Positions 1 through 64,000 of a stretch of 64,000 bases of DNA are shown in pieces (position 1 is the stretch's first letter; each line of letters opens with the position of its first letter). The position numbers were made by a program, and so were the translations under genes. The notes beneath the pieces were generated by a model. It saw nothing but the letters and a program-made list of their open reading frames with translations, was not told the origin of the DNA and did not search any database. Source of the DNA: Thermoproteus uzoniensis 768-20 (GTDB taxonomy: Archaea; Thermoproteota; Thermoprotei; Thermoproteales; Thermoproteaceae). The stretch is from NCBI RefSeq assembly GCF_000193375.1, contig NC_015315.1:1620622-1684621 (forward strand). Direction: 5' to 3'.

Positions 1-220
1 ATTCGTGACAAGTCGCTGTGTCTGTCGGACAGCATGCGTAAAAATGCCGGCTAAGTGCGAAAGCTGGAATAAAGCCGCACGGCCTCCCTCCTCAACTCTC
101 TCATCCAGGGACTGTCGCTCTGCCACTCCGCGGGAGTATACACTATGAGCTCTATATTTAGCAACTACGGGGACGCTCCCCACAAGGCCGTTACCACGAT
201 CATCTCGAGGATCCCCCGCT
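1..220. other. No gene recognised at the left edge
   Basis: No reading frame of convincing length or composition, no tRNA and no repeat was seen in these bases. The stretch could be the promoter-distal flank of a gene outside the window. Confidence 0.5.
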
Positions 221-505
221 TCATACCTTCTTGAAGACGAGGACGTGGGTTCCGCTCCCCCACTTCCCCGGCCCCGTGGAGTAGACCTTGTAGTGGCTCA
301 ACAACCTCAGCCCGCGCTCTGCCGCCTCGTCTACAAACCTGACGGCCGACGTCCTCCTCTCCTCTATATTGGCTATGCCAAGTAGCAACGCAGAGAGCTC
401 TAGGTAGAAGAAGTTAAGAAACGCCTCTTCTGCGCCGATGCCCAGCTCGCCGATTTTTCGTATACTTCTGCAGTTATAATCAAGATCGCACAAAGCGGCG
501 AACAC
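221..505 (-). CDS. Hypothetical protein, 94 aa
   Basis: I do not recognise this family. The frame starts with GTG and encodes a compact soluble protein. The centre is helical (an EEAFLNFFYLELSALLLG stretch followed by an ERRTSAVRFVDEAAERG helix). The end (GKWGSGTHVLVFKKV) reads like a closing beta strand. There is no signal peptide or membrane segment. It is followed on the same strand by nothing recognisable and lies next to tRNA-Pro. Codon use is mixed: the N-terminal third is richer in A/T than the rest. It could be a genuine small gene or a truncated remnant, since no clear TATA box is placed at the usual distance. Confidence 0.45.
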   Translation of the reverse strand: MFAALCDLDYNCRSIRKIGELGIGAEEAFLNFFYLELSALLLGIANIEERRTSAVRFVDEAAERGLRLLSHYKVYSTGPGKWGSGTHVLVFKKV

Positions 506-572
506 CTCGTCTAATATTGAAGTAGCCTATCTAGTTGAGACATAGAAGAAAGATTGAAAGTGCGAACATATT

Positions 573-686
573 TGGTGGGGCCGCCGGGATTTCTGGGCGG
601 CTACGCCCGAACCCGGGATCTCGCGGGCCTGCTCGCGGCCGACGCCGCTCCAAGCCGCGCATCTTACCAGGCTCGACTACGGCCCC
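573..686 (-). tRNA. tRNA-Pro (anticodon TGG) with two introns, one in the T-loop
   Basis: The acceptor strands GGGGCCG and CGGCCCC pair exactly, followed by A and an encoded CCA (573-576). The anticodon stem CGCGG/CCGCG encloses a loop beginning CTTGGA, giving anticodon TGG. The loop is interrupted by about 21 nt near position 37/38. A second insertion of 16 nt interrupts the T-loop after TTC (GGGCGTAGCCGCCCAG, itself a small hairpin), and AAAT then completes the loop. Removing both leaves a normal 73-nt tRNA. Archaeal splicing endonuclease of the crenarchaeal type is known to accept such non-canonical sites. Confidence 0.88.
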
Positions 687-714
687 GGATCAAAAGTATG
701 TCGATTTTAAAAAA

Positions 715-1107
715 TTAAGAGGGCGCCTCCGCCAGCCTCTCGAGCGCTATCTTCTCGGCCAAGAAATCCCTGATGCTGATCACTCCGTAGATCTCGTCGC
801 CCCTCATCACCACCATATGCCTAATTCCCATCTCCCTCATGAGGCTCCAGACCGCCTCGACGTCGTCGTTGAAGTTGACCGTGACCACCTCGCGCCTCAT
901 GATCTCCTCGACGGGGGCCTTCGGCGAGGCCCCCGAAGCGACGGCCCTAACTATATCCCTCTCCGAAATCACGCCCACCAATCTGCCGGAGGACACCACG
1001 GGGAGGAAGCCGATGCGCCTCTCCGCCATTATTCTGGCCGCCTCCTCTATCGTCGCGCTGGGCTCGACAGTTATCACCGGCCTTTTAGCTATAGCCCCAG
1101 CCTTCAC
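715..1107 (-). CDS. CBS-domain pair protein
   Basis: A free-standing protein made of two CBS motifs (roughly residues 8-60 and 72-125), about 130 aa. Each repeat shows the usual sequence: a conserved Val-Ile-Thr-Val strand, a helix, then a GRLVGVISERDI or DEIYGVISIRDF segment. Stand-alone CBS pairs typically bind adenine nucleotides and act as energy or ligand sensors; the partner is unknown here. A longer frame opens at 1122, but a TATA-like box (TTTTAAAAAT, about 1127-1136) lies 26 bp from the GTG at 1107, which I take as the leaderless start. Another CBS-unrelated gene, a membrane transporter, lies just upstream on the same strand. Confidence 0.9.
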   Translation of the reverse strand: MKAGAIAKRPVITVEPSATIEEAARIMAERRIGFLPVVSSGRLVGVISERDIVRAVASGASPKAPVEEIMRREVVTVNFNDDVEAVWSLMREMGIRHMVVMRGDEIYGVISIRDFLAEKIALERLAEAPS

Positions 1108-1168
1108 GACAATATTACACACAGAATTTTAAAAATATTGACTCCGAAAATCGTGAAAAAGTTTATAT

Positions 1169-1951
1169 TTATGAGAAATATGTATATATGCCAAGTCCTA
1201 TTAAGAAAAATCCTAAAATCAATAAGCTAAGTCTACCAGCTCTAACTAGTATTTGAGGAGCCCTAACCAAGCTGACCAAGCCCCTGTAGGCCAGCATCAC
1301 TATACCCAACTGGCCTAGGAAGGAGCCGAAGCCGAAGAGGAAACCCACGAGCGCGGCCGGGAACCAGGGCGCGGCCGCCTTAACCGTCAGCGCCAGGAGG
1401 AGGACCACGAAGAAATCCCCGCCGAAGGCGGCGCCGAGGCCGTGTATCCATATCGCCTTGTAGTCGGGCGCCGCCTCCCCGCCCTCCTCGCGGCTTTTCC
1501 TCAAATATATAGCGGCTATCGCGATCATGGTGACCCCCACCAACACGTCCACAAGCCAGTCGTAGACGCCTCGGAACAGGGCTTCGGGGAGAAGGCCCAC
1601 CAAGGCGCTCATGGCCGTCCACACGAGCGTCAAGGCGCCTGTGAAGGTCGCGGTGGCCAGCACAGCTCTGGCGGTATCCCTCTGCATCATGGCGTAGGAG
1701 ATCGTTATAGGCCACGTATGCTCGTCCGGCTTGAGCCCGTGCACCACGCCTATCGCCAGCATGGCCGCCGGCAGTACGTAGCCGAGAGACGAGAGGATAG
1801 CCCTAGCTACCGGCTCAAGTATATCGGGCATGGAGAGTATGGCTATGATTATCGCCGTCGCGATAACCACGGCCAAGACCACGTCGAGCCTAAGGCCGTT
1901 GTGCACTCCGTCCTCCGTACCACCGGCGGGATTCCTCGTCGCTCTGTGCAT
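1169..1951 (-). CDS. Membrane protein resembling NicO/UreH-type nickel-cobalt transporters
   Basis: About 260 aa with six or so hydrophobic segments. The second segment carries GVVHGLKPDEHTWPI, which resembles the HX4DH signature of nickel/cobalt transporters. A second histidine/glycine-rich segment (IHGLGAAFGGDFF) begins the C-terminal half. A cytoplasmic loop (YLRKSREEGGEAAPD) separates the halves. This suggests divalent-metal efflux or uptake, but substrate is inference. The ATG at 1951 is preferred over the one at 1966 because TTAAATAT (about 1973-1980) is 26 bp upstream. The last 25 codons switch abruptly to A/T-ending codons (see findings). An inverted repeat at 2006-2025 lies upstream of the promoter. 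Confidence 0.65.
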   Translation of the reverse strand: MHRATRNPAGGTEDGVHNGLRLDVVLAVVIATAIIIAILSMPDILEPVARAILSSLGYVLPAAMLAIGVVHGLKPDEHTWPITISYAMMQRDTARAVLATATFTGALTLVWTAMSALVGLLPEALFRGVYDWLVDVLVGVTMIAIAAIYLRKSREEGGEAAPDYKAIWIHGLGAAFGGDFFVVLLLALTVKAAAPWFPAALVGFLFGFGSFLGQLGIVMLAYRGLVSLVRAPQILVRAGRLSLLILGFFLIGLGIYTYFS

Positions 1952-2005
1952 TGCGTAACTCAGCATCCTGCATATTTAAGCTTTTCGCCTACGCTATTAG
2001 ATAAC

Positions 2006-2025
2006 AGTAAACAGCAACGTTTACT
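2006..2025. promoter_or_regulatory. Perfect 7-bp inverted repeat upstream of the NicO-like gene
   Basis: AGTAAAC, six-base spacer, GTTTACT. It lies about 25-50 bp upstream of the likely TATA box of the membrane transporter at 1169-1951 and just past the 3' end of the HTH gene, so it could be an operator or a terminator-like hairpin. Confidence 0.4.
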
Positions 2026-2064
2026 AAAATCCATGTGTTAGCTTGGGCGGCTTAACAAAGCGCG

Positions 2065-2505
2065 CTATTTCGCCGCCCTTTCCGCCAGCTTTTCCGCAAG
2101 GGCAGTCCAGAAAATCTCGGCGAGTTCGTTTTTCTTAGGCTGGTGGCTCCTCGCCGCCTCCAGAACCACAGAGGCGAGCCTCCTCTCCTCCTCGCCGGGC
2201 CTCAGCCCCAGTAGCTCCAACACCCACGGATTTTCCCTAAGGAACTCTGCCGCCGCCTCGAAAAGGGCTTTCGCAAAGGCCTTCGCGGTTTCCGGATCGA
2301 GGCAGTTTCTCCCCTCCGCGTTGCTCCCCTCCTCTTTCTCCTCGACGTTTTCGCCCATTTCCTTCCTAAGCCTCTCCACCTCGTCTTCAGGTATGAGCCA
2401 TTTATCCCCCTCGCGCACCGCCTTTATCTTGCCTTTCCTCGCCCAGTACCTCACGGCCGCAGGCGTGACGTCGAAGATCCTCGCGACTTCCTCAGTGGTG
2501 TACAT
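2065..2505 (-). CDS. HTH DNA-binding protein (MerR/excisionase-like N-terminal domain)
   Basis: The N-terminal 50 residues form a clear winged-helix of the MerR/HTH_17 type: MYTTEEVARIFDV, then PAAVRYWARKGKIKAVREG, then KWLIPEDEVERLR. A charged linker rich in Glu (about 55-70) leads to a helical C-terminal domain of unknown family (about 75-146). Such proteins are usually small transcription factors or excisionase-like DNA benders. The frame extends upstream to 2649, but the extra 48 residues look non-coding. The ATG at 2505, downstream of a TATATAGATA box near 2550, is preferred. Target unknown; the neighbouring metal-transporter-like gene is a candidate. Confidence 0.75.
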   Translation of the reverse strand: MYTTEEVARIFDVTPAAVRYWARKGKIKAVREGDKWLIPEDEVERLRKEMGENVEEKEEGSNAEGRNCLDPETAKAFAKALFEAAAEFLRENPWVLELLGLRPGEEERRLASVVLEAARSHQPKKNELAEIFWTALAEKLAERAAK

Positions 2506-2649
2506 CCTCACGTACGCCCGAAACGGCGCGCGTAAAAACGTTTTCCGTAATATATAGATATTATCGAGAAAATTTTTCTCAAAACACGAGCCGAGAGAAA
2601 CGCAACTCCGCGGCGCCACTAGTCCTAGGAAACCTATAGTTGTGCTCAC

Positions 2650-2990
2650 CTAAGTGACGGTAAGCTACACGACTCCCTGCCACTCGAGGACGGCGCGATC
2701 GAGGCTGGGCTGGCCACCGAGGCCGAGCTCGACGTAGCGAGGCGGACGGCCCTTAAGGCCGTAACGGCGTTGCGCGAGCTGTACAGAAAGGCGGATTGCG
2801 GCTTGCTCGACGTCAAGTTTGAGTCCAGTCGAATAGACCGCGATCCTAGTCGACGAAATATCGGGGGATACGTTCAGTGTGCTGTGCGGAGGCGAGCATC
2901 TAGTAGGAAAACCGGAGATGTCGTCGGCTTGGTCGAGCGGTACAAGAAGCTCCTAGAAATTATAGGAAGCTACTCATGCAGGGCTAGGCG
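2650..2990 (+). pseudogene. purC: purC relic (SAICAR synthase), truncated and frameshifted
   Basis: Three overlapping frames together read like the C-terminal half of SAICAR synthase. From about 2668 the text runs LEDGAIEAGLATEAELDVA, continuing to ALRELYRKADCGLLDVKFE. After a shift near 2825-2840 a second frame gives ILVDEISGDTFSV, the strongly conserved PurC substrate-binding segment. A further shift returns to the first frame for GDVVGLVERYKKLLEII, the usual C-terminal helix. The N-terminal ATP-binding half is absent. At least two frameshifts and the missing half make this a dead gene. Whether the genome holds an intact purC cannot be seen here. Confidence 0.75.
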
Positions 2991-3099
2991 TGTCGGAATC
3001 GCCGCGAACTCCTATCCGTGATATTTTTTACCGACTTAGCGCGTATTTATTTGTACTTCTTCACAGCAATGTAAATATATAGTCTAAATAACACGACGA

Positions 3100-4458
3100 A
3101 TGGAGCAGTCGACTATAGCTGGTCGGTTAGAAAGAATCCCGTGGACATCGTTCCATACGCGCTTGATTATATTACTAGCGATCGGCGAGTTCTTCGAGCT
3201 CTACGACCTATTCGTAGGCGGCTTCGTGACAGTCCCGGTGTCGAATTACTATAATATCTCCCTTGCGGCGTCTATATACTATGTAGTCGCTCTGCTGTTT
3301 CTCGGGGCCTTTGTAGGCGCCATAGTCTTCACGCTTATAGGGGATCTATGGGGCAGAAGGACGGCGCTTCTCTTCAACCTAGCCCTCATGAGCCTCGCCT
3401 ACCTCGCCACGCCGTTTGCGCCGAGCCCCGAAGTCCTCGGCGCGTTGAGGTTCGTCGCGGGGCTGGGCGTGGGGCCCGAGGCCTTGATAGTCCTCGACAT
3501 AATGATCTCGGAGTTCTTCCCGGCGAAGATCAGGGGAAGGGCGCTGGCTACTGCGTACACGATAAGCTGGACCGCGCCTCTGGCGACGGCCTTGCTGGCC
3601 TACTATCTGGTCCCCCACACGTATCTGGGGCTCCAGGGATGGCAGTGGATGTTCGTAATAGGCGGGCTCGGCATACTGCTGTTCTTGCCGTTCCGCTTCC
3701 TGATCCCCGAGTCTCCCCGTTGGCTTGAGGTCAAGGGCAGGACCGCGGAGGCCGAGAGGATCGTGGCCAAGATAGAGGAGGTGGCCGTTAGGGAGAAGGG
3801 CCCGCTACCGCCGCCGGTCCCCGTGCCTGTCGTGAGGGCTGAGAGGGTGCCTCTCGGCGAGCTCTTCAACGAGGAGTACAGGCGCAGGACCATAATGCTG
3901 TGGATATTCGAGTTCTTGCAGACCGGCGTCTACTACGGCTTCGCGAGCTTGGCCCCGGCCGTGCTTTACAGCAAGGGCTTCACCCTCGTGAGGACCCTCG
4001 AGTACTCGGTGTTGATATACACGTCGTATTTCTTGTCGTCGCTTATATCGATATTCGTGATAGACAGCGTCAAGTTCGACAGGAAGTGGCAGGTTGCCCT
4101 CGTGGCGTTGTTGATGGGCGTAGACGGGCTGGCGTTCGGCTACTCCACCACGCCGGTGCAGGTAGTGGCCACGGGCTTCATATTCGGGCTCCTCGCCAAC
4201 ATATTCTCCAACGCGTTCCACCAATACGGCGCAGAGCTGTACCCCACGAGGATAAGGGCGTTCGCCGACGGCGTCCAGTACTCCTTAAGCCGCCTGGGGA
4301 ACTACGTCTGGCTGTCGCTCCTCCCGCTGGTGTTGAAGGCCTACGGCGCCTTCGCCATGTACGCAGTGGTCTTCGCCATGGCGGTGGCCGTGTTCCTCGA
4401 CGTAGGGATACTGGGGCCGAGGGCGTCCCAGATAGAGCTGGAGAAGCTCTCCAAGTGA
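3100..4458 (+). CDS. Major facilitator superfamily transporter (sugar/organic-acid porter type)
   Basis: 452 aa with 12 predicted membrane segments and a cytoplasmic central loop (about 195-255, including the proline run PPPVPVPVV). The loop after segment 2 has the MFS motif GDLWGRR. The loop after segment 6 has FLIPESPRWL, typical of the sugar porter and SV2/organic cation-like branches. GGFVTVP after FFELYDLFV also fits these branches. A TATA box (AAATATATAG, about 3072-3081) sits 26 bp upstream of the ATG, indicating a leaderless monocistronic transcript. Substrate cannot be read from sequence. A second, unrelated MFS gene follows 47 bp downstream with its own TATA box. Confidence 0.9.
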   Translation: MEQSTIAGRLERIPWTSFHTRLIILLAIGEFFELYDLFVGGFVTVPVSNYYNISLAASIYYVVALLFLGAFVGAIVFTLIGDLWGRRTALLFNLALMSLAYLATPFAPSPEVLGALRFVAGLGVGPEALIVLDIMISEFFPAKIRGRALATAYTISWTAPLATALLAYYLVPHTYLGLQGWQWMFVIGGLGILLFLPFRFLIPESPRWLEVKGRTAEAERIVAKIEEVAVREKGPLPPPVPVPVVRAERVPLGELFNEEYRRRTIMLWIFEFLQTGVYYGFASLAPAVLYSKGFTLVRTLEYSVLIYTSYFLSSLISIFVIDSVKFDRKWQVALVALLMGVDGLAFGYSTTPVQVVATGFIFGLLANIFSNAFHQYGAELYPTRIRAFADGVQYSLSRLGNYVWLSLLPLVLKAYGAFAMYAVVFAMAVAVFLDVGILGPRASQIELEKLSK

Positions 4459-4505
4459 CGGCCGCTTTTGCTAAACTTTAAAAGGACCTTGCGCCCCGCC
4501 TTGCG

Positions 4506-5692
<1,187 letters not shown>

Positions 5693-5775
5693 TTTACGTA
5701 TATTTCTATCGGTTTTAAAGCTTTGCCCCGCCGCTTCCAGCGGAGTTCCAAGACCGGCGCGCGGCCCGCCTCGGC

Positions 5776-6092
5776 CTAACGCCACCGCTGGGGCTCGACG
5801 GACTCCCTGGCCAGATCCTCGTCGGCGAACTTCCAGAGCCCCCTCCTGGGATCGAGTATCACTATCCCGAGCTCGCCGGCTAGATAGTCGCTTATCAGCA
5901 CCTCGTCTATATGCGGGTTGACCAACACATTCGCCGTGCGCCTTCTCCCCTCGGCCTTTATATCGACGGACGCCTCCCGTATCCGCAACAACGAGCTTAG
6001 CCCTTCTAGGAGGCCGCAAGCCGATTCACCAACGCGGCAGTCTCCAGCTCCCTACTGCCCGCCCTCAGCCTTGCCCTCACCCTCACCGCCAT
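5776..6092 (-). pseudogene. Broken retropepsin-like aspartic protease gene
   Basis: An ATG at 6092 begins MAVRVRARLRAGSRELETA followed by ALVN and hits a stop after 28 codons. The rest continues in other frames: RRAKLVVADTGG in one and ASVDIKAEGRRRTANVLVNP followed by HIDEVLISDYLAGELGIV and DPRRGLWKFADED in another. The order and spacing resemble single-domain clan AA proteases of Thermoproteales, including the second-half VLISDxLxxELGI segment. The Asp-Thr/Ser-Gly active-site stretch is missing or shifted. Two frameshifts plus a deletion explain the pattern. The 71-codon frame at 5776-5991 is therefore only the 3' piece. Confidence 0.6.
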
Positions 6093-6190
6093 ATATCACG
6101 CCCACCACTTTCTTCACCCGTATATAGCCTACAGGAGGCCTCCCTGAACGTCTCCAGGGCTATCTTGAGCTCCTCGGGCACGTCCTCCAC
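6083..6190 (-). pseudogene. Remnant of the small gene paired with the aspartic protease
   Basis: A GTG about 20 bp from a TATATA box (near 6210) opens a 35-codon frame beginning MEDVPEELKIALETFREAS. It ends in a TGA inside ATGGCGGTGA, so it overlaps the protease start. An alternative frame over the same DNA reads RVKKVVGVIYGGEGEGKAEG, suggesting one frameshift inside a formerly longer small protein. The function is unknown; the coupling to the protease relic suggests a two-gene cassette. Confidence 0.4.
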
Positions 6191-6286
6191 GACACTTCCC
6201 CCGCACCGGTATATAAGCAGATCGGCTTAGGCGCGTACGCGGGAGGCGCCCGGTAAATAATAAAAAGCCTAGGTCCGGCGGGTTAT

Positions 6287-6589
6287 ATGCCGTGCGTCAG
6301 CGATGAGGAGGCCGTGAAGGCGGCGAGGAGGAGGGCCTTGGGCCTCTTCAGCTCTCTGAGGAGGCCGGAGGCAATCGCCGTGAAGTTCGGCGACGATTGG
6401 CTGGTGGGCTTCGTGTCGGCGAAGTACAAGGACGACGAGACGACGCTGGAGGTCAAGTGGTCCTACGTGGACTGCAAAGGCGTGGCCCTCGAGCGCATCC
6501 CTCCCGACGCTGAGGCGGCGCTTAGGTCCCTGCTGGAGGACCTGCCCGGCATAATAAAGAGGGAGGTGGAGGCCAGGTCGAGGAAATGA
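6287..6589 (+). CDS. Conserved small protein upstream of hexokinase
   Basis: 100 aa, soluble, family not recognised. It starts 26 bp after an AATAAAAAG box and its TGA overlaps the ATG of the hexokinase gene (ATGA), so the two are translationally coupled in one operon. The sequence has a central beta-rich segment (EAIAVKFGDDWLVGFVSAKY followed by KDDETTLEVKWSYVD) and helical ends. From general knowledge, the hexokinase gene of Thermoproteus tenax is preceded by a small cotranscribed frame of unknown function; this is probably its counterpart. Confidence 0.85.
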   Translation: MPCVSDEEAVKAARRRALGLFSSLRRPEAIAVKFGDDWLVGFVSAKYKDDETTLEVKWSYVDCKGVALERIPPDAEAALRSLLEDLPGIIKREVEARSRK

Positions 6590-7494
6590 TCTTGGCCATA
6601 GACGTGGGGGGCACCTGGACGAGGGTCTTGCTGGTGAGGCGCGACGGCTCTGTCGAGCGCCGCGAGAAGATAAGGACTGGGGCGGATCCCGTGGGCGACG
6701 CGGCCAGGCTCGCCGACGGCTGGGACTTCGAGGCCGTGGGGGTGGGCTCCATAGGCCCTATGGATCTGAGGACCGGGTGGGTCACCGCGGCCCCCAACTC
6801 CCCCTCCAGCAGATTCCCTCTGGTGGACCCCCTCCTCAAGTTCAAGAAGCCCATATACGTCGCCAACGACTGCGTCGCCGCGGCCTGGGGCGAGTACGTG
6901 CTCGGCGGCTGGGGCGTCGAGAATCTGGCGTATCTGACCATATCCACGGGGCTGGGGGTGGGGGCTGTGGTCAACGGCCACTTGTTATTGGGCAAGGAGG
7001 GCAACGCGCACGAGCTGGGGCACGCCGTCATAGACATACAGGGCGGCGTCAAGTGCGGTTGCGGAGGCCTGGGCCACTGGGAGGCGCTGGCCAGCGGCGC
7101 CAATATACCCAAATACTTTAAGACATACGCCGAGAGGCTCGGCAGGCGGCCGCCCGACGTGAGGACGTCGGAGGACGTCTTCAAGCTCTACAGAGAGGGC
7201 GACCCTCTGGCCCAGGCGTTCATAGACCACTGGCTGGACGTGAACGCGGCCGGCATAGCCGTGATAACGGCGGCGTACGACCCTGAGGTGTTGGTGGTGG
7301 GGGGATCCGTGGCGCTCAACCACTGGGATATCTTCAAGGCGGTCGAGGACAGGCTGAGGAAATACACGCCGCTCACCCCGCCGGCCGTCGAGAGGGCTAA
7401 GTTCGGCGACGACGAGGTGGCCATAGGGGCGGCCGCCCTCGCGATAGAGCCCCCCGACACGCTCAAGAAATTCGGCTACCCCAGAGGGGTCTAG
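6586..7494 (+). CDS. hxk: ATP-dependent hexokinase (ROK family)
   Basis: 302 aa. It phosphorylates glucose and probably other hexoses at C6 for entry into the modified Embden-Meyerhof and branched Entner-Doudoroff pathways. The N-terminus IDVGGTWTRVLLV is the ATP phosphate-binding loop. YVANDCVAAAWGEY supplies the catalytic Asp. ISTGLGVGAVV and the HELGH motif near residue 142 follow. The ROK zinc motif reads KCGCGGLGHWE: the third Cys of CxCGxxGCxE is His. A second nucleotide-binding glycine stretch (LVVGGSVAL) lies near residue 243. Length is normal for the family. It is translationally coupled to the small upstream gene. Confidence 0.95.
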   Translation: MILAIDVGGTWTRVLLVRRDGSVERREKIRTGADPVGDAARLADGWDFEAVGVGSIGPMDLRTGWVTAAPNSPSSRFPLVDPLLKFKKPIYVANDCVAAAWGEYVLGGWGVENLAYLTISTGLGVGAVVNGHLLLGKEGNAHELGHAVIDIQGGVKCGCGGLGHWEALASGANIPKYFKTYAERLGRRPPDVRTSEDVFKLYREGDPLAQAFIDHWLDVNAAGIAVITAAYDPEVLVVGGSVALNHWDIFKAVEDRLRKYTPLTPPAVERAKFGDDEVAIGAAALAIEPPDTLKKFGYPRGV

Positions 7495-7516
7495 CGAGGG
7501 CTCCCCAGCGCGGCTA

Positions 7517-7570
7517 TTGTCAGTCAAGTGACAACAATAAATAGGGCCATTGTCAGTTAAGTGACAATGG
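7517..7570. promoter_or_regulatory. Two palindromic operators flanking the TATA box of the ATPase gene
   Basis: Site 1 (7517-7534) is TTGTCA-GTCAAG-TGACAA. Site 2 (7547-7570) is CCATTGTCA-GTTAAG-TGACAATGG, with perfect 9-bp arms. Their centres are 33 bp apart, about three helical turns, and the TATA-like AATAAATA (7536-7543) lies between them. Site 2 covers the predicted transcription start and both candidate start codons. This looks like an autoregulatory operator pair. Confidence 0.75.
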
Positions 7571-8751
7571 AGCTCGTCGACAAGTCCAACCCCTGGTGGT
7601 GGGATCCCGAATGGCACACGCGGGATCCGCACATATCTGCCTGGGAAGCCCAAAGGGTCAAGTGGACTCCCCAGTGGTTGCGGGAGATCCCCCTGGAGGA
7701 GCCCTCGTTGACCTTCGTCTACGGGCCGCGGCAGATAGGGAAGACCACGGGACTGAAGCTGCTCATAAAGAGGCTCGTCGACGAGAGGGGGCCGCGCTCC
7801 GTCGCGTATCTGGACCTCGACGTGATGGCGTCCCTGGCAGAGTTCAGACAGACGCTGGAATATTTAGTCAGAGAGAAGAGGCGGCTGGGCGTGAGGAGGC
7901 TCGTGTTGATCCTAGACGAGGTGACGGCGGTTGAGGGCTGGTGGAGAGTCCTCAAGTACTTCATAGACTCCGGCGATCTGAGAGGCGACGTGGTCATCGC
8001 ATCGGGCTCCTCCGCCGTGGGCCTGGCCAAGACGCCCGAGAGATTCCCCGGAAGGCGGGGGGCGGGGAGAGACATCGTCGTCCTCCCCCTCTCCTTTCCC
8101 CAATACGTCGAGGCCAGAGGCTTCGACAAGAGGCGCGCCGCCGCCGACCCGGCCACCGCCTCGGCCCTCTTCGAGGACTACTTGAGGACGGGGGGCTTCC
8201 CCAAGTCCATAAACTGCCACCCAGACGCCGAGAGGTCCCTCATGGACGCGCTGATATCGGAGGCCTACAGACACGGCAAGAGCCCCAGGCTCCTCCAAGA
8301 CATCCTGGGAGCTATCGTGGACGCGGCGCCGGGGCCCACCTCATACCACGCGGTGGCCCAAGAGCTCGGGATATCCCACAACACGGTCAGAGAATACGTC
8401 GAGTTCCTACAAGACATATTCGTGATAGGCGTATCCCACCTCAGATCCGGAGGCAAGATATACAGGAGGAAGGAGAAGAAGCTCTTCTTCAGAGACCCAT
8501 TCGTCTACAGGACAGCCGCGTTGTGGACAGGCAGACAGTACAGGCAGGAGGCGGCCCTGGAGCACGTAATCGCCGAGCATCTATACCGCAAGTGGGGCGA
8601 GATCTACTACGAGCGGAACAAGGCAGAGGTGGACGCAGTCGCCGGGCCGCTGAGGGTAGAGGTCAAGCTCTCCCGACCCCGCCGAAGCTATCCGCCCGAC
8701 GTAGTCGTCGTGACCATGGAAAACGCCCCGAGATTCCTGCTGGAGCTCTAG
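7567..8751 (+). CDS. Archaeal P-loop ATPase with C-terminal DUF4143-like nuclease-fold domain
   Basis: About 394 aa. The N-terminal AAA-type domain has Walker A YGPRQIGKTTG (about 50-60) and Walker B RLVLILDEVTAVEGW (about 110-125). Sensor-like ASGSSAVG follows. A winged-helix (HAVAQELGISHNTVREYVEF, about 260-280) precedes a C-terminal PD-(D/E)XK-like segment with EVDAV and VEVKLS. This architecture is frequent in archaea and its cellular role is poorly defined; links to mobile elements or toxin-antitoxin-like behaviour have been suggested. Either GTG 7561 or ATG 7567 may be used. Two palindromes in the promoter suggest tight self-regulation. Confidence 0.88.
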   Translation: MELVDKSNPWWWDPEWHTRDPHISAWEAQRVKWTPQWLREIPLEEPSLTFVYGPRQIGKTTGLKLLIKRLVDERGPRSVAYLDLDVMASLAEFRQTLEYLVREKRRLGVRRLVLILDEVTAVEGWWRVLKYFIDSGDLRGDVVIASGSSAVGLAKTPERFPGRRGAGRDIVVLPLSFPQYVEARGFDKRRAAADPATASALFEDYLRTGGFPKSINCHPDAERSLMDALISEAYRHGKSPRLLQDILGAIVDAAPGPTSYHAVAQELGISHNTVREYVEFLQDIFVIGVSHLRSGGKIYRRKEKKLFFRDPFVYRTAALWTGRQYRQEAALEHVIAEHLYRKWGEIYYERNKAEVDAVAGPLRVEVKLSRPRRSYPPDVVVVTMENAPRFLLEL

Positions 8752-8849
8752 CCCACCCCGCGCCCATAACGGGCAACAGGCGGCGGACGGCCGATATTGA
8801 CGGCTATCTAGAGGCCTCGCAGTTTCAAGCTTTCGTCAATAACGACGAT

Positions 8850-8963
8850 GCGGGGGCCGGGATTCGAACCCGGGTCCTCCCGGTTGCTCGGGCCGGGAGC
8901 CCTTTATGAGCCCTACGCGGGGCTACGCCCCTGGGCGCTCCAACCAGGCTGAGCTACCCCCGC
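8850..8963 (-). tRNA. tRNA-Met (anticodon CAT) with two introns
   Basis: Acceptor GCGGGGG/CCCCCGC, D-stem GCTC/GAGC, T-arm CCGGG-TTCGAAT-CCCGG. The anticodon loop CTCATAA is followed by about 20 nt before the 3' stem strand CCGGG, a canonical-position intron. The 5' stem strand is also split: CCC, then about 20 nt containing a GGGGC/GCCCC hairpin, then GG, implying a second intron near position 29/30. Removing both gives a 74-nt elongator-type tRNA. No CCA is encoded. Confidence 0.82.
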
Positions 8964-9041
8964 CAGTCCCCACATATATTCGGGTTTAAAGCCTTTCTCT
9001 CACATGTTTGTGTTCTTGACCGCGGTCCTTCTCGATCGGCT

Positions 9042-9085
9042 CGAGCAACCGGGAGGACCCGAATGAAATCCCGGCGGCCCCACCA
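9042..9085 (+). repeat. Chimeric tRNA fragment (tRNA-Met piece fused to tRNA-Pro 3' end)
   Basis: Bases 9042-9061 are identical to the tRNA-Met gene at 8871-8890 in inverted orientation, including six intron bases. After AAT, bases 9065-9085 are identical to the 3' end of tRNA-Pro with CCA (573-593, also inverted), including the last base of its T-loop intron. It cannot fold as a tRNA. The copies were therefore made at DNA level. Confidence 0.8.
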
Positions 9086-9156
9086 CTACTCTCAATTTCC
9101 GGCGATTCCGCTCGCCCCTCCTATGGAATAATTAGTAGATTTTTGTTGAAAGGTAT

Positions 9157-9893
9157 TCATCGGCACAGCCCCAACGCTCTGCACACCGGCTCTAGGCGCA
9201 TGAGGGCGTCGAGGGCGCCGCCCTTGAGCAGTATCTGTTTTTCCTTTCTGCTCCACTTCTCAATGCCGAGGGCCTTAAGCAAGGCGGCGGTCCTCGCGTA
9301 GTCCGCCTCGCGCCCTCCCTCCGCGCCGGCGTGTATGTTGACGTATCCCATCGCGGCGCCGTCTCTGGCCTTGTAGAACCTCACCTCTTTCTTTACCGCG
9401 GCTTCCTTCTCCGCGTCGGAGGCCTTAGCCCTCGCCCTCACGACAAAGTGCTCCTTTGTGCCGCCGCGCTCTACGCCGGCCTCAACCTCCTCTATACGCA
9501 CTTTCAGCCGCCTGCCCCCGACCTCAACCTCCTTCTCTATTGGCGGCTTCACGGAGCCCCACATCTCGCCCTCCCGGAAGTACTGCTCCAGCCGCTCGCG
9601 CGCCTCCTTGCCCCTAACCTCGGCTTCCTTTAGGAGCATTTCCTTCAGCCACTGCGCCCTCTCCCTCGCCACGCCGTGGAGAGCGAGCCACCCTATGTAC
9701 CTCAGCCCATCCGCCGTTATGCAGACAAAGCCCCTCTCGCCTCCCTCCGGCTCTCTGGCGGTGAAGTGGATAAAGCACCAATCGCCTTCACAGCTGTCCC
9801 TCAGACCAAGCCCCTTCAGAAGCTCGACGGCCTTTCGGAGGTGCCGCGTCCGCGACTGCGTGTAGGGCCCTCTCGGCCTCTTCGAGATCTGCC
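9157..9893 (-). pseudogene. PaREP2b-family protein, 5'-truncated and frameshifted
   Basis: The long frame (stop side 9157, first in-frame GTG at 9672) ends with the segment AAMGYVNIHAGAEGGREADY and then LKALGIEKWSR and ALMRLEPVCRALGLC, which I recognise as the C-terminus of PaREP2b proteins of Pyrobaculum/Thermoproteus. Translation continues convincingly upstream of 9672 without any start codon: EGDWCFIHFTAREPEGGERG, then FVCITADGLRYIGWLALHG. At about 9840 the coherent reading moves into another frame (VPVAADLEEAERALHAVADA). So the gene has lost its start and carries at least one frameshift. PaREP families are multicopy repeats of unknown function. Confidence 0.75.
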
Positions 9894-9910
9894 GCTACGG
9901 GCACTTTCCC

Positions 9911-10102
9911 CTAGGCAGAGAAGCGCCAGAGCCGTCCCCCGCATCCACGAAGGCCGGCCCAAAGCCTGAGGTAGATAGCCAGCGATGAAGCCACAAACGT
10001 CTTGCCGACGCCACCCGGCCCAACAACAGCAAGCCTCACAGAGAGGGAAAGACATAAAGCCAACTGACACAACAGCCGCGCCCCAAGAGCCGCAATAGAC
10101 AC
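9911..10102 (-). pseudogene. Remnant of a P-loop ATPase
   Basis: One frame contains SVRLAVVGPGGVGKTFVASS followed by LAIYL, a Walker A motif of the ParA/MinD or related P-loop class. It opens without a plausible N-terminus and terminates about 20 residues after the motif. Flanking text in the neighbouring frames looks coding as well, so this is a decayed gene rather than a small protein. It may be the 5' partner of the adjacent PaREP2b relic. Confidence 0.55.
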
Positions 10103-10234
10103 GCAACCCCAACAAAAACAGCCATTTATTACTACAGGATCTGGAGAAGCCGGATATATGTATCTAGATTGGGTTATTGGAACATTCGGAGTTCCCTATG
10201 AGATAACTATACCATAAGAAAAAATAATGAAAAA
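10103..10234. other. AT-rich spacer
   Basis: No gene. Base composition changes here from GC-rich to clearly AT-rich, and this continues into the 3' half of the exported-protein gene that ends at 10235. Confidence 0.5.
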
Positions 10235-10930
10235 TTAGCTATAAAAGTTACCCTCTTTTTGTTGAACAAATAGTAAGCTATATCCATTTCCAGCTTCATA
10301 TCCCCAAGGTATTAGTGTATTGTTATTCATTACTATTACGTAACTTCCTACAAATTCGTTATTGTAGCTTTGTAATGATTTTATTTCATAAAATATAGAT
10401 CCGGGATATTGGCTTATCCATATTGATGACATAGGATTTGCGTATGCAGATTCCTTATATCCAGTATCTAATGCATACATTAGTTTGTTTACATCTTTTG
10501 GGTCTGTAACTAGTATTGTCCAGTCTCCTGGATTTACCCTATCCAGCAGTATTGTGTTTCCCTCTATGGGTATTTTCACTGTCCCTGTCGTGTTTCCGAT
10601 AACTACTACGTAGGCTAGCGGCTGGAATTGTGTGCCGTATGGCTGGGGTAGCGTAGTTCCCGTATATCTCTGGTTGAACTGCTCGATTGTGCTGACTGCG
10701 TTCTTCAGCGCTGTGCTTGAGGCGTTGTATGTGCCTAGGCCGTGCCAGTTTCCTTGGGTGTCGTAGTAGCCTAGCTCGTAGACTCCTCCCCTAGGCAGTA
10801 GAAAGACGTAGGGCGCCTCCACAGCCACGTAGCTGACCGGCGGGCCCGAGGGGCGCGAGAAGAAGAGAAGGAGGACAACGACGGCAGCCACGACGGCGAC
10901 GGCAACAGCCGCCACAAGCCACAGACGCAT
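10235..10930 (-). CDS. Membrane-anchored extracellular protein of unknown family
   Basis: About 231 aa with one N-terminal membrane segment (residues 3-25, AAVAVAVVAAVVVLLLFF) and an otherwise extracellular body rich in Tyr, Asn, Thr and Ser. Several N-glycosylation sequons are visible (NAS, NTT). The family is not recognised. The ATG at 10930 is chosen because TTTAAAAA (10951-10958) is 26 bp upstream. Composition is striking: the first 100 codons use GC-rich codons like the neighbours, but from about 10560 to the end A/T-ending codons dominate, suggesting a different origin or a fast-evolving, cell-surface-exposed part. Confidence 0.75.
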   Translation of the reverse strand: MRLWLVAAVAVAVVAAVVVLLLFFSRPSGPPVSYVAVEAPYVFLLPRGGVYELGYYDTQGNWHGLGTYNASSTALKNAVSTIEQFNQRYTGTTLPQPYGTQFQPLAYVVVIGNTTGTVKIPIEGNTILLDRVNPGDWTILVTDPKDVNKLMYALDTGYKESAYANPMSSIWISQYPGSIFYEIKSLQSYNNEFVGSYVIVMNNNTLIPWGYEAGNGYSLLFVQQKEGNFYS

Positions 10931-10972
10931 ACCCAAGACAAGCCCCTCATTTTAAAAATTGACTACGCGTAT

Positions 10973-12094
10973 TCACGTCTGGACCGCGGCCGAGAGCCTC
11001 TTAGCGTCATCTTCGCAGTATTTTCGCCCCCTCCACTCGACGCATCTGACGAACGCCGAGGCCCACACGACGGCCGGTATGACGAAGTTCCCCAGGGCCC
11101 ACGTGGCCAAGACCTCCAACGGGCTTGTCCTTATGCCCGCGTGCCTCTCCACGCCCTTGGCTCTGACGAAGTCCTTTGCCAGGTTGATCAGCGGTATGGA
11201 GAGGCCTAGGGCGAGCGCCGGCGCGCCGGTGGCGAGGCCTGCCGCGGGCATCGCTATGCCGAAGGCGAAGTTCAGCGTATATATGGCTAGGCCCACGATC
11301 CAGCCCCGGCGCGCGTACCATTTAACCATGAGGACTTGCCTCACGGCCCACTTGAACATGTCGCCCCATCTGCATAGGGGGTCGGGCGTCGGCGCTATGG
11401 ACCTCCGGGAGAACCATATTCTGCCTCCCAGCTCCTTGACGGCGCTGTAGGTGGCGTAGTCGTCGCTGATGTACTGGGGGAGCCTCTCGGCTATCCTCCC
11501 TCTTTCGACCACATCCCTCCTCAACGCCGTGGAGCCTCCCCAGAGGAATCTCGAGCGGGGGTCCTGCATGGCCGAAAAGGCGGTGTTGCTGACGGCGGCT
11601 CTGGCCCTCGTGCAGAGGCTCCGCCCCACGTACCACCTATATGTAGTCGCTGCGTCATACGCCGACAGAGGCGCCGTGAGGCCCTCCAGCCACTCGGGGC
11701 CCGGCCTTATATCGTCGTCGGCCAGCACTACGCAGTCGCCTCGCGTGGCCTCGAGGGCCTTTGCCAACGCCCAGCTCTTGCCGGGGACGCCGGGCGCCGG
11801 CCTTGCGATGAGGATCTCGCCGAACTTCGACGCGACGGACGCCGCGGGGTCGCCCGCGTCGTCGACCACGAACACGTATCTGGCCCTGCCCCTTGTGAGC
11901 CTCTGCCGCGCCATCGCCGCCAGGTTCTCCTCCAGGCCTGGAGGGGTTCCTCTCAGGGGGACTATCACGTCCACCTCGCGGCAGGTCTGGCCGTGGCGCT
12001 CCTCGACCGACCAGAACTTCGCCTCCCTGTACAGGCCGGCGAGGGCCAAGGCGGCGAGCGCCAGAGAGACGGCTACGAGGACGGCGATCACCAC
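10973..12094 (-). CDS. Membrane glycosyltransferase, family 2
   Basis: 373 aa: an N-terminal membrane helix (1-22), a GT-A catalytic domain (about 40-260) and three or four C-terminal membrane helices. GT2 signatures are VDVIVPLRGTPPGLEENL, the DDA pair in YVFVVDDAGD, the metal-binding DDD in CVVLADDDIRPGPEW, and a YISDDY motif at the acceptor site. WKYARR-like basic residues precede the membrane segments. The arrangement resembles ceramide-glucosyltransferase-like and processive GT2 enzymes. It probably transfers sugars to lipids or cell-surface glycans. A GCTTAAAAAG box lies 24-26 bp before the GTG start. The divergent gene begins at 12224. Confidence 0.88.
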   Translation of the reverse strand: MVIAVLVAVSLALAALALAGLYREAKFWSVEERHGQTCREVDVIVPLRGTPPGLEENLAAMARQRLTRGRARYVFVVDDAGDPAASVASKFGEILIARPAPGVPGKSWALAKALEATRGDCVVLADDDIRPGPEWLEGLTAPLSAYDAATTYRWYVGRSLCTRARAAVSNTAFSAMQDPRSRFLWGGSTALRRDVVERGRIAERLPQYISDDYATYSAVKELGGRIWFSRRSIAPTPDPLCRWGDMFKWAVRQVLMVKWYARRGWIVGLAIYTLNFAFGIAMPAAGLATGAPALALGLSIPLINLAKDFVRAKGVERHAGIRTSPLEVLATWALGNFVIPAVVWASAFVRCVEWRGRKYCEDDAKRLSAAVQT

Positions 12095-12223
12095 GCCGCG
12101 GCGGCGCCGCGTCTTTTTAAGCGTTGTTCCCGCGGTTTAAATAGCCAACGCTCACGCGGCGTAAGATCAGGGATGGGATCCATTTTGAGAATTGCCTGTT
12201 TATAAGTCGGCGCGCCCCCATAT

Positions 12224-12724
12224 ATGGACGGCGTAAGGGAGTTCGACTTGACCTACGAACAGCTTTTCAGCGCCCCAGATAAGGAGGGGTCCATAGTGTC
12301 GGTGCGCGTCCATAGGAAGGTGAAGTCGGTGCTGGAGGAGCTGGCCAGGAAGGAGGGGCTCGACGGGGTCTCGGAGCTGGTGCGCTACCTCATAGCGGGC
12401 TACCTCATGGGCAAGTACAACATAGTGCGCCCCGAGAGGCGGGTGGTCGTGGAGCCCATAGTCCTCAACATAAACGTTGCGAAGGGAGGCGGCCGCGACG
12501 ACCTCGACGTGGAGCTCGCCTTGCAGGAGGTCGAGAAAATTGTAAGCGATGCCGAGGACTACTTGAGGAAGTTGGCCATGGGCGTGGTCATCAAGAACCC
12601 CGAGTATATCGCCAAGCTCAACAGACAGCTCGTCAAGGCCGCCAAGACGGCCAAAAGGATGGGCTTGGACGAGGTCTACGCCAAGATCTTGAAGCTCAAG
12701 TCGCAGCTCATGGTGTTGGGCTGA
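12224..12724 (+). CDS. Conserved protein with ribbon-helix-helix-like N-terminus
   Basis: 166 aa. Residues 25-65 (SIVSVRVHRKVKSVLEELAR, then VSELVRYLIAGYLMGKY) look like a ribbon-helix-helix DNA-binding fold: one beta strand followed by two helices. The C-terminal 80 residues are helical and charged (ELALQEVEKIVSDAEDYLRK), compatible with oligomerisation. Family not named. A GTTTATAAG box about 22 bp upstream fits a leaderless transcript. It precedes a small co-oriented gene by 30 bp, but that gene has its own TATA-like box. Confidence 0.75.
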   Translation: MDGVREFDLTYEQLFSAPDKEGSIVSVRVHRKVKSVLEELARKEGLDGVSELVRYLIAGYLMGKYNIVRPERRVVVEPIVLNINVAKGGGRDDLDVELALQEVEKIVSDAEDYLRKLAMGVVIKNPEYIAKLNRQLVKAAKTAKRMGLDEVYAKILKLKSQLMVLG

Positions 12725-12754
12725 AAGCTTATTAAGACGGCCGTTTGCGCGGGC

Positions 12755-13039
12755 ATGGTCTGCGAGAGGTGGGAGAGGCTTATGCAACAGGCCGAGAGGC
12801 AGGGCAATAAGGGCAAGGCGCTTGAGTTCAAGGAGAAGCTCGTGGAGTGTTTGGTCTACCAAACGCGGAGCCTCGTAGCAGAGCGGAGGCTCGACGAGGC
12901 GGAGGCCTTAATAAAGCAGGGGAGAGATGTGGCCAAGAAATACGGGATAGAGGAGCTTTCATTCCACCTGGACCTCGCCGAGAGGGAGATAAAGGCTATT
13001 AGGGAGAGGCGGGCCAAGGCGACTGCTCAGAGCTCGTAG
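12755..13039 (+). CDS. Small helical protein (TPR-like), 94 aa
   Basis: Almost entirely alpha-helical and charged: WERLMQQAERQGNKGKALEF, then AERRLDEAEALIKQGRDVAKKYG. The helix-pair spacing resembles one and a half TPR-like hairpins. Function unknown. A CTTATTAAG box lies about 24 bp upstream of the ATG. The 3' end overlaps the end of the convergent gene at 13027 by 13 bp. Confidence 0.7.
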   Translation: MVCERWERLMQQAERQGNKGKALEFKEKLVECLVYQTRSLVAERRLDEAEALIKQGRDVAKKYGIEELSFHLDLAEREIKAIRERRAKATAQSS

Positions 13040-13782
13040 ACCTCGTCGAGGAATTTAGACAGCCTGTTTATCTTCCTCCTGCTGGCGCCCACCACAGCCC
13101 CGTACTTTCCGAGCCCCACCGCGAGCACGTCGACGACTACGCCGCCCACCTCGCGGCCGGCGAGGACGAGGTAGCCCTGCGATCTGTACCTCCGCCAGAA
13201 GGAGTAGAGCCGCTCCGCCGCCTCGTCCCTCCGCGCCCTCATGGCGCCCGCCCTCTCCAATGCCCGCCCCAGCCCCTCCGCAACGGCGTAATAGTAAGGC
13301 GGCTTCTGAATCTTCCTTATCTCCATCTTGAGGCCGGGCACCCCGTCGACGGCCGAGAGCACGACGTAGGTCCCCGGGTATCTCGCCAGCGCCGAGAGTC
13401 TGTTGAGCACCGCCCTCTTGGCCTCGACCACGGGCACCACGGGCGTGTAGAGGCCGTGGCCCCTATAGGCGGCCGGCAAGACTGCGCCGAAGAGGTTGAC
13501 GAAGGCAGGCCTAAGGCCTCCCGCCTCGAGGAGCTCGGCCACCAGATACGGCGCCGCCTTCCTTATGCTGGACCTCCCCGGGCGGTAGAGCTGGAGGTTC
13601 CTCCTGAGCAGTCCGTGTAGCTTCGACGAGTTCAGCTCGACTGCGCGTCTGAGGACGTCCTCGTTGACGTCTTCCCAGCCGGCGAGATCGCCCAATATCT
13701 CGGCGATCAGCCAGCCAGGTGCGTCGTATACTCCGACAACCTCTCCAACGACCTTTCTTAAGGCGTCCACGTTCCCCAACAC
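13027..13782 (-). CDS. Hypothetical protein, about 251 aa
   Basis: Soluble, family not recognised. The N-terminal half is helical (AEILGDLAGWEDVNEDVLRR, LHGLLRRNLQLYRPGRSSIR). The C-terminal half has an alternating strand/helix pattern ending in DVLAVGLGKYGAVVGASRRK. The frame opens with a TTG at 13797, but the GTG at 13782 lies about 28 bp from the AT box TATTTAAAAA (13807-13816) that also serves the divergent creatininase-family gene, so I prefer it. Neighbouring genes give no pathway clue. Confidence 0.7.
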   Translation of the reverse strand: MLGNVDALRKVVGEVVGVYDAPGWLIAEILGDLAGWEDVNEDVLRRAVELNSSKLHGLLRRNLQLYRPGRSSIRKAAPYLVAELLEAGGLRPAFVNLFGAVLPAAYRGHGLYTPVVPVVEAKRAVLNRLSALARYPGTYVVLSAVDGVPGLKMEIRKIQKPPYYYAVAEGLGRALERAGAMRARRDEAAERLYSFWRRYRSQGYLVLAGREVGGVVVDVLAVGLGKYGAVVGASRRKINRLSKFLDEVYEL

Positions 13783-13806
13783 GGCATCCGCCGGCAATGG
13801 CGTCGC

Positions 13807-13816
13807 TATTTAAAAA
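13807..13816. promoter_or_regulatory. AT box shared by two divergent genes
   Basis: TATTTAAAAA lies 26 bp before the ATG at 13837 (plus) and about 28 bp before the GTG at 13782 (minus). No second box is visible between the two starts. Confidence 0.55.
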
Positions 13817-13836
13817 GTTATCCCGCGAGGGACTAT

Positions 13837-14568
13837 ATGAGGTGGGCCGAGCTTACCTGGCCGGAGTTCGAGAAGGCCGATAAGGCCGTGGCGGTCCTGC
13901 CCGTGGGGGTTGTGGAGGCGCACGGGCCGCACCTCCCTCTGGGCACCGACGCCTTGATGGCCATATACGTGGCCGAGAGGGCGGCGGAGGAGGCGGGCGC
14001 GCTCCTTCTGCCCCCGATCTGGTACGGCACGACCTACGTCTTGGATAGGTTCCCCGGCACCATATCCATATCTGCCGAGACGCTCTATAGGCTGTACAGG
14101 GACGTCTTCGCCGAGGTCGCGAGGAACGGCGTCAAGAACCTCGTCGTGGTTAACGGCCACGGGGGAAATATAGACGCCTTGAGGATGGCGGCTAAGGACG
14201 TGGCGAGGTCGGCCGACATGACCATAGTGGTCGTCAACTGGTGGATAGACCTAGCCAAGGAGGCCCGGCGCAGGGTCCTCGAGACCCCGGAGGGCCACGC
14301 GGCGGAGGACGAGACGAGCGAGGTCATAGCGGCCTACCCGCATCTGGTTAAGGCCGTGCCGAGAGATGCAGACGAGTGGGTCGAGATGAGGTACGCCGTA
14401 TACGGGCGGAGGGCCTACGAGGCCATGTACGCCAAGGCAGTGCAGGGCTACCCCTCGAGGGCCTCTAGGGAGAAGGGCGAGGAAATTCTCAGAGCCGCTG
14501 TCGAGGAGCTGAAATCGCTGATACTCGACCTAAAGGCCGGGAGGTTGCCTCTCGAGAGGAGGACGTAG
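13837..14568 (+). CDS. Creatininase-family amidohydrolase
   Basis: 243 aa, the usual length for the creatininase/ArfB superfamily of metal-dependent amidohydrolases. The signature PVGVVEAHGPHLPLGTD (about 23-39) supplies Glu, His and Asp metal ligands. VVNGHGGNIDALRMA (about 104-118) and GHAAEDETSEV (about 150-160) are the second and third conserved blocks. In archaea a member of this family (ArfB) deformylates an intermediate of riboflavin and F420 synthesis; other members act on creatinine-like or mycofactocin substrates. The exact substrate cannot be chosen from this sequence alone. Confidence 0.85.
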   Translation: MRWAELTWPEFEKADKAVAVLPVGVVEAHGPHLPLGTDALMAIYVAERAAEEAGALLLPPIWYGTTYVLDRFPGTISISAETLYRLYRDVFAEVARNGVKNLVVVNGHGGNIDALRMAAKDVARSADMTIVVVNWWIDLAKEARRRVLETPEGHAAEDETSEVIAAYPHLVKAVPRDADEWVEMRYAVYGRRAYEAMYAKAVQGYPSRASREKGEEILRAAVEELKSLILDLKAGRLPLERRT

Positions 14569-14583
14569 GCCTGAAAAAGCTTT

Positions 14584-17004
14584 TTACGATGCGCAGATCT
14601 GCCCGTTGGCTCCGTTTACGTTGACCCAATAGACGCCGCCGGACTGGAATATCTCGAAGACGTACTGCACGCCCGAGCTCGGCAGAGTTATGTTGGCCTC
14701 GTACAGGGTATACCCGCCGTACGTGCCCACGGGCTTGGCCAAGACGTCGTCGACGGGCCACCACCAGCTACCGTAGCCGTAGTGCAACACGGGGTAGACC
14801 GTCCCGCTGGACTGGACGGCCACCACTATGCCCACGGTGGAGCCCGCTGGGGCGTAGACGCAACCGGGCGCGGACGCCGGGCTGTAGGACGCGTAGCCGC
14901 CTCCTCCGTACACCCTGACCTGATACACGTAGGCGCTCTGCACGATGCCGCTCGGCGTCGGCAGAACGGTTATCCAGTAGTTGCCGTCGGCTGTCGACGT
15001 GGCGTGGGCGTAGTAGGTGTTGGAGCCCTGTACTATGTAGATGAATTCATAGTTACCCGGCTTGAGGTCCACCGTCGCCGTATAGACGTAGTTGTTGCCG
15101 TAGATCCCGCTGAAGTTCATGGGGACGAAGTATAGATACGTCCACGGCCCTCCGAAGTAGTTGACAGGGCCGAAGTGCAATACTGCCCTTATCAGCTGCG
15201 CGTCGGCGGGGTTGGGAGGCGAGTAGTTAGGCGACCAGACTTGTACGCTGAAGGTGTACGGCCCCTCCACCGTCACTATGCGCTCGAAGGGCGAGCCAGC
15301 CCAGCCTATCTGCGCGTTGCTCGAGAAGTATATGGGCTCGTCGAGAGGCCACGTATAGTTATAGCGCGCCGCCGCACAACGCGCGAAGGCTCTGAAGAGG
15401 TCGTCGAATATATACGGCGTCGCCGAGGCGAAATAACCGCTGTACCAGAAGAACCAGTCGCCCGCCTCCGCCTCGTACATGCAAGTCCAGTTGGCCACGT
15501 CCTGCCTCACGTTGTACAGAATAGTCCACGCCAAGTTCTGCTCCCAGTTGCCGACCCAGGTGGAGAAGTCGCCGGCCCAGGTGGAGGCGACCACGGGCCT
15601 CTCGAGCGGCAACGCCTTGGACTTAAGCGCCTCCACCGCCTCTAGAGTTGTGGCCATCTTCATGGTCCTATCGCTCTTTATGAGCCCGTAGAGGTACGTG
15701 AGGTACTGGACGCCGTCGTCCTTGAAGTACTGGAACGGGTTCTCGCCGTCAAGCGCTATCAAGACCACGCCCCTCTTCACGCCTGCCTGCTCCAGCTGGT
15801 ACTCCACCGATTTGATCATCCAATAGGTCTTATTGGCGGCGTAGAGGGGGCCGCGGCTGTTCACGTCGCCGCTGGCGCCGAACCCTATGTAGTTCGATAT
15901 CTGGTCGTCCCTGGCGAGTATATAGAGGCGGCCGTATTCGGTGGGTATGTACCACAGGGCGTAGTTGAGCACGCCGGGCGGACGGCCCAACGTTAAGGCC
16001 AGGGTGTCGCCCGATATGTAGGTGTAGTTGAAGCCGGCCTCCGCGACCAGCTCTAAAGCTTCCTGCGACACGGCCATCTCGGGCGGCCAGAGCCCTCTGG
16101 GCACGAACCCAAACGTCTGGTTATAGAAGGTCCTCGCTTCCAGCAACTGCCGGTACACGTCCTGCGGGTAGCTGAAGCCCGTGGGCGGCACTATTAGATA
16201 CGGATTGCTCTGTAGAGCCGACGTCAAGTTCGCCACTAGAGGCATTATTGGGTAGTACATGGGGGTAGTCACGAACTCTATCGAGCCCGACCCGCCACCC
16301 CTCTCCTCTATCAGCTGGAGGAGCCTCTCCGCGTATCTCTGGAACCCCGCCAGCAGGAGATCCCGTTGCTGTATCGTGAAGTGAGTCGTACAGTTGCTGG
16401 CCAGCGCGTAGAGATATATGGGCCTTAGCTGGGGGTCGCGCTCCAGGATATAGACGTTGTACCAAGCTAGGTTGAAGAGGGTCTGGAGATCTAGGTAGTC
16501 TTGCGGCGTGAAGTTCTGGAGGGCCCACTGGATGCCGTTCTGCTTCACCTCTTGATATATGCAGTAGTACCTAGGGTATCGCTCTATCTGTATAGGCGCT
16601 ACATCGAAGAAGCGCTCCAGTATGAAGAGCTTCTGGGCTTCCGATAGGGAGTACGGGTCGGCCTCAGAGGCTTGGAGGTAGGGGTCGTCGTATTTCCCCT
16701 GGGCCACAATCTCTATCTGTTCGAGTAATGTCGGCGTGAAGTCGAAGGTGACATGGGCGTGTTCGGCCAGAGCCAATGCAACCATGGGGTAATAGCCCTT
16801 GGTGACCCAGAGCCGCGGCCAGGGCGCCAACACCATGCCGTTCGGCAATACGTAGGGCGGCTGGTGCATGTGCCAGAGGAAGACCACGTACAGCCTAGTG
16901 TGGATCGTATAGGCCTTGGAGGAGCCGTTCACCGCGGCTAGGCCATACGAGGCCAATGCCAACAGCAACAAAACCGTTACGGCTAATATTAGTTTCTTAT
17001 TCAT
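14584..17004 (-). CDS. Secreted GH57 glycoside hydrolase (amylopullulanase-like)
   Basis: 806 aa with a signal peptide (residues 1-23, MNKKLILAVTVLLLLALASY). GH57 region 1 is WHMHQPPY (H45 and H47). The catalytic nucleophile is E309 in GLWPPEMAVS, and the acid/base is D419 in IALDGENPF. The STWAGDFSTWVGNWEQN block near 470 matches the fifth conserved region. The C-terminal 250 residues are beta-sandwich-like and rich in Tyr, Gly and Trp (GYGSWWWPVDDV), probably carbohydrate-binding. It likely degrades alpha-glucans outside the cell, feeding the hexokinase pathway. A GTTAAAAAG box lies 26 bp upstream of the ATG. Confidence 0.92.
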   Translation of the reverse strand: MNKKLILAVTVLLLLALASYGLAAVNGSSKAYTIHTRLYVVFLWHMHQPPYVLPNGMVLAPWPRLWVTKGYYPMVALALAEHAHVTFDFTPTLLEQIEIVAQGKYDDPYLQASEADPYSLSEAQKLFILERFFDVAPIQIERYPRYYCIYQEVKQNGIQWALQNFTPQDYLDLQTLFNLAWYNVYILERDPQLRPIYLYALASNCTTHFTIQQRDLLLAGFQRYAERLLQLIEERGGGSGSIEFVTTPMYYPIMPLVANLTSALQSNPYLIVPPTGFSYPQDVYRQLLEARTFYNQTFGFVPRGLWPPEMAVSQEALELVAEAGFNYTYISGDTLALTLGRPPGVLNYALWYIPTEYGRLYILARDDQISNYIGFGASGDVNSRGPLYAANKTYWMIKSVEYQLEQAGVKRGVVLIALDGENPFQYFKDDGVQYLTYLYGLIKSDRTMKMATTLEAVEALKSKALPLERPVVASTWAGDFSTWVGNWEQNLAWTILYNVRQDVANWTCMYEAEAGDWFFWYSGYFASATPYIFDDLFRAFARCAAARYNYTWPLDEPIYFSSNAQIGWAGSPFERIVTVEGPYTFSVQVWSPNYSPPNPADAQLIRAVLHFGPVNYFGGPWTYLYFVPMNFSGIYGNNYVYTATVDLKPGNYEFIYIVQGSNTYYAHATSTADGNYWITVLPTPSGIVQSAYVYQVRVYGGGGYASYSPASAPGCVYAPAGSTVGIVVAVQSSGTVYPVLHYGYGSWWWPVDDVLAKPVGTYGGYTLYEANITLPSSGVQYVFEIFQSGGVYWVNVNGANGQICAS

Positions 17005-17119
17005 AGAGAAATATAATGTAGGATCTTTTTAACAATTCCGCATATAAGCGCGATAGGCTTGCGCGGCACGCCGGCCGTCTGTGGACATTTATACAGAACC
17101 CATTACATGAGGCGGAGGA

Positions 17120-17233
17120 TTGTGGCGGGGTCTTTTGGACGCCTCTGGGAGTATTGGGAGCCTTTGGGGATTCCTACGGGCTGCGTTCGGGCTAGCCCTG
17201 GTCGCGTTGTTGTCGACCCTCATATTTGCCTAG
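17120..17233 (+). CDS. Possible 37-aa membrane peptide
   Basis: A TTG start about 28 bp after a CATTTATAC box opens a 37-codon frame ending LRAAFGLALVALLSTLIFA, a plausible single membrane helix preceded by basic residues. No family is recognised. The rest of the 17005-17332 interval shows no other feature apart from the TATA box (CTTTTTAAT) of the downstream phosphodiesterase gene. Confidence 0.3.
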   Translation: MWRGLLDASGSIGSLWGFLRAAFGLALVALLSTLIFA

Positions 17234-17332
17234 TGTGGATCTACAGGAGACTTTTTAGACAACTGGCCGCCCGCACGCTGGGCCCTAGCCCGGCCAGGGC
17301 CATCTTTTTAATATTCATGGGCGACGTCGTGT

Positions 17333-18463
17333 ATGGAGGTGCCGGACTACAACGGCGGCGGGATAGCCGCCGTGCCGAACACGTTGCTGGCGCACTTCGG
17401 TCTGCCTCCTAGAGGTCCACAGATAAGGTTCGGCCTAGGCCTCTCGTCGAGGAAGATTGCGCTGATCTTGTTAGACGGCCTCGGCTTTAATACGTTCGCT
17501 AAGATAGCCGGAGAGTACTCCGGGATGTTCAGGGGACTCTATAGGGCGACCTCGGTCTTCCCCACGACCACATCGGCGGCCTTGACGTCCCTATCGACGG
17601 GACTGGCGCCGTGCCAACACGGAGTCGTGGCGTGGAGCTTCTACCTCAAGGAGGCTGGCGCCGTGATAGACTCGCTGAATATGAGCCCCATGTTGGGCGA
17701 GAGGGACGGGCTGAGCAACGCCGGCTACGAGCTCAAGGCGCTCTTCAACGCGCCGACGGTATTCGCCGATTTGGCCAAGGCCGGCGTGAAGTCGAAGGTG
17801 TTCCTCCCGAAGGGGCTGGGCGGAGGGATTAGCAGAATACTCTACGACGGCGCCGAGATCTTCGAATACGTATCGCACTACGACGCGTTGATAAACGCAG
17901 GTCGCTTCCTCCAGCAGAACGATGCGGCCTACGCCTATGTCTATATATCCACAGTGGACAGCGTCGCCCACAGATACGGGCCGCGCTCCGACGAGGTCCT
18001 CGTAGCTGCGAGGGGAGTCCTAGACTCCGTGACGAAGCTGGCGGGGCAATACATGGCCGGCGCCGACGTCATAATCACGGCGGATCACGGCCACGAGGAG
18101 ATCGCCCGCAACGAGAACTTGTCAAAGGACGTAGAGTTGTTGGACGCGCTCAGCATGCCGCCGTACGGCGATCCCAGAGCGCTGTACCTCAAGCCCTCCG
18201 CAGAGCCCCGACGCCTCGCGGAGCTCTTGGCGAGACACGGCGAGTTCTCGCTGATGTCCAGAGAAGAGGCCCTCAAGGCAGGCCTCCTCGGAAGCTGTGA
18301 GGGGCGGTTCGCGGAGAGGATCGGCGACTACATAGCGTTGCCGGGACGCGGCCTCTCCGCCATCTACCTCTACAAGCAGAAGAACGAGGACCCGCTTAAA
18401 TTTAGAGGACACCACGGAGGGCTTACAGAAGACGAGCTCTACATCCCGCTTATACTTCTATAG
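17333..18463 (+). CDS. Alkaline phosphatase superfamily phosphodiesterase/nucleotide pyrophosphatase
   Basis: 376 aa, soluble. The superfamily metal and catalytic positions are clear: ILLDGLGF (Asp ligand, about 47-53), FPTTTSAALTSLSTG (nucleophilic Thr), ISTVDSVAHRYG (Asp and His), ITADHGHEE (Asp-His-Gly-His) and GHHGGLTEDE near the C-terminus. The arrangement matches nucleotide pyrophosphatase/phosphodiesterase-type proteins of archaea. Natural substrate unknown. A CTTTTTAAT box 26 bp before the ATG indicates a leaderless mRNA. Confidence 0.88.
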   Translation: MEVPDYNGGGIAAVPNTLLAHFGLPPRGPQIRFGLGLSSRKIALILLDGLGFNTFAKIAGEYSGMFRGLYRATSVFPTTTSAALTSLSTGLAPCQHGVVAWSFYLKEAGAVIDSLNMSPMLGERDGLSNAGYELKALFNAPTVFADLAKAGVKSKVFLPKGLGGGISRILYDGAEIFEYVSHYDALINAGRFLQQNDAAYAYVYISTVDSVAHRYGPRSDEVLVAARGVLDSVTKLAGQYMAGADVIITADHGHEEIARNENLSKDVELLDALSMPPYGDPRALYLKPSAEPRRLAELLARHGEFSLMSREEALKAGLLGSCEGRFAERIGDYIALPGRGLSAIYLYKQKNEDPLKFRGHHGGLTEDELYIPLILL

Positions 18464-18533
18464 CTCATGGGGCCGCCGTACGTCGCTCGGGCCGGTGTAT
18501 GGGTCTAGGGCTTTCCGGCAATAGGGTCTGGTC

Positions 18534-19325
18534 TCATCTCCTCTCCAACGAGGCTACGTAGGCCAGGAGCTCCGCGGCCACGTCCACCCCGCTGGCCTTG
18601 GAGACGGCCTTAAATTCGGGCACTACGTTGACCTCTCCGACGAAATAGCCGTCGGGGCTTATCAGTATGTCGACGCCGGCGTAATCGGCGTTGAGGGCCT
18701 TCGCGGCCTTGACGGCGAGCTCCTCGACGTCGGGCGGGGGCTTGATGCCCTCGACGTGCCCGCCTCTGGCAGCGTTGCTACGCCAGTCGCCGGGCGGCGG
18801 CCGCCTCACCATGGCGGCGGCTACCCTATAGCCTATCACGAAGGCCCTTATATCCGTCCCGTCGCCTACCCGCTCCTGCACGAGGTAGACCTCGTCGGGC
18901 TCCGCGCCCTTGAGCAACGCCTCGACGTCCTCCCGAGACCTCGCCAGGGCGACCTTCCTCCCCCAGCTACCGAAGGCTGGCTTGACTATGAGCTCGGCCG
19001 CCTCGGGGGCCGCCGGGGCCAGCCGAGTCCTCGGTATGGGCAATCCCGACGCGCGTAGTAGGGCTAGAGCCACGGCCTTGTTCCACCCCGCCGCGAGGGC
19101 CCTCCAGCCGTTGACGGCCACGGCTCCCGAAGCCTCGATGTGTGCGGCCGCTATGGTGGCCTTGTTGTGGCTGAGCGTCCTTATTAGATAAACGCCGGGA
19201 TCGACGTCTTCCGAGAGGTTAAGCCCGTCTACCCTCACCAGCTCGAGACCTACGCCGAGCCTCTCGGCCGCCTTCACTATCATGCGCTCCTCCTCCTTGA
19301 CCAAGTCGACTACGAGCCTCACCAC
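18534..19325 (-). CDS. LysX/ArgX-type ATP-grasp ligase (LysW-amino acid ligase)
   Basis: 263 aa, the length of LysX/ArgX. It attaches alpha-aminoadipate or glutamate to the C-terminus of the carrier protein LysW using ATP. ATP-grasp features are ELIVKPAFGSWGRKVALARS (about 110-130), VYLVQERV, DIRAFVIGYRV, and the metal/ATP site GEVNVVPEFKAVSKASGVDV near the C-terminus, which is diagnostic for this subgroup. It overlaps the carB stop by 7 bp and follows it in the same operon, which favours a role in arginine synthesis (ArgX) or a bifunctional one. The other lysW-pathway genes are not in the window. Confidence 0.85.
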   Translation of the reverse strand: MVRLVVDLVKEEERMIVKAAERLGVGLELVRVDGLNLSEDVDPGVYLIRTLSHNKATIAAAHIEASGAVAVNGWRALAAGWNKAVALALLRASGLPIPRTRLAPAAPEAAELIVKPAFGSWGRKVALARSREDVEALLKGAEPDEVYLVQERVGDGTDIRAFVIGYRVAAAMVRRPPPGDWRSNAARGGHVEGIKPPPDVEELAVKAAKALNADYAGVDILISPDGYFVGEVNVVPEFKAVSKASGVDVAAELLAYVASLERR

Positions 19326-22300
19326 GGCTCTACCCCGAGCCTCCCGCCCTTCCTCAACCAGTCGAAGGCGGCGGCCAGCTCCAGCCCTAGCGAGGGGTGC
19401 AACACGAGGGGGGTCGACGTATCGGCGGCCACGCGCCTTATGGCGTAGTCCCTATCCGGCGTGACGCCTGCCGTGATCACTATGTCGACTTTCTTCCACT
19501 TAATGGCCTCGACGATCTCGGGCGACGGCTCCAGTATATCCAGCCAGGAGAGGCGCCTCTTTATCTCCTCTATCTCCTTCGCGTAGGACTCGTCGAACGT
19601 GTACACCAACGCGTTCCTCGACGGGATCTTGTTGGGCGGGGCTGACAGCCAGCTCTTGAGGAGCGCCTCCTCGAAGACGTCGCCGAACGAGGCGACCTCG
19701 CCGGTGCTGTACATGACGGGGCCCAGCCTCGGGTACGCCCCCCTCACCCTGCTCCAGGAGAACTGAGCCGTCTTGACCCACCACCTGGATGGCCTCAGCA
19801 CCGTCATATCGTCGTCGTAGGGCAACCTCTCCCTAGTCAAGACGTCCGCTGTGAGCGACATGTAGTTGACGCCGGTCGCCTTGCTCACAAACGGCATGGA
19901 GCGGCTCGCCCTCAGGTTCGCCTCTATGACGTACACGTCGTCAGCGACTATGAACTGCACGTTGAGGGGCCCTCTGACGTCGAGCTCTCTGGCTATCATA
20001 TAGGCGATCTCCGCCATCTTCCTAACGGCGGCCTCCGGCGCTCTGCGGGGCGGCATGACCATGGTGGAGTCGCCCGAATGAACGCCGGGCGGCTCCACGT
20101 GCTCTATCGGCGTGACGACGACCCTCCTTCCGTCGGACACAGCGTCTACCTCGGCCTCCACGCCCATCGGCATGAACTTGGACACCACCACGGGGTACTC
20201 GCCGCTGACTCTGGCGGCCTTGGTCAGAAACTCGGCCAGCTCTCCCCTGTTCCTGGCAACCGCCATGTAGGTCCCGCCCAGGACGTAGCTGGGCCTGAGC
20301 AGCACAGGATAGCCGAGATCCTCCGCGAGCTTCTCCGCCTCCTCTATGCTCCTCGCGTAGAACCAAGGCGGCTGTCTTATGCCAAGCTTGTCGAGGAGGC
20401 GCGAGAACTTGCTTCTGTCCTCGGCGAGGTCTATCGACGACGCGCGGGTGCCGCCTATTTTGACCCCCAGACCCTCCAGCTTGGGGTACAGCCTCTGCCC
20501 TATCTGCCCGCCCGCGTAGAGCACCACGACAGGTCCTCCCTCCTTTTCGTATATATCGAGGATCCTCTCGGCCGATATCTCGTCGAAGTACAGCTTGTCT
20601 ACCACGTCCCAGTCAGTCGACACGGTCTCGGGGTTGTAGTTGAGTATAGCGACGCGGTAGCCCCTTCTCTTGAGCTCTAGGGCCAGGTTGACCGTCGCCC
20701 AATCGAACTCGACCGACACGCCTATTCTGAAGACGCCGGCGCCGACCACTAAGTAGTCCACCTTCGGGGAGAGCTCGTCGAACTCCCCGCCGTAGGTGAG
20801 GTACAGGTAGTTCGTGTCGGCGGGCCACTCGCCCGCTAGCGTGTCTATCTTCTTGACGACGGGCCTCCGCCTGTTCTTGGCCAGCTCCTCCGGCTTGGCC
20901 CCCAACGCCAACGCTATCTGTTCATCGGAGAACCCCAGCCTTTTAGCCTCCTCGAGGAGCTCGGGAGACGCGCGCCCGGATTCGAGGACCTTCCAGACGT
21001 CGACAACCCTCTTTATGGCGTTGAGGAAGAATCTGTCCACCTTGGTGAGCTCGTATATCTGGTCCACGGTCGCGCCTAGGTAGAGGGCCTTCGCGGCGTA
21101 GATGGGCCAATACGGCAGGTGGCGCTCGAGGGCGCTCAAGGCCTCATCCAGAGTCGCGGATCTGAAGAGGGGCCCCCCGACGAGGCCCGGCTCGCCTATG
21201 TCTATCATCCTCACGGCCTTCTGCCAGGCCTCCTCGAGGTTGCGGCCTATGCCCATGGCCTCCCCTATGGACATCATCTCCGGCCCAAGCCCCTCGTCTA
21301 CGCCGAAGCGGTCGTTCTCCCAACGCGGGTGCTTCACCACGATGTAGTCGAGAGACGGCTCGAAGGCCGCCACAGTGCGCCTAGTCACTTGGTTCATCAC
21401 CTCGTCGAGGCGGTAGCCCAACGCCAGCTTGGCGGCGATGTAGGCGAGGGGATAGCCCGAGGCCTTCGAGGCCAAGGCGCTGGAGCGCGACATGCGGGGG
21501 TTGGTCTCTATGGCGTACTGCTCCGGCCCGGCGTAATTAACGGCGACTTGGACGTTGCCCTCGCCGATTAGGCCTATGGCCCTCTCGACGGCTATGGAGA
21601 TGTCCCGCGCCGTCTGATACTCGTCGTCGGTGAGCGTCTGGCACGGCGCCACCACTATGGAGTCGCCCGTGTGGTACCCCATGGGGTCTATGTTCTCCAT
21701 GCAGACAACAGCCGCCACGTTGTCGTGGGAGTCCCTCACGACCTCGAACTCTATCTCCTTCCAGCCCTCCAGGTACTTCTCGACCAGGACCTCGCCTATA
21801 GCCGACTGCGCGAAGGCCTTATAGATGCGGGACTCCAGCTCGGCTCTGTTCCTCGCCTTGAAGGCGCCCGCCCCTCCTAGGTTGAACGACACGCGCACCA
21901 TCACGGGGTAGCCCAGCTCCTCGGCCGCCGCCAACGCCTCGTCCGGGCTCCTCGCCGAGCGGCTCGGCGGGATGGGCACGCCCGCCTCCCTCATGGCTTT
22001 CTGGAACAGTTCCCTAGACAGGGCCCTCCTTATGCCCTCCACCGGCGTGCCCACCACCCTCACGCCGTATTTTGAGAGAACCCCGGCGTCGTGCAACTCC
22101 ACGCAGGCGGACAAGGCCGTCTGGCCGCCGAAGCCGCAGGCTATCGCGTCGGGCCTCTCGCGCTCTATGATCTGCTCGAGAAACTCTCTCCTGATGGGGA
22201 GGAAGTAGACCCTATCCGCCAAGACCTTCGAGGTCTGTATAGTGGCGACGTTAGGGTTTACCAGGATCGTTTCTATCCCCTCCTCCCTAAAGGCCTTGAG

Positions 22301-22387
22301 AGCTTGAGAGCCGGAGTAGTCAAACTCGGCGGCCTCCGCGATCTTTATAGCGCCTGAGCCCACCACTAGGATCTTCCTGACGTCCAT
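19319..22387 (-). CDS. carB: Carbamoyl-phosphate synthase large subunit
   Basis: 1022 aa. It makes carbamoyl phosphate for arginine and pyrimidine synthesis from bicarbonate, ATP and ammonia delivered by CarA. The duplicated ATP-grasp architecture is visible: ILVVGSGAIKIAEAAEFDYS at the N-terminus and VVGAGVFRIGVSVEFDWATV at about residue 540 start the two halves. Each has the ATP-grasp strand pair (GYPVMVRVSFNLGGAGAF; GYPVLLRPSYVLGGTYM) and metal ligands (IETNPRMSRSSALASKASGY; VIEANLRASRSMPFVSKATG). The C-terminal allosteric domain is short. carA is not adjacent. CTATATAGG lies 26 bp upstream of the ATG. Confidence 0.97.
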   Translation of the reverse strand: MDVRKILVVGSGAIKIAEAAEFDYSGSQALKAFREEGIETILVNPNVATIQTSKVLADRVYFLPIRREFLEQIIERERPDAIACGFGGQTALSACVELHDAGVLSKYGVRVVGTPVEGIRRALSRELFQKAMREAGVPIPPSRSARSPDEALAAAEELGYPVMVRVSFNLGGAGAFKARNRAELESRIYKAFAQSAIGEVLVEKYLEGWKEIEFEVVRDSHDNVAAVVCMENIDPMGYHTGDSIVVAPCQTLTDDEYQTARDISIAVERAIGLIGEGNVQVAVNYAGPEQYAIETNPRMSRSSALASKASGYPLAYIAAKLALGYRLDEVMNQVTRRTVAAFEPSLDYIVVKHPRWENDRFGVDEGLGPEMMSIGEAMGIGRNLEEAWQKAVRMIDIGEPGLVGGPLFRSATLDEALSALERHLPYWPIYAAKALYLGATVDQIYELTKVDRFFLNAIKRVVDVWKVLESGRASPELLEEAKRLGFSDEQIALALGAKPEELAKNRRRPVVKKIDTLAGEWPADTNYLYLTYGGEFDELSPKVDYLVVGAGVFRIGVSVEFDWATVNLALELKRRGYRVAILNYNPETVSTDWDVVDKLYFDEISAERILDIYEKEGGPVVVLYAGGQIGQRLYPKLEGLGVKIGGTRASSIDLAEDRSKFSRLLDKLGIRQPPWFYARSIEEAEKLAEDLGYPVLLRPSYVLGGTYMAVARNRGELAEFLTKAARVSGEYPVVVSKFMPMGVEAEVDAVSDGRRVVVTPIEHVEPPGVHSGDSTMVMPPRRAPEAAVRKMAEIAYMIARELDVRGPLNVQFIVADDVYVIEANLRASRSMPFVSKATGVNYMSLTADVLTRERLPYDDDMTVLRPSRWWVKTAQFSWSRVRGAYPRLGPVMYSTGEVASFGDVFEEALLKSWLSAPPNKIPSRNALVYTFDESYAKEIEEIKRRLSWLDILEPSPEIVEAIKWKKVDIVITAGVTPDRDYAIRRVAADTSTPLVLHPSLGLELAAAFDWLRKGGRLGVEPW

Positions 22388-22494
22388 GGCCGCGCAGAGA
22401 GGACGCGCTCTGCTATATAGGCGTCTGCAGGACTGGAGGCGGCTATGTTCGCCCCGCCGACATTAACCCCCTCAACCAAATCCCTATATAAGCT

Positions 22495-23910
22495 TTACAG
22501 CGTAGGATGGGCCGCACGTCTTAAAGATCCCGTAGCCGGCCTCAGATCTTGCGCCAGCGCGGCGCCGGGGCTATCGGGCTGAGGCCGACGACCTCCATCG
22601 CCGGCGCTATCCGCCGGCGCGTTAAATATCGCATAGTTCCAGGAAACAACGTATGAAACGGCAACTGCTACCATGACAGCTGGGAGTAGCTGGACGCCGC
22701 CGATCATCTCCACAGCCATGGCCATGGCCGACAGCGGGGTCTTCGTCGCGGCCGCCAGCATAGCCGCGATTCCTACGACCACGAGGGGCGTTATCTGGAG
22801 CGATGCATGTGGGGCCATGTAGTGTATTAGGAACCACATGTCCACGCCAATGAACGCGCCGATGAAGATCGCCGGCGCGAACAAGCCGCCGCTTCCGCCG
22901 GATCCGACGGTAGCCGCCGTAGCCAATATCTTGAGTACTGGGAGAAGCGCGAGGAGCGCCACAGTTGGCAGAACCGGCGAATAGAACTTGCCGAATTCGC
23001 CCGCCTCCGCTAAACGCACCCACGCAAACCCCTCCCCGACGACTTGAGGCGCCAGCAACGCTATCGAGCCGGCGATCGCCATGCCGGCTATGGGCCTTAC
23101 GTATCTCGCCCTCATCGCGCCGAACGCCCGGCGGGCCAGGCTGAGCGCCTCGACGTACGCTATCGCGGCGAGCCCGGCGACGAGGCCCAGAGCCGCGTAG
23201 ACTGCGAAATCGATAGGCCTAAGGGACCCCGCGTAGAGTCCCAGGAGGGGCATGTAGCCGGTGAAGCCTCCGAAGACGGCGTAACTTGCGGCCGACGCCA
23301 CTAAGGCTGGGTACACCACTCTTGTCTCGAAACCACCTCTCCGAAGAGCCTCCGCGGCCAGCAACGCGCCCCCTATAGGCGCTTTGAAGATAGCCCCGAT
23401 CCCGGCCCCCATGCCCACGGCCACCATGACCTTCCGATCCTCCGGCGATAGTTTGAGTATATCGGAGATAAAGGAGCTGAGGCTAGCCGAGTACTGTGCG
23501 GCAGGCCCTTCGGCGCCTCCGCTACCTCCCGAGCCTATAGTCAGCGCCGTCGCCACAATCTTGACAGGCGCGACTATCCATCTGATCCTTCCCTGAAGCT
23601 CGTGGTAGGCCCGAATAACGAAATCTGTGCCGGAGCCCTCGGCTTCGGGGGCTAGGGAGTATATGACCAGAGAGGCTAAGGCGCCTCCCAGCGCGGCCGA
23701 GGCAGGCAAGAGGTAATACCTACTCGCGCTAGGCCAGACGCCGGACGCCGAGGAGCCGACGAGACTCACCAGGAAAATTCCCTCGAAGAGCTTCAACACG
23801 TAGTAGAAGGCCAAGGCGGCTAGGCCGGACACAACGCCGACCAATAGGCCTAAGACTAGCCACCTTGCGAGGTAGCGCGCGCCGTCCAGATAGGCAACTG
23901 GGCGGGCCAT
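22495..23910 (-). CDS. ClC-family chloride channel/transporter
   Basis: 471 aa with about 10-12 membrane helices. Conserved ClC elements are EGSGTDFVIRAYHE (the GSGIP position, here GSGTD as in many archaeal EriC-like members), GSGGSGGAEGPAAQY (external gate Glu in GxEGP) and GSGGSGGLFAPAIFIGA (GxFAP). The gate glutamate is present, so H+/Cl- exchange is possible. The last 45 residues are a soluble Pro/Asp/Gly-rich tail without CBS domains. Start 23910 is 24 bp from an AT box that also sits 24 bp from the divergent MscS gene. Confidence 0.92.
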   Translation of the reverse strand: MARPVAYLDGARYLARWLVLGLLVGVVSGLAALAFYYVLKLFEGIFLVSLVGSSASGVWPSASRYYLLPASAALGGALASLVIYSLAPEAEGSGTDFVIRAYHELQGRIRWIVAPVKIVATALTIGSGGSGGAEGPAAQYSASLSSFISDILKLSPEDRKVMVAVGMGAGIGAIFKAPIGGALLAAEALRRGGFETRVVYPALVASAASYAVFGGFTGYMPLLGLYAGSLRPIDFAVYAALGLVAGLAAIAYVEALSLARRAFGAMRARYVRPIAGMAIAGSIALLAPQVVGEGFAWVRLAEAGEFGKFYSPVLPTVALLALLPVLKILATAATVGSGGSGGLFAPAIFIGAFIGVDMWFLIHYMAPHASLQITPLVVVGIAAMLAAATKTPLSAMAMAVEMIGGVQLLPAVMVAVAVSYVVSWNYAIFNAPADSAGDGGRRPQPDSPGAALAQDLRPATGSLRRAAHPTL

Positions 23911-23929
23911 CGGAGTAAGGAGGCCGATC

Positions 23930-23937
23930 TATTAAAG
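23930..23937. promoter_or_regulatory. AT box midway between divergent ClC and MscS genes
   Basis: TATTAAAG is centred at 23934, 24 bp from each start codon (23910 minus, 23958 plus). It is the only TATA-like sequence in the 47-bp gap and probably directs both transcripts. Confidence 0.6.
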
Positions 23938-23957
23938 GTTCTTACAACGATAACTCC

Positions 23958-24668
23958 ATGGACGTCGGCATAGCCGTTACTCTGGCCGCACTCGGCGCCT
24001 CGGCCGCCTCCTACCTAGCTGCCCGTATAGGCTTCTCCCGCCTCGCAGAGGGGCTGGGCATAGAGCCAACGCCTCTATTCGGCGCGGTGTCGATTCTGCT
24101 AGCCGCCGTGATCTTCCTAGGCGTGGAGACCTTGGCGTACAACGTCTATGCTCTCTTCCTCTTGATGGTCCTATTCCTGGCGTTCGCTCTGGCCGGCCTC
24201 TTGATAGCGCTCAGGCACATGATAGAGGAGTACTTCACAGGAATCGTCGTCTCTAGGGTGCACGGCATCCACATAGGCGATTACGTACAGGTGGGCAAGA
24301 CGGCGGGCTACGTAGTAGCTATGAGGCCGACAGCCCTGGTGGTCAGAGACTTCAGGCGCAACCTAGTCCACATACCTTATACTAAATTAATACATGAACC
24401 ATTTAATTTAGTAAAAATAGAAGAAGGACATGAAATTAGGGTATATATGTATATGCCGTATAAAATAGATGTAAATAAACTCAGGGCTGAGCTGGGGGCC
24501 GTCGCCTCGGAATATGGGGTCGAGAACTTCAGAATCGACGTAGATCACATAGGCTATAGGGGCGTCGTATTGGCCGCGCGCGGCATATTGAGAGATCCGA
24601 GGAGGGAGGAGGAGGTCAGGTACGCGTTGCTTGATAAGGCGTATTCACTTCTTGCGTCGAAGAGCTAG
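23958..24668 (+). CDS. MscS-type mechanosensitive channel
   Basis: 236 aa with three membrane segments (about 5-22, 40-58, 62-85). The pore-lining TM3 continues into the MscS beta domain: EEYFTGIVVSRVHGIHIGDY, then VQVGKTAGYVVAMRPTALVV and NLVHIPYTKLIHEPF. The C-terminal alpha/beta domain ends at residue 236. Co-located divergently with a ClC channel, it fits osmotic and ion homeostasis. Codons 140-175 (24375-24480) form an AT-rich island: 30 of 35 end in A or T, unlike the flanks. The last 24 bp overlap the convergent permease gene. Confidence 0.92.
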   Translation: MDVGIAVTLAALGASAASYLAARIGFSRLAEGLGIEPTPLFGAVSILLAAVIFLGVETLAYNVYALFLLMVLFLAFALAGLLIALRHMIEEYFTGIVVSRVHGIHIGDYVQVGKTAGYVVAMRPTALVVRDFRRNLVHIPYTKLIHEPFNLVKIEEGHEIRVYMYMPYKIDVNKLRAELGAVASEYGVENFRIDVDHIGYRGVVLAARGILRDPRREEEVRYALLDKAYSLLASKS

Positions 24669-25958
24669 CAGAAGAGCGCCGGCCAGAGCCCACAGGCCTA
24701 TAATCCAGAGCTCGCCGAATCTCACAATGGCCGACAGCGCTAGACCTATCGCCGTCATGACCGCGCCAGCGGCGCCCACTATTGAGATCCCTCTTATGGT
24801 GGGCGACCTCATCGCTCCGTACAGCTCGCCGCGCCGGGTCTCGATCAGAAGCGCTAGGGAGACCATCAGGTAGTTCACCAGCGACGACACGGCGTAGACA
24901 TCCACTATTAAGTAGATCTCGCCCGGGGCCAATAAGGCGAGGGCTATAGCCGCCGATAAGATGAGCGATACGTGCGGCGTCCTGAACTTGCGGTGTACTT
25001 TAGAGAACGCTTGAGGCAATAGCCGCTCCTCCGCGAGTCTATAAAGCAGACGGGAAAAGGCCACGAAGCCCGCGAGCGCGGCCATTATCTGAACCACGGC
25101 AGTGACGATACCCACGGGCAAGACGAGCCATCTGCCGTAAGACGAGGCGGCCGCTATCTCGACCACGGCGGTGGCGGGGTTAGAGACCACCGCCGAGTAC
25201 GCCACGCCGTTCATCAACAACGCCGTTAGGCCTATGCCGTATGCAGCGCCCAGGCCGGCCGCGAGGATCGTCGCCCGCGGGACTTGGACCAGAGGCATCT
25301 CCGCCTCGCCAGCCAGCTGGCCTATCGCGTCCATGCCCGTATATCCCCTCGACGCGTAGGACAAGCCGGCCCATATATCCTTTGCGTCGACATCTCCCCA
25401 CGAGAAGTAGGGCGGATACGTCCTCAGCTCTAAGACGAGGCCTAGCGCCACCGTCAAGAAGCCTATTAGTACTATGTCCAGCACCGCGACCAGGGCGGAG
25501 GCCCTCGCCGACTCTTTTATGCCGATTAGCGCGAGCACGAAGAGGCCTAAGGCCACCAGAAACGAGAAGGCCCTCGCGGCTATGTAGGGCACCGAGATCC
25601 CGTAGTAGGACAACATATTTGCTATGTACAGAACGCCGTCGAGAGAGCCGTACGCCACCATCACCGCTTGGTCGAAGGCGAGGAGCCATGCGGAGAAGAA
25701 GCCAGCGGTGCTCCCCAACGCGGTCTTGACATACAAGTAGGATCCGCCCGTCTCTGGGAACCGGGAGCCCATCTCGCCGTAGGCCAACGCTATAGCCACC
25801 ATCAGCGCGGTGCCATATAGCACCACCAGGAAGGTCTGCCTCCCCGCCTCGGCCGCTATGACGCCCAACACGAAGTAGAACGTCGACTGGCTGTCTGCGT
25901 GAACCAATGAGTATATGTCGAATACGCCGAGCCTGCGCCTAAGCCAGTCTCTGCTCAT
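24645..25958 (-). CDS. APC-superfamily permease
   Basis: 437 aa with 12 membrane segments. The first unwound helix region reads FYFVLGVIAAEAGRQ, and segment 3 has GEMGSRFPETGGSYLYVKTA, typical of amino acid/polyamine/cation permeases. The segment-6 region carries YTGMDAIGQLAGEAEMP. The upstream gene overlaps by 4 bp (ATGA) and encodes an RCK/TrkA-type regulatory protein, so the pair is translationally coupled. Such a partner suggests the permease could transport K+ or be gated by a nucleotide, by analogy with KimA-like APC members; amino-acid uptake remains the default alternative. Confidence 0.88.
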   Translation of the reverse strand: MSRDWLRRRLGVFDIYSLVHADSQSTFYFVLGVIAAEAGRQTFLVVLYGTALMVAIALAYGEMGSRFPETGGSYLYVKTALGSTAGFFSAWLLAFDQAVMVAYGSLDGVLYIANMLSYYGISVPYIAARAFSFLVALGLFVLALIGIKESARASALVAVLDIVLIGFLTVALGLVLELRTYPPYFSWGDVDAKDIWAGLSYASRGYTGMDAIGQLAGEAEMPLVQVPRATILAAGLGAAYGIGLTALLMNGVAYSAVVSNPATAVVEIAAASSYGRWLVLPVGIVTAVVQIMAALAGFVAFSRLLYRLAEERLLPQAFSKVHRKFRTPHVSLILSAAIALALLAPGEIYLIVDVYAVSSLVNYLMVSLALLIETRRGELYGAMRSPTIRGISIVGAAGAVMTAIGLALSAIVRFGELWIIGLWALAGALLLALRRKK

Positions 25959-26587
25959 GACGAGAGGTCCCTCAAGGCCTCTAAGGGCCCCATGGCCATT
26001 AGGTAGTCGCCTTCCTGCGCCACGGCGTCTGGCGACGTGATTATCTCGTCGTTTCTTATCAAGGCCGCCTTAACGCCGTAGGACTCCTCTATCTCGGCCA
26101 AGCTACGGCCGAGCGGTCTGGAATCCGCGGTCACGAACATCTCCAGAAGCCCGAAGTCGCCTCTGAGAGGGGTTATCCTTGTATACTTGAGGTTAAGTAG
26201 CCTGTATAGTCTGCCCAGAATACACTGCGAGGCGCTCACGGTCACTATGCCGTACTTCTCCGCCTCCTCCTCCGCCGCTTGGTTCCTCAACGTCACTACA
26301 ACGCGCGGCACGCCTCTGGATCTGCACAGTTTTGCCAGAGACATATTGAGCGAATCGTTGGGGGAAATGAAAAGGGCCGTCTCGACGTCCTCAAGGCCAA
26401 TTCTGTCGACGAGCGCCTCGTACGTCTCCGATTTAATCGTATGTATATAGACAGGGTACTTGATGAATTCCTTACCTCTGTATTCGTTGGATATGAGGTG
26501 TATGGTATATCCGTTATCCGCCAGCGCCTCCACGACGAGTTTGGTCAAGTCGTCGCCGCTGTCCAGCACAAGCGCCTTTCTGGCCAC
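25955..26587 (-). CDS. RCK (TrkA-N/TrkA-C) regulatory subunit
   Basis: 210 aa. Residues 1-120 are a Rossmann-like RCK_N domain (ALVLDSGDDLTKLVVEALAD, TALFISPNDSLNMSLAKLCR, VVVTLRNQAAEEEAEKYGIV). Residues 140-210 are a TrkA_C domain (RPLGRSLAEIEESYGVKAAL, AVAQEGDYLMAMGPLEALRD). The usual GxGxxG of RCK_N is degenerate (LDSGDD), so ligand may differ from NAD. TrkA-type proteins regulate K+ channels and transporters by ligand binding. Its ATGA overlap with the APC permease implies co-translation and a physical complex. Confidence 0.88.
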   Translation of the reverse strand: MARKALVLDSGDDLTKLVVEALADNGYTIHLISNEYRGKEFIKYPVYIHTIKSETYEALVDRIGLEDVETALFISPNDSLNMSLAKLCRSRGVPRVVVTLRNQAAEEEAEKYGIVTVSASQCILGRLYRLLNLKYTRITPLRGDFGLLEMFVTADSRPLGRSLAEIEESYGVKAALIRNDEIITSPDAVAQEGDYLMAMGPLEALRDLSS

Positions 26588-26691
26588 GTCGAATCGTTAA
26601 AGCATAAATATAAGCTAAGCCGCTTTAGGATAGAGATCGTCATCCCCAGCCTATGGCAGTTATGGGCATGGCCGTCGTGAGCGCTAAAATA

Positions 26692-27855
26692 TTACATATA
26701 CATAAATAAAGGAAACATTATAATTATAATAAAGATATATATCGATAATAAATATATGTTATTAATAAATCTATTAATAATCTTATAGTATATAAAAGCA
26801 CCCAGTATGAGCAGGGCTATCGACGCCGGCAACGGCGTCAGAGCCGACGCGGCCGCCATGGTCGACGAAATGCCTGTAGCCAGCCGCGCTAAGTTCGTGT
26901 AGCCTCTATCGGTAAGCCTGGCCCTAGCGAGCCTCTTCAGCACAGCCTCGCTTGCGACCGATAGGAAGTAGTTCAACATGAGTATGGCGAAGAGTATCAA
27001 CACGTAGTAGGCGCCGGGGTTCTGGTACGCCGGGGCGAACTCCGCCGATATCTTCGGCAGAAGCGCTACCGAGGATAGTAGGGAGAATAGGAGCAGGTGT
27101 TCCCAGGGCGTGTGGGCCGCAATAGGATCGCCGAGAAGCAAGACGAACTCGCCCTGCGTGTGGGTGAGCCTCGAGCGCAACGGCTGGCGCCAGCTACCGT
27201 AGCGCGTCTTCATGAGCTTCACAAACAGGTCGTGCGATCTCAGCCCCATGGCCCTAAAGACGTAGATATCGGCCTCCACCTCCAGAGCCCTCACCAAGAC
27301 GAAGAGCAGGTAAACGGTCGAGATTACCAACGCCACCGAAAACACATAGACGTAGGCCGGGAGCGAGCCCAGGGAGGCGTAAGTCGCCGGCAGGGCCGCC
27401 ATCTCTCCGTAGAGGACGGCGCCTACCGCCCATATCTTGGCCGGGTGTTTGAGCCTCGCGTGAGCCTCCTCGTGGAGCTCGACGAACCTCTCCAAGTCGG
27501 GATCCTCCCCGCCGCTCAGCACCACGAAGGACACCCACCGCGTCAGTCCGCCCGTGGTGAAGCCGTAAGGCTTCGCGCCGTCTATCTTGATCTTTATCAA
27601 GTGGATTCCTCTGCCTACCCTGAATATCTTGCCGGCCGCGAGCTCTAGGGATAGAACCAGCGCTAGGAACATGCCGGAGCCCAGAGAGGCCAGCGCCAGG
27701 TACGGCGTCAGCCCGTCGTAGGGCCCGGCCGCAATCTTGTTCAACAACGGCGCCATGAGGCGCGCCAGCCGTATTTGGGCGTATAGTAGGGCTAGGCCTG
27801 AGGGGACCAACGCAGACGACGCCGCGATCAGCAGACTGCCCGCGCCGATCCTCAC
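26692..27855 (-). CDS. Membrane zinc metalloprotease (M48/M56-like)
   Basis: 387 aa with about seven membrane segments. The HExxH-type motif is HEEAH (H128-H132) in FVELHEEAHARLKHP, and a downstream glutamate in ALEVEADIY is the likely third zinc ligand; together these fit gluzincins of the HtpX/BlaR1 class. The catalytic part faces the cytoplasm between helices 3 and 4. The last 35 codons switch to AT-rich codons (IIIIMFPLFMYM end), unlike the rest of the gene. TATA-like CTATTTTAG lies 25 bp upstream. The family role, membrane-protein quality control, is inference. Confidence 0.75.
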   Translation of the reverse strand: MRIGAGSLLIAASSALVPSGLALLYAQIRLARLMAPLLNKIAAGPYDGLTPYLALASLGSGMFLALVLSLELAAGKIFRVGRGIHLIKIKIDGAKPYGFTTGGLTRWVSFVVLSGGEDPDLERFVELHEEAHARLKHPAKIWAVGAVLYGEMAALPATYASLGSLPAYVYVFSVALVISTVYLLFVLVRALEVEADIYVFRAMGLRSHDLFVKLMKTRYGSWRQPLRSRLTHTQGEFVLLLGDPIAAHTPWEHLLLFSLLSSVALLPKISAEFAPAYQNPGAYYVLILFAILMLNYFLSVASEAVLKRLARARLTDRGYTNLARLATGISSTMAAASALTPLPASIALLILGAFIYYKIINRFINNIYLLSIYIFIIIIMFPLFMYM

Positions 27856-27923
27856 GTAAGGTGCGATCTGTACTATTTTAGCCGATATCGCGAATCTTTA
27901 AAAACTGCCCCATACTGGAGGTT

Positions 27924-28208
27924 ATGCATAGGGATAAGGCTGTCGGCATAGGTCTGTTGATCCTGTCGGTGTTGGTGATCGTCGTCTACGCCTGGCTCGT
28001 CTTTCTGACTAAGTACGACATAGTGGTCCTAAAGGCCACTGCGTTTCTCGCCGTGGCGGCCGTGTTCGGCATATTGGGCTGGGTCGGCTACGCGCTGGCG
28101 ACTACTCCGCCTCCGAAGCCCATAGAGGAGATAGAGAAGGAGGTGGAGCAGGCCTTGAAGGAGATAGAGAAACAGATGCAGGAGCAGGACAAGGGACAGA
28201 CACAGTAG
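27924..28208 (+). CDS. Small two-helix membrane protein with charged C-terminal coil
   Basis: 94 aa: two membrane segments (about 8-28 and 36-60) and a cytoplasmic tail with a heptad-like helix (PIEEIEKEVEQALKEIEKQM). Family not recognised. CTTTAAAAAC is 26 bp upstream of the ATG. It is divergent from the metalloprotease, which has a separate TATA box. Confidence 0.8.
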   Translation: MHRDKAVGIGLLILSVLVIVVYAWLVFLTKYDIVVLKATAFLAVAAVFGILGWVGYALATTPPPKPIEEIEKEVEQALKEIEKQMQEQDKGQTQ

Positions 28209-28301
28209 CCGATAGGCCTTGCCCGCGCCGGGCTTGCCGCTCTGCGCCAATCCGGCCGCGGCATATTTGCAGACCTTCGCCTACAGCTCAGCAATCCGTT
28301 G

Positions 28302-28865
28302 ATGCAGATCTTCAGACCCTACGTGGACTGGTCCAAGTCTGCCCGGATACTGGACAATAAACGGCTCGGCAAACAGAGGGTGGAGGCCAAGCAGGTCATA
28401 ATGGCTATTCTGAGGCGCATGGGCGTTCTGAACGACGGCAGGAGGGGCTGGCTTAACCACCCCGTGGTGTTGATGTACTACAACGACGGGCGGCCCTATC
28501 TGGACGACTTGGTGGGGTACTTCGAGGCGGCGGTGGCTGAGTGGAGATCCAGAGGATTCAGGAACGAGATATCGCTGGACGATATAAGGCCGTTGATAAA
28601 GTCAGCTACGTCTGCCCCCGGCACGCCCATAACTCACGTGCACGAGGTGGAGTACAGGAGGGTGCTCCTCCTCAAGGATCCCTGCTACTATATCGATAAG
28701 TTCTCCAGAGAGGAGATAGAGGAGATCTTGGAGACGGAGCCCGTGCCCATCAAGGGCGTGAACACGTGGATCTTCGACGTCTACGACGTCTACAAGCGTT
28801 TTGTGGCCGAGCTCAAATCCGGCAGGAGGATCTGCGCGCCTATATTTCCGAAAAAGCCCGCGTGA
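28302..28865 (+). CDS. Pyrimidine-dimer DNA glycosylase family protein (Pyr_excise)
   Basis: 187 aa. The N-terminus MQIFRPYVDWSKSARILDNK followed by RLGKQRVEAKQ is the hallmark of the PF03013 family (T4 endonuclease V-like). HHP-equivalent GWLNHPVVLMYYNDG and FEAAVAEWRSRGFRNE are further conserved blocks. These enzymes excise UV photoproducts; many family members are known only by similarity. A TTG at 28299 precedes the ATG. The last 26 bp overlap the convergent archaemetzincin gene. Confidence 0.82.
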   Translation: MQIFRPYVDWSKSARILDNKRLGKQRVEAKQVIMAILRRMGVLNDGRRGWLNHPVVLMYYNDGRPYLDDLVGYFEAAVAEWRSRGFRNEISLDDIRPLIKSATSAPGTPITHVHEVEYRRVLLLKDPCYYIDKFSREEIEEILETEPVPIKGVNTWIFDVYDVYKRFVAELKSGRRICAPIFPKKPA

Positions 28866-29346
28866 GCTTGGCGAAGCAGGCCTCGCAGAAGCCGGGCCCC
28901 TTAAGGTCGGTGTCTCTGACCGTGTTGCTGAAGTACATAACGCATCTGGGATCTGCGCAGTGGCCCAGCCCAAAGGTGTGGCCCAGCTCGTGCACTATCT
29001 CCTTGGCCAGCCTCATCTCGAAGAGCTCAACGGCCGATCTCAGCCTCTCCGTGAACACGACGGCCTTATGGCCGTGGGCCACGCCGAAGACGAAGTTGAG
29101 GCCCGGCACGTAGCCGTCGCCCTCGACCACGTAGACGTATCTATCCCATCCCCTCACCGGCCTCAACAGATCCAGCAATAGATCTGCCCTTATCTGTCCC
29201 CTGGCCTTGTTATACGCCCTTGCCTTCACGTCGCCAAGATCCGCCGCCACGACATCTAGCCTTATCAAGCCTCTGAACGACGACTCGACGACCTCGACGA
29301 CGCGTCTACCTATCTCCGCCTCCGCCGTCAGAAGAACTCTGGCCAT
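28840..29346 (-). CDS. amzA: Archaemetzincin
   Basis: 168 aa, typical length. The extended zinc motif HELGHTFGLGHC (about 121-132), then CVMYFSNTV with the Met-turn methionine and CEAC (about 155-158), match archaemetzincins, which bind one catalytic and one structural zinc. Natural substrate unknown. The divergent GDPD gene starts only 27 bp away, so each gene's TATA-like box lies in the other's leader region. Confidence 0.95.
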   Translation of the reverse strand: MARVLLTAEAEIGRRVVEVVESSFRGLIRLDVVAADLGDVKARAYNKARGQIRADLLLDLLRPVRGWDRYVYVVEGDGYVPGLNFVFGVAHGHKAVVFTERLRSAVELFEMRLAKEIVHELGHTFGLGHCADPRCVMYFSNTVRDTDLKGPGFCEACFAKLTRAFSEI

Positions 29347-29373
29347 GTTTTAAATTTAGAGATCTATTTTTCC

Positions 29374-30075
29374 GTGCATAGAGTCCTCGAGGCGCTTTCG
29401 AGGAAGGCTGTGATCGGCCACAGAGGCTTCCCTCTTAAAAGGCCCGAGAACACCGTCGCCTCCTTTATGGCTGCTATAGAGGCCGGCGCCGATGTAGTCG
29501 AGATGGACGTGTGGAAGACCGCGGACGGCGTGCCGGTGGTAATCCACGACGGTTTGGTGAAGACGCCCGGCGGCGAGTTGAAGGTGAAAGAGGCGCGTTG
29601 GCCGGAGCTGGCTATCCACAGAGTGGGCGGCGAGCCGATCCCCACTCTAGAGGACGCGCTACAGGCCATAGGGGGAAGGGCCGGCGTGTTCGTAGAGGTC
29701 AAGGACCTCGATGCCGCAGAGCTCGTGGGCGAAGTTTTGAGGCGCGTCGGCGCCACGTCGTGGGCCGCCGTTATAAGCTTCCACGAGGAGGCCTTGGCCC
29801 GGCTTAAGGGCCTTGTCCCTCTCGGCTTAATATACGCCAAGCCGCCGGGCAGAATAGCCGACGCGAGGCGCCTGGGCCTCGACTTTGTGCTCCCCCACTA
29901 TAGGCTCGCGACCTCCAAGGCCGTGGAGTTCGCCCACAGAATGGGCCTCAAGGTCGTTGCTTGGACCGTCAACGATGGGCGGGTCATGGAGGAGCTCTGG
30001 TCTCGGGGGGTTGACGGAATAGCCAGCGACGACGTGGAGCTCGCTGTCTCTGTGCGGAATAAATTTAACCGGTAA
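29374..30075 (+). CDS. ugpQ: Glycerophosphodiester phosphodiesterase
   Basis: 233 aa TIM-barrel GDPD. IGHRGFPLKRPENTVASF (about 13-30) gives the catalytic His-Arg and Glu; EMDVWKTADGVPVVIHDGLV (about 41-60) gives the metal-binding Glu-Asp and second catalytic His; VFVEVKD and VVAWTVND follow. It hydrolyses glycerophosphodiesters, here probably from archaeal lipid turnover. GTG start, 25 bp after GTTTTAAATTT. Confidence 0.93.
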   Translation: MHRVLEALSRKAVIGHRGFPLKRPENTVASFMAAIEAGADVVEMDVWKTADGVPVVIHDGLVKTPGGELKVKEARWPELAIHRVGGEPIPTLEDALQAIGGRAGVFVEVKDLDAAELVGEVLRRVGATSWAAVISFHEEALARLKGLVPLGLIYAKPPGRIADARRLGLDFVLPHYRLATSKAVEFAHRMGLKVVAWTVNDGRVMEELWSRGVDGIASDDVELAVSVRNKFNR

Positions 30076-30090
30076 ATTTGTCTAAGGCAA

Positions 30091-31248
30091 GTGCGCAACG
30101 CAAGCTATTGGGGCTTGATACTGGCCGGCTCCTTGGTGGGCTTCATATGGGGCGCCAACCAAGTGGCCCTCTCGATATACCTAGTCAAGATAGGGCTAGA
30201 TGCCGCGCAGATAGGCGCCGTCTACGGCGTCTCCACCGCCGCGATGACCGCCGGCTCTTTGTTGTGGGGCTACCTAGCAGATATATACGACAGGAGGCGC
30301 CTCTACTACGCCCTATCGTTCGCCTCGGCCACGTTCACCGCCTTGATGGCAACGGCCAGACCCTTCGTCGTTGCGGCGTCCTACATCTCGGCGAGCTTGT
30401 TGAACAGAGGGGTGGTATACAGCGCAATTCTCGGCGACTATGCCAAGGCTAGAGGCCTCTCCAACGAGGCCTTCTCCCTCTCCTCGTCTCTCTCCTCGTT
30501 CTTCGCCGCGCTGGGTTCCCTCTCGGCCTCCATAACCGCCGCGGGCATTCCCGGCTTCCAGACGCTCTTCCTGCTGGAAAGCCTCGCAATAGCCGTATCG
30601 GCCGCCTTGCTATCCCTATCGGAGCCTATCGCCGCCGTGGAGCGAGGCGGGCTCTCGCTCAATCTGAGAACTCTTAGATCCTACTGGTTGCTCAAGCGCT
30701 TGATCCCGGAGTCCTTAATAGGGTTGGGGGCCGGGGTCATAATACCTCTATTCTCTCTATGGTTCTATATAAAGTTCCACGTGGCTATGGGAAGCCTCGC
30801 GGTCTTCTACGCCGCGTCTGACCTAACGCTCGCCTTGGGGGCTGCATCTGCGCCTTTGATAGCTAGGGCGTTGCGGAGCAGAGTCGACGCCATCGTCGTG
30901 TTGCAGTCGTTAGCCACTGCGTTGTTGGCCTCGATGCCCTTCGTCGGCTCGGCCGAGGTCGCCCTGTCCCTCTTCGTGGCCAGAACGGCGTTGATGAACA
31001 TGGCCAATCCTCTGCTGTCGGCGTTGATAAACGATCTGGTGCCCCAGGAAGAGCGCGGCAGAGTCTTCGGCTTGTGGAACACGCTCAGCAGTGTGCCTAG
31101 AGCCGTAGGGCCCGCCATAGGGGGGTACCTCATGGGCTCAGGCATGATAGATGCCCCGTTGTTCATAACGGCGGGGCTATACGCCGTAGCCGTGGCCCTG
31201 TTCAAGGCGCTTTTAGGCCAGGCCGAGTCCAGGCTAGCGCGCGGCTAG
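30091..31248 (+). CDS. Major facilitator superfamily transporter, 385 aa
   Basis: Twelve membrane segments. The loop after segment 2 reads YLADIYDRRRL, and segment 8-10 residues include LINDLVPQEERGRVFGLWNT, the second MFS motif common in drug/efflux-type MFS. GTG start, 26 bp after AATAAATTTAAC. It is not obviously in an operon; the end overlaps mobB (convergent) by 15 bp. Substrate unknown. Confidence 0.88.
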   Translation: MRNASYWGLILAGSLVGFIWGANQVALSIYLVKIGLDAAQIGAVYGVSTAAMTAGSLLWGYLADIYDRRRLYYALSFASATFTALMATARPFVVAASYISASLLNRGVVYSAILGDYAKARGLSNEAFSLSSSLSSFFAALGSLSASITAAGIPGFQTLFLLESLAIAVSAALLSLSEPIAAVERGGLSLNLRTLRSYWLLKRLIPESLIGLGAGVIIPLFSLWFYIKFHVAMGSLAVFYAASDLTLALGAASAPLIARALRSRVDAIVVLQSLATALLASMPFVGSAEVALSLFVARTALMNMANPLLSALINDLVPQEERGRVFGLWNTLSSVPRAVGPAIGGYLMGSGMIDAPLFITAGLYAVAVALFKALLGQAESRLARG

Positions 31249-31674
31249 AAACGCCAGCAACCCGTCTGCGTCCACGTCGCATCTGGCCCGCTTTAAGAAC
31301 TCCTCCGACCTCCTCAACGCGTCGTCCAGCGAGACGACCACGTCGGCATCCGCCGGCGGATCGGGCCCTATATGTATTTTGAAGCCGAGCTTGGCATCCC
31401 TAAAGCCCTCTATCACCACGAGGTCCGAATCTATGCGGCACAGCGATAGTCTGTCCGAGAACACGGCCCACATGCCGCCGCCTCTCAAGACGACCACGTC
31501 GGCTCCAGCAACCTTCATCCTGTAGCTGTCCTTACCCGGCACGTCAGGGGCGTGATGGCTCTGTTTGACGGCAACCACCCTATACCCCAAGGACCTAGCT
31601 ATAGATATGAGCCTCTCGGCAAGCGCCGTCTTCCCCACGTCCTTGTTGCCGGTTATCTGTATCACGCAAACCAC
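31234..31674 (-). CDS. mobB: Molybdopterin-guanine dinucleotide biosynthesis protein B
   Basis: 146 aa. Walker A is ITGNKDVGKTALAERLI (about 7-23). VAVKQSHHAPDVPGKDSYRM (switch-like His pair) and VVIEGFRDAKLGFKI are typical of MobB GTPases. It supports molybdenum/tungsten cofactor synthesis. It overlaps the end of moeA by 13 bp in the same operon. Confidence 0.94.
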   Translation of the reverse strand: MVCVIQITGNKDVGKTALAERLISIARSLGYRVVAVKQSHHAPDVPGKDSYRMKVAGADVVVLRGGGMWAVFSDRLSLCRIDSDLVVIEGFRDAKLGFKIHIGPDPPADADVVVSLDDALRRSEEFLKRARCDVDADGLLAFLAAR

Positions 31675-32894
31675 CTCCCCATATCTCTGGGATCTCTGTA
31701 CAACAACATCAACACCTTGTCGCCCCTCTTGGCGCCTCCCGGCGGTATCAGCAACACGCCGGACGCGTCGGGGTCGGTGAACGAGTGGTGCTTCGTCCTC
31801 AACGGCGTGGCCACTATCTCGCCGTCCTTGTACTCCGCCTTCGCCCTCACGAACTGGGCCAACTCGCCCGTCACGTCGGCCGCCAGCGTGGCGTATACCC
31901 AGCCATTGCCGGGCCCCGCGACCACGTTGGCCATCTTCCTCATGACCGGCTCGACTATGCGTATCGTGCCGTGCAACGCGCTGATGGGATAGCCCGAGAG
32001 CCCGAAGACCACCTTGCCGTTGACCACGGCCACAGAGGTGGGGCGGCCGGGCTTCATTCTGAAGCCCCTAATCCCGGCAAAGCCCAGCTTGTAGAAGTGA
32101 TCTATCTCGCTGGGGCCCGCCCCGCCAGTTACTATAACAGCGTCTACTTTCTGCAACGCCTCCTCGACGGCCTTCTTAAGCGCCTCGTTGTCGTCGCCCA
32201 TGACCCTCCTATCGGCGATCTCGACGTAAGGCATATAGTTGCGGATGTACCACTCCACCAGAGACCCCGTCGACTCGATTACCTTACCCCTGAGGACGAG
32301 CTCGGCGGCCTCGTCGGGATCTATAGGCGGCTTTATCAACTCGTCTCCAGTGGAGAAGATCGCTATCTTGGGCCTCCTGTACGCCCTCACCTTGGTCACG
32401 CCAACGTCCAGGAGGGCCACTACGTCGAATACCGTGAGCACTTGGCCCTTCTTGACGAGGACGGCGCCCTTGGGGGCGTAGGCGCCTGGGGGATCGACGT
32501 TGTCGTAGGCGTTGTACTTGCGCGACACAGAGATCCTATCGCCCTCCCTCCTCGCCGCCTCCTCCGGCACCACTGCATCGGCCCCTTCTGGGAGGAAGGC
32601 GCCTACAGTCACGTAATACGCCTCGCCGCGCCCCACCCTAGCCTCTCTGTACTGGCCCACCAGTATGGAGCCCACCACGACGAACTCGCCCGGGGTCTCC
32701 GCCGAGTTCACCGCGTAGCCGTCGTAGGCGGCTCTAGGCCTCGGCGGATAGTCGTGCGGCATCACCACATCCCTCGCCGCCACGAAGCCTGCGGCGTCCC
32801 AAGTCGGAATGGTCAAGACGTCCTCGATAGGCCTTATCTGGGACAGGAGATCAGTTATCTTAGAGAGAGGCGACGGCCTCTCTAAATAACGCAT
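31662..32894 (-). CDS. moeA: Molybdopterin molybdenumtransferase
   Basis: 410 aa, all four MoeA domains present. PPRPRAAYDGYAV near residue 45-57 (the DGYA motif), GAFLPEGADAVVPEE, IAIFSTGDELIKP and the MPT-binding VIVTGGAGPSEIDHF (GGxSxG/TGG region) and KPGRPTSVAVVNGKVVFGLS are visible. It inserts molybdate or tungstate into adenylylated molybdopterin. Many hyperthermophilic crenarchaea use tungsten. TATA-like AATATATAC is 26 bp upstream; mobB follows in the operon. Confidence 0.95.
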   Translation of the reverse strand: MRYLERPSPLSKITDLLSQIRPIEDVLTIPTWDAAGFVAARDVVMPHDYPPRPRAAYDGYAVNSAETPGEFVVVGSILVGQYREARVGRGEAYYVTVGAFLPEGADAVVPEEAARREGDRISVSRKYNAYDNVDPPGAYAPKGAVLVKKGQVLTVFDVVALLDVGVTKVRAYRRPKIAIFSTGDELIKPPIDPDEAAELVLRGKVIESTGSLVEWYIRNYMPYVEIADRRVMGDDNEALKKAVEEALQKVDAVIVTGGAGPSEIDHFYKLGFAGIRGFRMKPGRPTSVAVVNGKVVFGLSGYPISALHGTIRIVEPVMRKMANVVAGPGNGWVYATLAADVTGELAQFVRAKAEYKDGEIVATPLRTKHHSFTDPDASGVLLIPPGGAKRGDKVLMLLYRDPRDMGRWFA

Positions 32895-32948
32895 ATACCT
32901 CCAGCCTATTTACAATATATACTTTACCGCGTCGGAGCTACAGCGGGG

Positions 32949-33656
32949 TTAAACGCGTCTTGCTATGACCATCGCGTGCGCCACGTCGTAGGGCTCGAGG
33001 TGGACGGTGTCCAAAATCTCGTATCCGCGCTCTTTCAACACATTGATCTCCTGCTTGAAGGTCTCCGACGGCTCCTTGGTCACATCTATACTCATCGCCT
33101 TTATTACCAACATTACATGGCCGCCCTTCTTTAAGAAGTAGTCCGCGTTGTCGGCCAATATCTTCGCCTGCGCTGGCTGTGCTATATCTATGTAAACCAC
33201 ATCGACGCCCTTGATATAGTGCGCGTACTGGTACGGGAATCTGGCGTCGCCGAGTATCGGCACTACGTTCTTCCTGCCTTGGTCGACCAGCTTCTCCATG
33301 AACTCCCTGAAGACTCTCGGCGAGAACTCGACGGAATATATCAGCCCTCTTTCGCCCACTATATCGCTCACGTGGCTCGGCGTGGTCCCCGAGGCGGCGC
33401 CGAGATATAGTATGTGCGACCCCTCAGCTATGGGCATCTCCTTGAGCCCGTTCAGTATGGCCGCGGCAAGCTTAGATCTATAGGGGTTCCACTCCCTATA
33501 CTCCACGTCTCTCCACTTAATCAACCTCTCGCCGTACACCCTCCTGCCCGGCGTCAAGTTCCTCGTCGCCAGTCTCTCCGAGCCGTCCTCGAACTTCGCC
33601 ACGTAGACGCCGGCGAACCTCTCGTGAGGCCTCACATCGACGACTTCTATGGACAT
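32949..33656 (-). CDS. flpA: Fibrillarin-like 2'-O-methyltransferase
   Basis: 235 aa. SAM-dependent methyltransferase of C/D box sRNPs. A short N-terminal beta domain precedes the Rossmann fold with [20 protein letters not shown] (SAM motif I), [19 protein letters not shown]-like motif II and [20 protein letters not shown]. The catalytic tetrad region [11 protein letters not shown] is present. It is the second gene of an operon with Nop5, its obligate partner. C/D box sRNA genes in this window are likely substrates' guides. Confidence 0.97.
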
Positions 33657-33680
33657 ATCCCTACGCCTCTCCCATGCTTT

Positions 33681-34937
33681 TTATTCTTTCTTCGACGGCT
33701 TCTTCGCCGAGGGCTTCTTCGGCGGAGGCCCTTGCCTCCTCTCCGGCGCCCTAGCCGGCTTGACCGCAGGCGCTCTGGGCGGCGGCTTGGCGTATAGGGT
33801 CTTTATCTCTTGGATACGCGCCAGGAGATCCTCCTTCAACTTAGCCGCTATGAAGTTGCCGGTGAAAGCGTCGGCCTTAGCCGCTATGGCCAACTTGGCG
33901 GCGAGCGCCCTCGCTATCTTGCCGCGTTGCCACCTAGGCGCGCGGAATATCTCGGGGTACTGGAATATCACGCCGTGTTTCGGGGGCTTGCCGCCGGTGC
34001 GGAGGGCTCTGAACAAAGCCTTCTCGGCGCCCAGCACCTGCACCGTAGATGCGGGCAACATGGCGAGGCGGGAGAGGCCTCCGGCCAACTTTATGAGCCT
34101 CGCGCCGAGGAGCGGCCCCACGAGCTCCCTTATATTCGGCGCTACGTCCTTCATGGCCTCGTCTATATACTCCGACAATTTGTTTCTATAATCATCTAGC
34201 CTTAAATATATGTCTGCATACGTCCTTATCTGGTCGAGATCCCACTCGGACATGTCGGCGCCTATGCTCTTCCTGGCGGCCTCCACTATCCTCTTTACCC
34301 TATCCTCGGGTGCCCCCTTCAAGACCTCCTTGACGGCGTCGGGCGAATACTTGGACCTATGGCCTATGTTCTTGACCAACAACACGTACTCCTTATTGTC
34401 CCTGACTAGCTCCTCCAGCTCTGGGAAGTGTATCCCGTACCACTCCCTGATGCGCGACGCGATGAGGTTCAACGTCTTGTCGATATCGTCGACAGTGCTT
34501 ATGGACTGAGCTATGAACAGGTCGCGCTTCTCCACGGCCTGCCTCAGCTTGCTCCTGGTGATGAGGTCCGAGACCTCGAGGAGGAGGGAGTCGTACTCCT
34601 CCTTGCTCACGCCTAGGGCGGGCAGATAGACGTCCCAGAACTTGCGTCTGAACTCGGCAACTACCTGGTCCGGCGACTCGCTGATTATCTCGACCCCCTG
34701 CAAAGCCGCCGACAGCCTTCTGGCCAGTTCGGGATCCTCCAAGACTATTTTATCCCCCCGGCCCTTAAGCCTCTCGACGAGCTCCAAGAGCTCGGGCACG
34801 GGAGTGGACTTCTCCAGCTCCGCGAGCTTGCCCGCTATGACGTCGGCCTTCCTATCGAAGAGAGCCTTGTCCACCACGTCCCCCTTGTCGTCCAAGGCTA
34901 TCAGACCCAGAATGTCCGTAGCTATATGTATCGTCAT
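33681..34937 (-). CDS. nop5: Nop5/Nop56-58 C/D box sRNP core protein
   Basis: 418 aa. N-terminal domain (about 1-115) binds fibrillarin; a long coiled-coil (about 120-240) dimerises; the NOP domain includes VAPNIRELVGPLLGARLIKL and ASTVQVLGAEKALFRAL, with GKPPKHGVIFQYPEIFRAPR typical of the RNA/L7Ae-binding surface. The C-terminus is a Lys/Pro-rich tail (PPKKPSAKKPSKKE). flpA follows 24 bp downstream. The pair with L7Ae forms the archaeal box C/D methylation complex. Confidence 0.97.
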   Translation of the reverse strand: MTIHIATDILGLIALDDKGDVVDKALFDRKADVIAGKLAELEKSTPVPELLELVERLKGRGDKIVLEDPELARRLSAALQGVEIISESPDQVVAEFRRKFWDVYLPALGVSKEEYDSLLLEVSDLITRSKLRQAVEKRDLFIAQSISTVDDIDKTLNLIASRIREWYGIHFPELEELVRDNKEYVLLVKNIGHRSKYSPDAVKEVLKGAPEDRVKRIVEAARKSIGADMSEWDLDQIRTYADIYLRLDDYRNKLSEYIDEAMKDVAPNIRELVGPLLGARLIKLAGGLSRLAMLPASTVQVLGAEKALFRALRTGGKPPKHGVIFQYPEIFRAPRWQRGKIARALAAKLAIAAKADAFTGNFIAAKLKEDLLARIQEIKTLYAKPPPRAPAVKPARAPERRQGPPPKKPSAKKPSKKE

Positions 34938-34967
34938 CGGAAACCACTAGCAGGTGCCTTATTAATA

Positions 34968-36800
34968 TTACTGCCGACCGGCTATCTCCTTGAGCGCCCT
35001 GGCGACGTCCCCGGCGTCGATCCTCCCCCTATACCTCCTCATGGCCTCCCTCAAGGCCTTGTCGGGGCCCACCTCCTTGACCAGCCCCTCCACTATCTTC
35101 TTGACCTCTTCATACGGCATCCTCAAGAGGCCCAGCCGTCTGGCCGCGTCCAACACTCCCTCCCCCTCCTTCAATGACCTCAGTATCTCCTCCACGGCCT
35201 CCTTAGTTATAGTCCCCCTATCCAGCTCTGCCAGCACCGCGTCTATCTTCTCGGGCGTGACCTCGACCCCCTCTCTGGCCAGAGCCCTCGCCGTGTTCAG
35301 GAGAAGGCTGGCTATCTGCGTCGGCGGCACGTTCCTGTACCTCTGGACGAAGTCCTCGAAGTACTCGAGCCACGGCGACTTCACGAGCCTCAAGGCCATG
35401 TCCTTGTTCACGCCGAGCGACGAGATCCTCTCTATCTCGGCCTCCAAGCTCCGCGACGCTATCTCCTCGGCCTTCTTCTCTATCTCTATGGTTATCCTAA
35501 CCGGCGGCAGGTCCGTCTCGGGATACATCCTGGCCGCGCCCGGCCTAGGCCTCATGAACCTAGTCGTGCCGTCGGGGTTCGCCGCCCTGGTCTCCTCTGG
35601 GACCCCCTCGAAGGCTTGCCTCAGCCTATGCACCACTACGTCCACGGCCTCGGCGACCTCCCTCGGATCTGCCCCCGAGAGCAACACGAAGGAGCCCGCC
35701 CCCAGCCTCTGCTCCACTGCCCTGACCTCGTCCGACGTTATCCCGTAGCCCGGGAGCTCGTCTGAATGCATCAAGCCGCCCAGCTCAGTCCAGGCCCTCA
35801 CGTAGTCTGCCAGCTCGGTCCCGAAGCGGCGGCCGGGCTGGACCTCAAAGCCCAGAAGTTTCTGGAAGCCGGGCGCCTTCACCGCGTAGACCACGCCGCC
35901 CGCGTCGAGGACCCTCCTCAGAACTCTGGACTGCGTGTTCCTGAACACGTCGGTGACGTCTGCGTAGCCTCCTTCGGGAGGCTGGGCGCCTCTGTTCTTG
36001 AGCTCGTCCCTTATCTTCAAGAGGTTCAATTGCCTCATTACCTCGTACTCTACGACCTTGGGTATCAACTCCAGCTTGGGCACGCCCTTGATCTCCGTCT
36101 TGGCTCCCCCCGCTATGGAGACGTTGACGTCTTGCCTCACGGTCCCGAGGCCCCTCTTGGCCCTGCCGGTCACCTTCACGCTGTAGCCTATGATCCAGGC
36201 CACCTCCTCCATCTGTTGCGGGTCGTACTCCATAGGCGACGTGGATATCTCCACCAGCGGTATGCCCAGCCTGTCCAGCCTATAGTAGACGTATTTGCCC
36301 TCCTCCCTTATCTTCCTCGCCGCGTCCTCCTCCAACGCGATCGTGTCGACGCCGATGTTGTAGCCCAATATCTTCGCCCTCCCGTCGTGCGCCACGAGCA
36401 TAGTGCGTTGGAACCCCGAGGTGTTGGAGCCGTCCACAACGATCTTGCGCATTACGTAGATCTCGTCGTAGAGCTTCGCGTTGAACATCTTGGCCACGGC
36501 CACCGCCGTCGTGAGGGCCTCCTCGTCGGGCAGATGCGGCGGCTCCTCGTCCAGCTCCACGAGGCATGTAGTGTCGCGGTACCCCTCGTAGACGTAAAGG
36601 CGCCTCTTGCGAACCTCCCAGACAGCCGCAGGGTCCACCGAGCCCAACTCGCTGAGCGCTACGTAGAGCCTCCTGACAACGCGGAAGTGCGGCTCGTCGT
36701 CTCTCAGCACAGGGGGACAGTGGCAGAAGAGCTTCCTGCTGGTGTTTAGCTGGATATGTATCTCCAGCCCCGTCTTCAAGCCCAACGCTCTATAGTCCAC
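34968..36800 (-). CDS. gatE: Glutamyl-tRNA(Gln) amidotransferase subunit E
   Basis: 610 aa. With GatD it converts Glu-tRNA(Gln) to Gln-tRNA(Gln) in archaea. The N-terminal GatB/E core shows LKTGLEIHIQLNTSRKLFC, DTTCLVELDEEPPH and GLGTVRQDVNVSIAGGAKTE. A GAD-like insertion occupies about 300-420. MYPETDLPPVRI precedes the C-terminal helical/YqeY-like tail. I start at GTG 36800 (VDYRALGLK) rather than 36818 because CTTTTTATAG (about 36821-36829) lies 25 bp from it; the typical family N-terminus also begins there. ksgA is divergent. Confidence 0.96.
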   Translation of the reverse strand: MDYRALGLKTGLEIHIQLNTSRKLFCHCPPVLRDDEPHFRVVRRLYVALSELGSVDPAAVWEVRKRRLYVYEGYRDTTCLVELDEEPPHLPDEEALTTAVAVAKMFNAKLYDEIYVMRKIVVDGSNTSGFQRTMLVAHDGRAKILGYNIGVDTIALEEDAARKIREEGKYVYYRLDRLGIPLVEISTSPMEYDPQQMEEVAWIIGYSVKVTGRAKRGLGTVRQDVNVSIAGGAKTEIKGVPKLELIPKVVEYEVMRQLNLLKIRDELKNRGAQPPEGGYADVTDVFRNTQSRVLRRVLDAGGVVYAVKAPGFQKLLGFEVQPGRRFGTELADYVRAWTELGGLMHSDELPGYGITSDEVRAVEQRLGAGSFVLLSGADPREVAEAVDVVVHRLRQAFEGVPEETRAANPDGTTRFMRPRPGAARMYPETDLPPVRITIEIEKKAEEIASRSLEAEIERISSLGVNKDMALRLVKSPWLEYFEDFVQRYRNVPPTQIASLLLNTARALAREGVEVTPEKIDAVLAELDRGTITKEAVEEILRSLKEGEGVLDAARRLGLLRMPYEEVKKIVEGLVKEVGPDKALREAMRRYRGRIDAGDVARALKEIAGRQ

Positions 36801-36832
36801 ATAGCGGCATTTGTCCACACTATAAAAAGACG

Positions 36833-36892
36833 AAAGGCAGCCCTCCAGCCTCGTTACATGGGCCGACCTCGGCAGGGGCTCTATCTGCCTTT
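36833..36892. repeat. Inverted repeat AAAGGCAG...CTGCCTTT between gatE and ksgA promoters
   Basis: Eight-base arms at 36833-36840 and 36885-36892, 44 bp apart. One arm lies just upstream of the gatE TATA box, the other overlaps the ksgA TATA region. It could be a shared promoter element or operator. Confidence 0.35.
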
Positions 36893-36913
36893 ATCATATA
36901 TACCGGATAAGAC

Positions 36914-37600
36914 GTGAGGAGGCGGCTCGGACAGCATATGCTGAGGGATAGATCTGTGGCCGAGTACATGGCGGGCTTGGTGCCCGAGGGCTCCGTGGTG
37001 CTCGAGGTGGGGGCCGGCACGGGGACCCTCACGCTCGAGCTCGCCAAGAGGGCCTCCAAGGTCTACGCGATAGAGCTGGATAGAGCGCTCGCGGCATACC
37101 TATCGGCGAGGGCGCCTCCCAACGTAGAGGTGATAGTCGGCGACGCCTTGAGGCTGGAGTGGCCTCCCGCAGACTTCTTCGCGTCCAACATACCGTACTA
37201 TATATCGTCGCCTCTGCTTCTGAGGCTCGCCGAGAGGAGGATGCCGGCGGTGGTGATGTTGCAGAGGGAAGTCGCAGAGAGGATATCGGCGGAGCCCGGC
37301 TCCGAGAACTACGGCAGGCTGACCGTGGCCGTTAGGTGCAACTACGACGTAGAGGTCTTGAGGACTGTGCCTCCGCGCGCCTTTTCGCCCCCTCCCCAGG
37401 TGTACTCGGCGGTGGTGAGGCTGACGCCGAGGCCTCCGTGCGTCGACGATTTTAAATCGTTCGAGAAGTTCACGGCCATGTTGTTCTCGCAGAGGCGGAA
37501 GCTAGCGAGGAAGCTCTGCAGGGGCGCCCCCGAGGGGAAGAGGGTATATCAGCTCTCGCTGGACGAGGTGGTTGAGCTGTTCGGCAGATGCCGCTCTTGA
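36914..37600 (+). CDS. ksgA: 16S rRNA adenine dimethyltransferase (Dim1/KsgA)
   Basis: 228 aa. It dimethylates the two adjacent adenines of the 3' terminal 16S helix. RRRLGQHMLRDRSVAEYMAG (start), VVLEVGAGTGTLTLEL (motif I), VYAIELD (motif II), DALRLEWPPADFFASNIPYY (motif IV NIPYY) and SQRRKLARKL near the C-terminus are diagnostic. GTG start, about 26 bp after a TTTATCATA box. Slightly shorter than bacterial KsgA, as usual in crenarchaea. The next gene, RNase Z, overlaps by 13 bp. Confidence 0.95.
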   Translation: MRRRLGQHMLRDRSVAEYMAGLVPEGSVVLEVGAGTGTLTLELAKRASKVYAIELDRALAAYLSARAPPNVEVIVGDALRLEWPPADFFASNIPYYISSPLLLRLAERRMPAVVMLQREVAERISAEPGSENYGRLTVAVRCNYDVEVLRTVPPRAFSPPPQVYSAVVRLTPRPPCVDDFKSFEKFTAMLFSQRRKLARKLCRGAPEGKRVYQLSLDEVVELFGRCRS

Positions 37601-38442
37601 AGTTGCTCTTCTTGGGGACGGGCGGGGCTGTGCCGAGGGCGGACAGGAGAATGCCCGGGATATACCTAGAGGATTGGGAGGGGCACCGCGTGTTGCTCGA
37701 CGCGGGGGAGGGCGTCCAGTACGCTTTAATGGCCAACGGCATCTCGCCTGCGTCGTTGAGCTACGTCGCCATAACTCACGGCCACGAGGACCACGTGCTG
37801 GGCCTGCCCGGCTTGTTGAGCACTGCCAAGATGGCCGGGAAGTCCTTGAAGGTCTTGGCCCCGCCGAGGTTGGCGTCGGCGTTGTCGAGGGGCGGCGTCG
37901 AGGCCGCGACGTCGGCCTCCGATAGGCACATGTCGATCAGATGCGTCGAGGTGTGCCACACGGTCGAGGCTTGCGGGTGGCTCTTCGAGTGGGACGTCGG
38001 GTTCAAGCTCGACTTGTCCAAGGTCGAGGGGTTCCCCAAGCAGGCTCTTACCAAGCTCATCAGAGGCGAGGCCGTGGAGGTGGGCGGAAGGGTCGTGAGG
38101 CCTGAAGATGTGGCGGAGCCCGGCCACAGGAGGTGGAGGAGGCTTTTCTACACCGGCGATACGGGGCCTTGCCCCAAGGCCTTGGAGGCAGTGGGCTGGA
38201 CCGACGTATTGATACACGAGGCGACCTTCGCCGACGACGTGGAGCCCGCGAAGGCCCACGAGGAGGGCCACTCGACAGTCCTCGACGCGATAGAGGCGGC
38301 GAAGGCCTTGGGGGCGCGGTTGCTCATACTGACGCACATAAGCGCTAGGTACGACGACCTGGGGCGGCATAGGGCCCTCGCCGCGTCTTACAGACACGCC
38401 GTGGTGCCCGAGGACGGCGACTGGGTTCTCGTCAGATTTTAG
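37588..38442 (+). CDS. rnz: Ribonuclease Z (tRNA 3' endonuclease)
   Basis: 284 aa metallo-beta-lactamase fold. It cleaves tRNA precursors 3' of the discriminator base. LLFLGTGGAVPRADRRMPGI (start), YVAITHGHEDHVLGLPGLL (zinc motif; THGHEDH where THxHxDH is usual), FYTGDTGPCPKAL, LIHEATFADDVEPAKAHEEG and LILTHISARY match RNase Z. It overlaps ksgA (operon) and the convergent methyltransferase by 11 bp. Its presence fits tRNA genes here that lack encoded CCA. Confidence 0.93.
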   Translation: MPLLKLLFLGTGGAVPRADRRMPGIYLEDWEGHRVLLDAGEGVQYALMANGISPASLSYVAITHGHEDHVLGLPGLLSTAKMAGKSLKVLAPPRLASALSRGGVEAATSASDRHMSIRCVEVCHTVEACGWLFEWDVGFKLDLSKVEGFPKQALTKLIRGEAVEVGGRVVRPEDVAEPGHRRWRRLFYTGDTGPCPKALEAVGWTDVLIHEATFADDVEPAKAHEEGHSTVLDAIEAAKALGARLLILTHISARYDDLGRHRALAASYRHAVVPEDGDWVLVRF

Positions 38443-38851
38443 CCCCCGACACGAGCCAACGGCCGAGCGTCTCCGCCACGACGACCTCGGCGAAGTCGGC
38501 CAGAGCCCTCGCGTCGTCGAGCCGCTCGAACACGGTTATGGCAAGCGCCGTGTCGAAGCTCTTCTGCCTGAGGGGAAGCAAGTAGGCGTCGGCCAACAGC
38601 AGATCGGCGTCGGGGTTTCTAGCCGTTGCCCTCCTCAACATACCCAGCGATATGTCGACGCACAGGACGTATCGAGGCGATAGGAGGCCTAGGCCGAGGC
38701 CCGTGCCGCAACCGACGTCTAGGATTCTCGACCCCTTTACGTAGGCCAACGCCTTGAGGTACTTGACGGTCTGCTCCTGTCCGTAGAGTTCGTCGTATAT
38801 GTTAGCCAGCTTGTCGTAGTACTCGGCCACGCGCTCCACGTAATAATTCAT
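38432..38851 (-). CDS. SAM-dependent methyltransferase (type 11-like), short
   Basis: 139 aa. Class I Rossmann methyltransferase: VAEYYDKLANIYDELYGQEQ (N-terminal helix), RILDVGCGTGLGLGLLS (motif I), VLCVDISLGMLRRA (motif II), DADLLLADAYLLPLRQKSFD (motif III) and TALAITVFERL (motif IV). It ends right after motif V, so the C-terminal strand pair is reduced. Substrate unknown. Confidence 0.85.
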   Translation of the reverse strand: MNYYVERVAEYYDKLANIYDELYGQEQTVKYLKALAYVKGSRILDVGCGTGLGLGLLSPRYVLCVDISLGMLRRATARNPDADLLLADAYLLPLRQKSFDTALAITVFERLDDARALADFAEVVVAETLGRWLVSGAKI

Positions 38852-38896
38852 GTAGTTTTATTTTGAACCTAGAGGGCGCTGTGCGGTCCGCGCCGG

Positions 38897-40015
38897 CTAT
38901 CTAGTGACCACGAGATCCTTCATATCCTGTAAGATCTTCGCCCCGGGTCCTTGGAAGAAGGCGCGTATGGGCTCCAGAGCCTTTATCAACGCGTCCGCCG
39001 CCGCGTTCTTCAAATCAGCAGGGTGTATCTGGCCCGCCGCGTAGGCCCTCTCCAGCTCCTCGTAGCTCGAGAACTCCAGAGGCCCGCCGTATTTAGCTGG
39101 CCTCTCCAACACGAAGGGCTCCTTCCTCTCCTCCCTAAACGCGGATATTCTGAGGATCTCCAGGACTGGGTTATACTCGGTGTCCCTCGGAGGGCAGTAG
39201 GCCTTGGAGATCTTCTGCCGTATCTCCTCCGGACTGTCGTGGACGAATATAGCGCTTTGGGGTATGCTCTTCGACATCTTCATCTCGCTGAGCTCCTCCT
39301 TGCTCTTGGGCTTGTCCGATATGTTGAGGGCTGGCAGGAGCTTGTGGTGGAGAGCCACCGGCTTTATCCTCTTGCCGTCCACGGTCAGGGGGTAGAACCT
39401 CACCTTCAACGCAACCTCTCTGGCCAATATATGGGCTCTCCTCTGGTCTATGCCTCCGTGGGGTATGTGGGCGCCCAACGCGAAGACGTCGGCTACCTGG
39501 AGCGGAGGGTACACCAGGTAGGCCAGAGGTATCGACTCGCCCATCTTCCTGCCGAGTATGGTCAAGCTGTGGCGCACCTCTGATAAGGTAAGGTTCCTCA
39601 CCACGTCCATGAGGAGGAACCAATACTCGTCGTTGTTGTGGTAGAGGTCGGAGCCCAAGACGAACCTGACCCCGTCCGGATCCCCTCCCAGAGCCTCTAT
39701 TATCTTCTTGAACGTCGCCGTGTAGTAGGACACGGCCACGCGCCGGATCAGATCCAGATCGCCCCCCAGCTTGTTGTTGAGCCAAGAGTGAATGTCGGCG
39801 AGGAACACGGTCGGCCTAACGCCTGCCCTCTGCAGATCGACCACCTTGGACATGCTCACGAGGCCCGTCCCGATATGTATATAGCCGGATATCTCAAAGC
39901 CTATGTAGTGGTTGAGCTTATAGCCCGACTCGAGAAGACCTCTGAGCTCCTCCAGCGTGAGCACCTCCTCGGCGGGGTATCTGGTTATCAGCTTCAGCCT
40001 CTCCTCGACGTCCAT
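38897..40015 (-). CDS. tyrS: Tyrosyl-tRNA synthetase
   Basis: 372 aa, class I. The HIGH motif is [12 protein letters not shown] (about 55), the KMSKS motif is [12 protein letters not shown] (about 245), and [15 protein letters not shown] and [20 protein letters not shown] match the archaeal/eukaryotic TyrRS subgroup. The frame extends to 40150, but [18 protein letters not shown] at 40015 is the family N-terminus and TTTATTTA (40043-40050) fits as promoter. Divergent from the DUF371 gene at 40056. Confidence 0.95.
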
Positions 40016-40055
40016 AGCCCTTGAGGAAGCCATATTTTTGTGTTTATTTACCGAC

Positions 40056-40499
40056 GTGGCGCCGGCTACACGCGTCGTTAAGGACGTGATAGTCGGCCGC
40101 GGCCATCCCAACGTGACCGCCAGCAACGCGCGCACTCTTGAGATAACCAAGGACCTCTACGTCACCAGGCGGGGCGACTGCATAGTGGCTTGTTGCGCCG
40201 ACAAGGCGGGGCCCGAGCTGGCCAGAGATCTGCTGGACGCTCTGAGGAGGCCGGGGACTGTCAGAGTCGTCGTGGAGGCCGGCGGCATCGCGGCCGCCGT
40301 TACCGGGAGGACTCCGCTGGCAACGCCGACGAACCCCTATAGGCTCGTCGTCAGGAGGAGCCGCTACGTGGACGACTCAACCTTGGCCGTAGAGGCCGAC
40401 AAGGCAGCGGCGGATCTGCCCAGAGATCTAGTGTCTAGGCTGAGGGACGGAGTGGTGGTCAAGATCGAGATATCTGTCGAGCCCGACGATCCGGCGTAA
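40056..40499 (+). CDS. DUF371 family protein
   Basis: 147 aa. The sequence [20 protein letters not shown], then [18 protein letters not shown] and the final [10 protein letters not shown], matches the archaeal DUF371 family, small beta-rich proteins of unknown function. The open frame begins at 39957 but the GTG at 40056, about 22 bp after CATATTTTTG, is a better start and leaves a 40-bp divergent spacer with tyrS. Confidence 0.85.
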
Positions 40500-40532
40500 T
40501 ACGATTTAAAAGCCGCCGGGTAGATCGGCACC

Positions 40533-41213
40533 ATGGACGTCAGAGGGCTTTTAGTGAGGAAGTCGTTCCACATAGTCGGCGCCGTCCTCTTGGCCGTCCC
40601 CCTTTTCGTCAAGGTCGAGCCGTCGCTGTACTACGCCGCCTTGGCTCTGGCCGCCGGCATATTCTACTCTATACAAGTCAAGCGGCCGCAGATACTCCTC
40701 GACCTAAGGCGGGACATATTCGAGAGCTTGGAGGACGTCTTCGAGAGCTTGGACAAGCTAGTGCCCGTGGGGCGCGCCGATCTGAAGGTGCAGTACGACG
40801 CCTTGCTGGACTCCATAGAGAAGGCCATAGAGGCTGCGGAGAGGGACTACGAAAAGCGCGGCGGCTATTTAGGCCTCTTGATGGGGGCAGTGGGCATTCT
40901 CATATCCTACAACATATTCGGCCCCACGGGGCTCCTGCCGGCGGTGGTCGGCCTAGCCGTATACGACAGCTTCTCGGCCCTCGTCGGGACGGCGATGGGC
41001 AGACACAGACTGCCCGCCGTCGATGCGACCGTCGAGGGGATGCTCGGCGGCGCGGTGCCCACCTTCGCCGTGCTTATAGCGGCGGGCTACGGGCCTCTGG
41101 CCTCGTTGGTGATAACAGCATTCGTGGCGGCGGCCGAGGCGTACGGCATAGAGGACAACTTGGCCATACCCATAGCGGCCGCCGCGGCGGCCTACATGAT
41201 GTCCCTAGTGTAG
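40533..41213 (+). CDS. Dolichol/phytol-kinase-like CTP-dependent membrane kinase
   Basis: 226 aa. RKSFHIVGAVLLAVPLFV begins the first helix as in SEC59/VTE5-type polyprenol kinases. A soluble helical segment (about 55-115, SLEDVFESLDKLVPVGRADL) separates it from four more helices. DSFSALVGTAMGRHRLPAVD, TVEGMLGGAVPT and AAEAYGIEDNLAIPIAAA carry the conserved GK/EG/DDN positions of the family. It may phosphorylate dolichol or geranylgeraniol for glycan or lipid recycling. ATG 26 bp after GATTTAAAAG. Confidence 0.78.
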   Translation: MDVRGLLVRKSFHIVGAVLLAVPLFVKVEPSLYYAALALAAGIFYSIQVKRPQILLDLRRDIFESLEDVFESLDKLVPVGRADLKVQYDALLDSIEKAIEAAERDYEKRGGYLGLLMGAVGILISYNIFGPTGLLPAVVGLAVYDSFSALVGTAMGRHRLPAVDATVEGMLGGAVPTFAVLIAAGYGPLASLVITAFVAAAEAYGIEDNLAIPIAAAAAAYMMSLV

Positions 41214-41389
41214 AGGTCTCCGTCTCGGCGTACGGGGGATTCGCCGACTCTAGAAGGCCGCCAACGCCCAGCGATTCACGACGGCCGGATCTCTGTGCGA
41301 GTGAGGGCGTAGCGGCCGACGCAGTAAAATTCCTATTCCGAATTCGCGAGGCGGCGTAGGTATCTTTATAGGGCTGAACGACGTGGTGC

Positions 41390-41887
41390 GTGGAGGCGGA
41401 GTTAGAGAGGCCGTGGAGAGATCTAGGCAAATATATCGAGGGGAGGCTGAGGGAGGCCGTATACGAGGCGGAGCTGGCCCTGAAATTTCTCGAGGCTGGC
41501 ATGTATAGGAACGCGGCGGGCAAGGCATTTCAGTCCTTCAAGGCGTTGTTGGCCGCCCTAGCCGCTAGGCATAGAGAGCAACTAGTCCAGAGATACCCTG
41601 GCGCCAAGGCCACTAGGGGCGGAAAGAAGGTCCAATATGCCGATTGGCTCATAGCCGTGATGCCTACGGGCATGATGTTGGAGGTGGCCAGAGATCTGTC
41701 CTCGGCTGAGGGGCAAGATCTTCTGCAATACGCCAACGTGGCCCTAAACCTACACGAGTTCCGGTACAACGGCTTGGATAAGAGCGGTGTGCTGAGCAGA
41801 TACGCGCGCCTCAGCTCGGTGGAGGAGGACATAAAGGCTCTCGCCAGCTACGTGTCCAAGAAAGCCGCGGAGTTGCGCCAGTATTAA
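41390..41887 (+). CDS. PaREP1 family protein
   Basis: 165 aa. The opening ERPWRDLGKYIEGRLREAVY, then EAELALKFLEAGMYRNAAGK and AFQSFKALLAALAARH, is the PaREP1/PaREP8 signature, a HEPN-like helical family multiplied in Pyrobaculum and Thermoproteus. The gene is intact, GTG-started, 26 bp after ATCTTTATAG. Function unknown; paralogues are often strain-variable. Confidence 0.88.
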   Translation: MEAELERPWRDLGKYIEGRLREAVYEAELALKFLEAGMYRNAAGKAFQSFKALLAALAARHREQLVQRYPGAKATRGGKKVQYADWLIAVMPTGMMLEVARDLSSAEGQDLLQYANVALNLHEFRYNGLDKSGVLSRYARLSSVEEDIKALASYVSKKAAELRQY

Positions 41888-42118
41888 ACGAGATCCCGTC
41901 TCGACTGCGAGGACTCTTTCCTCGGCCGAAGTCGATAAGGCCGATTGCTCCGCTCTCTAAGCCCAGCGCCGCTGTCCTCTCTCCTCGGCCGAGCAGTCTA
42001 GACGTCTCGTGCCCACAGCAACATCCTCGGCTACGGCCGGACGTATCGGCGCGAGGCGTCCTAGGTGGGGCTGAATTGGAGGCTGGGCAGTCTAGGTCCG
42101 GGAGCTGGGGCCTCGGCG
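41888..42118. other. 231-bp intergenic stretch with short repeats
   Basis: No reading frame seen. TCCTCGGCCGA occurs at 41919-41929 and 41982-41992, and GCAGTCTAG at 41993-42001 and 42087-42095. On the minus strand GACTGC (about 41998) and GCAGTC (about 41905) could close a roughly 95-nt stem-loop. It may be a structured RNA or a decayed element. Confidence 0.4.
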
Positions 42119-42454
42119 CTATTTGACGAAGTAGAAGCCCTTGACCTTGACGCCGAGCTTCCTGGCCGCCTTCGCCAAAGCCACGTCGTCGGTCAGAAGC
42201 GTGCACCCCGTCTCGAGGGCCAGCGCAAGCGCCGATAGATCCGCCTTGCTGAGGCCCGGCGCCTTCTTGGCCAGCCCCTCCGCCCTCCTCTCGTCCACGT
42301 CGACGACCTCCACGCCGAGTATCTCGAGCGCCGCCTGCGCCCTGGGGTCCTTGAGCTCTTCGAGGATCTGTCTGGTGGTCAGCAGACGTCCCTGGAACGC
42401 CCTCATGTCGCGTCCGTGGAACAAGGCGCTGGCATCCAGGACGTAGCAACTCAC
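42119..42454 (-). CDS. PIN-domain ribonuclease (Nob1-like PIN)
   Basis: 111 aa. Acidic PIN residues are visible: YVLDASALFHG (D6), ILEELKDP (E35 region), LSKADLSALALALE (D73) and LLTDDVALAKAARKLGV (DD). The KVKGFYFV ending resembles Nob1-type stand-alone PIN proteins but there is no zinc ribbon. It overlaps the upstream NAD kinase gene by 4 bp (ATGA) in one operon. No adjacent antitoxin, so a housekeeping RNase is more likely than a VapC toxin. Confidence 0.85.
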   Translation of the reverse strand: MSCYVLDASALFHGRDMRAFQGRLLTTRQILEELKDPRAQAALEILGVEVVDVDERRAEGLAKKAPGLSKADLSALALALETGCTLLTDDVALAKAARKLGVKVKGFYFVK

Positions 42455-43182
42455 GGCGACAGGAGCCTGGAGAGCACTCTGTCGTAGTAGTCGTACTCGC
42501 CGAAGACCGCCAGCCTCAGCCTCCTCGCGCCTTTCTTGATCGTGAACGACCTGCCGCGGAGCCCGCCGTAGCCGTCGCAGGTCAGCTCGGCTTCCTGAGC
42601 CGTCGATATCTCGAGAGGCTCTTGCGGCACCACTAGGGGCCTCAGATAGAGGGTGTAGGGGGCTATGAAGGATATGACAAAGGCCTCAAGCCTGTAGTCC
42701 ACCACGGGGCCCCACGTCGACACGGCGTAGCCCGCCGATCCTTGAGGCGTTGAGATTATTATCCCGTCGGCGCGGCCCCCTATTATAGGGGCGGAGGCCG
42801 TGATCCTGAAGGAGAGGAGCTTTCTGTAGTCTGCGTTGCGGATCACCACCTCGTTGACGGCCGTACAGCCACCGGCGTCTATAGTCGGTAGCTCTACAAC
42901 GTTTAGATCCCGCGAGAGGACCCTCCTCGCGACCTCCTCCAAGGAGGCCTCGCCAATTCTCGTGGTTCTGTAGAAGTTTATACGCCCGCCCCCCACGTGG
43001 ACAACCAAGGAGTCGAGCACGCAGGGGTGCCGGTGTATCGCCTCCAGAAGAGTGCCGTCGCCCCCGACGACCACGGTCACGTCGGGCCGGCCCGCTGAGC
43101 AGTCGAGCTCCGAGGCGCCCAACAAAGACTTCAGCCTCGCCGCGAAGTCGGCCAGATCGCCACGGTAGGCGAGGGCGATCAC
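42451..43182 (-). CDS. nadK: NAD kinase
   Basis: 243 aa. It makes NADP from NAD. VVVGGDGTLLEAIHRHP (the GGDGT motif), TAVNEVVIRN (NE motif) and IISTPQGSAGYAVSTWGPVV (the TPxGSTAY equivalent, here Ala for Thr) identify the family. Slightly short at the N-terminus. It heads an operon with the PIN protein. Confidence 0.93.
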   Translation of the reverse strand: MIALAYRGDLADFAARLKSLLGASELDCSAGRPDVTVVVGGDGTLLEAIHRHPCVLDSLVVHVGGGRINFYRTTRIGEASLEEVARRVLSRDLNVVELPTIDAGGCTAVNEVVIRNADYRKLLSFRITASAPIIGGRADGIIISTPQGSAGYAVSTWGPVVDYRLEAFVISFIAPYTLYLRPLVVPQEPLEISTAQEAELTCDGYGGLRGRSFTIKKGARRLRLAVFGEYDYYDRVLSRLLSP

Positions 43183-43212
43183 GTAACAACAGACTCGCTA
43201 TATAACATTCGA

Positions 43213-43623
43213 CTATTGGGGATCTGGCAGAGCCCTAGCTATTTTATCGATAAGGGCCAGGACCTTGCGGTACAAGCCCGTCCTCAAGATCTCGTCGACC
43301 CTCGCCGCGTCCACCGAGGCGTAGCCACACACCACCACGTTCCTGAAGCCCACGATCGAGCGGTATAGTCTTAAATCCTCGGCGTCGAAGACGCCGCGTC
43401 TGAAAAGCGACTCGCCGGCCTCGGCGTATGTCTGGGCGGGCTCCCCCAACAGAGATGCGGCCCTCTGCGCCGCGTCTACCAGCGCTTGGGCTTGAAGCTG
43501 AAGGGCGTGGAGTATCGCCATCAGATCGTCCCAGTCGGCCAGATCGTAGCCCCTCTTGACGACTCCGTCGAGATACGCGGTGAGCTTGGCCGCGTACTCG
43601 GCCAAAGCCCTTATCCTCGCCAT
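43213..43623 (-). CDS. HepT-like HEPN toxin
   Basis: 136 aa four-helix HEPN protein. Together with the upstream nucleotidyltransferase it forms a HepT/MntA pair. The RNase motif RX4HXY reads RNVVVCGY: the histidine is replaced by cysteine. In studied systems the antitoxin AMPylates the motif Tyr. The cysteine change could lower or abolish RNase activity. It overlaps mntA by 13 bp. Confidence 0.85.
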   Translation of the reverse strand: MARIRALAEYAAKLTAYLDGVVKRGYDLADWDDLMAILHALQLQAQALVDAAQRAASLLGEPAQTYAEAGESLFRRGVFDAEDLRLYRSIVGFRNVVVCGYASVDAARVDEILRTGLYRKVLALIDKIARALPDPQ

Positions 43624-44015
43624 ATCGACTCCAGCGCCGTCTCGAGAAGGGCCAGCTTCCTGGAGTCTATCTGTTGGTCTTGACAGATATTGAAGTATCT
43701 ATATACCTCATCCCAATCGGCCACGTACAGCGGCACGCCCCTCAAGGCCTCCAAGACCAGAGGACAGGGAGTCCTCTCGTTTACGATCAACAAGTCTATG
43801 TAGTCCTCCAGCAACGAAAGCCTCTTAGCCAGCTCGGCCAACAGCTCCCCCAACGCCTCCAGGCCTACGTCCGATATCGCTATGTCCAGATCGCCCGCGG
43901 AGCCCCCCGAAGTAGCCGAGCCGAACAAAAAGGCGAACCTCACGTATCTGTCCCAGGGAAATCCCTTGAGGGCGTCCAGCGAGACCCTATACGTCCCGCC
44001 CACGGAAATCTCCAC
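43611..44015 (-). CDS. MntA-like nucleotidyltransferase antitoxin
   Basis: 134 aa minimal nucleotidyltransferase. FAFLFGSATSGGSAGDLDIA carries the GSX(n)DXD active site with a shorter spacer than the common GSX10DXD. YIDLLIVNERTPCPLVLEAL supplies the third Asp. It probably AMPylates the adjacent HepT protein. Gene order (mntA then hepT, overlapping) is that of type VII toxin-antitoxin operons. Confidence 0.85.
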   Translation of the reverse strand: MEISVGGTYRVSLDALKGFPWDRYVRFAFLFGSATSGGSAGDLDIAISDVGLEALGELLAELAKRLSLLEDYIDLLIVNERTPCPLVLEALRGVPLYVADWDEVYRYFNICQDQQIDSRKLALLETALESIWRG

Positions 44016-44109
44016 GAGGATGTTTAGGGACGTCCTTAAGTAGGTATAGCCCCAAGGCCCGCCGCGTAGGCGGACAAAGCTTATAACCCCGGGAACGGAT
44101 ATTGGCAGA

Positions 44110-44197
44110 GCGGGGGTGCCCGAGCCAGGTCAAAGGGGCAGGGCTCAAGACCCTGTGGCGTAGGCCTACGTGGGTTCAAATCCCACCCCCCGCACCA
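44110..44197 (+). tRNA. tRNA-Leu (anticodon CAA)
   Basis: Acceptor GCGGGGG/CCCCCGC, anticodon stem CAGGG/CCCTG around CTCAAGA, long variable arm (GGCGTAGGCCTACG), T-arm GTGGG-TTCAAAT-CCCAC, then A and encoded CCA. No intron. It is the only uninterrupted tRNA in the window. Confidence 0.96.
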
Positions 44198-44742
44198 TTC
44201 TACTCTTCTGGATGTGCTGAACGTCCGGCGGCGCAGTTAACATACGGCGCGCTCTACTTAAAGCAATACCAATGCCGCTTAAAGTCGTTCACCAACGCCA
44301 TCAATGTAAAAGATAAAACGAGGGGCAGACGGCGGAATCCTCCGCGCTACAAATTCGATAAAAAACGCATGGCGCCTCTGTCTACAGTTTAGCCGATATC
44401 CCGGCTCCGGGCAACCTAATTTATCGGGGTAATCCCAAGCCGATAAGCACGGACTTTCACCTGCGTGGGAGATCTATTAGCGGGATCCTCGGCTAGAGTC
44501 CTGCCCTCGTCGACACGGGCTAATTTCTATAGGCCTACGCTGGTACTTGGGAACAGGCTAAGGCGGCCGCGGCTTTCTGGGATAGGCCTCGGAGGCCGGC
44601 CAGCCCCTTATTGCGGTGGGGCATCCTCTACCTCCCGAGAGCCCGCGGCGTAGGCCAAAAGCTCAACCCTCCCCCAATCGCCCAGACGCGTCTGCTGGGC
44701 GTCGAAGATAGACGTACGGGGGACGCGTATCGGGACCGGATA
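44198..44742. other. 545-bp gene-free stretch with hairpins
   Basis: No coding frame convinced me. Stable inverted repeats include CCCGG-CT-CCGGG (44400-44411) and TTATCGG-12 nt-CCGATAA (44421-44446). On the minus strand, GGTGAAAGTCCGTGC (44447-44461) faintly recalls RNase P RNA conserved region I, but no matching region V was found. Confidence 0.4.
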
Positions 44743-45018
44743 CTAGAACAGGCCCTTATGTTCGTATAGTATCTGGGGCGCGATGGGCTTTATCGTCCAA
44801 GATATGTTGAACTGCTTCGCCGCCTGCATCAACATGTCGAGGCTCTCCACATCCCACTCGCAGACGGCCACCCTGGCATCCTGCGAGATGCTGACCCTCT
44901 CCAGCTTCATCCCCCTAGGCAACTTCTTGCCCTTAGCCATCTCGACCAGTTGCTTGAAGAAGTTATTCACGGCGTCTTTCTGGTCCTCCCTCCACTCGTG
45001 TATAACCATCACTTTCAT
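44743..45018 (-). CDS. Conserved small protein, 91 aa
   Basis: Compact alpha/beta protein: MKVMVIHEWREDQKDAVNNF, then MKLERVSISQDARVAVCEWD and DMLMQAAKQFNISWTIKPI. The strand-helix-strand pattern resembles ferredoxin-like dimeric alpha-beta barrel proteins. Function unknown. A long AT box (CTATATTTAAATTAAAT reversed, about 45030-45050) lies upstream and supports expression. Confidence 0.78.
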   Translation of the reverse strand: MKVMVIHEWREDQKDAVNNFFKQLVEMAKGKKLPRGMKLERVSISQDARVAVCEWDVESLDMLMQAAKQFNISWTIKPIAPQILYEHKGLF

Positions 45019-45148
45019 GATAGAGACTTGTAAGCTATATTTAAATTAAATCTTTCCGATCGATCCAGAGCCCAACCCTCCAGCCCAGACCTCATCTCTC
45101 GATCCCTAGGCCCTTCTAGACAGAGCCAAATATATTCCTCTGCCGCCG

Positions 45149-45397
45149 TCAAGAGGAGCTTATCGTGTAGTCCAGCACCTTGCAGTTCTCTAGCCTGTAC
45201 TGTCCGTACGGCGACATAGGAGTCCAGCTCACGCCGGTGGGGCTCGCGAACATAACAATCGTGGCCAACACACCGGGAGGCGGAGTATATCTAAACTCAA
45301 CCTCCACAAGCCAGCCGTTTTGGGTTTTCTGGACATTGTACACATCGGCATATATCGTGGTCAAGTTAGGATAGTAGGCGTTCGCGTTGGGCGGCAA
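45149..45397 (-). CDS. Hypothetical beta-rich protein, possibly 5'-truncated
   Basis: 82 codons from a TTG. The text (TTIYADVYNVQKTQNGWLVE, then FRYTPPPGVLATIVMFASPT) reads like the end of an exported beta-sandwich protein. The frame stays open upstream of 45397 without an ATG or GTG start, so it is either wrongly started or the 3' remnant of a longer gene. No signal peptide is visible. Confidence 0.4.
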   Translation of the reverse strand: MPPNANAYYPNLTTIYADVYNVQKTQNGWLVEVEFRYTPPPGVLATIVMFASPTGVSWTPMSPYGQYRLENCKVLDYTISSS

Positions 45398-45552
45398 CGC
45401 AATACACCATCGCTTCTTCGCAGTAATTCGCAGAGCTTGTGCGTTCCCAGCCCCGCTTACGCGGACCTATTACGCGCAATTGACAGCCTCCGACGCGGAC
45501 GCCAGCCCGACAGCACGGAAAAGATTAAATATCTCGGCGTAGGCGGAGTTCG

Positions 45553-45650
45553 GCCGGGGTGGCCGAGCGGCCCAAGGCGCGGGCCTGGAGTAGGCCCAGA
45601 AAGTCCGTCCCCGCAAGGGGGCGTGGGTTCAAATCCCACCCCCGGCGCCA
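45553..45650 (+). tRNA. tRNA-Ser (anticodon GGA) with a very short intron
   Basis: Acceptor GCCGGGG/CCCCGGC, discriminator G, encoded CCA. The anticodon stem CGGGC/GTCCG encloses CTGGA followed by an 11-nt insertion (GTAGGCCCAGA) and AA. The long variable arm contains CCCCGCAAGGGG. The pre-tRNA can form GGGCC-TGGAGTA-GGCCC across the intron. GATTAAATATC about 25 bp upstream is the promoter. Confidence 0.88.
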
Positions 45651-46253
45651 TTCTTCTCTTAGACGTGTCGGAAATCGGCTATGTCCATAAGTCCTCGACG
45701 ACTTCTCGTCAAAGAAACCCATGTTGCCGTAAACCGCGTATTGCCGAGCTTAGGTTTTCCTGGCCGGTCGTCTGCTCGGCTGCGAAGCTCTTCCGTATCA
45801 CTACGTCTGGCACAGGTAAGTTACCCTTAAGCGACGAGAGACCGCCTAGCGGGCGGTGGTCGATCGCTCGGTGGTAGATCTCTGGAGATAGACGTTACAG
45901 GCGAGCCCCGCCGCGTCTTGTCGCCCTCTTTTCGGCTCAGTGCGGCTCACTACGTCGAAAGGCTCCACTATGCTGAAGCCCTCCCTCAAGCTGGCACGTG
46001 CTCGGCGCTCCTGAACATGCCGCCGTCCAGCGGCATACGGGGATGCAGGAGGCGCTTACGGGGGACAGATACCCGCCGCGGGTACTCCCCGCTGATCTCC
46101 GAATGAGGGGAAGCACGGAAAAGAAACGCGGACATAACACCGCCGAAAGCCTCTAGCGTGCCGACCGCCCCTAGGCTGGGGCGCCTCCGGCGCCCTATAT
46201 GCATAACGGGCCGAGATTAAACGCCTCGGCCCGGCGCGCTCGCTTTTCTGCCG
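45651..46253. other. 600-bp gene-free stretch with three strong hairpins
   Basis: No coding frame is convincing. Hairpins: ATGCCGC-6 nt-GCGGCAT (46017-46036); GGGG, ACCCG-CCG-CGGGT and CCCC nested (46061-46090); GGGCGCC-TCC-GGCGCCC (46179-46195). The last could terminate the Mut7-C transcript coming from the right. The density suggests a structured RNA gene. Confidence 0.5.
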
Positions 46254-46739
46254 TCAGTCTGCCTCCGCGCAGTCCACGGGGGTTTTCGCGGCCTTCTCGA
46301 CGACCTCCCTGATGCCGCGCCAGTGTGAGCCTTCCCAGTAGACCGAGCCGCAGTTGGGGCAGGCCCAGCATCTGTCGGAGCGTATCGGGTGGCCGGCCCT
46401 TTTCTCGGCCTCTGCGCAGGGTATCTCCTCGAGCTCGGCGTTGCATTTGGGGCATCTGGTCTTCTTGAAGGACTCCACGCCGAGGGCGCGCATCAACGCC
46501 GATATCCAGGCCACGTGGTCGTCGGTGAGGAGCAGGACAGCGGGCCCTCTGCGCCTCTTGAAGAGCTCTCTGTCTCTTGTGACCAAAAGGCACGGCGTCT
46601 CGGCGAGCTCCTCGTCCGACTGCTCTCCGTATCTGGCGTCTACTCCGAGGATCCTCAGCCATCTGGCGAGCCAGCCGAGCATGGCGTCGACGGCGACGCA
46701 ACTGGGGGCCGCCCCGCCTTTGCGGAGGCAGGTCACCAC
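46254..46739 (-). CDS. Mut7-C RNase-domain protein with zinc ribbon
   Basis: About 161 aa. AVDAMLGWLARWLRILGVDA starts the Mut7-C (PIN-related) domain, with LLVTRDRELFKRR supplying the conserved TRD acidic site. The C-terminal zinc ribbon has CPKC and CWAC pairs (TRCPKCNAELEEI; DRCWACPNCGSVYW). Putative RNase. It starts with a GTG overlapping the NFACT gene stop, in the same operon. Longer reading frames in this region are shadows. Confidence 0.85.
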   Translation of the reverse strand: MVTCLRKGGAAPSCVAVDAMLGWLARWLRILGVDARYGEQSDEELAETPCLLVTRDRELFKRRRGPAVLLLTDDHVAWISALMRALGVESFKKTRCPKCNAELEEIPCAEAEKRAGHPIRSDRCWACPNCGSVYWEGSHWRGIREVVEKAAKTPVDCAEAD

Positions 46740-48604
46740 GTGGAGAAGGCGGCCTTTATCTCGTCCCAGCCCATGGGCTGTCCCGAGCCCCACTCGCCGA
46801 TAGTCGACGGGCCGGGCAACGCGGCGATGATCTCGTCTATCAGCTGCTCGGCCTTCCACCTCCTCGCGATCTCCTTGGCGACTCTGCTCTTCTCGCCCGA
46901 GCCCGGCGTGACGACTACATACCTCTCCGCCAACGCTGCTATCGACTTGGGCGGCGCCGCGACGATCCGCCTCACGCCCCCGTCGTCCCTCACCCCGACG
47001 GCCAGCTCCAGCCTCACGTGCCGTATGTAGTTCTTGGAGCCGTATATCATGAAGCTCCCCCTCGCCAGGTACTCCCCAGACGGCGGCTGTTTGCTGACCT
47101 GCCTCCCGGGTACGTAGAACACGTCTACTGCGTGTATTCCGGCCCTCCAAGCCCTGCTGTAGGAGGCCGCGAACTGGGCCAGCTCGAGCAGAGCCGCCTC
47201 GTCTTGCGTCGGCTTGGCCACTACGGCGGAGGCTCCAGGCACGTCTGCGTGGAAGAACAAGTAGTCGTCTTTCAGGTATCGGCGCACCGCCGCCTCGTTC
47301 TGCGACGCGTCTCTCCCCCCTATGGCGGGCACGCGGCCGAGGGCGAGGAACCACCTGAACTTCTCGAACCAAGCCCTCTCGGCGGCTTTCCTCACGCGCT
47401 CCGCCACGGCCCTCTCGGCCTCGGCGCGCTCGCTCTCGACCCGCGCCAGCTCCTCCTCCAGTCTCTTGAGGGCCTCTTCGGCTTTGGCGGCCCTCCTGGC
47501 GTAGTCCTTCGCCTCCTCGAACACCTCCTCTATCTGTCTGCCCACAGGCCGGTCCAGCCTCAGCTTGAACCTCAAGCCGGAGTGTTCGAGGACTGCCTCC
47601 TTGCTCGTCCTGTTTACGTCTAGTATACGTATACTTGCCCCTATCTCCTCGTTGCGCAATATTGCCTGCATCGCCTCCTCCAGCTCGTACTTCAGCGAGA
47701 GCATGGTCTTGGCCAACGAGTACAGCTCCTCGCTCCTCTTCCTGTACTCCTGTATCTCCCCCCTCAGCTTGGCGATCGACTGCTCCAGCTTGGCCTTCTT
47801 GGCCTTGAGCTCGGCCGTCTTGAGCTCTACGGCTTTCCTGAGCTCGACGTCGGCGAAATATCTGTCCAACGCCTTCCAGAACGCGTCGTATTCCTCCTCC
47901 AGCTCGGCCCTCACCGATATGTACTTGACAGGTGTTACCGTGACGGGGACGCCGCCGGCCATATATACCGTGGGCCTCAACTGCCCGCTGGAGACCTCCT
48001 CGACGAGGTCCCTAAGAGCCCTCAAGGCGGCCTCGGCGTCGCCTGAGGATCTGGCGTAGACCTCCTCGGCGACTTCCGGGCCCAGGCCCAGCTCCCTCGA
48101 CAACGCCCTCTTCACGTCCTGCGCTCTCCTCAAGACCTCAGCCGCCTCCTCGGCTCTGGCCAACGGGTCCACATAGGGCATGGGAGGGGGCGTGTAGGGC
48201 GCGCCCGCCTTGACCTCGCGGTCCTTGCCTCTGTAGTGGTGGTCGAGCCAGACCACCTTGCCGTCCCTCACCGCTATCAGGTTGAAGGGCCTTAGAAGCT
48301 CCGCCACCAGCTCCACGTCGCTGAATTTGAGGACCAGCAACTTGTCGAACCTCGGCAGGTAGACGTCGGTGAGCCTTTCGTCGCGTATGAGTCCCCTTAA
48401 AGTCTCGGCGCCTCTGTAGTCGCGCTCGCCGACTGTCCCCGTTAGCGAGGCCCTCGCCTCGTTCACTGTCAGGTAAACGCCTCCGGAGAACTTGAATAGA
48501 TATCCAGAGGATGTTGTATATATATTCTCGACGCGCCTCCCCACTAGACTTTTGATCTCCCTCGCCGAGGCGTATAGATCTACGACCGTCAACGAGGTCT
48601 TCAC
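46733..48604 (-). CDS. NFACT protein (Rqc2/RqcH homologue)
   Basis: 623 aa. N-terminal NFACT-N (about 1-200, LYASAREIKSLVGRRVENIY), HhH region, a long coiled coil (about 260-310 and 375-430) and the NFACT-R domain near 430-560 (KFRWFLALGRVPAIGGRDAS and DYLFFHADVPGASAVVAK). Homologues bind stalled 50S-peptidyl-tRNA complexes and add C-terminal tails to nascent chains; archaeal members belong to this ribosome-quality-control family. It is co-operonic with Mut7-C downstream and endonuclease IV upstream. Confidence 0.95.
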   Translation of the reverse strand: MKTSLTVVDLYASAREIKSLVGRRVENIYTTSSGYLFKFSGGVYLTVNEARASLTGTVGERDYRGAETLRGLIRDERLTDVYLPRFDKLLVLKFSDVELVAELLRPFNLIAVRDGKVVWLDHHYRGKDREVKAGAPYTPPPMPYVDPLARAEEAAEVLRRAQDVKRALSRELGLGPEVAEEVYARSSGDAEAALRALRDLVEEVSSGQLRPTVYMAGGVPVTVTPVKYISVRAELEEEYDAFWKALDRYFADVELRKAVELKTAELKAKKAKLEQSIAKLRGEIQEYRKRSEELYSLAKTMLSLKYELEEAMQAILRNEEIGASIRILDVNRTSKEAVLEHSGLRFKLRLDRPVGRQIEEVFEEAKDYARRAAKAEEALKRLEEELARVESERAEAERAVAERVRKAAERAWFEKFRWFLALGRVPAIGGRDASQNEAAVRRYLKDDYLFFHADVPGASAVVAKPTQDEAALLELAQFAASYSRAWRAGIHAVDVFYVPGRQVSKQPPSGEYLARGSFMIYGSKNYIRHVRLELAVGVRDDGGVRRIVAAPPKSIAALAERYVVVTPGSGEKSRVAKEIARRWKAEQLIDEIIAALPGPSTIGEWGSGQPMGWDEIKAAFSTW

Positions 48605-49437
48605 TAGACGAGCCTTACGCCGTGTTTTTCAAGGATTTCCTTCATGAGGAGGGCGTCTTGATCCAGAAGAGGCGACTCGCAGATGAGCGTTATCGCCACG
48701 TCTCTCTTGCTCAGCTCCTCGGCCAGCGGCTCGAAGGGGGGCATGTTGGCCGATATCGGCTCGTGCTCGTCGACGTATCTGCCGTTCCTGTACTTGACCG
48801 AGGTGAAGTGCGTGTGCATGTGCTCGTCGCCGAAGGTCGTGCGCCAGAGGTCCAACACGCTTCCGTAGTCTATGGTCCCGCCGTTTCTGGCGTAGAGGTG
48901 TCCCCAGTCCACCACGGGTCTCACCCTCTTGAGCTCCTTGGCGAGCCCGAACGCCTCCTCCACGCTGCCGAACTGGTTGTTTCTGGCCGTTATCTCGACG
49001 CCTATAAACACGTCGTCTATTCCCTCGTCCAGCATTTTGTCGGTCAGCTCGCCTAAGCGCTCCTTCACCGCATCGTAGCACTTGTCGGGCCCTAACTTGC
49101 CGTAATACGCGGCGTGGACCACGACGATCCAAGCCCCCATTCTGTGGGCCCTATCCACGGAGTCCCAGAGCCTCTTGATAGAGGCCTCAACCTTCTCGGC
49201 CTCGTCGGAGCAGAGGTTTATGAAGTAGGGCGCGTGGACCGAAAGCTTGACGCCCAACTCCCTCGCGGCTTCGCCGGCCCTCTCGGCGGCCTCCACGCCC
49301 ATCCTAACGCCTTGGACGAACTCGACCTCCATGGCGTTTAGTCCCAGCTCCTTGACGGCTCTAATGCCCTCGACGGTGTCCTTGGCCCTTTTCGCGTACT
49401 TCGGGATCCCCGCGGGGCCTAGCCAGACCCTGGCCAC
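48604..49437 (-). CDS. nfo: Endonuclease IV family AP endonuclease
   Basis: 277 aa TIM barrel. KLSVHAPYFINLC (His ligand), AWIVVVHAAYYG, VFIGVEITARNNQFGS (Glu ligand), VRPVVDWGHLYAR, HMHTHFTSVKY and LICESPLLDQDALLM are the conserved blocks of Nfo-type AP endonucleases. It cleaves 5' of abasic sites. The stop overlaps the NFACT start, making a three-gene operon nfo-NFACT-Mut7C. TTTAAAAC lies about 22 bp upstream. Confidence 0.9.
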   Translation of the reverse strand: MARVWLGPAGIPKYAKRAKDTVEGIRAVKELGLNAMEVEFVQGVRMGVEAAERAGEAARELGVKLSVHAPYFINLCSDEAEKVEASIKRLWDSVDRAHRMGAWIVVVHAAYYGKLGPDKCYDAVKERLGELTDKMLDEGIDDVFIGVEITARNNQFGSVEEAFGLAKELKRVRPVVDWGHLYARNGGTIDYGSVLDLWRTTFGDEHMHTHFTSVKYRNGRYVDEHEPISANMPPFEPLAEELSKRDVAITLICESPLLDQDALLMKEILEKHGVRLV

Positions 49438-49456
49438 GGATATTCCGGAACTTGTT

Positions 49457-49679
49457 TTAAATAATCGGATCGTTGTCGATGGGATTATTGGACAACTTGA
49501 TCGGGACAGCTCCGCCGCATGGTACGGCCATGCCTATTGTGAGCGCAGACGCCAAGTATAGCGGACTCCTCCAGGGACTTGCTGGGCCGTAATCGTATAC
49601 GTGGACGTTCTCTGAGAAACATGCTTAGGAGAAAGGCTATGCCTACGGCGACGAACGCCGGCGATGTATCCCGCCGCAT
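49457..49679 (-). pseudogene. Possible frameshifted small membrane protein gene
   Basis: A frame from ATG 49679, about 45 bp downstream of a GTTTTAAATAAC box, encodes a membrane segment (AFVAVGIAFLLSMFLRE). Near 49600 the more protein-like text moves to another frame (NVHVYDYGPASPWRSPLYLA, then SALTIGMAVPCGGAVPIKL) ending at 49457. One frameshift would join them. The rest of 49438-49847 shows only the truD promoter. Confidence 0.3.
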
Positions 49680-49847
49680 TGCTGGGAGGACTCGAACCGT
49701 CGACGGCGCTGTGCCGTTATTTAAAACTGTCCGGAGATCCAATCGCCGTGATGCCTCGAGCTGAGGAAAACAGCCGAACGGCCTCTATATGTAGGACGTG
49801 CGTAGACGCCTCGCCGCCGGGCTATATAGTTAGGCGGAGGGACTGCC

Positions 49848-51083
49848 ATGAGGAAGGCGCCTAGCTTCGACGTATCTCTAGGTCTAGAGTGGTATATCAC
49901 GGACACGCGCCCTTGCGGCGGCGTTATAAAGAGGGCGCCGGAGGACTTCGTAGTCGAGGAGATACTGGAGGGGGGCCTCGTGGTCTCCGCGTCCGGCTTC
50001 GGCGGAATTGGGGGGAGGCCGGGGCCTTGGCTCTGGGTGCACGTGGTGAAGCGCGATGTGGATACTCTGAAGCTCGTGGAGGCCTTGAGGAGATCTCTGG
50101 GGCTGAGGAGGGGCGATATAGGCATAGGCGGGATAAAGGACGCGAGGGCGGTCGCGTCGCAGATAATATCGCTGTTCGGGGTCAAGCCGGAGGATCTGCC
50201 GAAGATACCGGGCGTGGAGTATAAAGGCTTCTGGTACGCCGACTCGCCCGTATCGCCGTCGAGGATAGCAGGGAATAGGTTCACCTTGGTCCTGCGCGAC
50301 GTGGATGTCGAATGTGCCGCCGAGGCTCTGAGGGCCTTGAAGGCGAGCCCTCTGCCGAACTACTACGGCTACCAGAGGTTCGGCACCGTGAGGCCCGTCT
50401 CCCACTTGTTGGGGAGAGCCTTAGTGCGGAGGGATCCCGACGAGTTTATCGAGGTCATGTTCTGCCGGGTCTTCGAGGCCGAGTCGCCGGCGGCCAGGGA
50501 GGCGCGCGAGCTGGCGTGTAGGGGCGACTACTCGGCCGCGTTGTCCAAGATGCCCAAGTCTCTCCTGGAGGAGAGGCGTTTGCTCAAGGCGCTCGCCTCG
50601 GGCGAGAATCCGTGGAACGCGATAATGGCGGTGCCCTACAGCATTTTGAAAATATTCGTGGAGGCGTACCAAGCCTACCTCTTCAACAAGATGTTGAGCC
50701 TCAGGCTCGCCGACGGCCCCCTCGGAGCCGCCGAAGACGACTTAGTCCTTGAGGGGGGCTATCCGATCCTCGCCGCGAAGGCCAGCGATAGACAGCCGGT
50801 GTTGCCGGTGCCGGGCTCGGGGCTTATAATCCCCGAGAGCAGGGCCAGAGACTATCTGAGGAGGGTTTTGGGCGAGGAGGGGCTCGAGTTGAGGGACTTC
50901 GCTCTATCCAGGGTGGGCGTCGCCGGGTCGTATAGGCGCATCTTCGTGTCGCCTGTCTGGATCTCCGAGGATCTCTCTGACGGCGTCGCCAAGTTCTCCT
51001 TCGACATGCCTAGGGGGAGCTACGCCACCGTCGTGCTAAGGGAGATCGTGAAGCCGGAGCTCCCGTATCGCCACGGCTTCTGA
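49848..51083 (+). CDS. truD: tRNA pseudouridine synthase TruD
   Basis: 411 aa, the longer archaeal form. It isomerises U13 in tRNA. KRAPEDFVVEEILEGG (N-terminal motif), GIGGIKDARAVASQIISLFG (catalytic Asp in GxKDxxA) and NYYGYQRFGTVRPVSHLLG (motif III) are clear. The TRUD insertion domain lies at about 180-290, and NYYGYQ aligns before it. ATG 26 bp after GGGCTATATAG. Confidence 0.94.
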   Translation: MRKAPSFDVSLGLEWYITDTRPCGGVIKRAPEDFVVEEILEGGLVVSASGFGGIGGRPGPWLWVHVVKRDVDTLKLVEALRRSLGLRRGDIGIGGIKDARAVASQIISLFGVKPEDLPKIPGVEYKGFWYADSPVSPSRIAGNRFTLVLRDVDVECAAEALRALKASPLPNYYGYQRFGTVRPVSHLLGRALVRRDPDEFIEVMFCRVFEAESPAAREARELACRGDYSAALSKMPKSLLEERRLLKALASGENPWNAIMAVPYSILKIFVEAYQAYLFNKMLSLRLADGPLGAAEDDLVLEGGYPILAAKASDRQPVLPVPGSGLIIPESRARDYLRRVLGEEGLELRDFALSRVGVAGSYRRIFVSPVWISEDLSDGVAKFSFDMPRGSYATVVLREIVKPELPYRHGF

Positions 51084-51115
51084 AAATAGATATATTTAGG
51101 GGGGTCTTAGGTTTC

Positions 51116-51916
51116 GTGATAACGGCTCTAGGGCCAGACGCGCTCCCTGAGATAGAGAGGAAGGACGCGTTGATATTGTTGGCGGTCCACAGCTACATCC
51201 CAGTCCCCTCCAATCCCCGCCCCGAGATGATCGAGGCGATCTTGGAGAGGTTGCAGGGACGCGACATAACTATAACTTTCTCCATGTCTAAAAGTTATTT
51301 CGAAAAGGCGGTTAAGATATTGGGTTTAGAAAAGCTTGCGAGCAAATATAAAGCAAAAATAATACAAGTTCAAGGGAACGCCAAGGAGAAGATAGAGCTC
51401 GTCTCGCCGACCGGGCGTAAGGTCCAAGTCAAGGCTCTGCCGCAAGCCTTCGACGAGTCCTTAATGAAGATAGCGTTGGCGATGCCGGTCAGCCACTCCC
51501 AAGTGATCCTCTACCTCAGCATGCCCACGGCTGCGCTCAACATCGTAGATCCCAAGGACTCGCAGAACCTCTACGAGGGCTTTAGGCCGCTCTACAAATA
51601 CATAGCGGACATATACAAGATGGAGAGGAACTTCGTATGCGTGATAGACGGCAAGTTCGTGGTCGAGGGAGACGGCCCCGTCAAGGGCTTCCAGAGATAC
51701 TGGGGCTTGACCATATACGGCGACAACTGCGGCGAGGTCGACTACGCCACGTCGTGGGGTCTAGGCGTGCCGCCTTTCGATTTGGGCTATCTATACTTCT
51801 ACTTCGACGGGAAGGAGCCCGCCGTGGACATACCGAAGATGTTGAGCGATAGCAGGACCAAGATAAAGCTGTCCTCCAACGTGGGGATACAGCTCAGTTG
51901 GAAACGCCAGCTCTAG
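51116..51916 (+). CDS. DUF362 family protein
   Basis: 266 aa. VCVIDGKFVVEGDGPVKGFQ and the following DYATSWGLGVPPFDLGYLYF match the DUF362 domain; no CxxCxxC ferredoxin motif is present, so this is the iron-sulfur-free form. GTG start about 30 bp after ATAGATATATTTAG. Codons about 57-86 (51285-51375) form an AT-rich island (SKSYFEKAVKILGLEKLASK region) inside GC-rich flanks. Function unknown. Confidence 0.78.
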   Translation: MITALGPDALPEIERKDALILLAVHSYIPVPSNPRPEMIEAILERLQGRDITITFSMSKSYFEKAVKILGLEKLASKYKAKIIQVQGNAKEKIELVSPTGRKVQVKALPQAFDESLMKIALAMPVSHSQVILYLSMPTAALNIVDPKDSQNLYEGFRPLYKYIADIYKMERNFVCVIDGKFVVEGDGPVKGFQRYWGLTIYGDNCGEVDYATSWGLGVPPFDLGYLYFYFDGKEPAVDIPKMLSDSRTKIKLSSNVGIQLSWKRQL

Positions 51917-51917
51917 C

Positions 51918-51972
51918 GCGTCAGCCCGTCCGTCGTATATCACCGCTCAGACACCAACGCGTCGCATCATCG
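51918..51972 (-). ncRNA. C/D box sRNA
   Basis: Reading the minus strand: C box ATGATGC (51964-51970), 13-nt guide, D' box CTGA (51947-51950), C' box GTGATAT (51937-51943), 12-nt guide, D box CTGA (51921-51924). Spacing fits archaeal C/D sRNAs that guide 2'-O-methylation by the FlpA-Nop5-L7Ae complex. A TATA-like box lies 25 bp upstream. Targets were not identified. Confidence 0.75.
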
Positions 51973-51985
51973 TATGACCCCACTG

Positions 51986-52000
51986 AAATAAATTAAAAAA
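51986..52000. promoter_or_regulatory. AT box shared by uL14 gene and the C/D sRNA
   Basis: AAATAAATTAAAAAA is centred near 51993, 26 bp before the uL14 ATG (52020) and about 24 bp before the C box of the sRNA on the opposite strand. No other TATA-like sequence lies between them. Confidence 0.6.
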
Positions 52001-52019
52001 CTCTCGGATCGGGCTCCTC

Positions 52020-52454
52020 ATGGCTAAGAGAGGCGGAAAGAGGCAGGTAGGCGCCGGCTACCGATTCCACGTTACTCCGGGCGTCTTCCTCAATAGCGTG
52101 GTCTCCGTTGCCGACAACTCGGGCGCCAAGCTAGTCAAGGTCATAGGGGTGGTGGGCCACATAGCCAAGGGCACCCACAGGAGGGTCAAGGGCGCCGGCG
52201 TCGGCGATATGGTCGTCGTGATAGTCAAGGAGGGCAAGCCAGAGCTGAGGAGGCAAGTCTTCAGAGCGGTCGTCGTGAGGCAGAGGAGGCCCTTCAGGAG
52301 GCCGGACGGGACTTGGGTCGCCTTCGAGGACAATGCGGTGGTTCTGATGACGCCTGAGGGCGATCCGAAGGGCACGGAGATAAGAGGCCCTGTGGCCATG
52401 GAGGCGGCTCTTAGATGGCCGAGCGTGGCCAATCTGGCCAGCATAGTCGTCTAG
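52020..52454 (+). CDS. rpl14p: Ribosomal protein uL14
   Basis: 144 aa, archaeal L14p. The core is [60 protein letters not shown] and [20 protein letters not shown]. Located away from the main ribosomal operon, with AHCY starting 7 bp after its stop, so the two are probably cotranscribed. Confidence 0.97.
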
Positions 52455-52461
52455 CCGGAAG

Positions 52462-53772
52462 ATGGAGCACAAGGTCAGGGATCCAGCTCTGGCGCCTAGA
52501 GGCAAGCAGCAGATCTACTGGGCTGAGCGGAACATGCCGGTTTTGATGAGAATACGCGCCAGGCTCGAACGCGAGAAGCCGCTGGCCGGATTGACGGTCG
52601 CCGCGTCGTTGCACGTGACCAAGGAGACGGCGGTGTTGGTGAAGACTCTAGCGGCGGGAGGCGCGCAAGTTATCTTGATACCCTCGAACCCGCTCTCGAC
52701 TCAAGACGACGTGGCGGCTGCCCTAGCCGAGGAGGGGATAGGCGTGTATGCTTGGAGGGGCATGAACGAGCGCGAGTACTACAACGCCATAGGCTTCGCT
52801 ATATCCCACAACCCCGATCTGACGATGGACGACGGGGCCGACCTAACCGTGTCCTTGCACAAGCTGGCTCACGGCATCGCCGACAAGACTCTGGACTATG
52901 TGACCGAGGTGGCCAAGGGGGTCGACTTCGTGAAGGTAGCGAGTAAGATAAGAGGAGGCACCGAGGAGACCACCACGGGGGTGATAAGGTTGAGGGCTTT
53001 ACACAAGGAGGGGAAGCTACTATACCCCATAATAGCCGTCAACGAATCGTACACCAAACACCTATTCGATAACAGATACGGCACGGGCCAGTCGACGTGG
53101 GACGGCATAATGAGAGCCGCCAACGCGCTTATAGCGGGCAAGGTCGTTGTCGTTGCGGGCTACGGCTGGGTGGGGAAGGGCATCGCCGCGAGGGCTAGGG
53201 GGTTGGGGGCCCGGAGGGTCATAGTCACCGAGGTTAACCCCATAAGGGCTCTCGAGGCCGTGTTCGACGGCTTTGAGGTCATGCCCATGTCGCAGGCCGC
53301 CGAGATTGGCGACGTGTTCATAACGGCGACAGGCGACATACGCGTAATAGATCTAGACGACATATTGAGGATGAAGGACGGCGCTATTTTGGCTAATGCG
53401 GGCCACTTCAACGTCGAGATAGATGTCGAGGGCCTCGAGAGGATCGCCAAGTCCAAGAGGACTATAAGGCCCTATTTGGACGAGTACGAGCTGCCCGGCG
53501 GCAAGAGGGTGTACCTAATAGGCGAGGGAAGGCTCGTGAATTTGGTGGCGGCGGAGGGCCACCCGAGCGAGGTCATGGACATGTCCTTCGCCAACCAAGC
53601 TCTCGCGGCCGAATATTTGGCCAAGAACAAGCTGGGGATCGGCGTCTACAAGCTACCAGACGAGCTGGATGCAGAGGTGGCGCGGCTGAAGCTCGAGGCC
53701 ATGGGCATCAAGATAGACGAGCTGACTGAGGAGCAGAGAAAGTATATATCCAGCTGGGAGTTAGGCACTTGA
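52462..53772 (+). CDS. ahcY: Adenosylhomocysteinase
   Basis: 436 aa. It splits S-adenosylhomocysteine to adenosine and homocysteine. [40 protein letters not shown] and [20 protein letters not shown] are substrate-domain blocks; [20 protein letters not shown] is the NAD-binding loop; [15 protein letters not shown] and the C-terminal [20 protein letters not shown] close the tetramer NAD site. Operon with uL14. Confidence 0.97.
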
Positions 53773-53804
53773 TGAGCGGATCCTATTTCTGAGAGCTGAT
53801 GTCA
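53767..53804 (+). ncRNA. Candidate C/D box-like sRNA at the end of ahcY
   Basis: C-like TTGATGA (53769-53775), 13 nt, CTGA (53789-53792), then CTGATGT and a second CTGA only two bases further. TATATATC (about 53743-53750) is 25 bp upstream but also codes for AHCY residues. Only one guide of normal length fits, so this is weak. Confidence 0.3.
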
Positions 53805-54154
53805 CTGACCTGCGGCGAACACCTCTTCAAGATGCCTCTGTAAAATCTGGCGAGGCGCCTCGCCTCTCGCATCCTCCTCACTAACGTAGTTAGGTCCGAG
53901 GGCGATATGCCGTTGGAGCGCAATTCCCCGTATAGGCTCCTCAGCCTGGCGAGCTCAGAGGTGTAGTAGTCGAGAAACGCCTTGGCCTTAAGGCACTCTG
54001 CCGACTCCCCACCTCCGACATCGACTTGGTCTAGCCCTAAAACCCTCCTGACAGCCTCGCCCGAGTCGTCCCTACGTAACGAGTCCAAGACCCTTTCCAC
54101 GGATATTCCGCCTAGGTATTTGCCGTATTTGGATACTATGAACTCTAGCTCCAT
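53783..54154 (-). CDS. Hypothetical helical protein, 123 aa
   Basis: All-helical, no known family. LEFIVSKYGKYLGGISVERV then LDYYTSELARLRSLYGELRS and LVRRMREARRLARFYRGILK. A DNA-replication/GINS-like helical look is possible but not supported further. It overlaps the upstream acidic protein gene by 10 bp and is its operon partner. Confidence 0.7.
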   Translation of the reverse strand: MELEFIVSKYGKYLGGISVERVLDSLRRDDSGEAVRRVLGLDQVDVGGGESAECLKAKAFLDYYTSELARLRSLYGELRSNGISPSDLTTLVRRMREARRLARFYRGILKRCSPQVSDISSQK

Positions 54155-54462
54155 GGCGCAACTCTCTTGAGGATCGCCTCGCCTAGATATCCCTCCTCTA
54201 CCACCTCCACGGACTCCTCGAACTGCTCTACGCTCTCCTCAACATCCTCCTCTAGATCCTCAACCGGCTCCTCGTCCTCCGCGACGGCCCACCTGCTTCT
54301 ACGATCAACCGACGTCACGGGGATGTTGGCTAGCCGTGCGGCCTCCCTCGCCGCATCTATCCCCGACTCTAGGTATATCAGTGCTATCAATCTCAGCCTC
54401 TCAGCTAGTGACAGATCGGCCAGCTTATGAAGATGGGCGACCAGCCGCGCCTTGACCGCCAC
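54145..54462 (-). CDS. Hypothetical acidic protein, about 105 aa
   Basis: N-terminal helical domain (KARLVAHLHKLADLSLAERL, then LIYLESGIDAAREAARLANI) followed by a strongly acidic linker (EEPVEDLEEDVEESVEQFEE) and a short conserved tail (GYLGEAILKRVAPWS). The frame opens at 54642, but GTG 54462 lies 24 bp from GAATATAAG and removes overlap with the divergent gene. Acidic low-complexity plus terminal basic motif suggests a partner-binding adaptor; inference only. Confidence 0.7.
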   Translation of the reverse strand: MAVKARLVAHLHKLADLSLAERLRLIALIYLESGIDAAREAARLANIPVTSVDRRSRWAVAEDEEPVEDLEEDVEESVEQFEESVEVVEEGYLGEAILKRVAPWS

Positions 54463-54604
54463 AGAACATAAAGGCCCTCCGAATATAAGCGAAATAATTA
54501 AGAAATGTTCGGTGGACTTTCCTAAAAGTGATGAGGACTTCAAGGGCTCTCGATGGCCGGCTATCGCCGCACTGAAAGATAAAAGTCCGGCGTTGACTAC
54601 TGCT

Positions 54605-55264
54605 ATGGATATCAAAAACCTGGTTTCCGATGTGGGCGTCAAGGTGGCGTATCAGACCGTGCGGGGAATAAACAACGCGATGAGGCCCAAGGAGTTGGAC
54701 GCTCTTATAAAATCTGCCGAGGAAGAAGTTAGAAATAAATATAAAATAGAAGACTTAAAAAATAATAAAATTATTAGAATATATAGAGATTTTTATTGGA
54801 AAGTTATAAAGATAGATCCGACTAAGCAACGTCCAGCCCAGGAGGCGTTGTTGCGTAGAGTGCTCCACGGAGAGCCTCTGCCGAGGATAAACCCGGCGGT
54901 GGATATAGGCAACGTGGCGTCGATAAAGTGGCTCCTTCCAGTGGGGCTCTACGACATAGATAAGATAGGTAGCGAGTCGTTAGAGCTTAGATGGTCCAGG
55001 GGCGAGCTCTTCAGACCGATAGGAGGCAAGCCGGTCCAGGTAAACGGCCAGATAATACTCGCCGCTGGGGACGTGGTGTTGCACGTATATCCCTATAGGG
55101 ATAGCGAGCTTACTAAGGTCGACGAAAGTACCAAGAACGTATTGATAGTGGTTGCTGGGCTAAAAGAAATAGAGAACGACTCGCTTATCGAATGCGCTAA
55201 GTTCATTTCTACTAATTTCGAACAATTATTGGGAGGAAAAGCCGGCGATATTAAAATTATTTGA
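54605..55264 (+). CDS. B3/B4 tRNA-binding-domain protein
   Basis: 219 aa with the B3/4 editing-type fold known from PheRS beta subunits: VGVKVAYQTVRGINNAMRPK, RPAQEALLRRVLHGEPLPRI, NPAVDIGNVASIKWLLPVGL and DIDKIGSESLELRWSRGELF. Free-standing B3/4 proteins may edit mischarged tRNA; substrate unknown. I start at ATG 54605, 26 bp after GATAAAAG, not at 54452. Codons about 38-70 (54715-54815) form an AT-rich island. Confidence 0.82.
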   Translation: MDIKNLVSDVGVKVAYQTVRGINNAMRPKELDALIKSAEEEVRNKYKIEDLKNNKIIRIYRDFYWKVIKIDPTKQRPAQEALLRRVLHGEPLPRINPAVDIGNVASIKWLLPVGLYDIDKIGSESLELRWSRGELFRPIGGKPVQVNGQIILAAGDVVLHVYPYRDSELTKVDESTKNVLIVVAGLKEIENDSLIECAKFISTNFEQLLGGKAGDIKII

Positions 55265-56573
55265 TCTTCTCAAGGAACATATCTATGATCTCTTTAATAG
55301 AGGGCCCTTCAAGTATTTTTAGATCCCATTTAACCCTAACAATAGGTTTAGTTATCTTTATAACCTCCTCTATCCTCGCCGGCGTCCCTATGACGACGAC
55401 GTCGACGTCGGCTCTGGCGATGGTCTCCTCGAGATCTCTCTTCTGCTCGTCGGTGTAGCCCAAGCTGGGCAACACGGGCCCCATGTGGCTGTATTTGGCG
55501 TACAGTTCCTTTATGGACCCCACGGCGAAGGGCCTGGGATCGACCACCTTGGCCCCGTACTTCTGCGCGGCGATATACCCGGCGCCGTAGGGCAAGCCTC
55601 CGTGGGTGACCGTCGGCGCATCCTCGATGACTAGGACGCGTCTGCCGTTGACGGCGTCCGGCCTCTCGAGAGAGACCTCCAGATCGGCCTTAGCCACTAC
55701 GGCTCTCGGGTTGTTGCGCCTCGCGTTGTCCTCTACGACCTTCACCTTATCCGGCCCGGCGTCGCTCACCTTGGTGATTATAACGACGTCTGCTATGCGT
55801 AGATTGACCTCGCCGGGGAACGACCCCACCTCGTGGCCGGGCCTCCTGGCATCTGCGACCACCACGGCGAAGTCCGGCCTGAAGAACGGGAAGTCGTTGT
55901 TCCCCCCATCCCACAGAACGACATCGCCCAGCTCCTCGGCCTTATTCAAGATCCTCCCGTAGTCCACGCCGGCGAGCACCGGGATCCCCATATCCACGTA
56001 CTGCTCGTACTCTTCCCGCTCCTCGAAGGTTATCTTGGCGAGATCCTCCTTGGTCCTATACAGCTCGACCGCGCTGGCCGCCAGATCTCTGTAGGGCATG
56101 GGGTGTCTGACCGCCACCACTCTCAATCCCCTGGCCGCCATCTCTCTGACCAGAGCCCGGCTGACGGTGGACTTGCCGGCGCCGGTCCTGGTAGCCAACA
56201 CGGCCAGCACCGGCTTGATCGAGTTGAGGTAGGTGTCGTTGGGCCCCAATATCCTGAACGACGCGCCGGCGCTCAACGCCGATGATATTATGTGGCCCAC
56301 GTCCTCGTACAACAAGTCGCTGTACGCCAACACCACCTCGTCTACGCGGAGACTACGTATCAGCTCAGCTAGCTTATTGTAGTCGCTCCACGTATATATG
56401 GGGATCCCGTTGGGGTAGAGATCGCCCGCAAGCTCTCTCGGATATCGTCGGCCAGGTATGGGTATCTGGGTCATTAAAAAAGCCACCACCTCGTACTCCC
56501 TATTGTCTCTGAAGAACGTGTTAAACACGTGGAAGTCCCTACCTGCGGCCCCCACTATCGCCACCCTCCGCAT
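55257..56573 (-). CDS. Cyclic 2,3-diphosphoglycerate synthetase-type P-loop protein
   Basis: 438 aa. RRVAIVGAAGRDFHVFNTFF (Rossmann start), ELAGDLYPNGIPIYTWSDYN, VLAYSDLLYEDVGHIISSAL and a P-loop VLATRTGAGKSTVSRALVRE (about 131-150) match archaeal proteins annotated as cyclic 2,3-diphosphoglycerate synthetase. cDPG is a thermoprotectant in some archaea; whether this family member makes it is uncertain, since it is widespread beyond cDPG producers. It overlaps the convergent B3/4 gene by 8 bp. Confidence 0.75.
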   Translation of the reverse strand: MRRVAIVGAAGRDFHVFNTFFRDNREYEVVAFLMTQIPIPGRRYPRELAGDLYPNGIPIYTWSDYNKLAELIRSLRVDEVVLAYSDLLYEDVGHIISSALSAGASFRILGPNDTYLNSIKPVLAVLATRTGAGKSTVSRALVREMAARGLRVVAVRHPMPYRDLAASAVELYRTKEDLAKITFEEREEYEQYVDMGIPVLAGVDYGRILNKAEELGDVVLWDGGNNDFPFFRPDFAVVVADARRPGHEVGSFPGEVNLRIADVVIITKVSDAGPDKVKVVEDNARRNNPRAVVAKADLEVSLERPDAVNGRRVLVIEDAPTVTHGGLPYGAGYIAAQKYGAKVVDPRPFAVGSIKELYAKYSHMGPVLPSLGYTDEQKRDLEETIARADVDVVVIGTPARIEEVIKITKPIVRVKWDLKILEGPSIKEIIDMFLEKIK

Positions 56574-56636
56574 AGTATATAGATATCAAAAGTTTATATA
56601 GATTGTAGTATTAAAAATGGGCGAAGGTGCGCCGCC

Positions 56637-57236
56637 ATGCTCGTGCTGTCGGACATACACATAGGATCGCGGAGCTCGCTGATAGGGGAGCTCAGGAGGT
56701 GCCTATCGGGCGTCCAGGTAGATGTGTTGGCCATCGCGGGGGACCTCTTCGAGGACGAACACCGCCGCGTCGGCAGAGATGAGGCGACCAAGCTGTTTAG
56801 GCGGCTGCTCGCGGTCTTGTCGGTGAGGCCCAAGATGTTGGTGGCCTCCCTGAGCTCGTCCTCGCATGACCCCATCGTCGGCCACTACGCCGATATGATA
56901 GACGGAGTTGAGGTGTTTGCCTGCAACTGCCCCATAAGCCTTAACTACGGAGGCGAGCGAATGGTCATAACCCATGGCGATATAGCTGTAGGCGACGGGA
57001 TTATAGCCTATATAATTGACCGCATAAGGCCTGGGACCGTCGGCAGGTGGGCCAAGAGGAAGCTCGGGCTTCCCAAGGACGTCTGGCTTATCTACGGCCA
57101 CAGCCACGTGCCGTATCTGAATGTGGACGAACGTATACTGAACCCAGGCTCGTGGAAGATTTACGGGATTAGGAGGGCTAGAGGCGCGGTGTACGAGATG
57201 CCCTCAGCCAAGCCTTTCTGCGAGCCAGATCTTTAG
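56637..57236 (+). CDS. Calcineurin-like metallophosphoesterase
   Basis: 199 aa. DIHIG (D7 and H9), AGDLF and GHSHVPYLNVD (metal-binding His pair) form the dinuclear site. The block normally GNHD is SSSSHDP, so the metal-bridging Asn is a Ser. ITHGDI follows. It resembles archaeal YfcE/LpxH-like phosphoesterases. The 3' end overlaps the convergent gene at 57204 by 33 bp. Substrate unknown. Confidence 0.85.
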   Translation: MLVLSDIHIGSRSSLIGELRRCLSGVQVDVLAIAGDLFEDEHRRVGRDEATKLFRRLLAVLSVRPKMLVASLSSSSHDPIVGHYADMIDGVEVFACNCPISLNYGGERMVITHGDIAVGDGIIAYIIDRIRPGTVGRWAKRKLGLPKDVWLIYGHSHVPYLNVDERILNPGSWKIYGIRRARGAVYEMPSAKPFCEPDL

Positions 57237-57647
57237 CCTCTCCAACGCGTCGGGCAACGCGCCGAGGATCTCCACATCGCCCTCCTTCCGCCTAAGCCCG
57301 AGACACCTCCTCCAATCCAAGAGATATCTAGAGTTGGCCTCGGCCTCGCGCCTAAACTTATCGGGCCCCGGCTCTTCGGGATCGAGCAAGGCCCCCCTGC
57401 CTACGTAGGCCAGGGCGTGGGAGTATCTGAGATAGATCGGCACTCCCTTGACATCTGACAAGGCCTTCTCCAAGGTGGACTCTCTACAGGTGGGAAGGTT
57501 CATTATCTGGACGGTGTACCCCCATCTGGCTATGGCCAAGCCCAAGCCCAGCCACCGCTCGGCCTCGCTGGGGGGCGGCGGGATTATCGACACGCGCCTC
57601 GGCCCGTTGCTCACGACTATATCCAGCAAGCCGTAGTAGATATCCAC
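57204..57647 (-). CDS. Hypothetical protein, 147 aa
   Basis: Alpha/beta protein of unknown family: DIYYGLLDIVVSNGPRRVSI, then LGLAIARWGYTVQIMNLPTC and GVPIYLRYSHALAYVGRGAL. The opening resembles CRISPR/DUF-type Rossmann strands but nothing specific. The frame opens at 57758; GTG 57647 lies about 24 bp from AACTAAATAG and is preferred. Confidence 0.68.
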   Translation of the reverse strand: MDIYYGLLDIVVSNGPRRVSIIPPPPSEAERWLGLGLAIARWGYTVQIMNLPTCRESTLEKALSDVKGVPIYLRYSHALAYVGRGALLDPEEPGPDKFRREAEANSRYLLDWRRCLGLRRKEGDVEILGALPDALERLKIWLAERLG

Positions 57648-57813
57648 GTAAATAACGAGGTCCCTATTTAGTTGTGATGAGGATGGTCTTTGCCGATCGA
57701 TGAGGAAGGGAACGAATGCTGATTCCTGAAATATGGGGTGGGCAAAAGTTTCATTCAACTCTACTCCGATTATCTTAAATATAAGAGACTATATATGGAA
57801 ATTGGGGGATGAT

Positions 57814-60366
57814 ATGGCTGTTAAGGTCATCAAGGCGTCTGGCGCCAAGGAGGACTTCTCAGAGGAGAAGCTACGCATATCTCTTGTTAGGGCAGCCGCC
57901 GACGTTGGCGTAAGCGTGGACGGAGAGGTGAAGATAAGGCCGACTTCCGATATAACCAGCGCTGAGCTGTCAGACTTAGTCGAGCTCGAGTTGCTCCGCA
58001 AGGCCATAGACAAGCCGGAGCTAGCCGAGGCGGCCAAGTCGCACCTGCTGGGCAGAATATATAAGGAGGCCTTGGGCAAGGACTTTCTGAGAGATAAGTC
58101 CAAGTACGGCGAGAGGGTCTTCGCCTCAGTGGAGAGGCTGGTCAGCGCCGGCCTTCTCAAACAAGAGGCTCTCTCGGCACTACGTTGGGTCGAGCTGAAG
58201 CCCGAGTTCGACCGCTCTCTGAGCTACAACGCATTGAGGCTGTTCACTAATGGCAACTACGCCCTGCGCGGCCCCGACTTCAAGATAGCGGAGACGCCGG
58301 CCGCCGCGGCGGCGAGAGTAGCCACGGCGGTCGCCGGGAGCCCCGAGGCGGCCAGGCTGTACTACGACGCCATAACATCGCTGAGGATAGTCCCGGCCTC
58401 GCCTTTCTGGTTCAACGCGTGGACCAAGAAGGAGATGTTCGCCTCCTGCTTCACTCTGGAGGTGGAGGACTGCCTCTCCTCCCTCACCCATCCGGGGAGG
58501 TACTGCATATACGACGCCTTGGCATACTCGGGCATAATACAGCAGTTGGGCGGCGGCGTCGGCTACGACTTCTCCCTACTCCGCCCCGAGGGCGACGTGG
58601 TGAGGGGGAGTGTAGGGGTTGCGTCGGGCCCCATCAGCTTCATGAAGCTCTTCGACGCCAACGTAGACGTCATAAAGCAAGGCGGCAAGCGCCGCGGGGC
58701 GCAGATGGGCACTCTCCACGTCTGGCACCCGGATATCCGCAAGTTCATCAAGGCCAAGACAGGCGAGTTGAAGGACGCACATCTGCAGAACTTCAACATA
58801 TCGGTCTTCGTGGACGACACATTCATGGAGAAGGCGCTCGGCGTAGATCAGAACCCGAAATACCCGTTGATAAACCCCCGCGTCTTCTACGACAAGACGG
58901 GGCAGAAGGCTGTGGAGCACGTGGACGTATACAAGGAGGCCGAGGTGCCCAGAGACGCCATATGGGGCGAGGTAGACGCCAGCCAGCTCTTCCGCGAGAT
59001 ATCGAACAGCGCTTGGGATTCCGGCGATCCGGGCCTTATATTTAAGGCCAATCTAAACGCCTCTAACCCGCTCTTGGGCGAAGAGATAGAGGTCGCCGGA
59101 TATCGCTTTACATATATATGGAGATCCGTTAATCCATGTGCAGAGACTGTTCAAAATCCATTCGAGGTATGTAATCTAACTCACATAAATCTTGTAAAGT
59201 TCATAAAGGATAATTGTGCCGGTAGTTCATTCGAGGAGAAGCTGGCGTGTATAGATTGGGAGGGCTTGGCCCAAGCCGCGAGGTTGGGGACGCGCTTCCT
59301 CGACAGTGCCATAGACAGAAGCCGCACAGGTATAGAGATAGTGGACGAGATGAACTCGGCCACCAGGAAGAACGGGCTGGGCATCATGGGCTTCGCGGAG
59401 CTCCTCATAAAGCTCGGGATACCCTACGCGTCTTGGGAAGCCGTGGAGTTGATAAACCGCATCATGGGCTGGATATACGTCAATGCGCTGGACGCCTCGG
59501 CCGACCTCGCGAGGGAGAAAGGGCCGTTTAAGTATTTCGAGAAGTCGATATATGCCAGAGGCGAGCTGCCCGCTCTGAAGTTCCAAGACTTCGTCTGGTC
59601 GCGGTGGGAGCGGGTCAAACACGTCTATCCGCCGGAGCTGAGGGATGCGGGCGATCGCCTTAGGGAGATCACGGAGAGGACAAGGCAGTGGCTTCTGCCG
59701 TATATAGAGAAGCTTAAGGAAAAGGTCAAGGGCGGCGTGAGGAACTCCGTGGTGCTTTCCATAGCCCCGACCGGCAGGACCAGCATATTGGCGGGCACGA
59801 CCAGCGGGATAGAGCCCGTGTTCGCGTTGGCCTTTCTCCGCAACGTCACGGTGGGCACGTTGGTGGAGTACTACGAGCCGGGGATAGAGTATCTCAAGGC
59901 GAGGGGCCTCTGGACGCCTGCGGTGAGGAAGGCGGTGGAGGAGACCGGCATGTTGAGGGACGCCCCCGTGCCTGAGGACGTCAAACACTTGCTGGCGACC
60001 GCCATGGAGATAGGCTGGCTCTGGCACGTCCTCATGCAGGCGAGCGCCCAGCAGTGGGTGGACCAAGGCATCTCCAAGACGATAAACATGCCCGCCAACG
60101 CGCCGAGCGACGACGTGTATTGGGCCTTTGCGTTGGCCTGGGCGCTGGGGGTCAAAGGCATAACCGTGTATAGGGATAAGTCGAAGTCTGTGCAGGTGAT
60201 ATACACGGGCTTGAAGCAAGAGATAAAGAAGAAGTTGGCGGAGACGAAGATAACGGTGAGGCCTATATCGCTCGAGACGTCTATAGACGAGGCGGCTAAC
60301 GAGGTCAAGCTGAAGGCCTTGGAGGAGGGCAAGGATCCGTACTGCAAGACTGGCGAGTGTAGCTAA
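57814..60366 (+). CDS. nrdJ: Adenosylcobalamin-dependent ribonucleotide reductase (class II)
   Basis: 850 aa. N-terminal ATP-cone (about 1-95, VKVIKASGAKEDFSEEKLRI). Catalytic barrel: PFWFNAWTKKEMFASCFTLE (first redox Cys), GGGVGYDFSLLRPEGDVVRG, SVNPCAETVQNPFEVCNLTH (NPCAE radical site), and SIAPTGRTSILAGTTSGIEP. The C-terminal DPYCKTGECS supplies the reductant Cys pair. A TATA-like TCTTAAATAT gives a start near 57803, leaving an 11-nt leader with GGGGGAT before ATG 57814, one of the few genes here with a possible Shine-Dalgarno. The NPCAE region (59100-59225) is an AT-rich codon island. Confidence 0.96.
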   Translation: MAVKVIKASGAKEDFSEEKLRISLVRAAADVGVSVDGEVKIRPTSDITSAELSDLVELELLRKAIDKPELAEAAKSHLLGRIYKEALGKDFLRDKSKYGERVFASVERLVSAGLLKQEALSALRWVELKPEFDRSLSYNALRLFTNGNYALRGPDFKIAETPAAAAARVATAVAGSPEAARLYYDAITSLRIVPASPFWFNAWTKKEMFASCFTLEVEDCLSSLTHPGRYCIYDALAYSGIIQQLGGGVGYDFSLLRPEGDVVRGSVGVASGPISFMKLFDANVDVIKQGGKRRGAQMGTLHVWHPDIRKFIKAKTGELKDAHLQNFNISVFVDDTFMEKALGVDQNPKYPLINPRVFYDKTGQKAVEHVDVYKEAEVPRDAIWGEVDASQLFREISNSAWDSGDPGLIFKANLNASNPLLGEEIEVAGYRFTYIWRSVNPCAETVQNPFEVCNLTHINLVKFIKDNCAGSSFEEKLACIDWEGLAQAARLGTRFLDSAIDRSRTGIEIVDEMNSATRKNGLGIMGFAELLIKLGIPYASWEAVELINRIMGWIYVNALDASADLAREKGPFKYFEKSIYARGELPALKFQDFVWSRWERVKHVYPPELRDAGDRLREITERTRQWLLPYIEKLKEKVKGGVRNSVVLSIAPTGRTSILAGTTSGIEPVFALAFLRNVTVGTLVEYYEPGIEYLKARGLWTPAVRKAVEETGMLRDAPVPEDVKHLLATAMEIGWLWHVLMQASAQQWVDQGISKTINMPANAPSDDVYWAFALAWALGVKGITVYRDKSKSVQVIYTGLKQEIKKKLAETKITVRPISLETSIDEAANEVKLKALEEGKDPYCKTGECS

Positions 60367-60401
60367 CTGTAGGTGACAAAAATCGCGGGTCCGCGTACCA
60401 C

Positions 60402-60878
60402 ATGTTCGATCTAATAGTCAAGGCGGTGAGAATAGGCCTAATGGTGCTGTTGGGCTCAGTCATATATTCTGTGTTTTATCTCTGGTTCTATGGTTTGTTT
60501 GATGTTAGAATTATATTAATTGGAATATATACAATGACATTAATATCAATAATTCCATATATATTTATAAATATAATCCATAATATTAAGAATAGACATG
60601 ACGGACGTTGGATAATCTACATCGCGCTGTCCGTATCGCTATTGTTTTCCATATCGGTAGCATATGCTAGGTTGCTATCTCTGGAGAACTATATCCAGCC
60701 CGTATCTGTCCCTCAGCTACGTTACGACGGCACTCTGGCGCTGTCCCTCGCATTGTTGGGGCTGGCCTCCCTGCTCTATCTCGGCTCTGTGGTTCCCGAC
60801 ATAAGGAGGATCGCCGACAAGTTCGTTCTGGCGTTGAGGGAGGGGCGCGAAGAGGAGTACGAGGTTGAGATAGTTTAG
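60402..60878 (+). CDS. Membrane protein of unknown family, 158 aa
   Basis: Four membrane segments (about 8-28, 34-52, 72-90, 108-125) and a charged C-terminal tail (RIADKFVLALREGREEEYEV). Family not recognised. Codons about 25-70 (60475-60610) are extremely AT-rich (RIILIGIYTMTLISIIPYIF region), flanked by GC-rich codons at both ends of the same gene. It lies 36 bp after nrdJ, possibly cotranscribed. Confidence 0.72.
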   Translation: MFDLIVKAVRIGLMVLLGSVIYSVFYLWFYGLFDVRIILIGIYTMTLISIIPYIFINIIHNIKNRHDGRWIIYIALSVSLLFSISVAYARLLSLENYIQPVSVPQLRYDGTLALSLALLGLASLLYLGSVVPDIRRIADKFVLALREGREEEYEVEIV

Positions 60879-60908
60879 CTTTTTATTTTGCGCGGATACT
60901 CCCACACG

Positions 60909-61178
60909 GTGAACGACTACATGGAGCTCGTGAGGTATCTGGAATCCCAAGAGTTCTACCGCTTGGTCGACGTCATAAAGTACAGAGGTGGCCGTCGCTA
61001 TATATTTAAGACTTCGATAAGGGACGGCGAGGTGTATATACATCTAGTCTTTTACAAAGATAGAGCGTATCTGGAGCTGTGGCCCCAGAGCTTCGCCATA
61101 CCTATGGCCACCTATGATCTCGGCAAACAGCCGCTATCCACGCCGTTGGCCTTAGTCAATATACTTCGGAGGACGTAA
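60909..61178 (+). CDS. Hypothetical protein, 89 aa
   Basis: Small alpha/beta protein: MELVRYLESQEFYRLVDVIK, then RYIFKTSIRDGEVYIHLVFY. Unknown family. The frame opens with TTG at 60888; the GTG at 60909 lies 26 bp from CTTTTTATT and is preferred. Confidence 0.68.
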   Translation: MNDYMELVRYLESQEFYRLVDVIKYRGGRRYIFKTSIRDGEVYIHLVFYKDRAYLELWPQSFAIPMATYDLGKQPLSTPLALVNILRRT

Positions 61179-61216
61179 GGCGCGTTAGAATAATAAGGAG
61201 GGCCTAAACGCTCCAT

Positions 61217-62578
61217 ATGTCTTGGAGCGTGCTGGAGGCGTTGCGCAACAGCCCTGACGTAGTCAGGAAGACGTTAGTCGCCCGGCGTATGGACGTCACG
61301 TTAGTGGACAGATTTCTCGATCTTGACTCCAAGTGGAGGGAGCTGAAGAGGGAGATCGACGAGTTGAGACACCAGCACAACGTGTTGTCGAGGGAGGCCT
61401 CTAAGGCCCCGCCCCAAGACAGGAAGACAATAGCCGAGAAGGCGAAGGAGCTCATCGAGAAGATTAAGGGCCTAGAGGATCAGCTAAAGGCTGTTGAGAT
61501 GGAGCGAGAGAGGCTTCTGTTCTCCTTCCCCAATCTGATACACGAATCGGTCCCCGTATGTCCTGAAGGCGTCGACTCGATCCCGGTGAGGTATTGGGGC
61601 ACTATAAAGGTCGCTCGGGAAGATCTGGAGAAGGTCTTGCGTCTAGATCCCCGACCTGAGTACGTGGTGGTGGATAAGGCGCCGGTGGGACATGCCGACG
61701 AGGCCGAGAACGTGCTCAAGATGGTCGATACGTTGAAGGCGGGCGAAGTGGCGGGCAGTAGGTTCTACTACATGCTAGACGACTTGGTGTGGTTGGACTT
61801 CGCGCTGTCTCTCTACGCCCTAGAGCACTTGACCTCGAAAGGCTTCAGGCCCATAGTACCCCCCTACATGTTGAAGTACGACGTAATCAGACGCGTGATA
61901 GATCTGGACACCTTCAAGGACGCCATATATAAGCTAGAGAACGAGGATCTGTACCTAATAGCCACTGCGGAGCACGGAATTGCGGCGTACCTCTACGGGC
62001 GCGACCTCCTCGAGGAGGAGTTGCCCCAGCTCTACGTAGGATGGTCGCCTTGTTTCAGAAGAGAGGCCGGGGCCGGCAGTAGGGACATAAAGGGGATCTT
62101 CAGAGTCCACATATTCCATAAGGTGGAGCAGTTCGTCTTCTCGCTGGCCGAGGAGTCCTGGACATGGCACGAGGAAATAACGAAGAACACAGAGGAGCTT
62201 ATGCAAGGACTCGGCCTGCCGTATAGGGTAGTCAACATATGCGCCCACGATCTCGGCGCTCCGGCTGCTAAGAAATACGACGTAGAGGTATGGTATCCGG
62301 CCCAGGGGACCTATAGGGAGCTCGCCAGCTGTTCCAACGTGACGGACTGGCAGTCGTATCGCTTGGGCATTAGGGTTACGAGGAGGGGCATGAAGCGCGA
62401 GTATGTCCACACGCTTAACTGTACAGGTCTAGCGACTACTAGGACTATCACGGCGATTTTGGAGAACTACCAGAGGGAGGACGGGGCCGTCGAGATACCC
62501 AAGGTCTTGAGAAAGTACCTAGAGCCCATAGCGACGGCCCCCAAGGATTATATAGTGCCTAAAAACGTCCGTAGATAA
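61217..62578 (+). CDS. serS: Seryl-tRNA synthetase
   Basis: 453 aa, class II, the common (non-methanogen) type. N-terminal coiled-coil arm (about 30-100), motif 1 near 230, motif 2 CFRREAGAGSRDIKGIFRVH (about 280-300) and motif 3 LASCSNVTDWQSYRLGIRVT (about 375-395). ATG 26 bp after AGAATAATAAGG. The window's tRNA-Ser is a likely substrate. Confidence 0.97.
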   Translation: MSWSVLEALRNSPDVVRKTLVARRMDVTLVDRFLDLDSKWRELKREIDELRHQHNVLSREASKAPPQDRKTIAEKAKELIEKIKGLEDQLKAVEMERERLLFSFPNLIHESVPVCPEGVDSIPVRYWGTIKVAREDLEKVLRLDPRPEYVVVDKAPVGHADEAENVLKMVDTLKAGEVAGSRFYYMLDDLVWLDFALSLYALEHLTSKGFRPIVPPYMLKYDVIRRVIDLDTFKDAIYKLENEDLYLIATAEHGIAAYLYGRDLLEEELPQLYVGWSPCFRREAGAGSRDIKGIFRVHIFHKVEQFVFSLAEESWTWHEEITKNTEELMQGLGLPYRVVNICAHDLGAPAAKKYDVEVWYPAQGTYRELASCSNVTDWQSYRLGIRVTRRGMKREYVHTLNCTGLATTRTITAILENYQREDGAVEIPKVLRKYLEPIATAPKDYIVPKNVRR

Positions 62579-62633
62579 TGAAGCCGGCGAGGCGCTCCGC
62601 CGTCCTTTTTTAAATAGACTTCTTGGCGATAGT

Positions 62634-62689
62634 CGGTGATGAGGTAGCTCGCGGCTTAGCCGGTGACGAAGAGGCATACTGCCTGACTT
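62634..62689 (+). ncRNA. C/D box sRNA
   Basis: C box GTGATGA (62636-62642), 12-nt guide, D'-like CTTA (62655-62658), C' box GTGACGA (62663-62669), 13-nt guide, D box CTGA (62683-62686). TTTTTAAATA (62606-62616) places the transcription start at the C box. The D box abuts the TATA box (TTTAAAAA) of nadM. Targets not identified. Confidence 0.85.
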
Positions 62690-62717
62690 GTTTAAAAACA
62701 CGTGGCGACACGGCCTT

Positions 62718-63227
62718 GTGAGGGTGGCGTTTATAGGGCGGTTCCAGCCGCTTCACTTGGGCCACGTCAAGGTGTTGGAGTGGCTTTCGGAACGGTACGA
62801 CGACGTTGTAGTAGTCATAGGCTCTGCCGATAAGGGCATCACTAGGGACAACCCGTTCACTGTAGGCGAGAGGATCGAGATGTTCCTGCGCACCTTCGAC
62901 AAGAGGTTTGTCCTATGCGCGGTGCCCGACACCAACGGCGGCTCCAGCCTATGGGGGGCCTACGTGAGGCATTGGTGCCCCCGCTTTGAGGTGGCCTTCT
63001 CCAACAACGGCTATGTGAGGGCCGCGTTGCGGTATGCCGGCGTAGACGTCAGAGAGCACCCCCTCTTCGATAGAGAGATCCTCTCCGGCAAGCATATAAG
63101 GGAGATGATAGCCTTGGGCGATCAGAAATGGCGCGAGTTGGTCCCGCGTAGCGTGTCCGACCTCATAGACGAGGTGGACGGCGTTAGGAGGATAAGGGAT
63201 CTATACGAGGAGGTTAGGTTTATATAG
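62718..63227 (+). CDS. nadM: Nicotinamide-nucleotide adenylyltransferase
   Basis: 169 aa. Archaeal NMN adenylyltransferase making NAD. VAFIGRFQPLHLGHVKVLEW carries the GxFxPxHxGH nucleotidyltransferase motif; ISGKHIREMIALGD-type ILSGKHIREM is the C-terminal ISSTxxR equivalent. GTG 62718 is chosen because TTTAAAAA (62691-62698) is about 25 bp upstream. Its last codons (AGG TTT ATA TAG) double as the TATA box of the following gene. Confidence 0.95.
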   Translation: MRVAFIGRFQPLHLGHVKVLEWLSERYDDVVVVIGSADKGITRDNPFTVGERIEMFLRTFDKRFVLCAVPDTNGGSSLWGAYVRHWCPRFEVAFSNNGYVRAALRYAGVDVREHPLFDREILSGKHIREMIALGDQKWRELVPRSVSDLIDEVDGVRRIRDLYEEVRFI

Positions 63228-63245
63228 CGGGCTGTCCTGGTCGGC

Positions 63246-63452
63246 ATGGGCGAGGAGGGCGCAGAGGAGGTGAATCTCGGCGAGGCCGCCGGCGCCTCCG
63301 GCGAGCGGAAGATCTATATGTGTATGAGGTGCGGCCGTACCTTCTCCAGGAGCGAGATGGAAATACTGCCGGGCATACGCTGTCCTTACTGCAATTACAA
63401 GATAATACTTAAGGTGAGATCTCCGATGGTTAAACGGATCCCCGCGATCTGA
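63246..63452 (+). CDS. rpoP: RNA polymerase subunit Rpo12 (RpoP)
   Basis: 68 aa. Zinc-ribbon [10 protein letters not shown] and [15 protein letters not shown] (CxxC...CxxC) identify Rpo12/RpoP. It has an acidic N-terminal extension of about 20 residues; the leaderless start at ATG 63246, 26 bp after TTTATATAG inside nadM, supports that it is translated. The end overlaps the convergent agmatinase-family gene by 23 bp. Confidence 0.93.
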
Positions 63453-63999
63453 CTGCGTCGAGTATCCTCGTCGCGGTCAACATAAGTCTGACCACCTTGG
63501 TGGCGCCTACATCTGTGGGGTCGTTGACGGGGGAGTACTCAACTATGTCCACGGCCAACGGCCTGGCGGCTAGCAACACGTCTACGTAGATGCCCTCCAA
63601 CTCTCTGAAGCTGAGCCCTCCCGCCTCGGGCGTCCCCACGGCGGGGAACTCCGACGGATCCATGACGTCTAGGTCGAGGGACGCGTAGACGGGCCCCGTC
63701 GACGTCGACAAGGCGTCTAGGATCTGGCTTCTGGAGATCCTCCTATTGCCGTCGACTACGTAGAACCCGTTGGACTTGGCGTATCTAAGCTCCTCGTCGT
63801 CGAAGGCCCTCACAGCTATATATATTACATAAAGGCCGAGCTCCTCGGCGGCGCGCCTCACGAAGGTCGCGTGTGATAGCTTCTGGCCAGGCGGCCACTC
63901 GTCCCTTGTGTCCATGTGGGCGTCTATGTGCACGTAGGTCTTCGGCCGGGCTGCTCTGAGAGCCGCCAGGGTTGCTGTGTGCTCGCCGCCTATCATCAC
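63430..63999 (-). CDS. Agmatinase/arginase-family ureohydrolase, N-terminus outside window
   Basis: At least 189 aa; the 5' end lies beyond base 64000. Dimanganese ligands: [15 protein letters not shown] (DAHxD) and [20 protein letters not shown] (DxDxxDP). SHATFVRRA and the C-terminal [20 protein letters not shown] also fit agmatinase (SpeB)-like enzymes. In crenarchaea these supply putrescine for thermospermine-type polyamines. Exact substrate (agmatine or aminopropylagmatine) is open. Confidence 0.9.
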
Positions 64000-64000
64000 C

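Follow-up and report, generated by a model that had tools for sequence, protein, structure and literature searches.

The window analysed here is a 64,000-nucleotide stretch (positions 1620622-1684621 of G000:C1) of the complete 1,936,063-base genome of Thermoproteus uzoniensis 768-20. It contains a forward-strand gene of the MscS family at 23958-24668 (Pfam MS_channel_2nd, E 1.6e-8), and within this gene, at 24375-24479 (codons 140-174), lies an island of AT-rich codons. Thirty-one of the 35 codons end in A or T (permutation p < 5e-5), one more than the 30 counted in an earlier, sequence-only reading of this DNA, and the reading frame is unbroken over both borders, as that reading had also stated. 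The stretch has a GC content of 0.24 and the whole gene a GC3 of 0.64, the value for the aligned-gene set being 0.775. The null for this and the other listed islands was a synonymous permutation within the gene that leaves both the encoded protein and the codons used by the gene unchanged (20,000 permutations). The lowest 25-codon window of the MscS gene has a single G/C-ending codon, and none of the 20,000 permutations was equally low; the bias is thus real. Upstream of the gene, a region of about 21 kb (~2512-23956), which includes the gene for the carbamoyl-phosphate synthase large subunit (19322-22387) and MFS-transporter genes, is missing from the syntenic place in the Thermoproteus genomes G003 and G002; its counterpart in Thermoproteus sp. 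CP80 (G005) comprises 3047-5733 only, adjoining MscS and inverted. A long AT-rich region at 10138-10527, unlike the short islands, lies over a reverse-strand ORF (10235-10936) that is likely a foreign or orphan gene.

Relatives used for comparison were CP80, the Thermoproteus genomes G003, G002 and G004, and Pyrobaculum-type genomes. The gene order of CP80, G003 and G002 is collinear with the window from ~24 kb on. The MscS island is present in CP80 (GC3 0.11), and the same region is without an island in G003 (0.57), G002 (0.60), G004 (0.60) and most Pyrobaculum-type orthologues (0.49-0.80); the MscS gene of G010 has a GC3 of 0.26, but is low over its entire length. The island protein is 0.77-0.83 identical to those of CP80 and G003 and 0.40-0.49 identical to Pyrobaculum-type proteins, and the replacements that separate it from G003 (R to K, V to I, H to Y, GS to KI) run AT-ward. 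Island and flanks have the same nearest relatives, CP80 first and then G003, which is not the pattern of a replaced tract. A search with the island DNA in 45 genomes of the order yielded no donor, the true matches being the CP80 and G003 orthologues only. Because CP80 has the island and the other relatives do not, while the protein stays Thermoproteus-type, we conclude that the recoding of the MscS tract took place in situ and predates the split of T. uzoniensis and CP80. The sequence-only reading had named AT bias at the same residues in orthologues from GC-rich genomes as the sign of selection on protein or RNA. The GC-rich MscS orthologues lack this bias, with CP80, the closest relative, as the sole exception; protein constraint therefore does not explain the MscS island, and for this island both it and chance were rejected.

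Four further islands had been named in the earlier reading, and all are beyond chance (p ≤ 5e-5, synonymous permutation). All lie on the forward strand. The weakest of those listed, at 51285-51375 in a DUF362-family gene (51116-51916; Pfam), has 21 of 30 codons ending in A or T (p = 5e-5) and is common to CP80 and T. uzoniensis, not G003. At 54715-54815, in a B3/4-domain gene (54452-55264; Pfam), 29 of 34 codons are A/T-ending (p = 5e-5), and the island is common to T. uzoniensis, CP80 and G003 (GC3 0.04-0.08), the G002 value being 0.80. The ribonucleotide reductase (RNR) gene has 31 of 42 such codons at 59100-59225 (p < 5e-5). In a small membrane-protein gene (60402-60878), 37 of 45 codons at 60475-60610 end in A or T (p < 5e-5); this island occurs in five Thermoproteus genomes (GC3 0.18-0.33) and is absent from most Pyrobaculum-type orthologues (0.53-0.87), G015 having 0.27. 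At least two islands were added to that list. One, at 55293-55367 on the reverse strand toward the 3' end of the gene at 55257-56573, has a 25-codon GC3 minimum of 0.24, and the region has a GC3 of 0.16 in CP80, 0.68 in G003 and 0.60 in G002. The other is a tract at 26642-26840, located by GC scan (minimum GC 0.11), which covers the 3' end of a reverse-strand gene (26692-27855) and adjoining intergenic DNA and has low GC3 in four Thermoproteus genomes; since it crosses a gene boundary, it is a feature of the DNA rather than of codons. In total, the 43 conserved genes of the window hold 6 islands (25 codons, GC3 ≤ 0.20) against 0.28 expected by synonymous permutation. All five island host genes have collinear orthologues in CP80, G003 and G002. 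This synteny rules out the transfer of whole genes, in agreement with the earlier reading, which had also correctly described the compositional change as local.

The island in the adenosylcobalamin-dependent RNR gene (57733-60366; NrdJ_Z) is a separate case. Among four Thermoproteus genomes only T. uzoniensis has it, and a probable replaced tract at 59104-59211 (forward strand) lies across a point, near 59138, at which an intein inserts. In CP80 this position is occupied by a 396-aa intein, and the RNR genes of the Pyrobaculum-type genomes G011, G013 and G014 are interrupted at residues 467-470, the same site. The T. uzoniensis gene encodes an intact 877-aa protein with neither an intein nor a remnant, so that the tract covers a homing site, as in intein-homing co-conversion, but the recipient is not intein-bearing. 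Informative sites support G007 over the state common to CP80 and G003 by 13:5 in the tract and by 32:169 in the rest of the gene (Fisher p = 1e-6); the nearest relative of the tract thus differs from that of the flanks, as in a replaced tract. Between codons 458 and 493, R458, T460, D493 and silent states match the intein-free G007 and G016 rather than CP80 and G003, with R458 and T460 found in G012 as well. The G007/G016 tract is itself AT-leaning (GC3 0.36-0.43 vs ~0.7 in the flanks). Judged from these matches, the RNR island most likely arose when ~108-110 bp surrounding the intein homing site were overwritten with the sequence of a Pyrobaculum-type allele. Some of the silent matches may be due to convergent AT drift, which does not explain T460 and D493. 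The case resembles intein homing with co-conversion of flanking extein sequence in its site, occupied by an intein in CP80 and interrupted in G011, G013 and G014, and in its replaced-looking tract; it differs in that the T. uzoniensis gene is inteinless, which would mean that the intein was lost, that it was never fixed, or that the flank alone was exchanged. No inteins were seen at the other islands. In Sulfolobus, also a crenarchaeon, short-tract homologous recombination is known between near-identical strains. The tracts exchanged there are comparable in length to the RNR replacement, whereas the RNR exchange would have been between genera.

The GC3 variance ratio is unspecific alone (2.01 for a Thermus plasmid with 0 islands, 1.03 for E. 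coli with one island), and island counts were therefore used. Outside Thermoproteus, 40-60 kb was sampled per genome. Islands far exceed the synonymous-permutation nulls in four Thermoproteus genomes (T. uzoniensis, CP80, G003 and G002), at 2.8-13 excess islands per 10,000 codons of the sampled stretches; the corresponding figure is ~0-1.4 for seven further genomes from the class (G008, G009, G013, G016, G019, G021 and G049, three of them Pyrobaculum-type). An alignment of 455 kb of T. uzoniensis with G003 and G002 (102,000 codons) contains 66 islands, which occupy ~2.9% of codons. Where all three genomes are aligned, 21 islands are confined to T. uzoniensis, 16 also occur in one of the relatives and 23 in both; many islands in the relatives fall at different codons. 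An island specific to CP80 lies in the SerRS gene (codons 206-248; GC3 0.26 vs 0.57-0.81 in 11 other genomes), where the CP80 protein is nearly unaltered (0.93 amino-acid identity to T. uzoniensis). Islands therefore arise lineage by lineage, at differing positions in orthologous genes of Thermoproteus, and persist once formed. They are clustered along the chromosome: 61 of the 66 islands lie at 1560-1780 kb, which has 57% of the codons (20-kb bins, p = 7e-4), and further island-rich samples come from around 400 and 800 kb. The only Cdc6/Orc1 found in the T. uzoniensis genome is at 1.42 Mb, outside the island-dense region, which provides no link to a replication origin. Contact with gene 3' ends is about five to six times expectation (11 islands vs 1.8 expected in T. 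uzoniensis, 8 vs 1.4 in G003 and 6 vs 1.3 in G002).

All codon positions lose GC in the islands, with GC1, GC2 and GC3 of 0.35, 0.26 and 0.25 against 0.59, 0.43 and 0.77. On the T. uzoniensis branch, amino-acid changes toward FYMINK number 68 of 126 in islands and 1191 of 4619 in the background. Other changes stay near background: 58/855 in islands vs 3428/60333 for T. uzoniensis, 21/454 vs 3306/60743 for G003 and 85/773 vs 6829/65422 for G002. The rise in amino-acid change on island-bearing branches thus consists of changes toward FYMINK. A diverged import would raise every type of change, and the background rate of the remaining types therefore indicates change in situ rather than imported sequence.

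Silent sites were polarised with a sister genome and an outgroup. Local composition was taken from the sister genome and not from the focal lineage, so the equilibrium-GC analysis is not circular. Equilibrium GC was 0.24 (95% 0.17-0.33) at sister GC3 below 0.3, where the bins are small (48 S sites and 325 W sites), then 0.47 at 0.3-0.5, 0.66 at 0.5-0.6 and 0.79-0.83 above, reaching 0.83 (95% 0.81-0.85) at sister GC3 above 0.8. The older comparison of T. uzoniensis with G003 gave the same direction (0.39 vs 0.74-0.76). W-to-S substitution is lower in AT-rich surroundings (64/325 vs 309/522). In new islands, 12 transitions and 7 transversions from GC to AT were counted at 38 sites, against 333 and 230 at 4592; these polarised counts are partly circular in direction, as the islands were picked as AT-rich, but the comparison of transitions with transversions is free of that. 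C-G exchange was not raised in new islands. As transversions rise alongside transitions, neither a deaminase nor a methyl-cytosine process is chiefly responsible. The balance of S-to-W and W-to-S changes varies locally regardless of transition or transversion class, as GC-biased gene conversion would have it. The substitution bias is therefore local, heritable and direction-specific, and its balance depends in a switch-like manner on local composition. An equilibrium curve of this form has two stable crossings of the diagonal, one low and one high, and this would explain why patches stay distinct and their borders sharp. The earlier suggestion of local mutation hot spots was only partly right, since silent substitution reverses its direction (0.24 vs 0.83). 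Islands common to T. uzoniensis and CP80 diverge little faster than the background, with 105 of 392 two-fold sites differing between the two genomes against 1164 of 4973.

We conclude, with a probability of roughly 0.6, that the islands, RNR apart, are short stretches of the chromosome (~25-45 codons) that have switched from a GC-favouring to an AT-favouring substitution regime. The patches drifted AT-ward in place while the protein was kept, which points to a force acting very locally on base composition rather than to gene transfer. Under this reading, a GC-favouring fixation force (GC-biased repair or conversion, or selection on GC) would be lost or reversed locally, and local AT content would reinforce the switch; candidate reinforcers are an AT-preferring chromatin protein and AT-rich heteroduplex that is unstable near 90 °C. 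The dependence on composition could instead stem from a fixed, unrecognised functional element under each tract, with no feedback. More tentatively, an agent specific to the genus Thermoproteus (a chromatin protein, or a repair or recombination pathway) might impose two stable composition states at the ~100 bp scale, forming a bistable "micro-isochore" system. AT-rich patches would then appear, be maintained and vanish again within conserved genes. In the open-licence literature we found no account of such a system for any prokaryote, nor of such islands in archaea.

That the islands are instead selected DNA or RNA elements turning over between species, such as chromatin-protein sites, unwinding elements or internal promoters, appears unlikely, even though their chromosomal clustering, their 3'-end enrichment and the persistence of some across species (60475-60610 in five Thermoproteus genomes, the 5' end of the PGK gene in most of the family) are in its favour. 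No strong common motif emerged from 196 islands, which display only a mild enrichment of ATAGA/ATATAG-type sequences, and many islands are not at matching codons in relatives. Runs of T5/T6 and sense-strand TATA boxes are depleted in islands relative to the synonymous null (z about -3), and antisense TTTATA is mildly enriched (z 2.9); neither TATA/BRE elements nor oligo-T exceed the synonymous null as internal promoters or terminators would. A sigma70-type scan, whose reach does not extend to archaeal promoters, predicted neither a sigma70-like promoter nor an intrinsic terminator in MscS. Rfam gave no match in any island, the window holding three tRNAs only, all outside islands. Protein constraint, in the sense of AT-coded residues being needed, can draw on the FYMINK-rich composition of the islands, yet G003 and G002 mostly encode the same residues with GC-richer codons; a chance fluctuation of codon usage is still rejected when the protein is held fixed in the permutation. 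We give practically no weight to either.

Replaced tracts, the other possibility raised in the earlier reading, hold for the RNR island only, and not for MscS or for islands generally. The proposal that gene conversion brought in all islands, as short pieces of ~100-130 bp, from related archaea with AT-rich alleles is accordingly quite unlikely. Sharp borders and the RNR tract, with its Pyrobaculum-type residues and AT-leaning donor-type counterpart, are what it predicts; against it stand the missing MscS donor and the Thermoproteus-like MscS island protein, the small amino-acid excess of islands in general except toward FYMINK, and 25-codon windows with GC3 down to 0.04, when no sampled genome has a mean below 0.47 (single genes are lower, such as G010 MscS at 0.26). 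Very improbable, in our judgement, is a runaway of cytosine deamination, in which AT-rich DNA melts at the growth temperature, C deaminates faster and the patch becomes still more AT-rich. It fits both the dependence of the bias on local composition and the hyperthermophily of the organism, which was deduced from its genus. The model predicts changes of C to T and G to A only, however, whereas GC-to-AT transversions rise with the transitions and W-to-S substitution falls, and Pyrobaculum, hyperthermophilic as well, is almost without islands.

This deamination feedback was proposed for isochores by Fryxell and Zuckerkandl (2000), as outlined in a passage of PMC2346554. As described there, it shares with the islands an AT-ward rate that is raised by local AT content and a sharpening of contrasts; it differs in its isochore scale and its C-to-T chemistry, the islands measuring ~100 bp and showing increased transversions and decreased W-to-S change. 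Lassalle et al. (2015; PMC4450053) related GC-biased gene conversion to within-genome GC heterogeneity in prokaryotes through a per-gene correlation with recombination. For the islands, too, a force favouring GC would differ in strength from place to place in a prokaryotic genome, independently of codon selection, and AT-biased mutation would show where it is weak. Unlike that system, the islands switch within genes, over ~100 bp and between two discrete states. Prokaryotic base composition is usually taken as a genome-wide or gene-wide property; a within-gene switch between two regimes with sharp borders would bring the determinants of GC content down to a testable scale. Such patches would be misread as foreign or adaptive in phylogenetics, transfer detection and selection tests. 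As the RNR case illustrates, an inter-genus conversion tract can look alike, and the two kinds need to be told apart.

An AT-rich patch of deeper conservation (GC3 0.17-0.40) occupies the first ~50 codons of the PGK gene (G000:C1:1736637-1737839) in Thermoproteus and in most genomes of the Pyrobaculum type, G006 excepted, and may be functional. The PGK of G018, a partial genome grouped with a Pyrobaculum-type genus, is 89% identical to that of T. uzoniensis (contig G018:C54), the same as CP80 and unlike the RNR of G018; this is possibly due to binning contamination or gene transfer.
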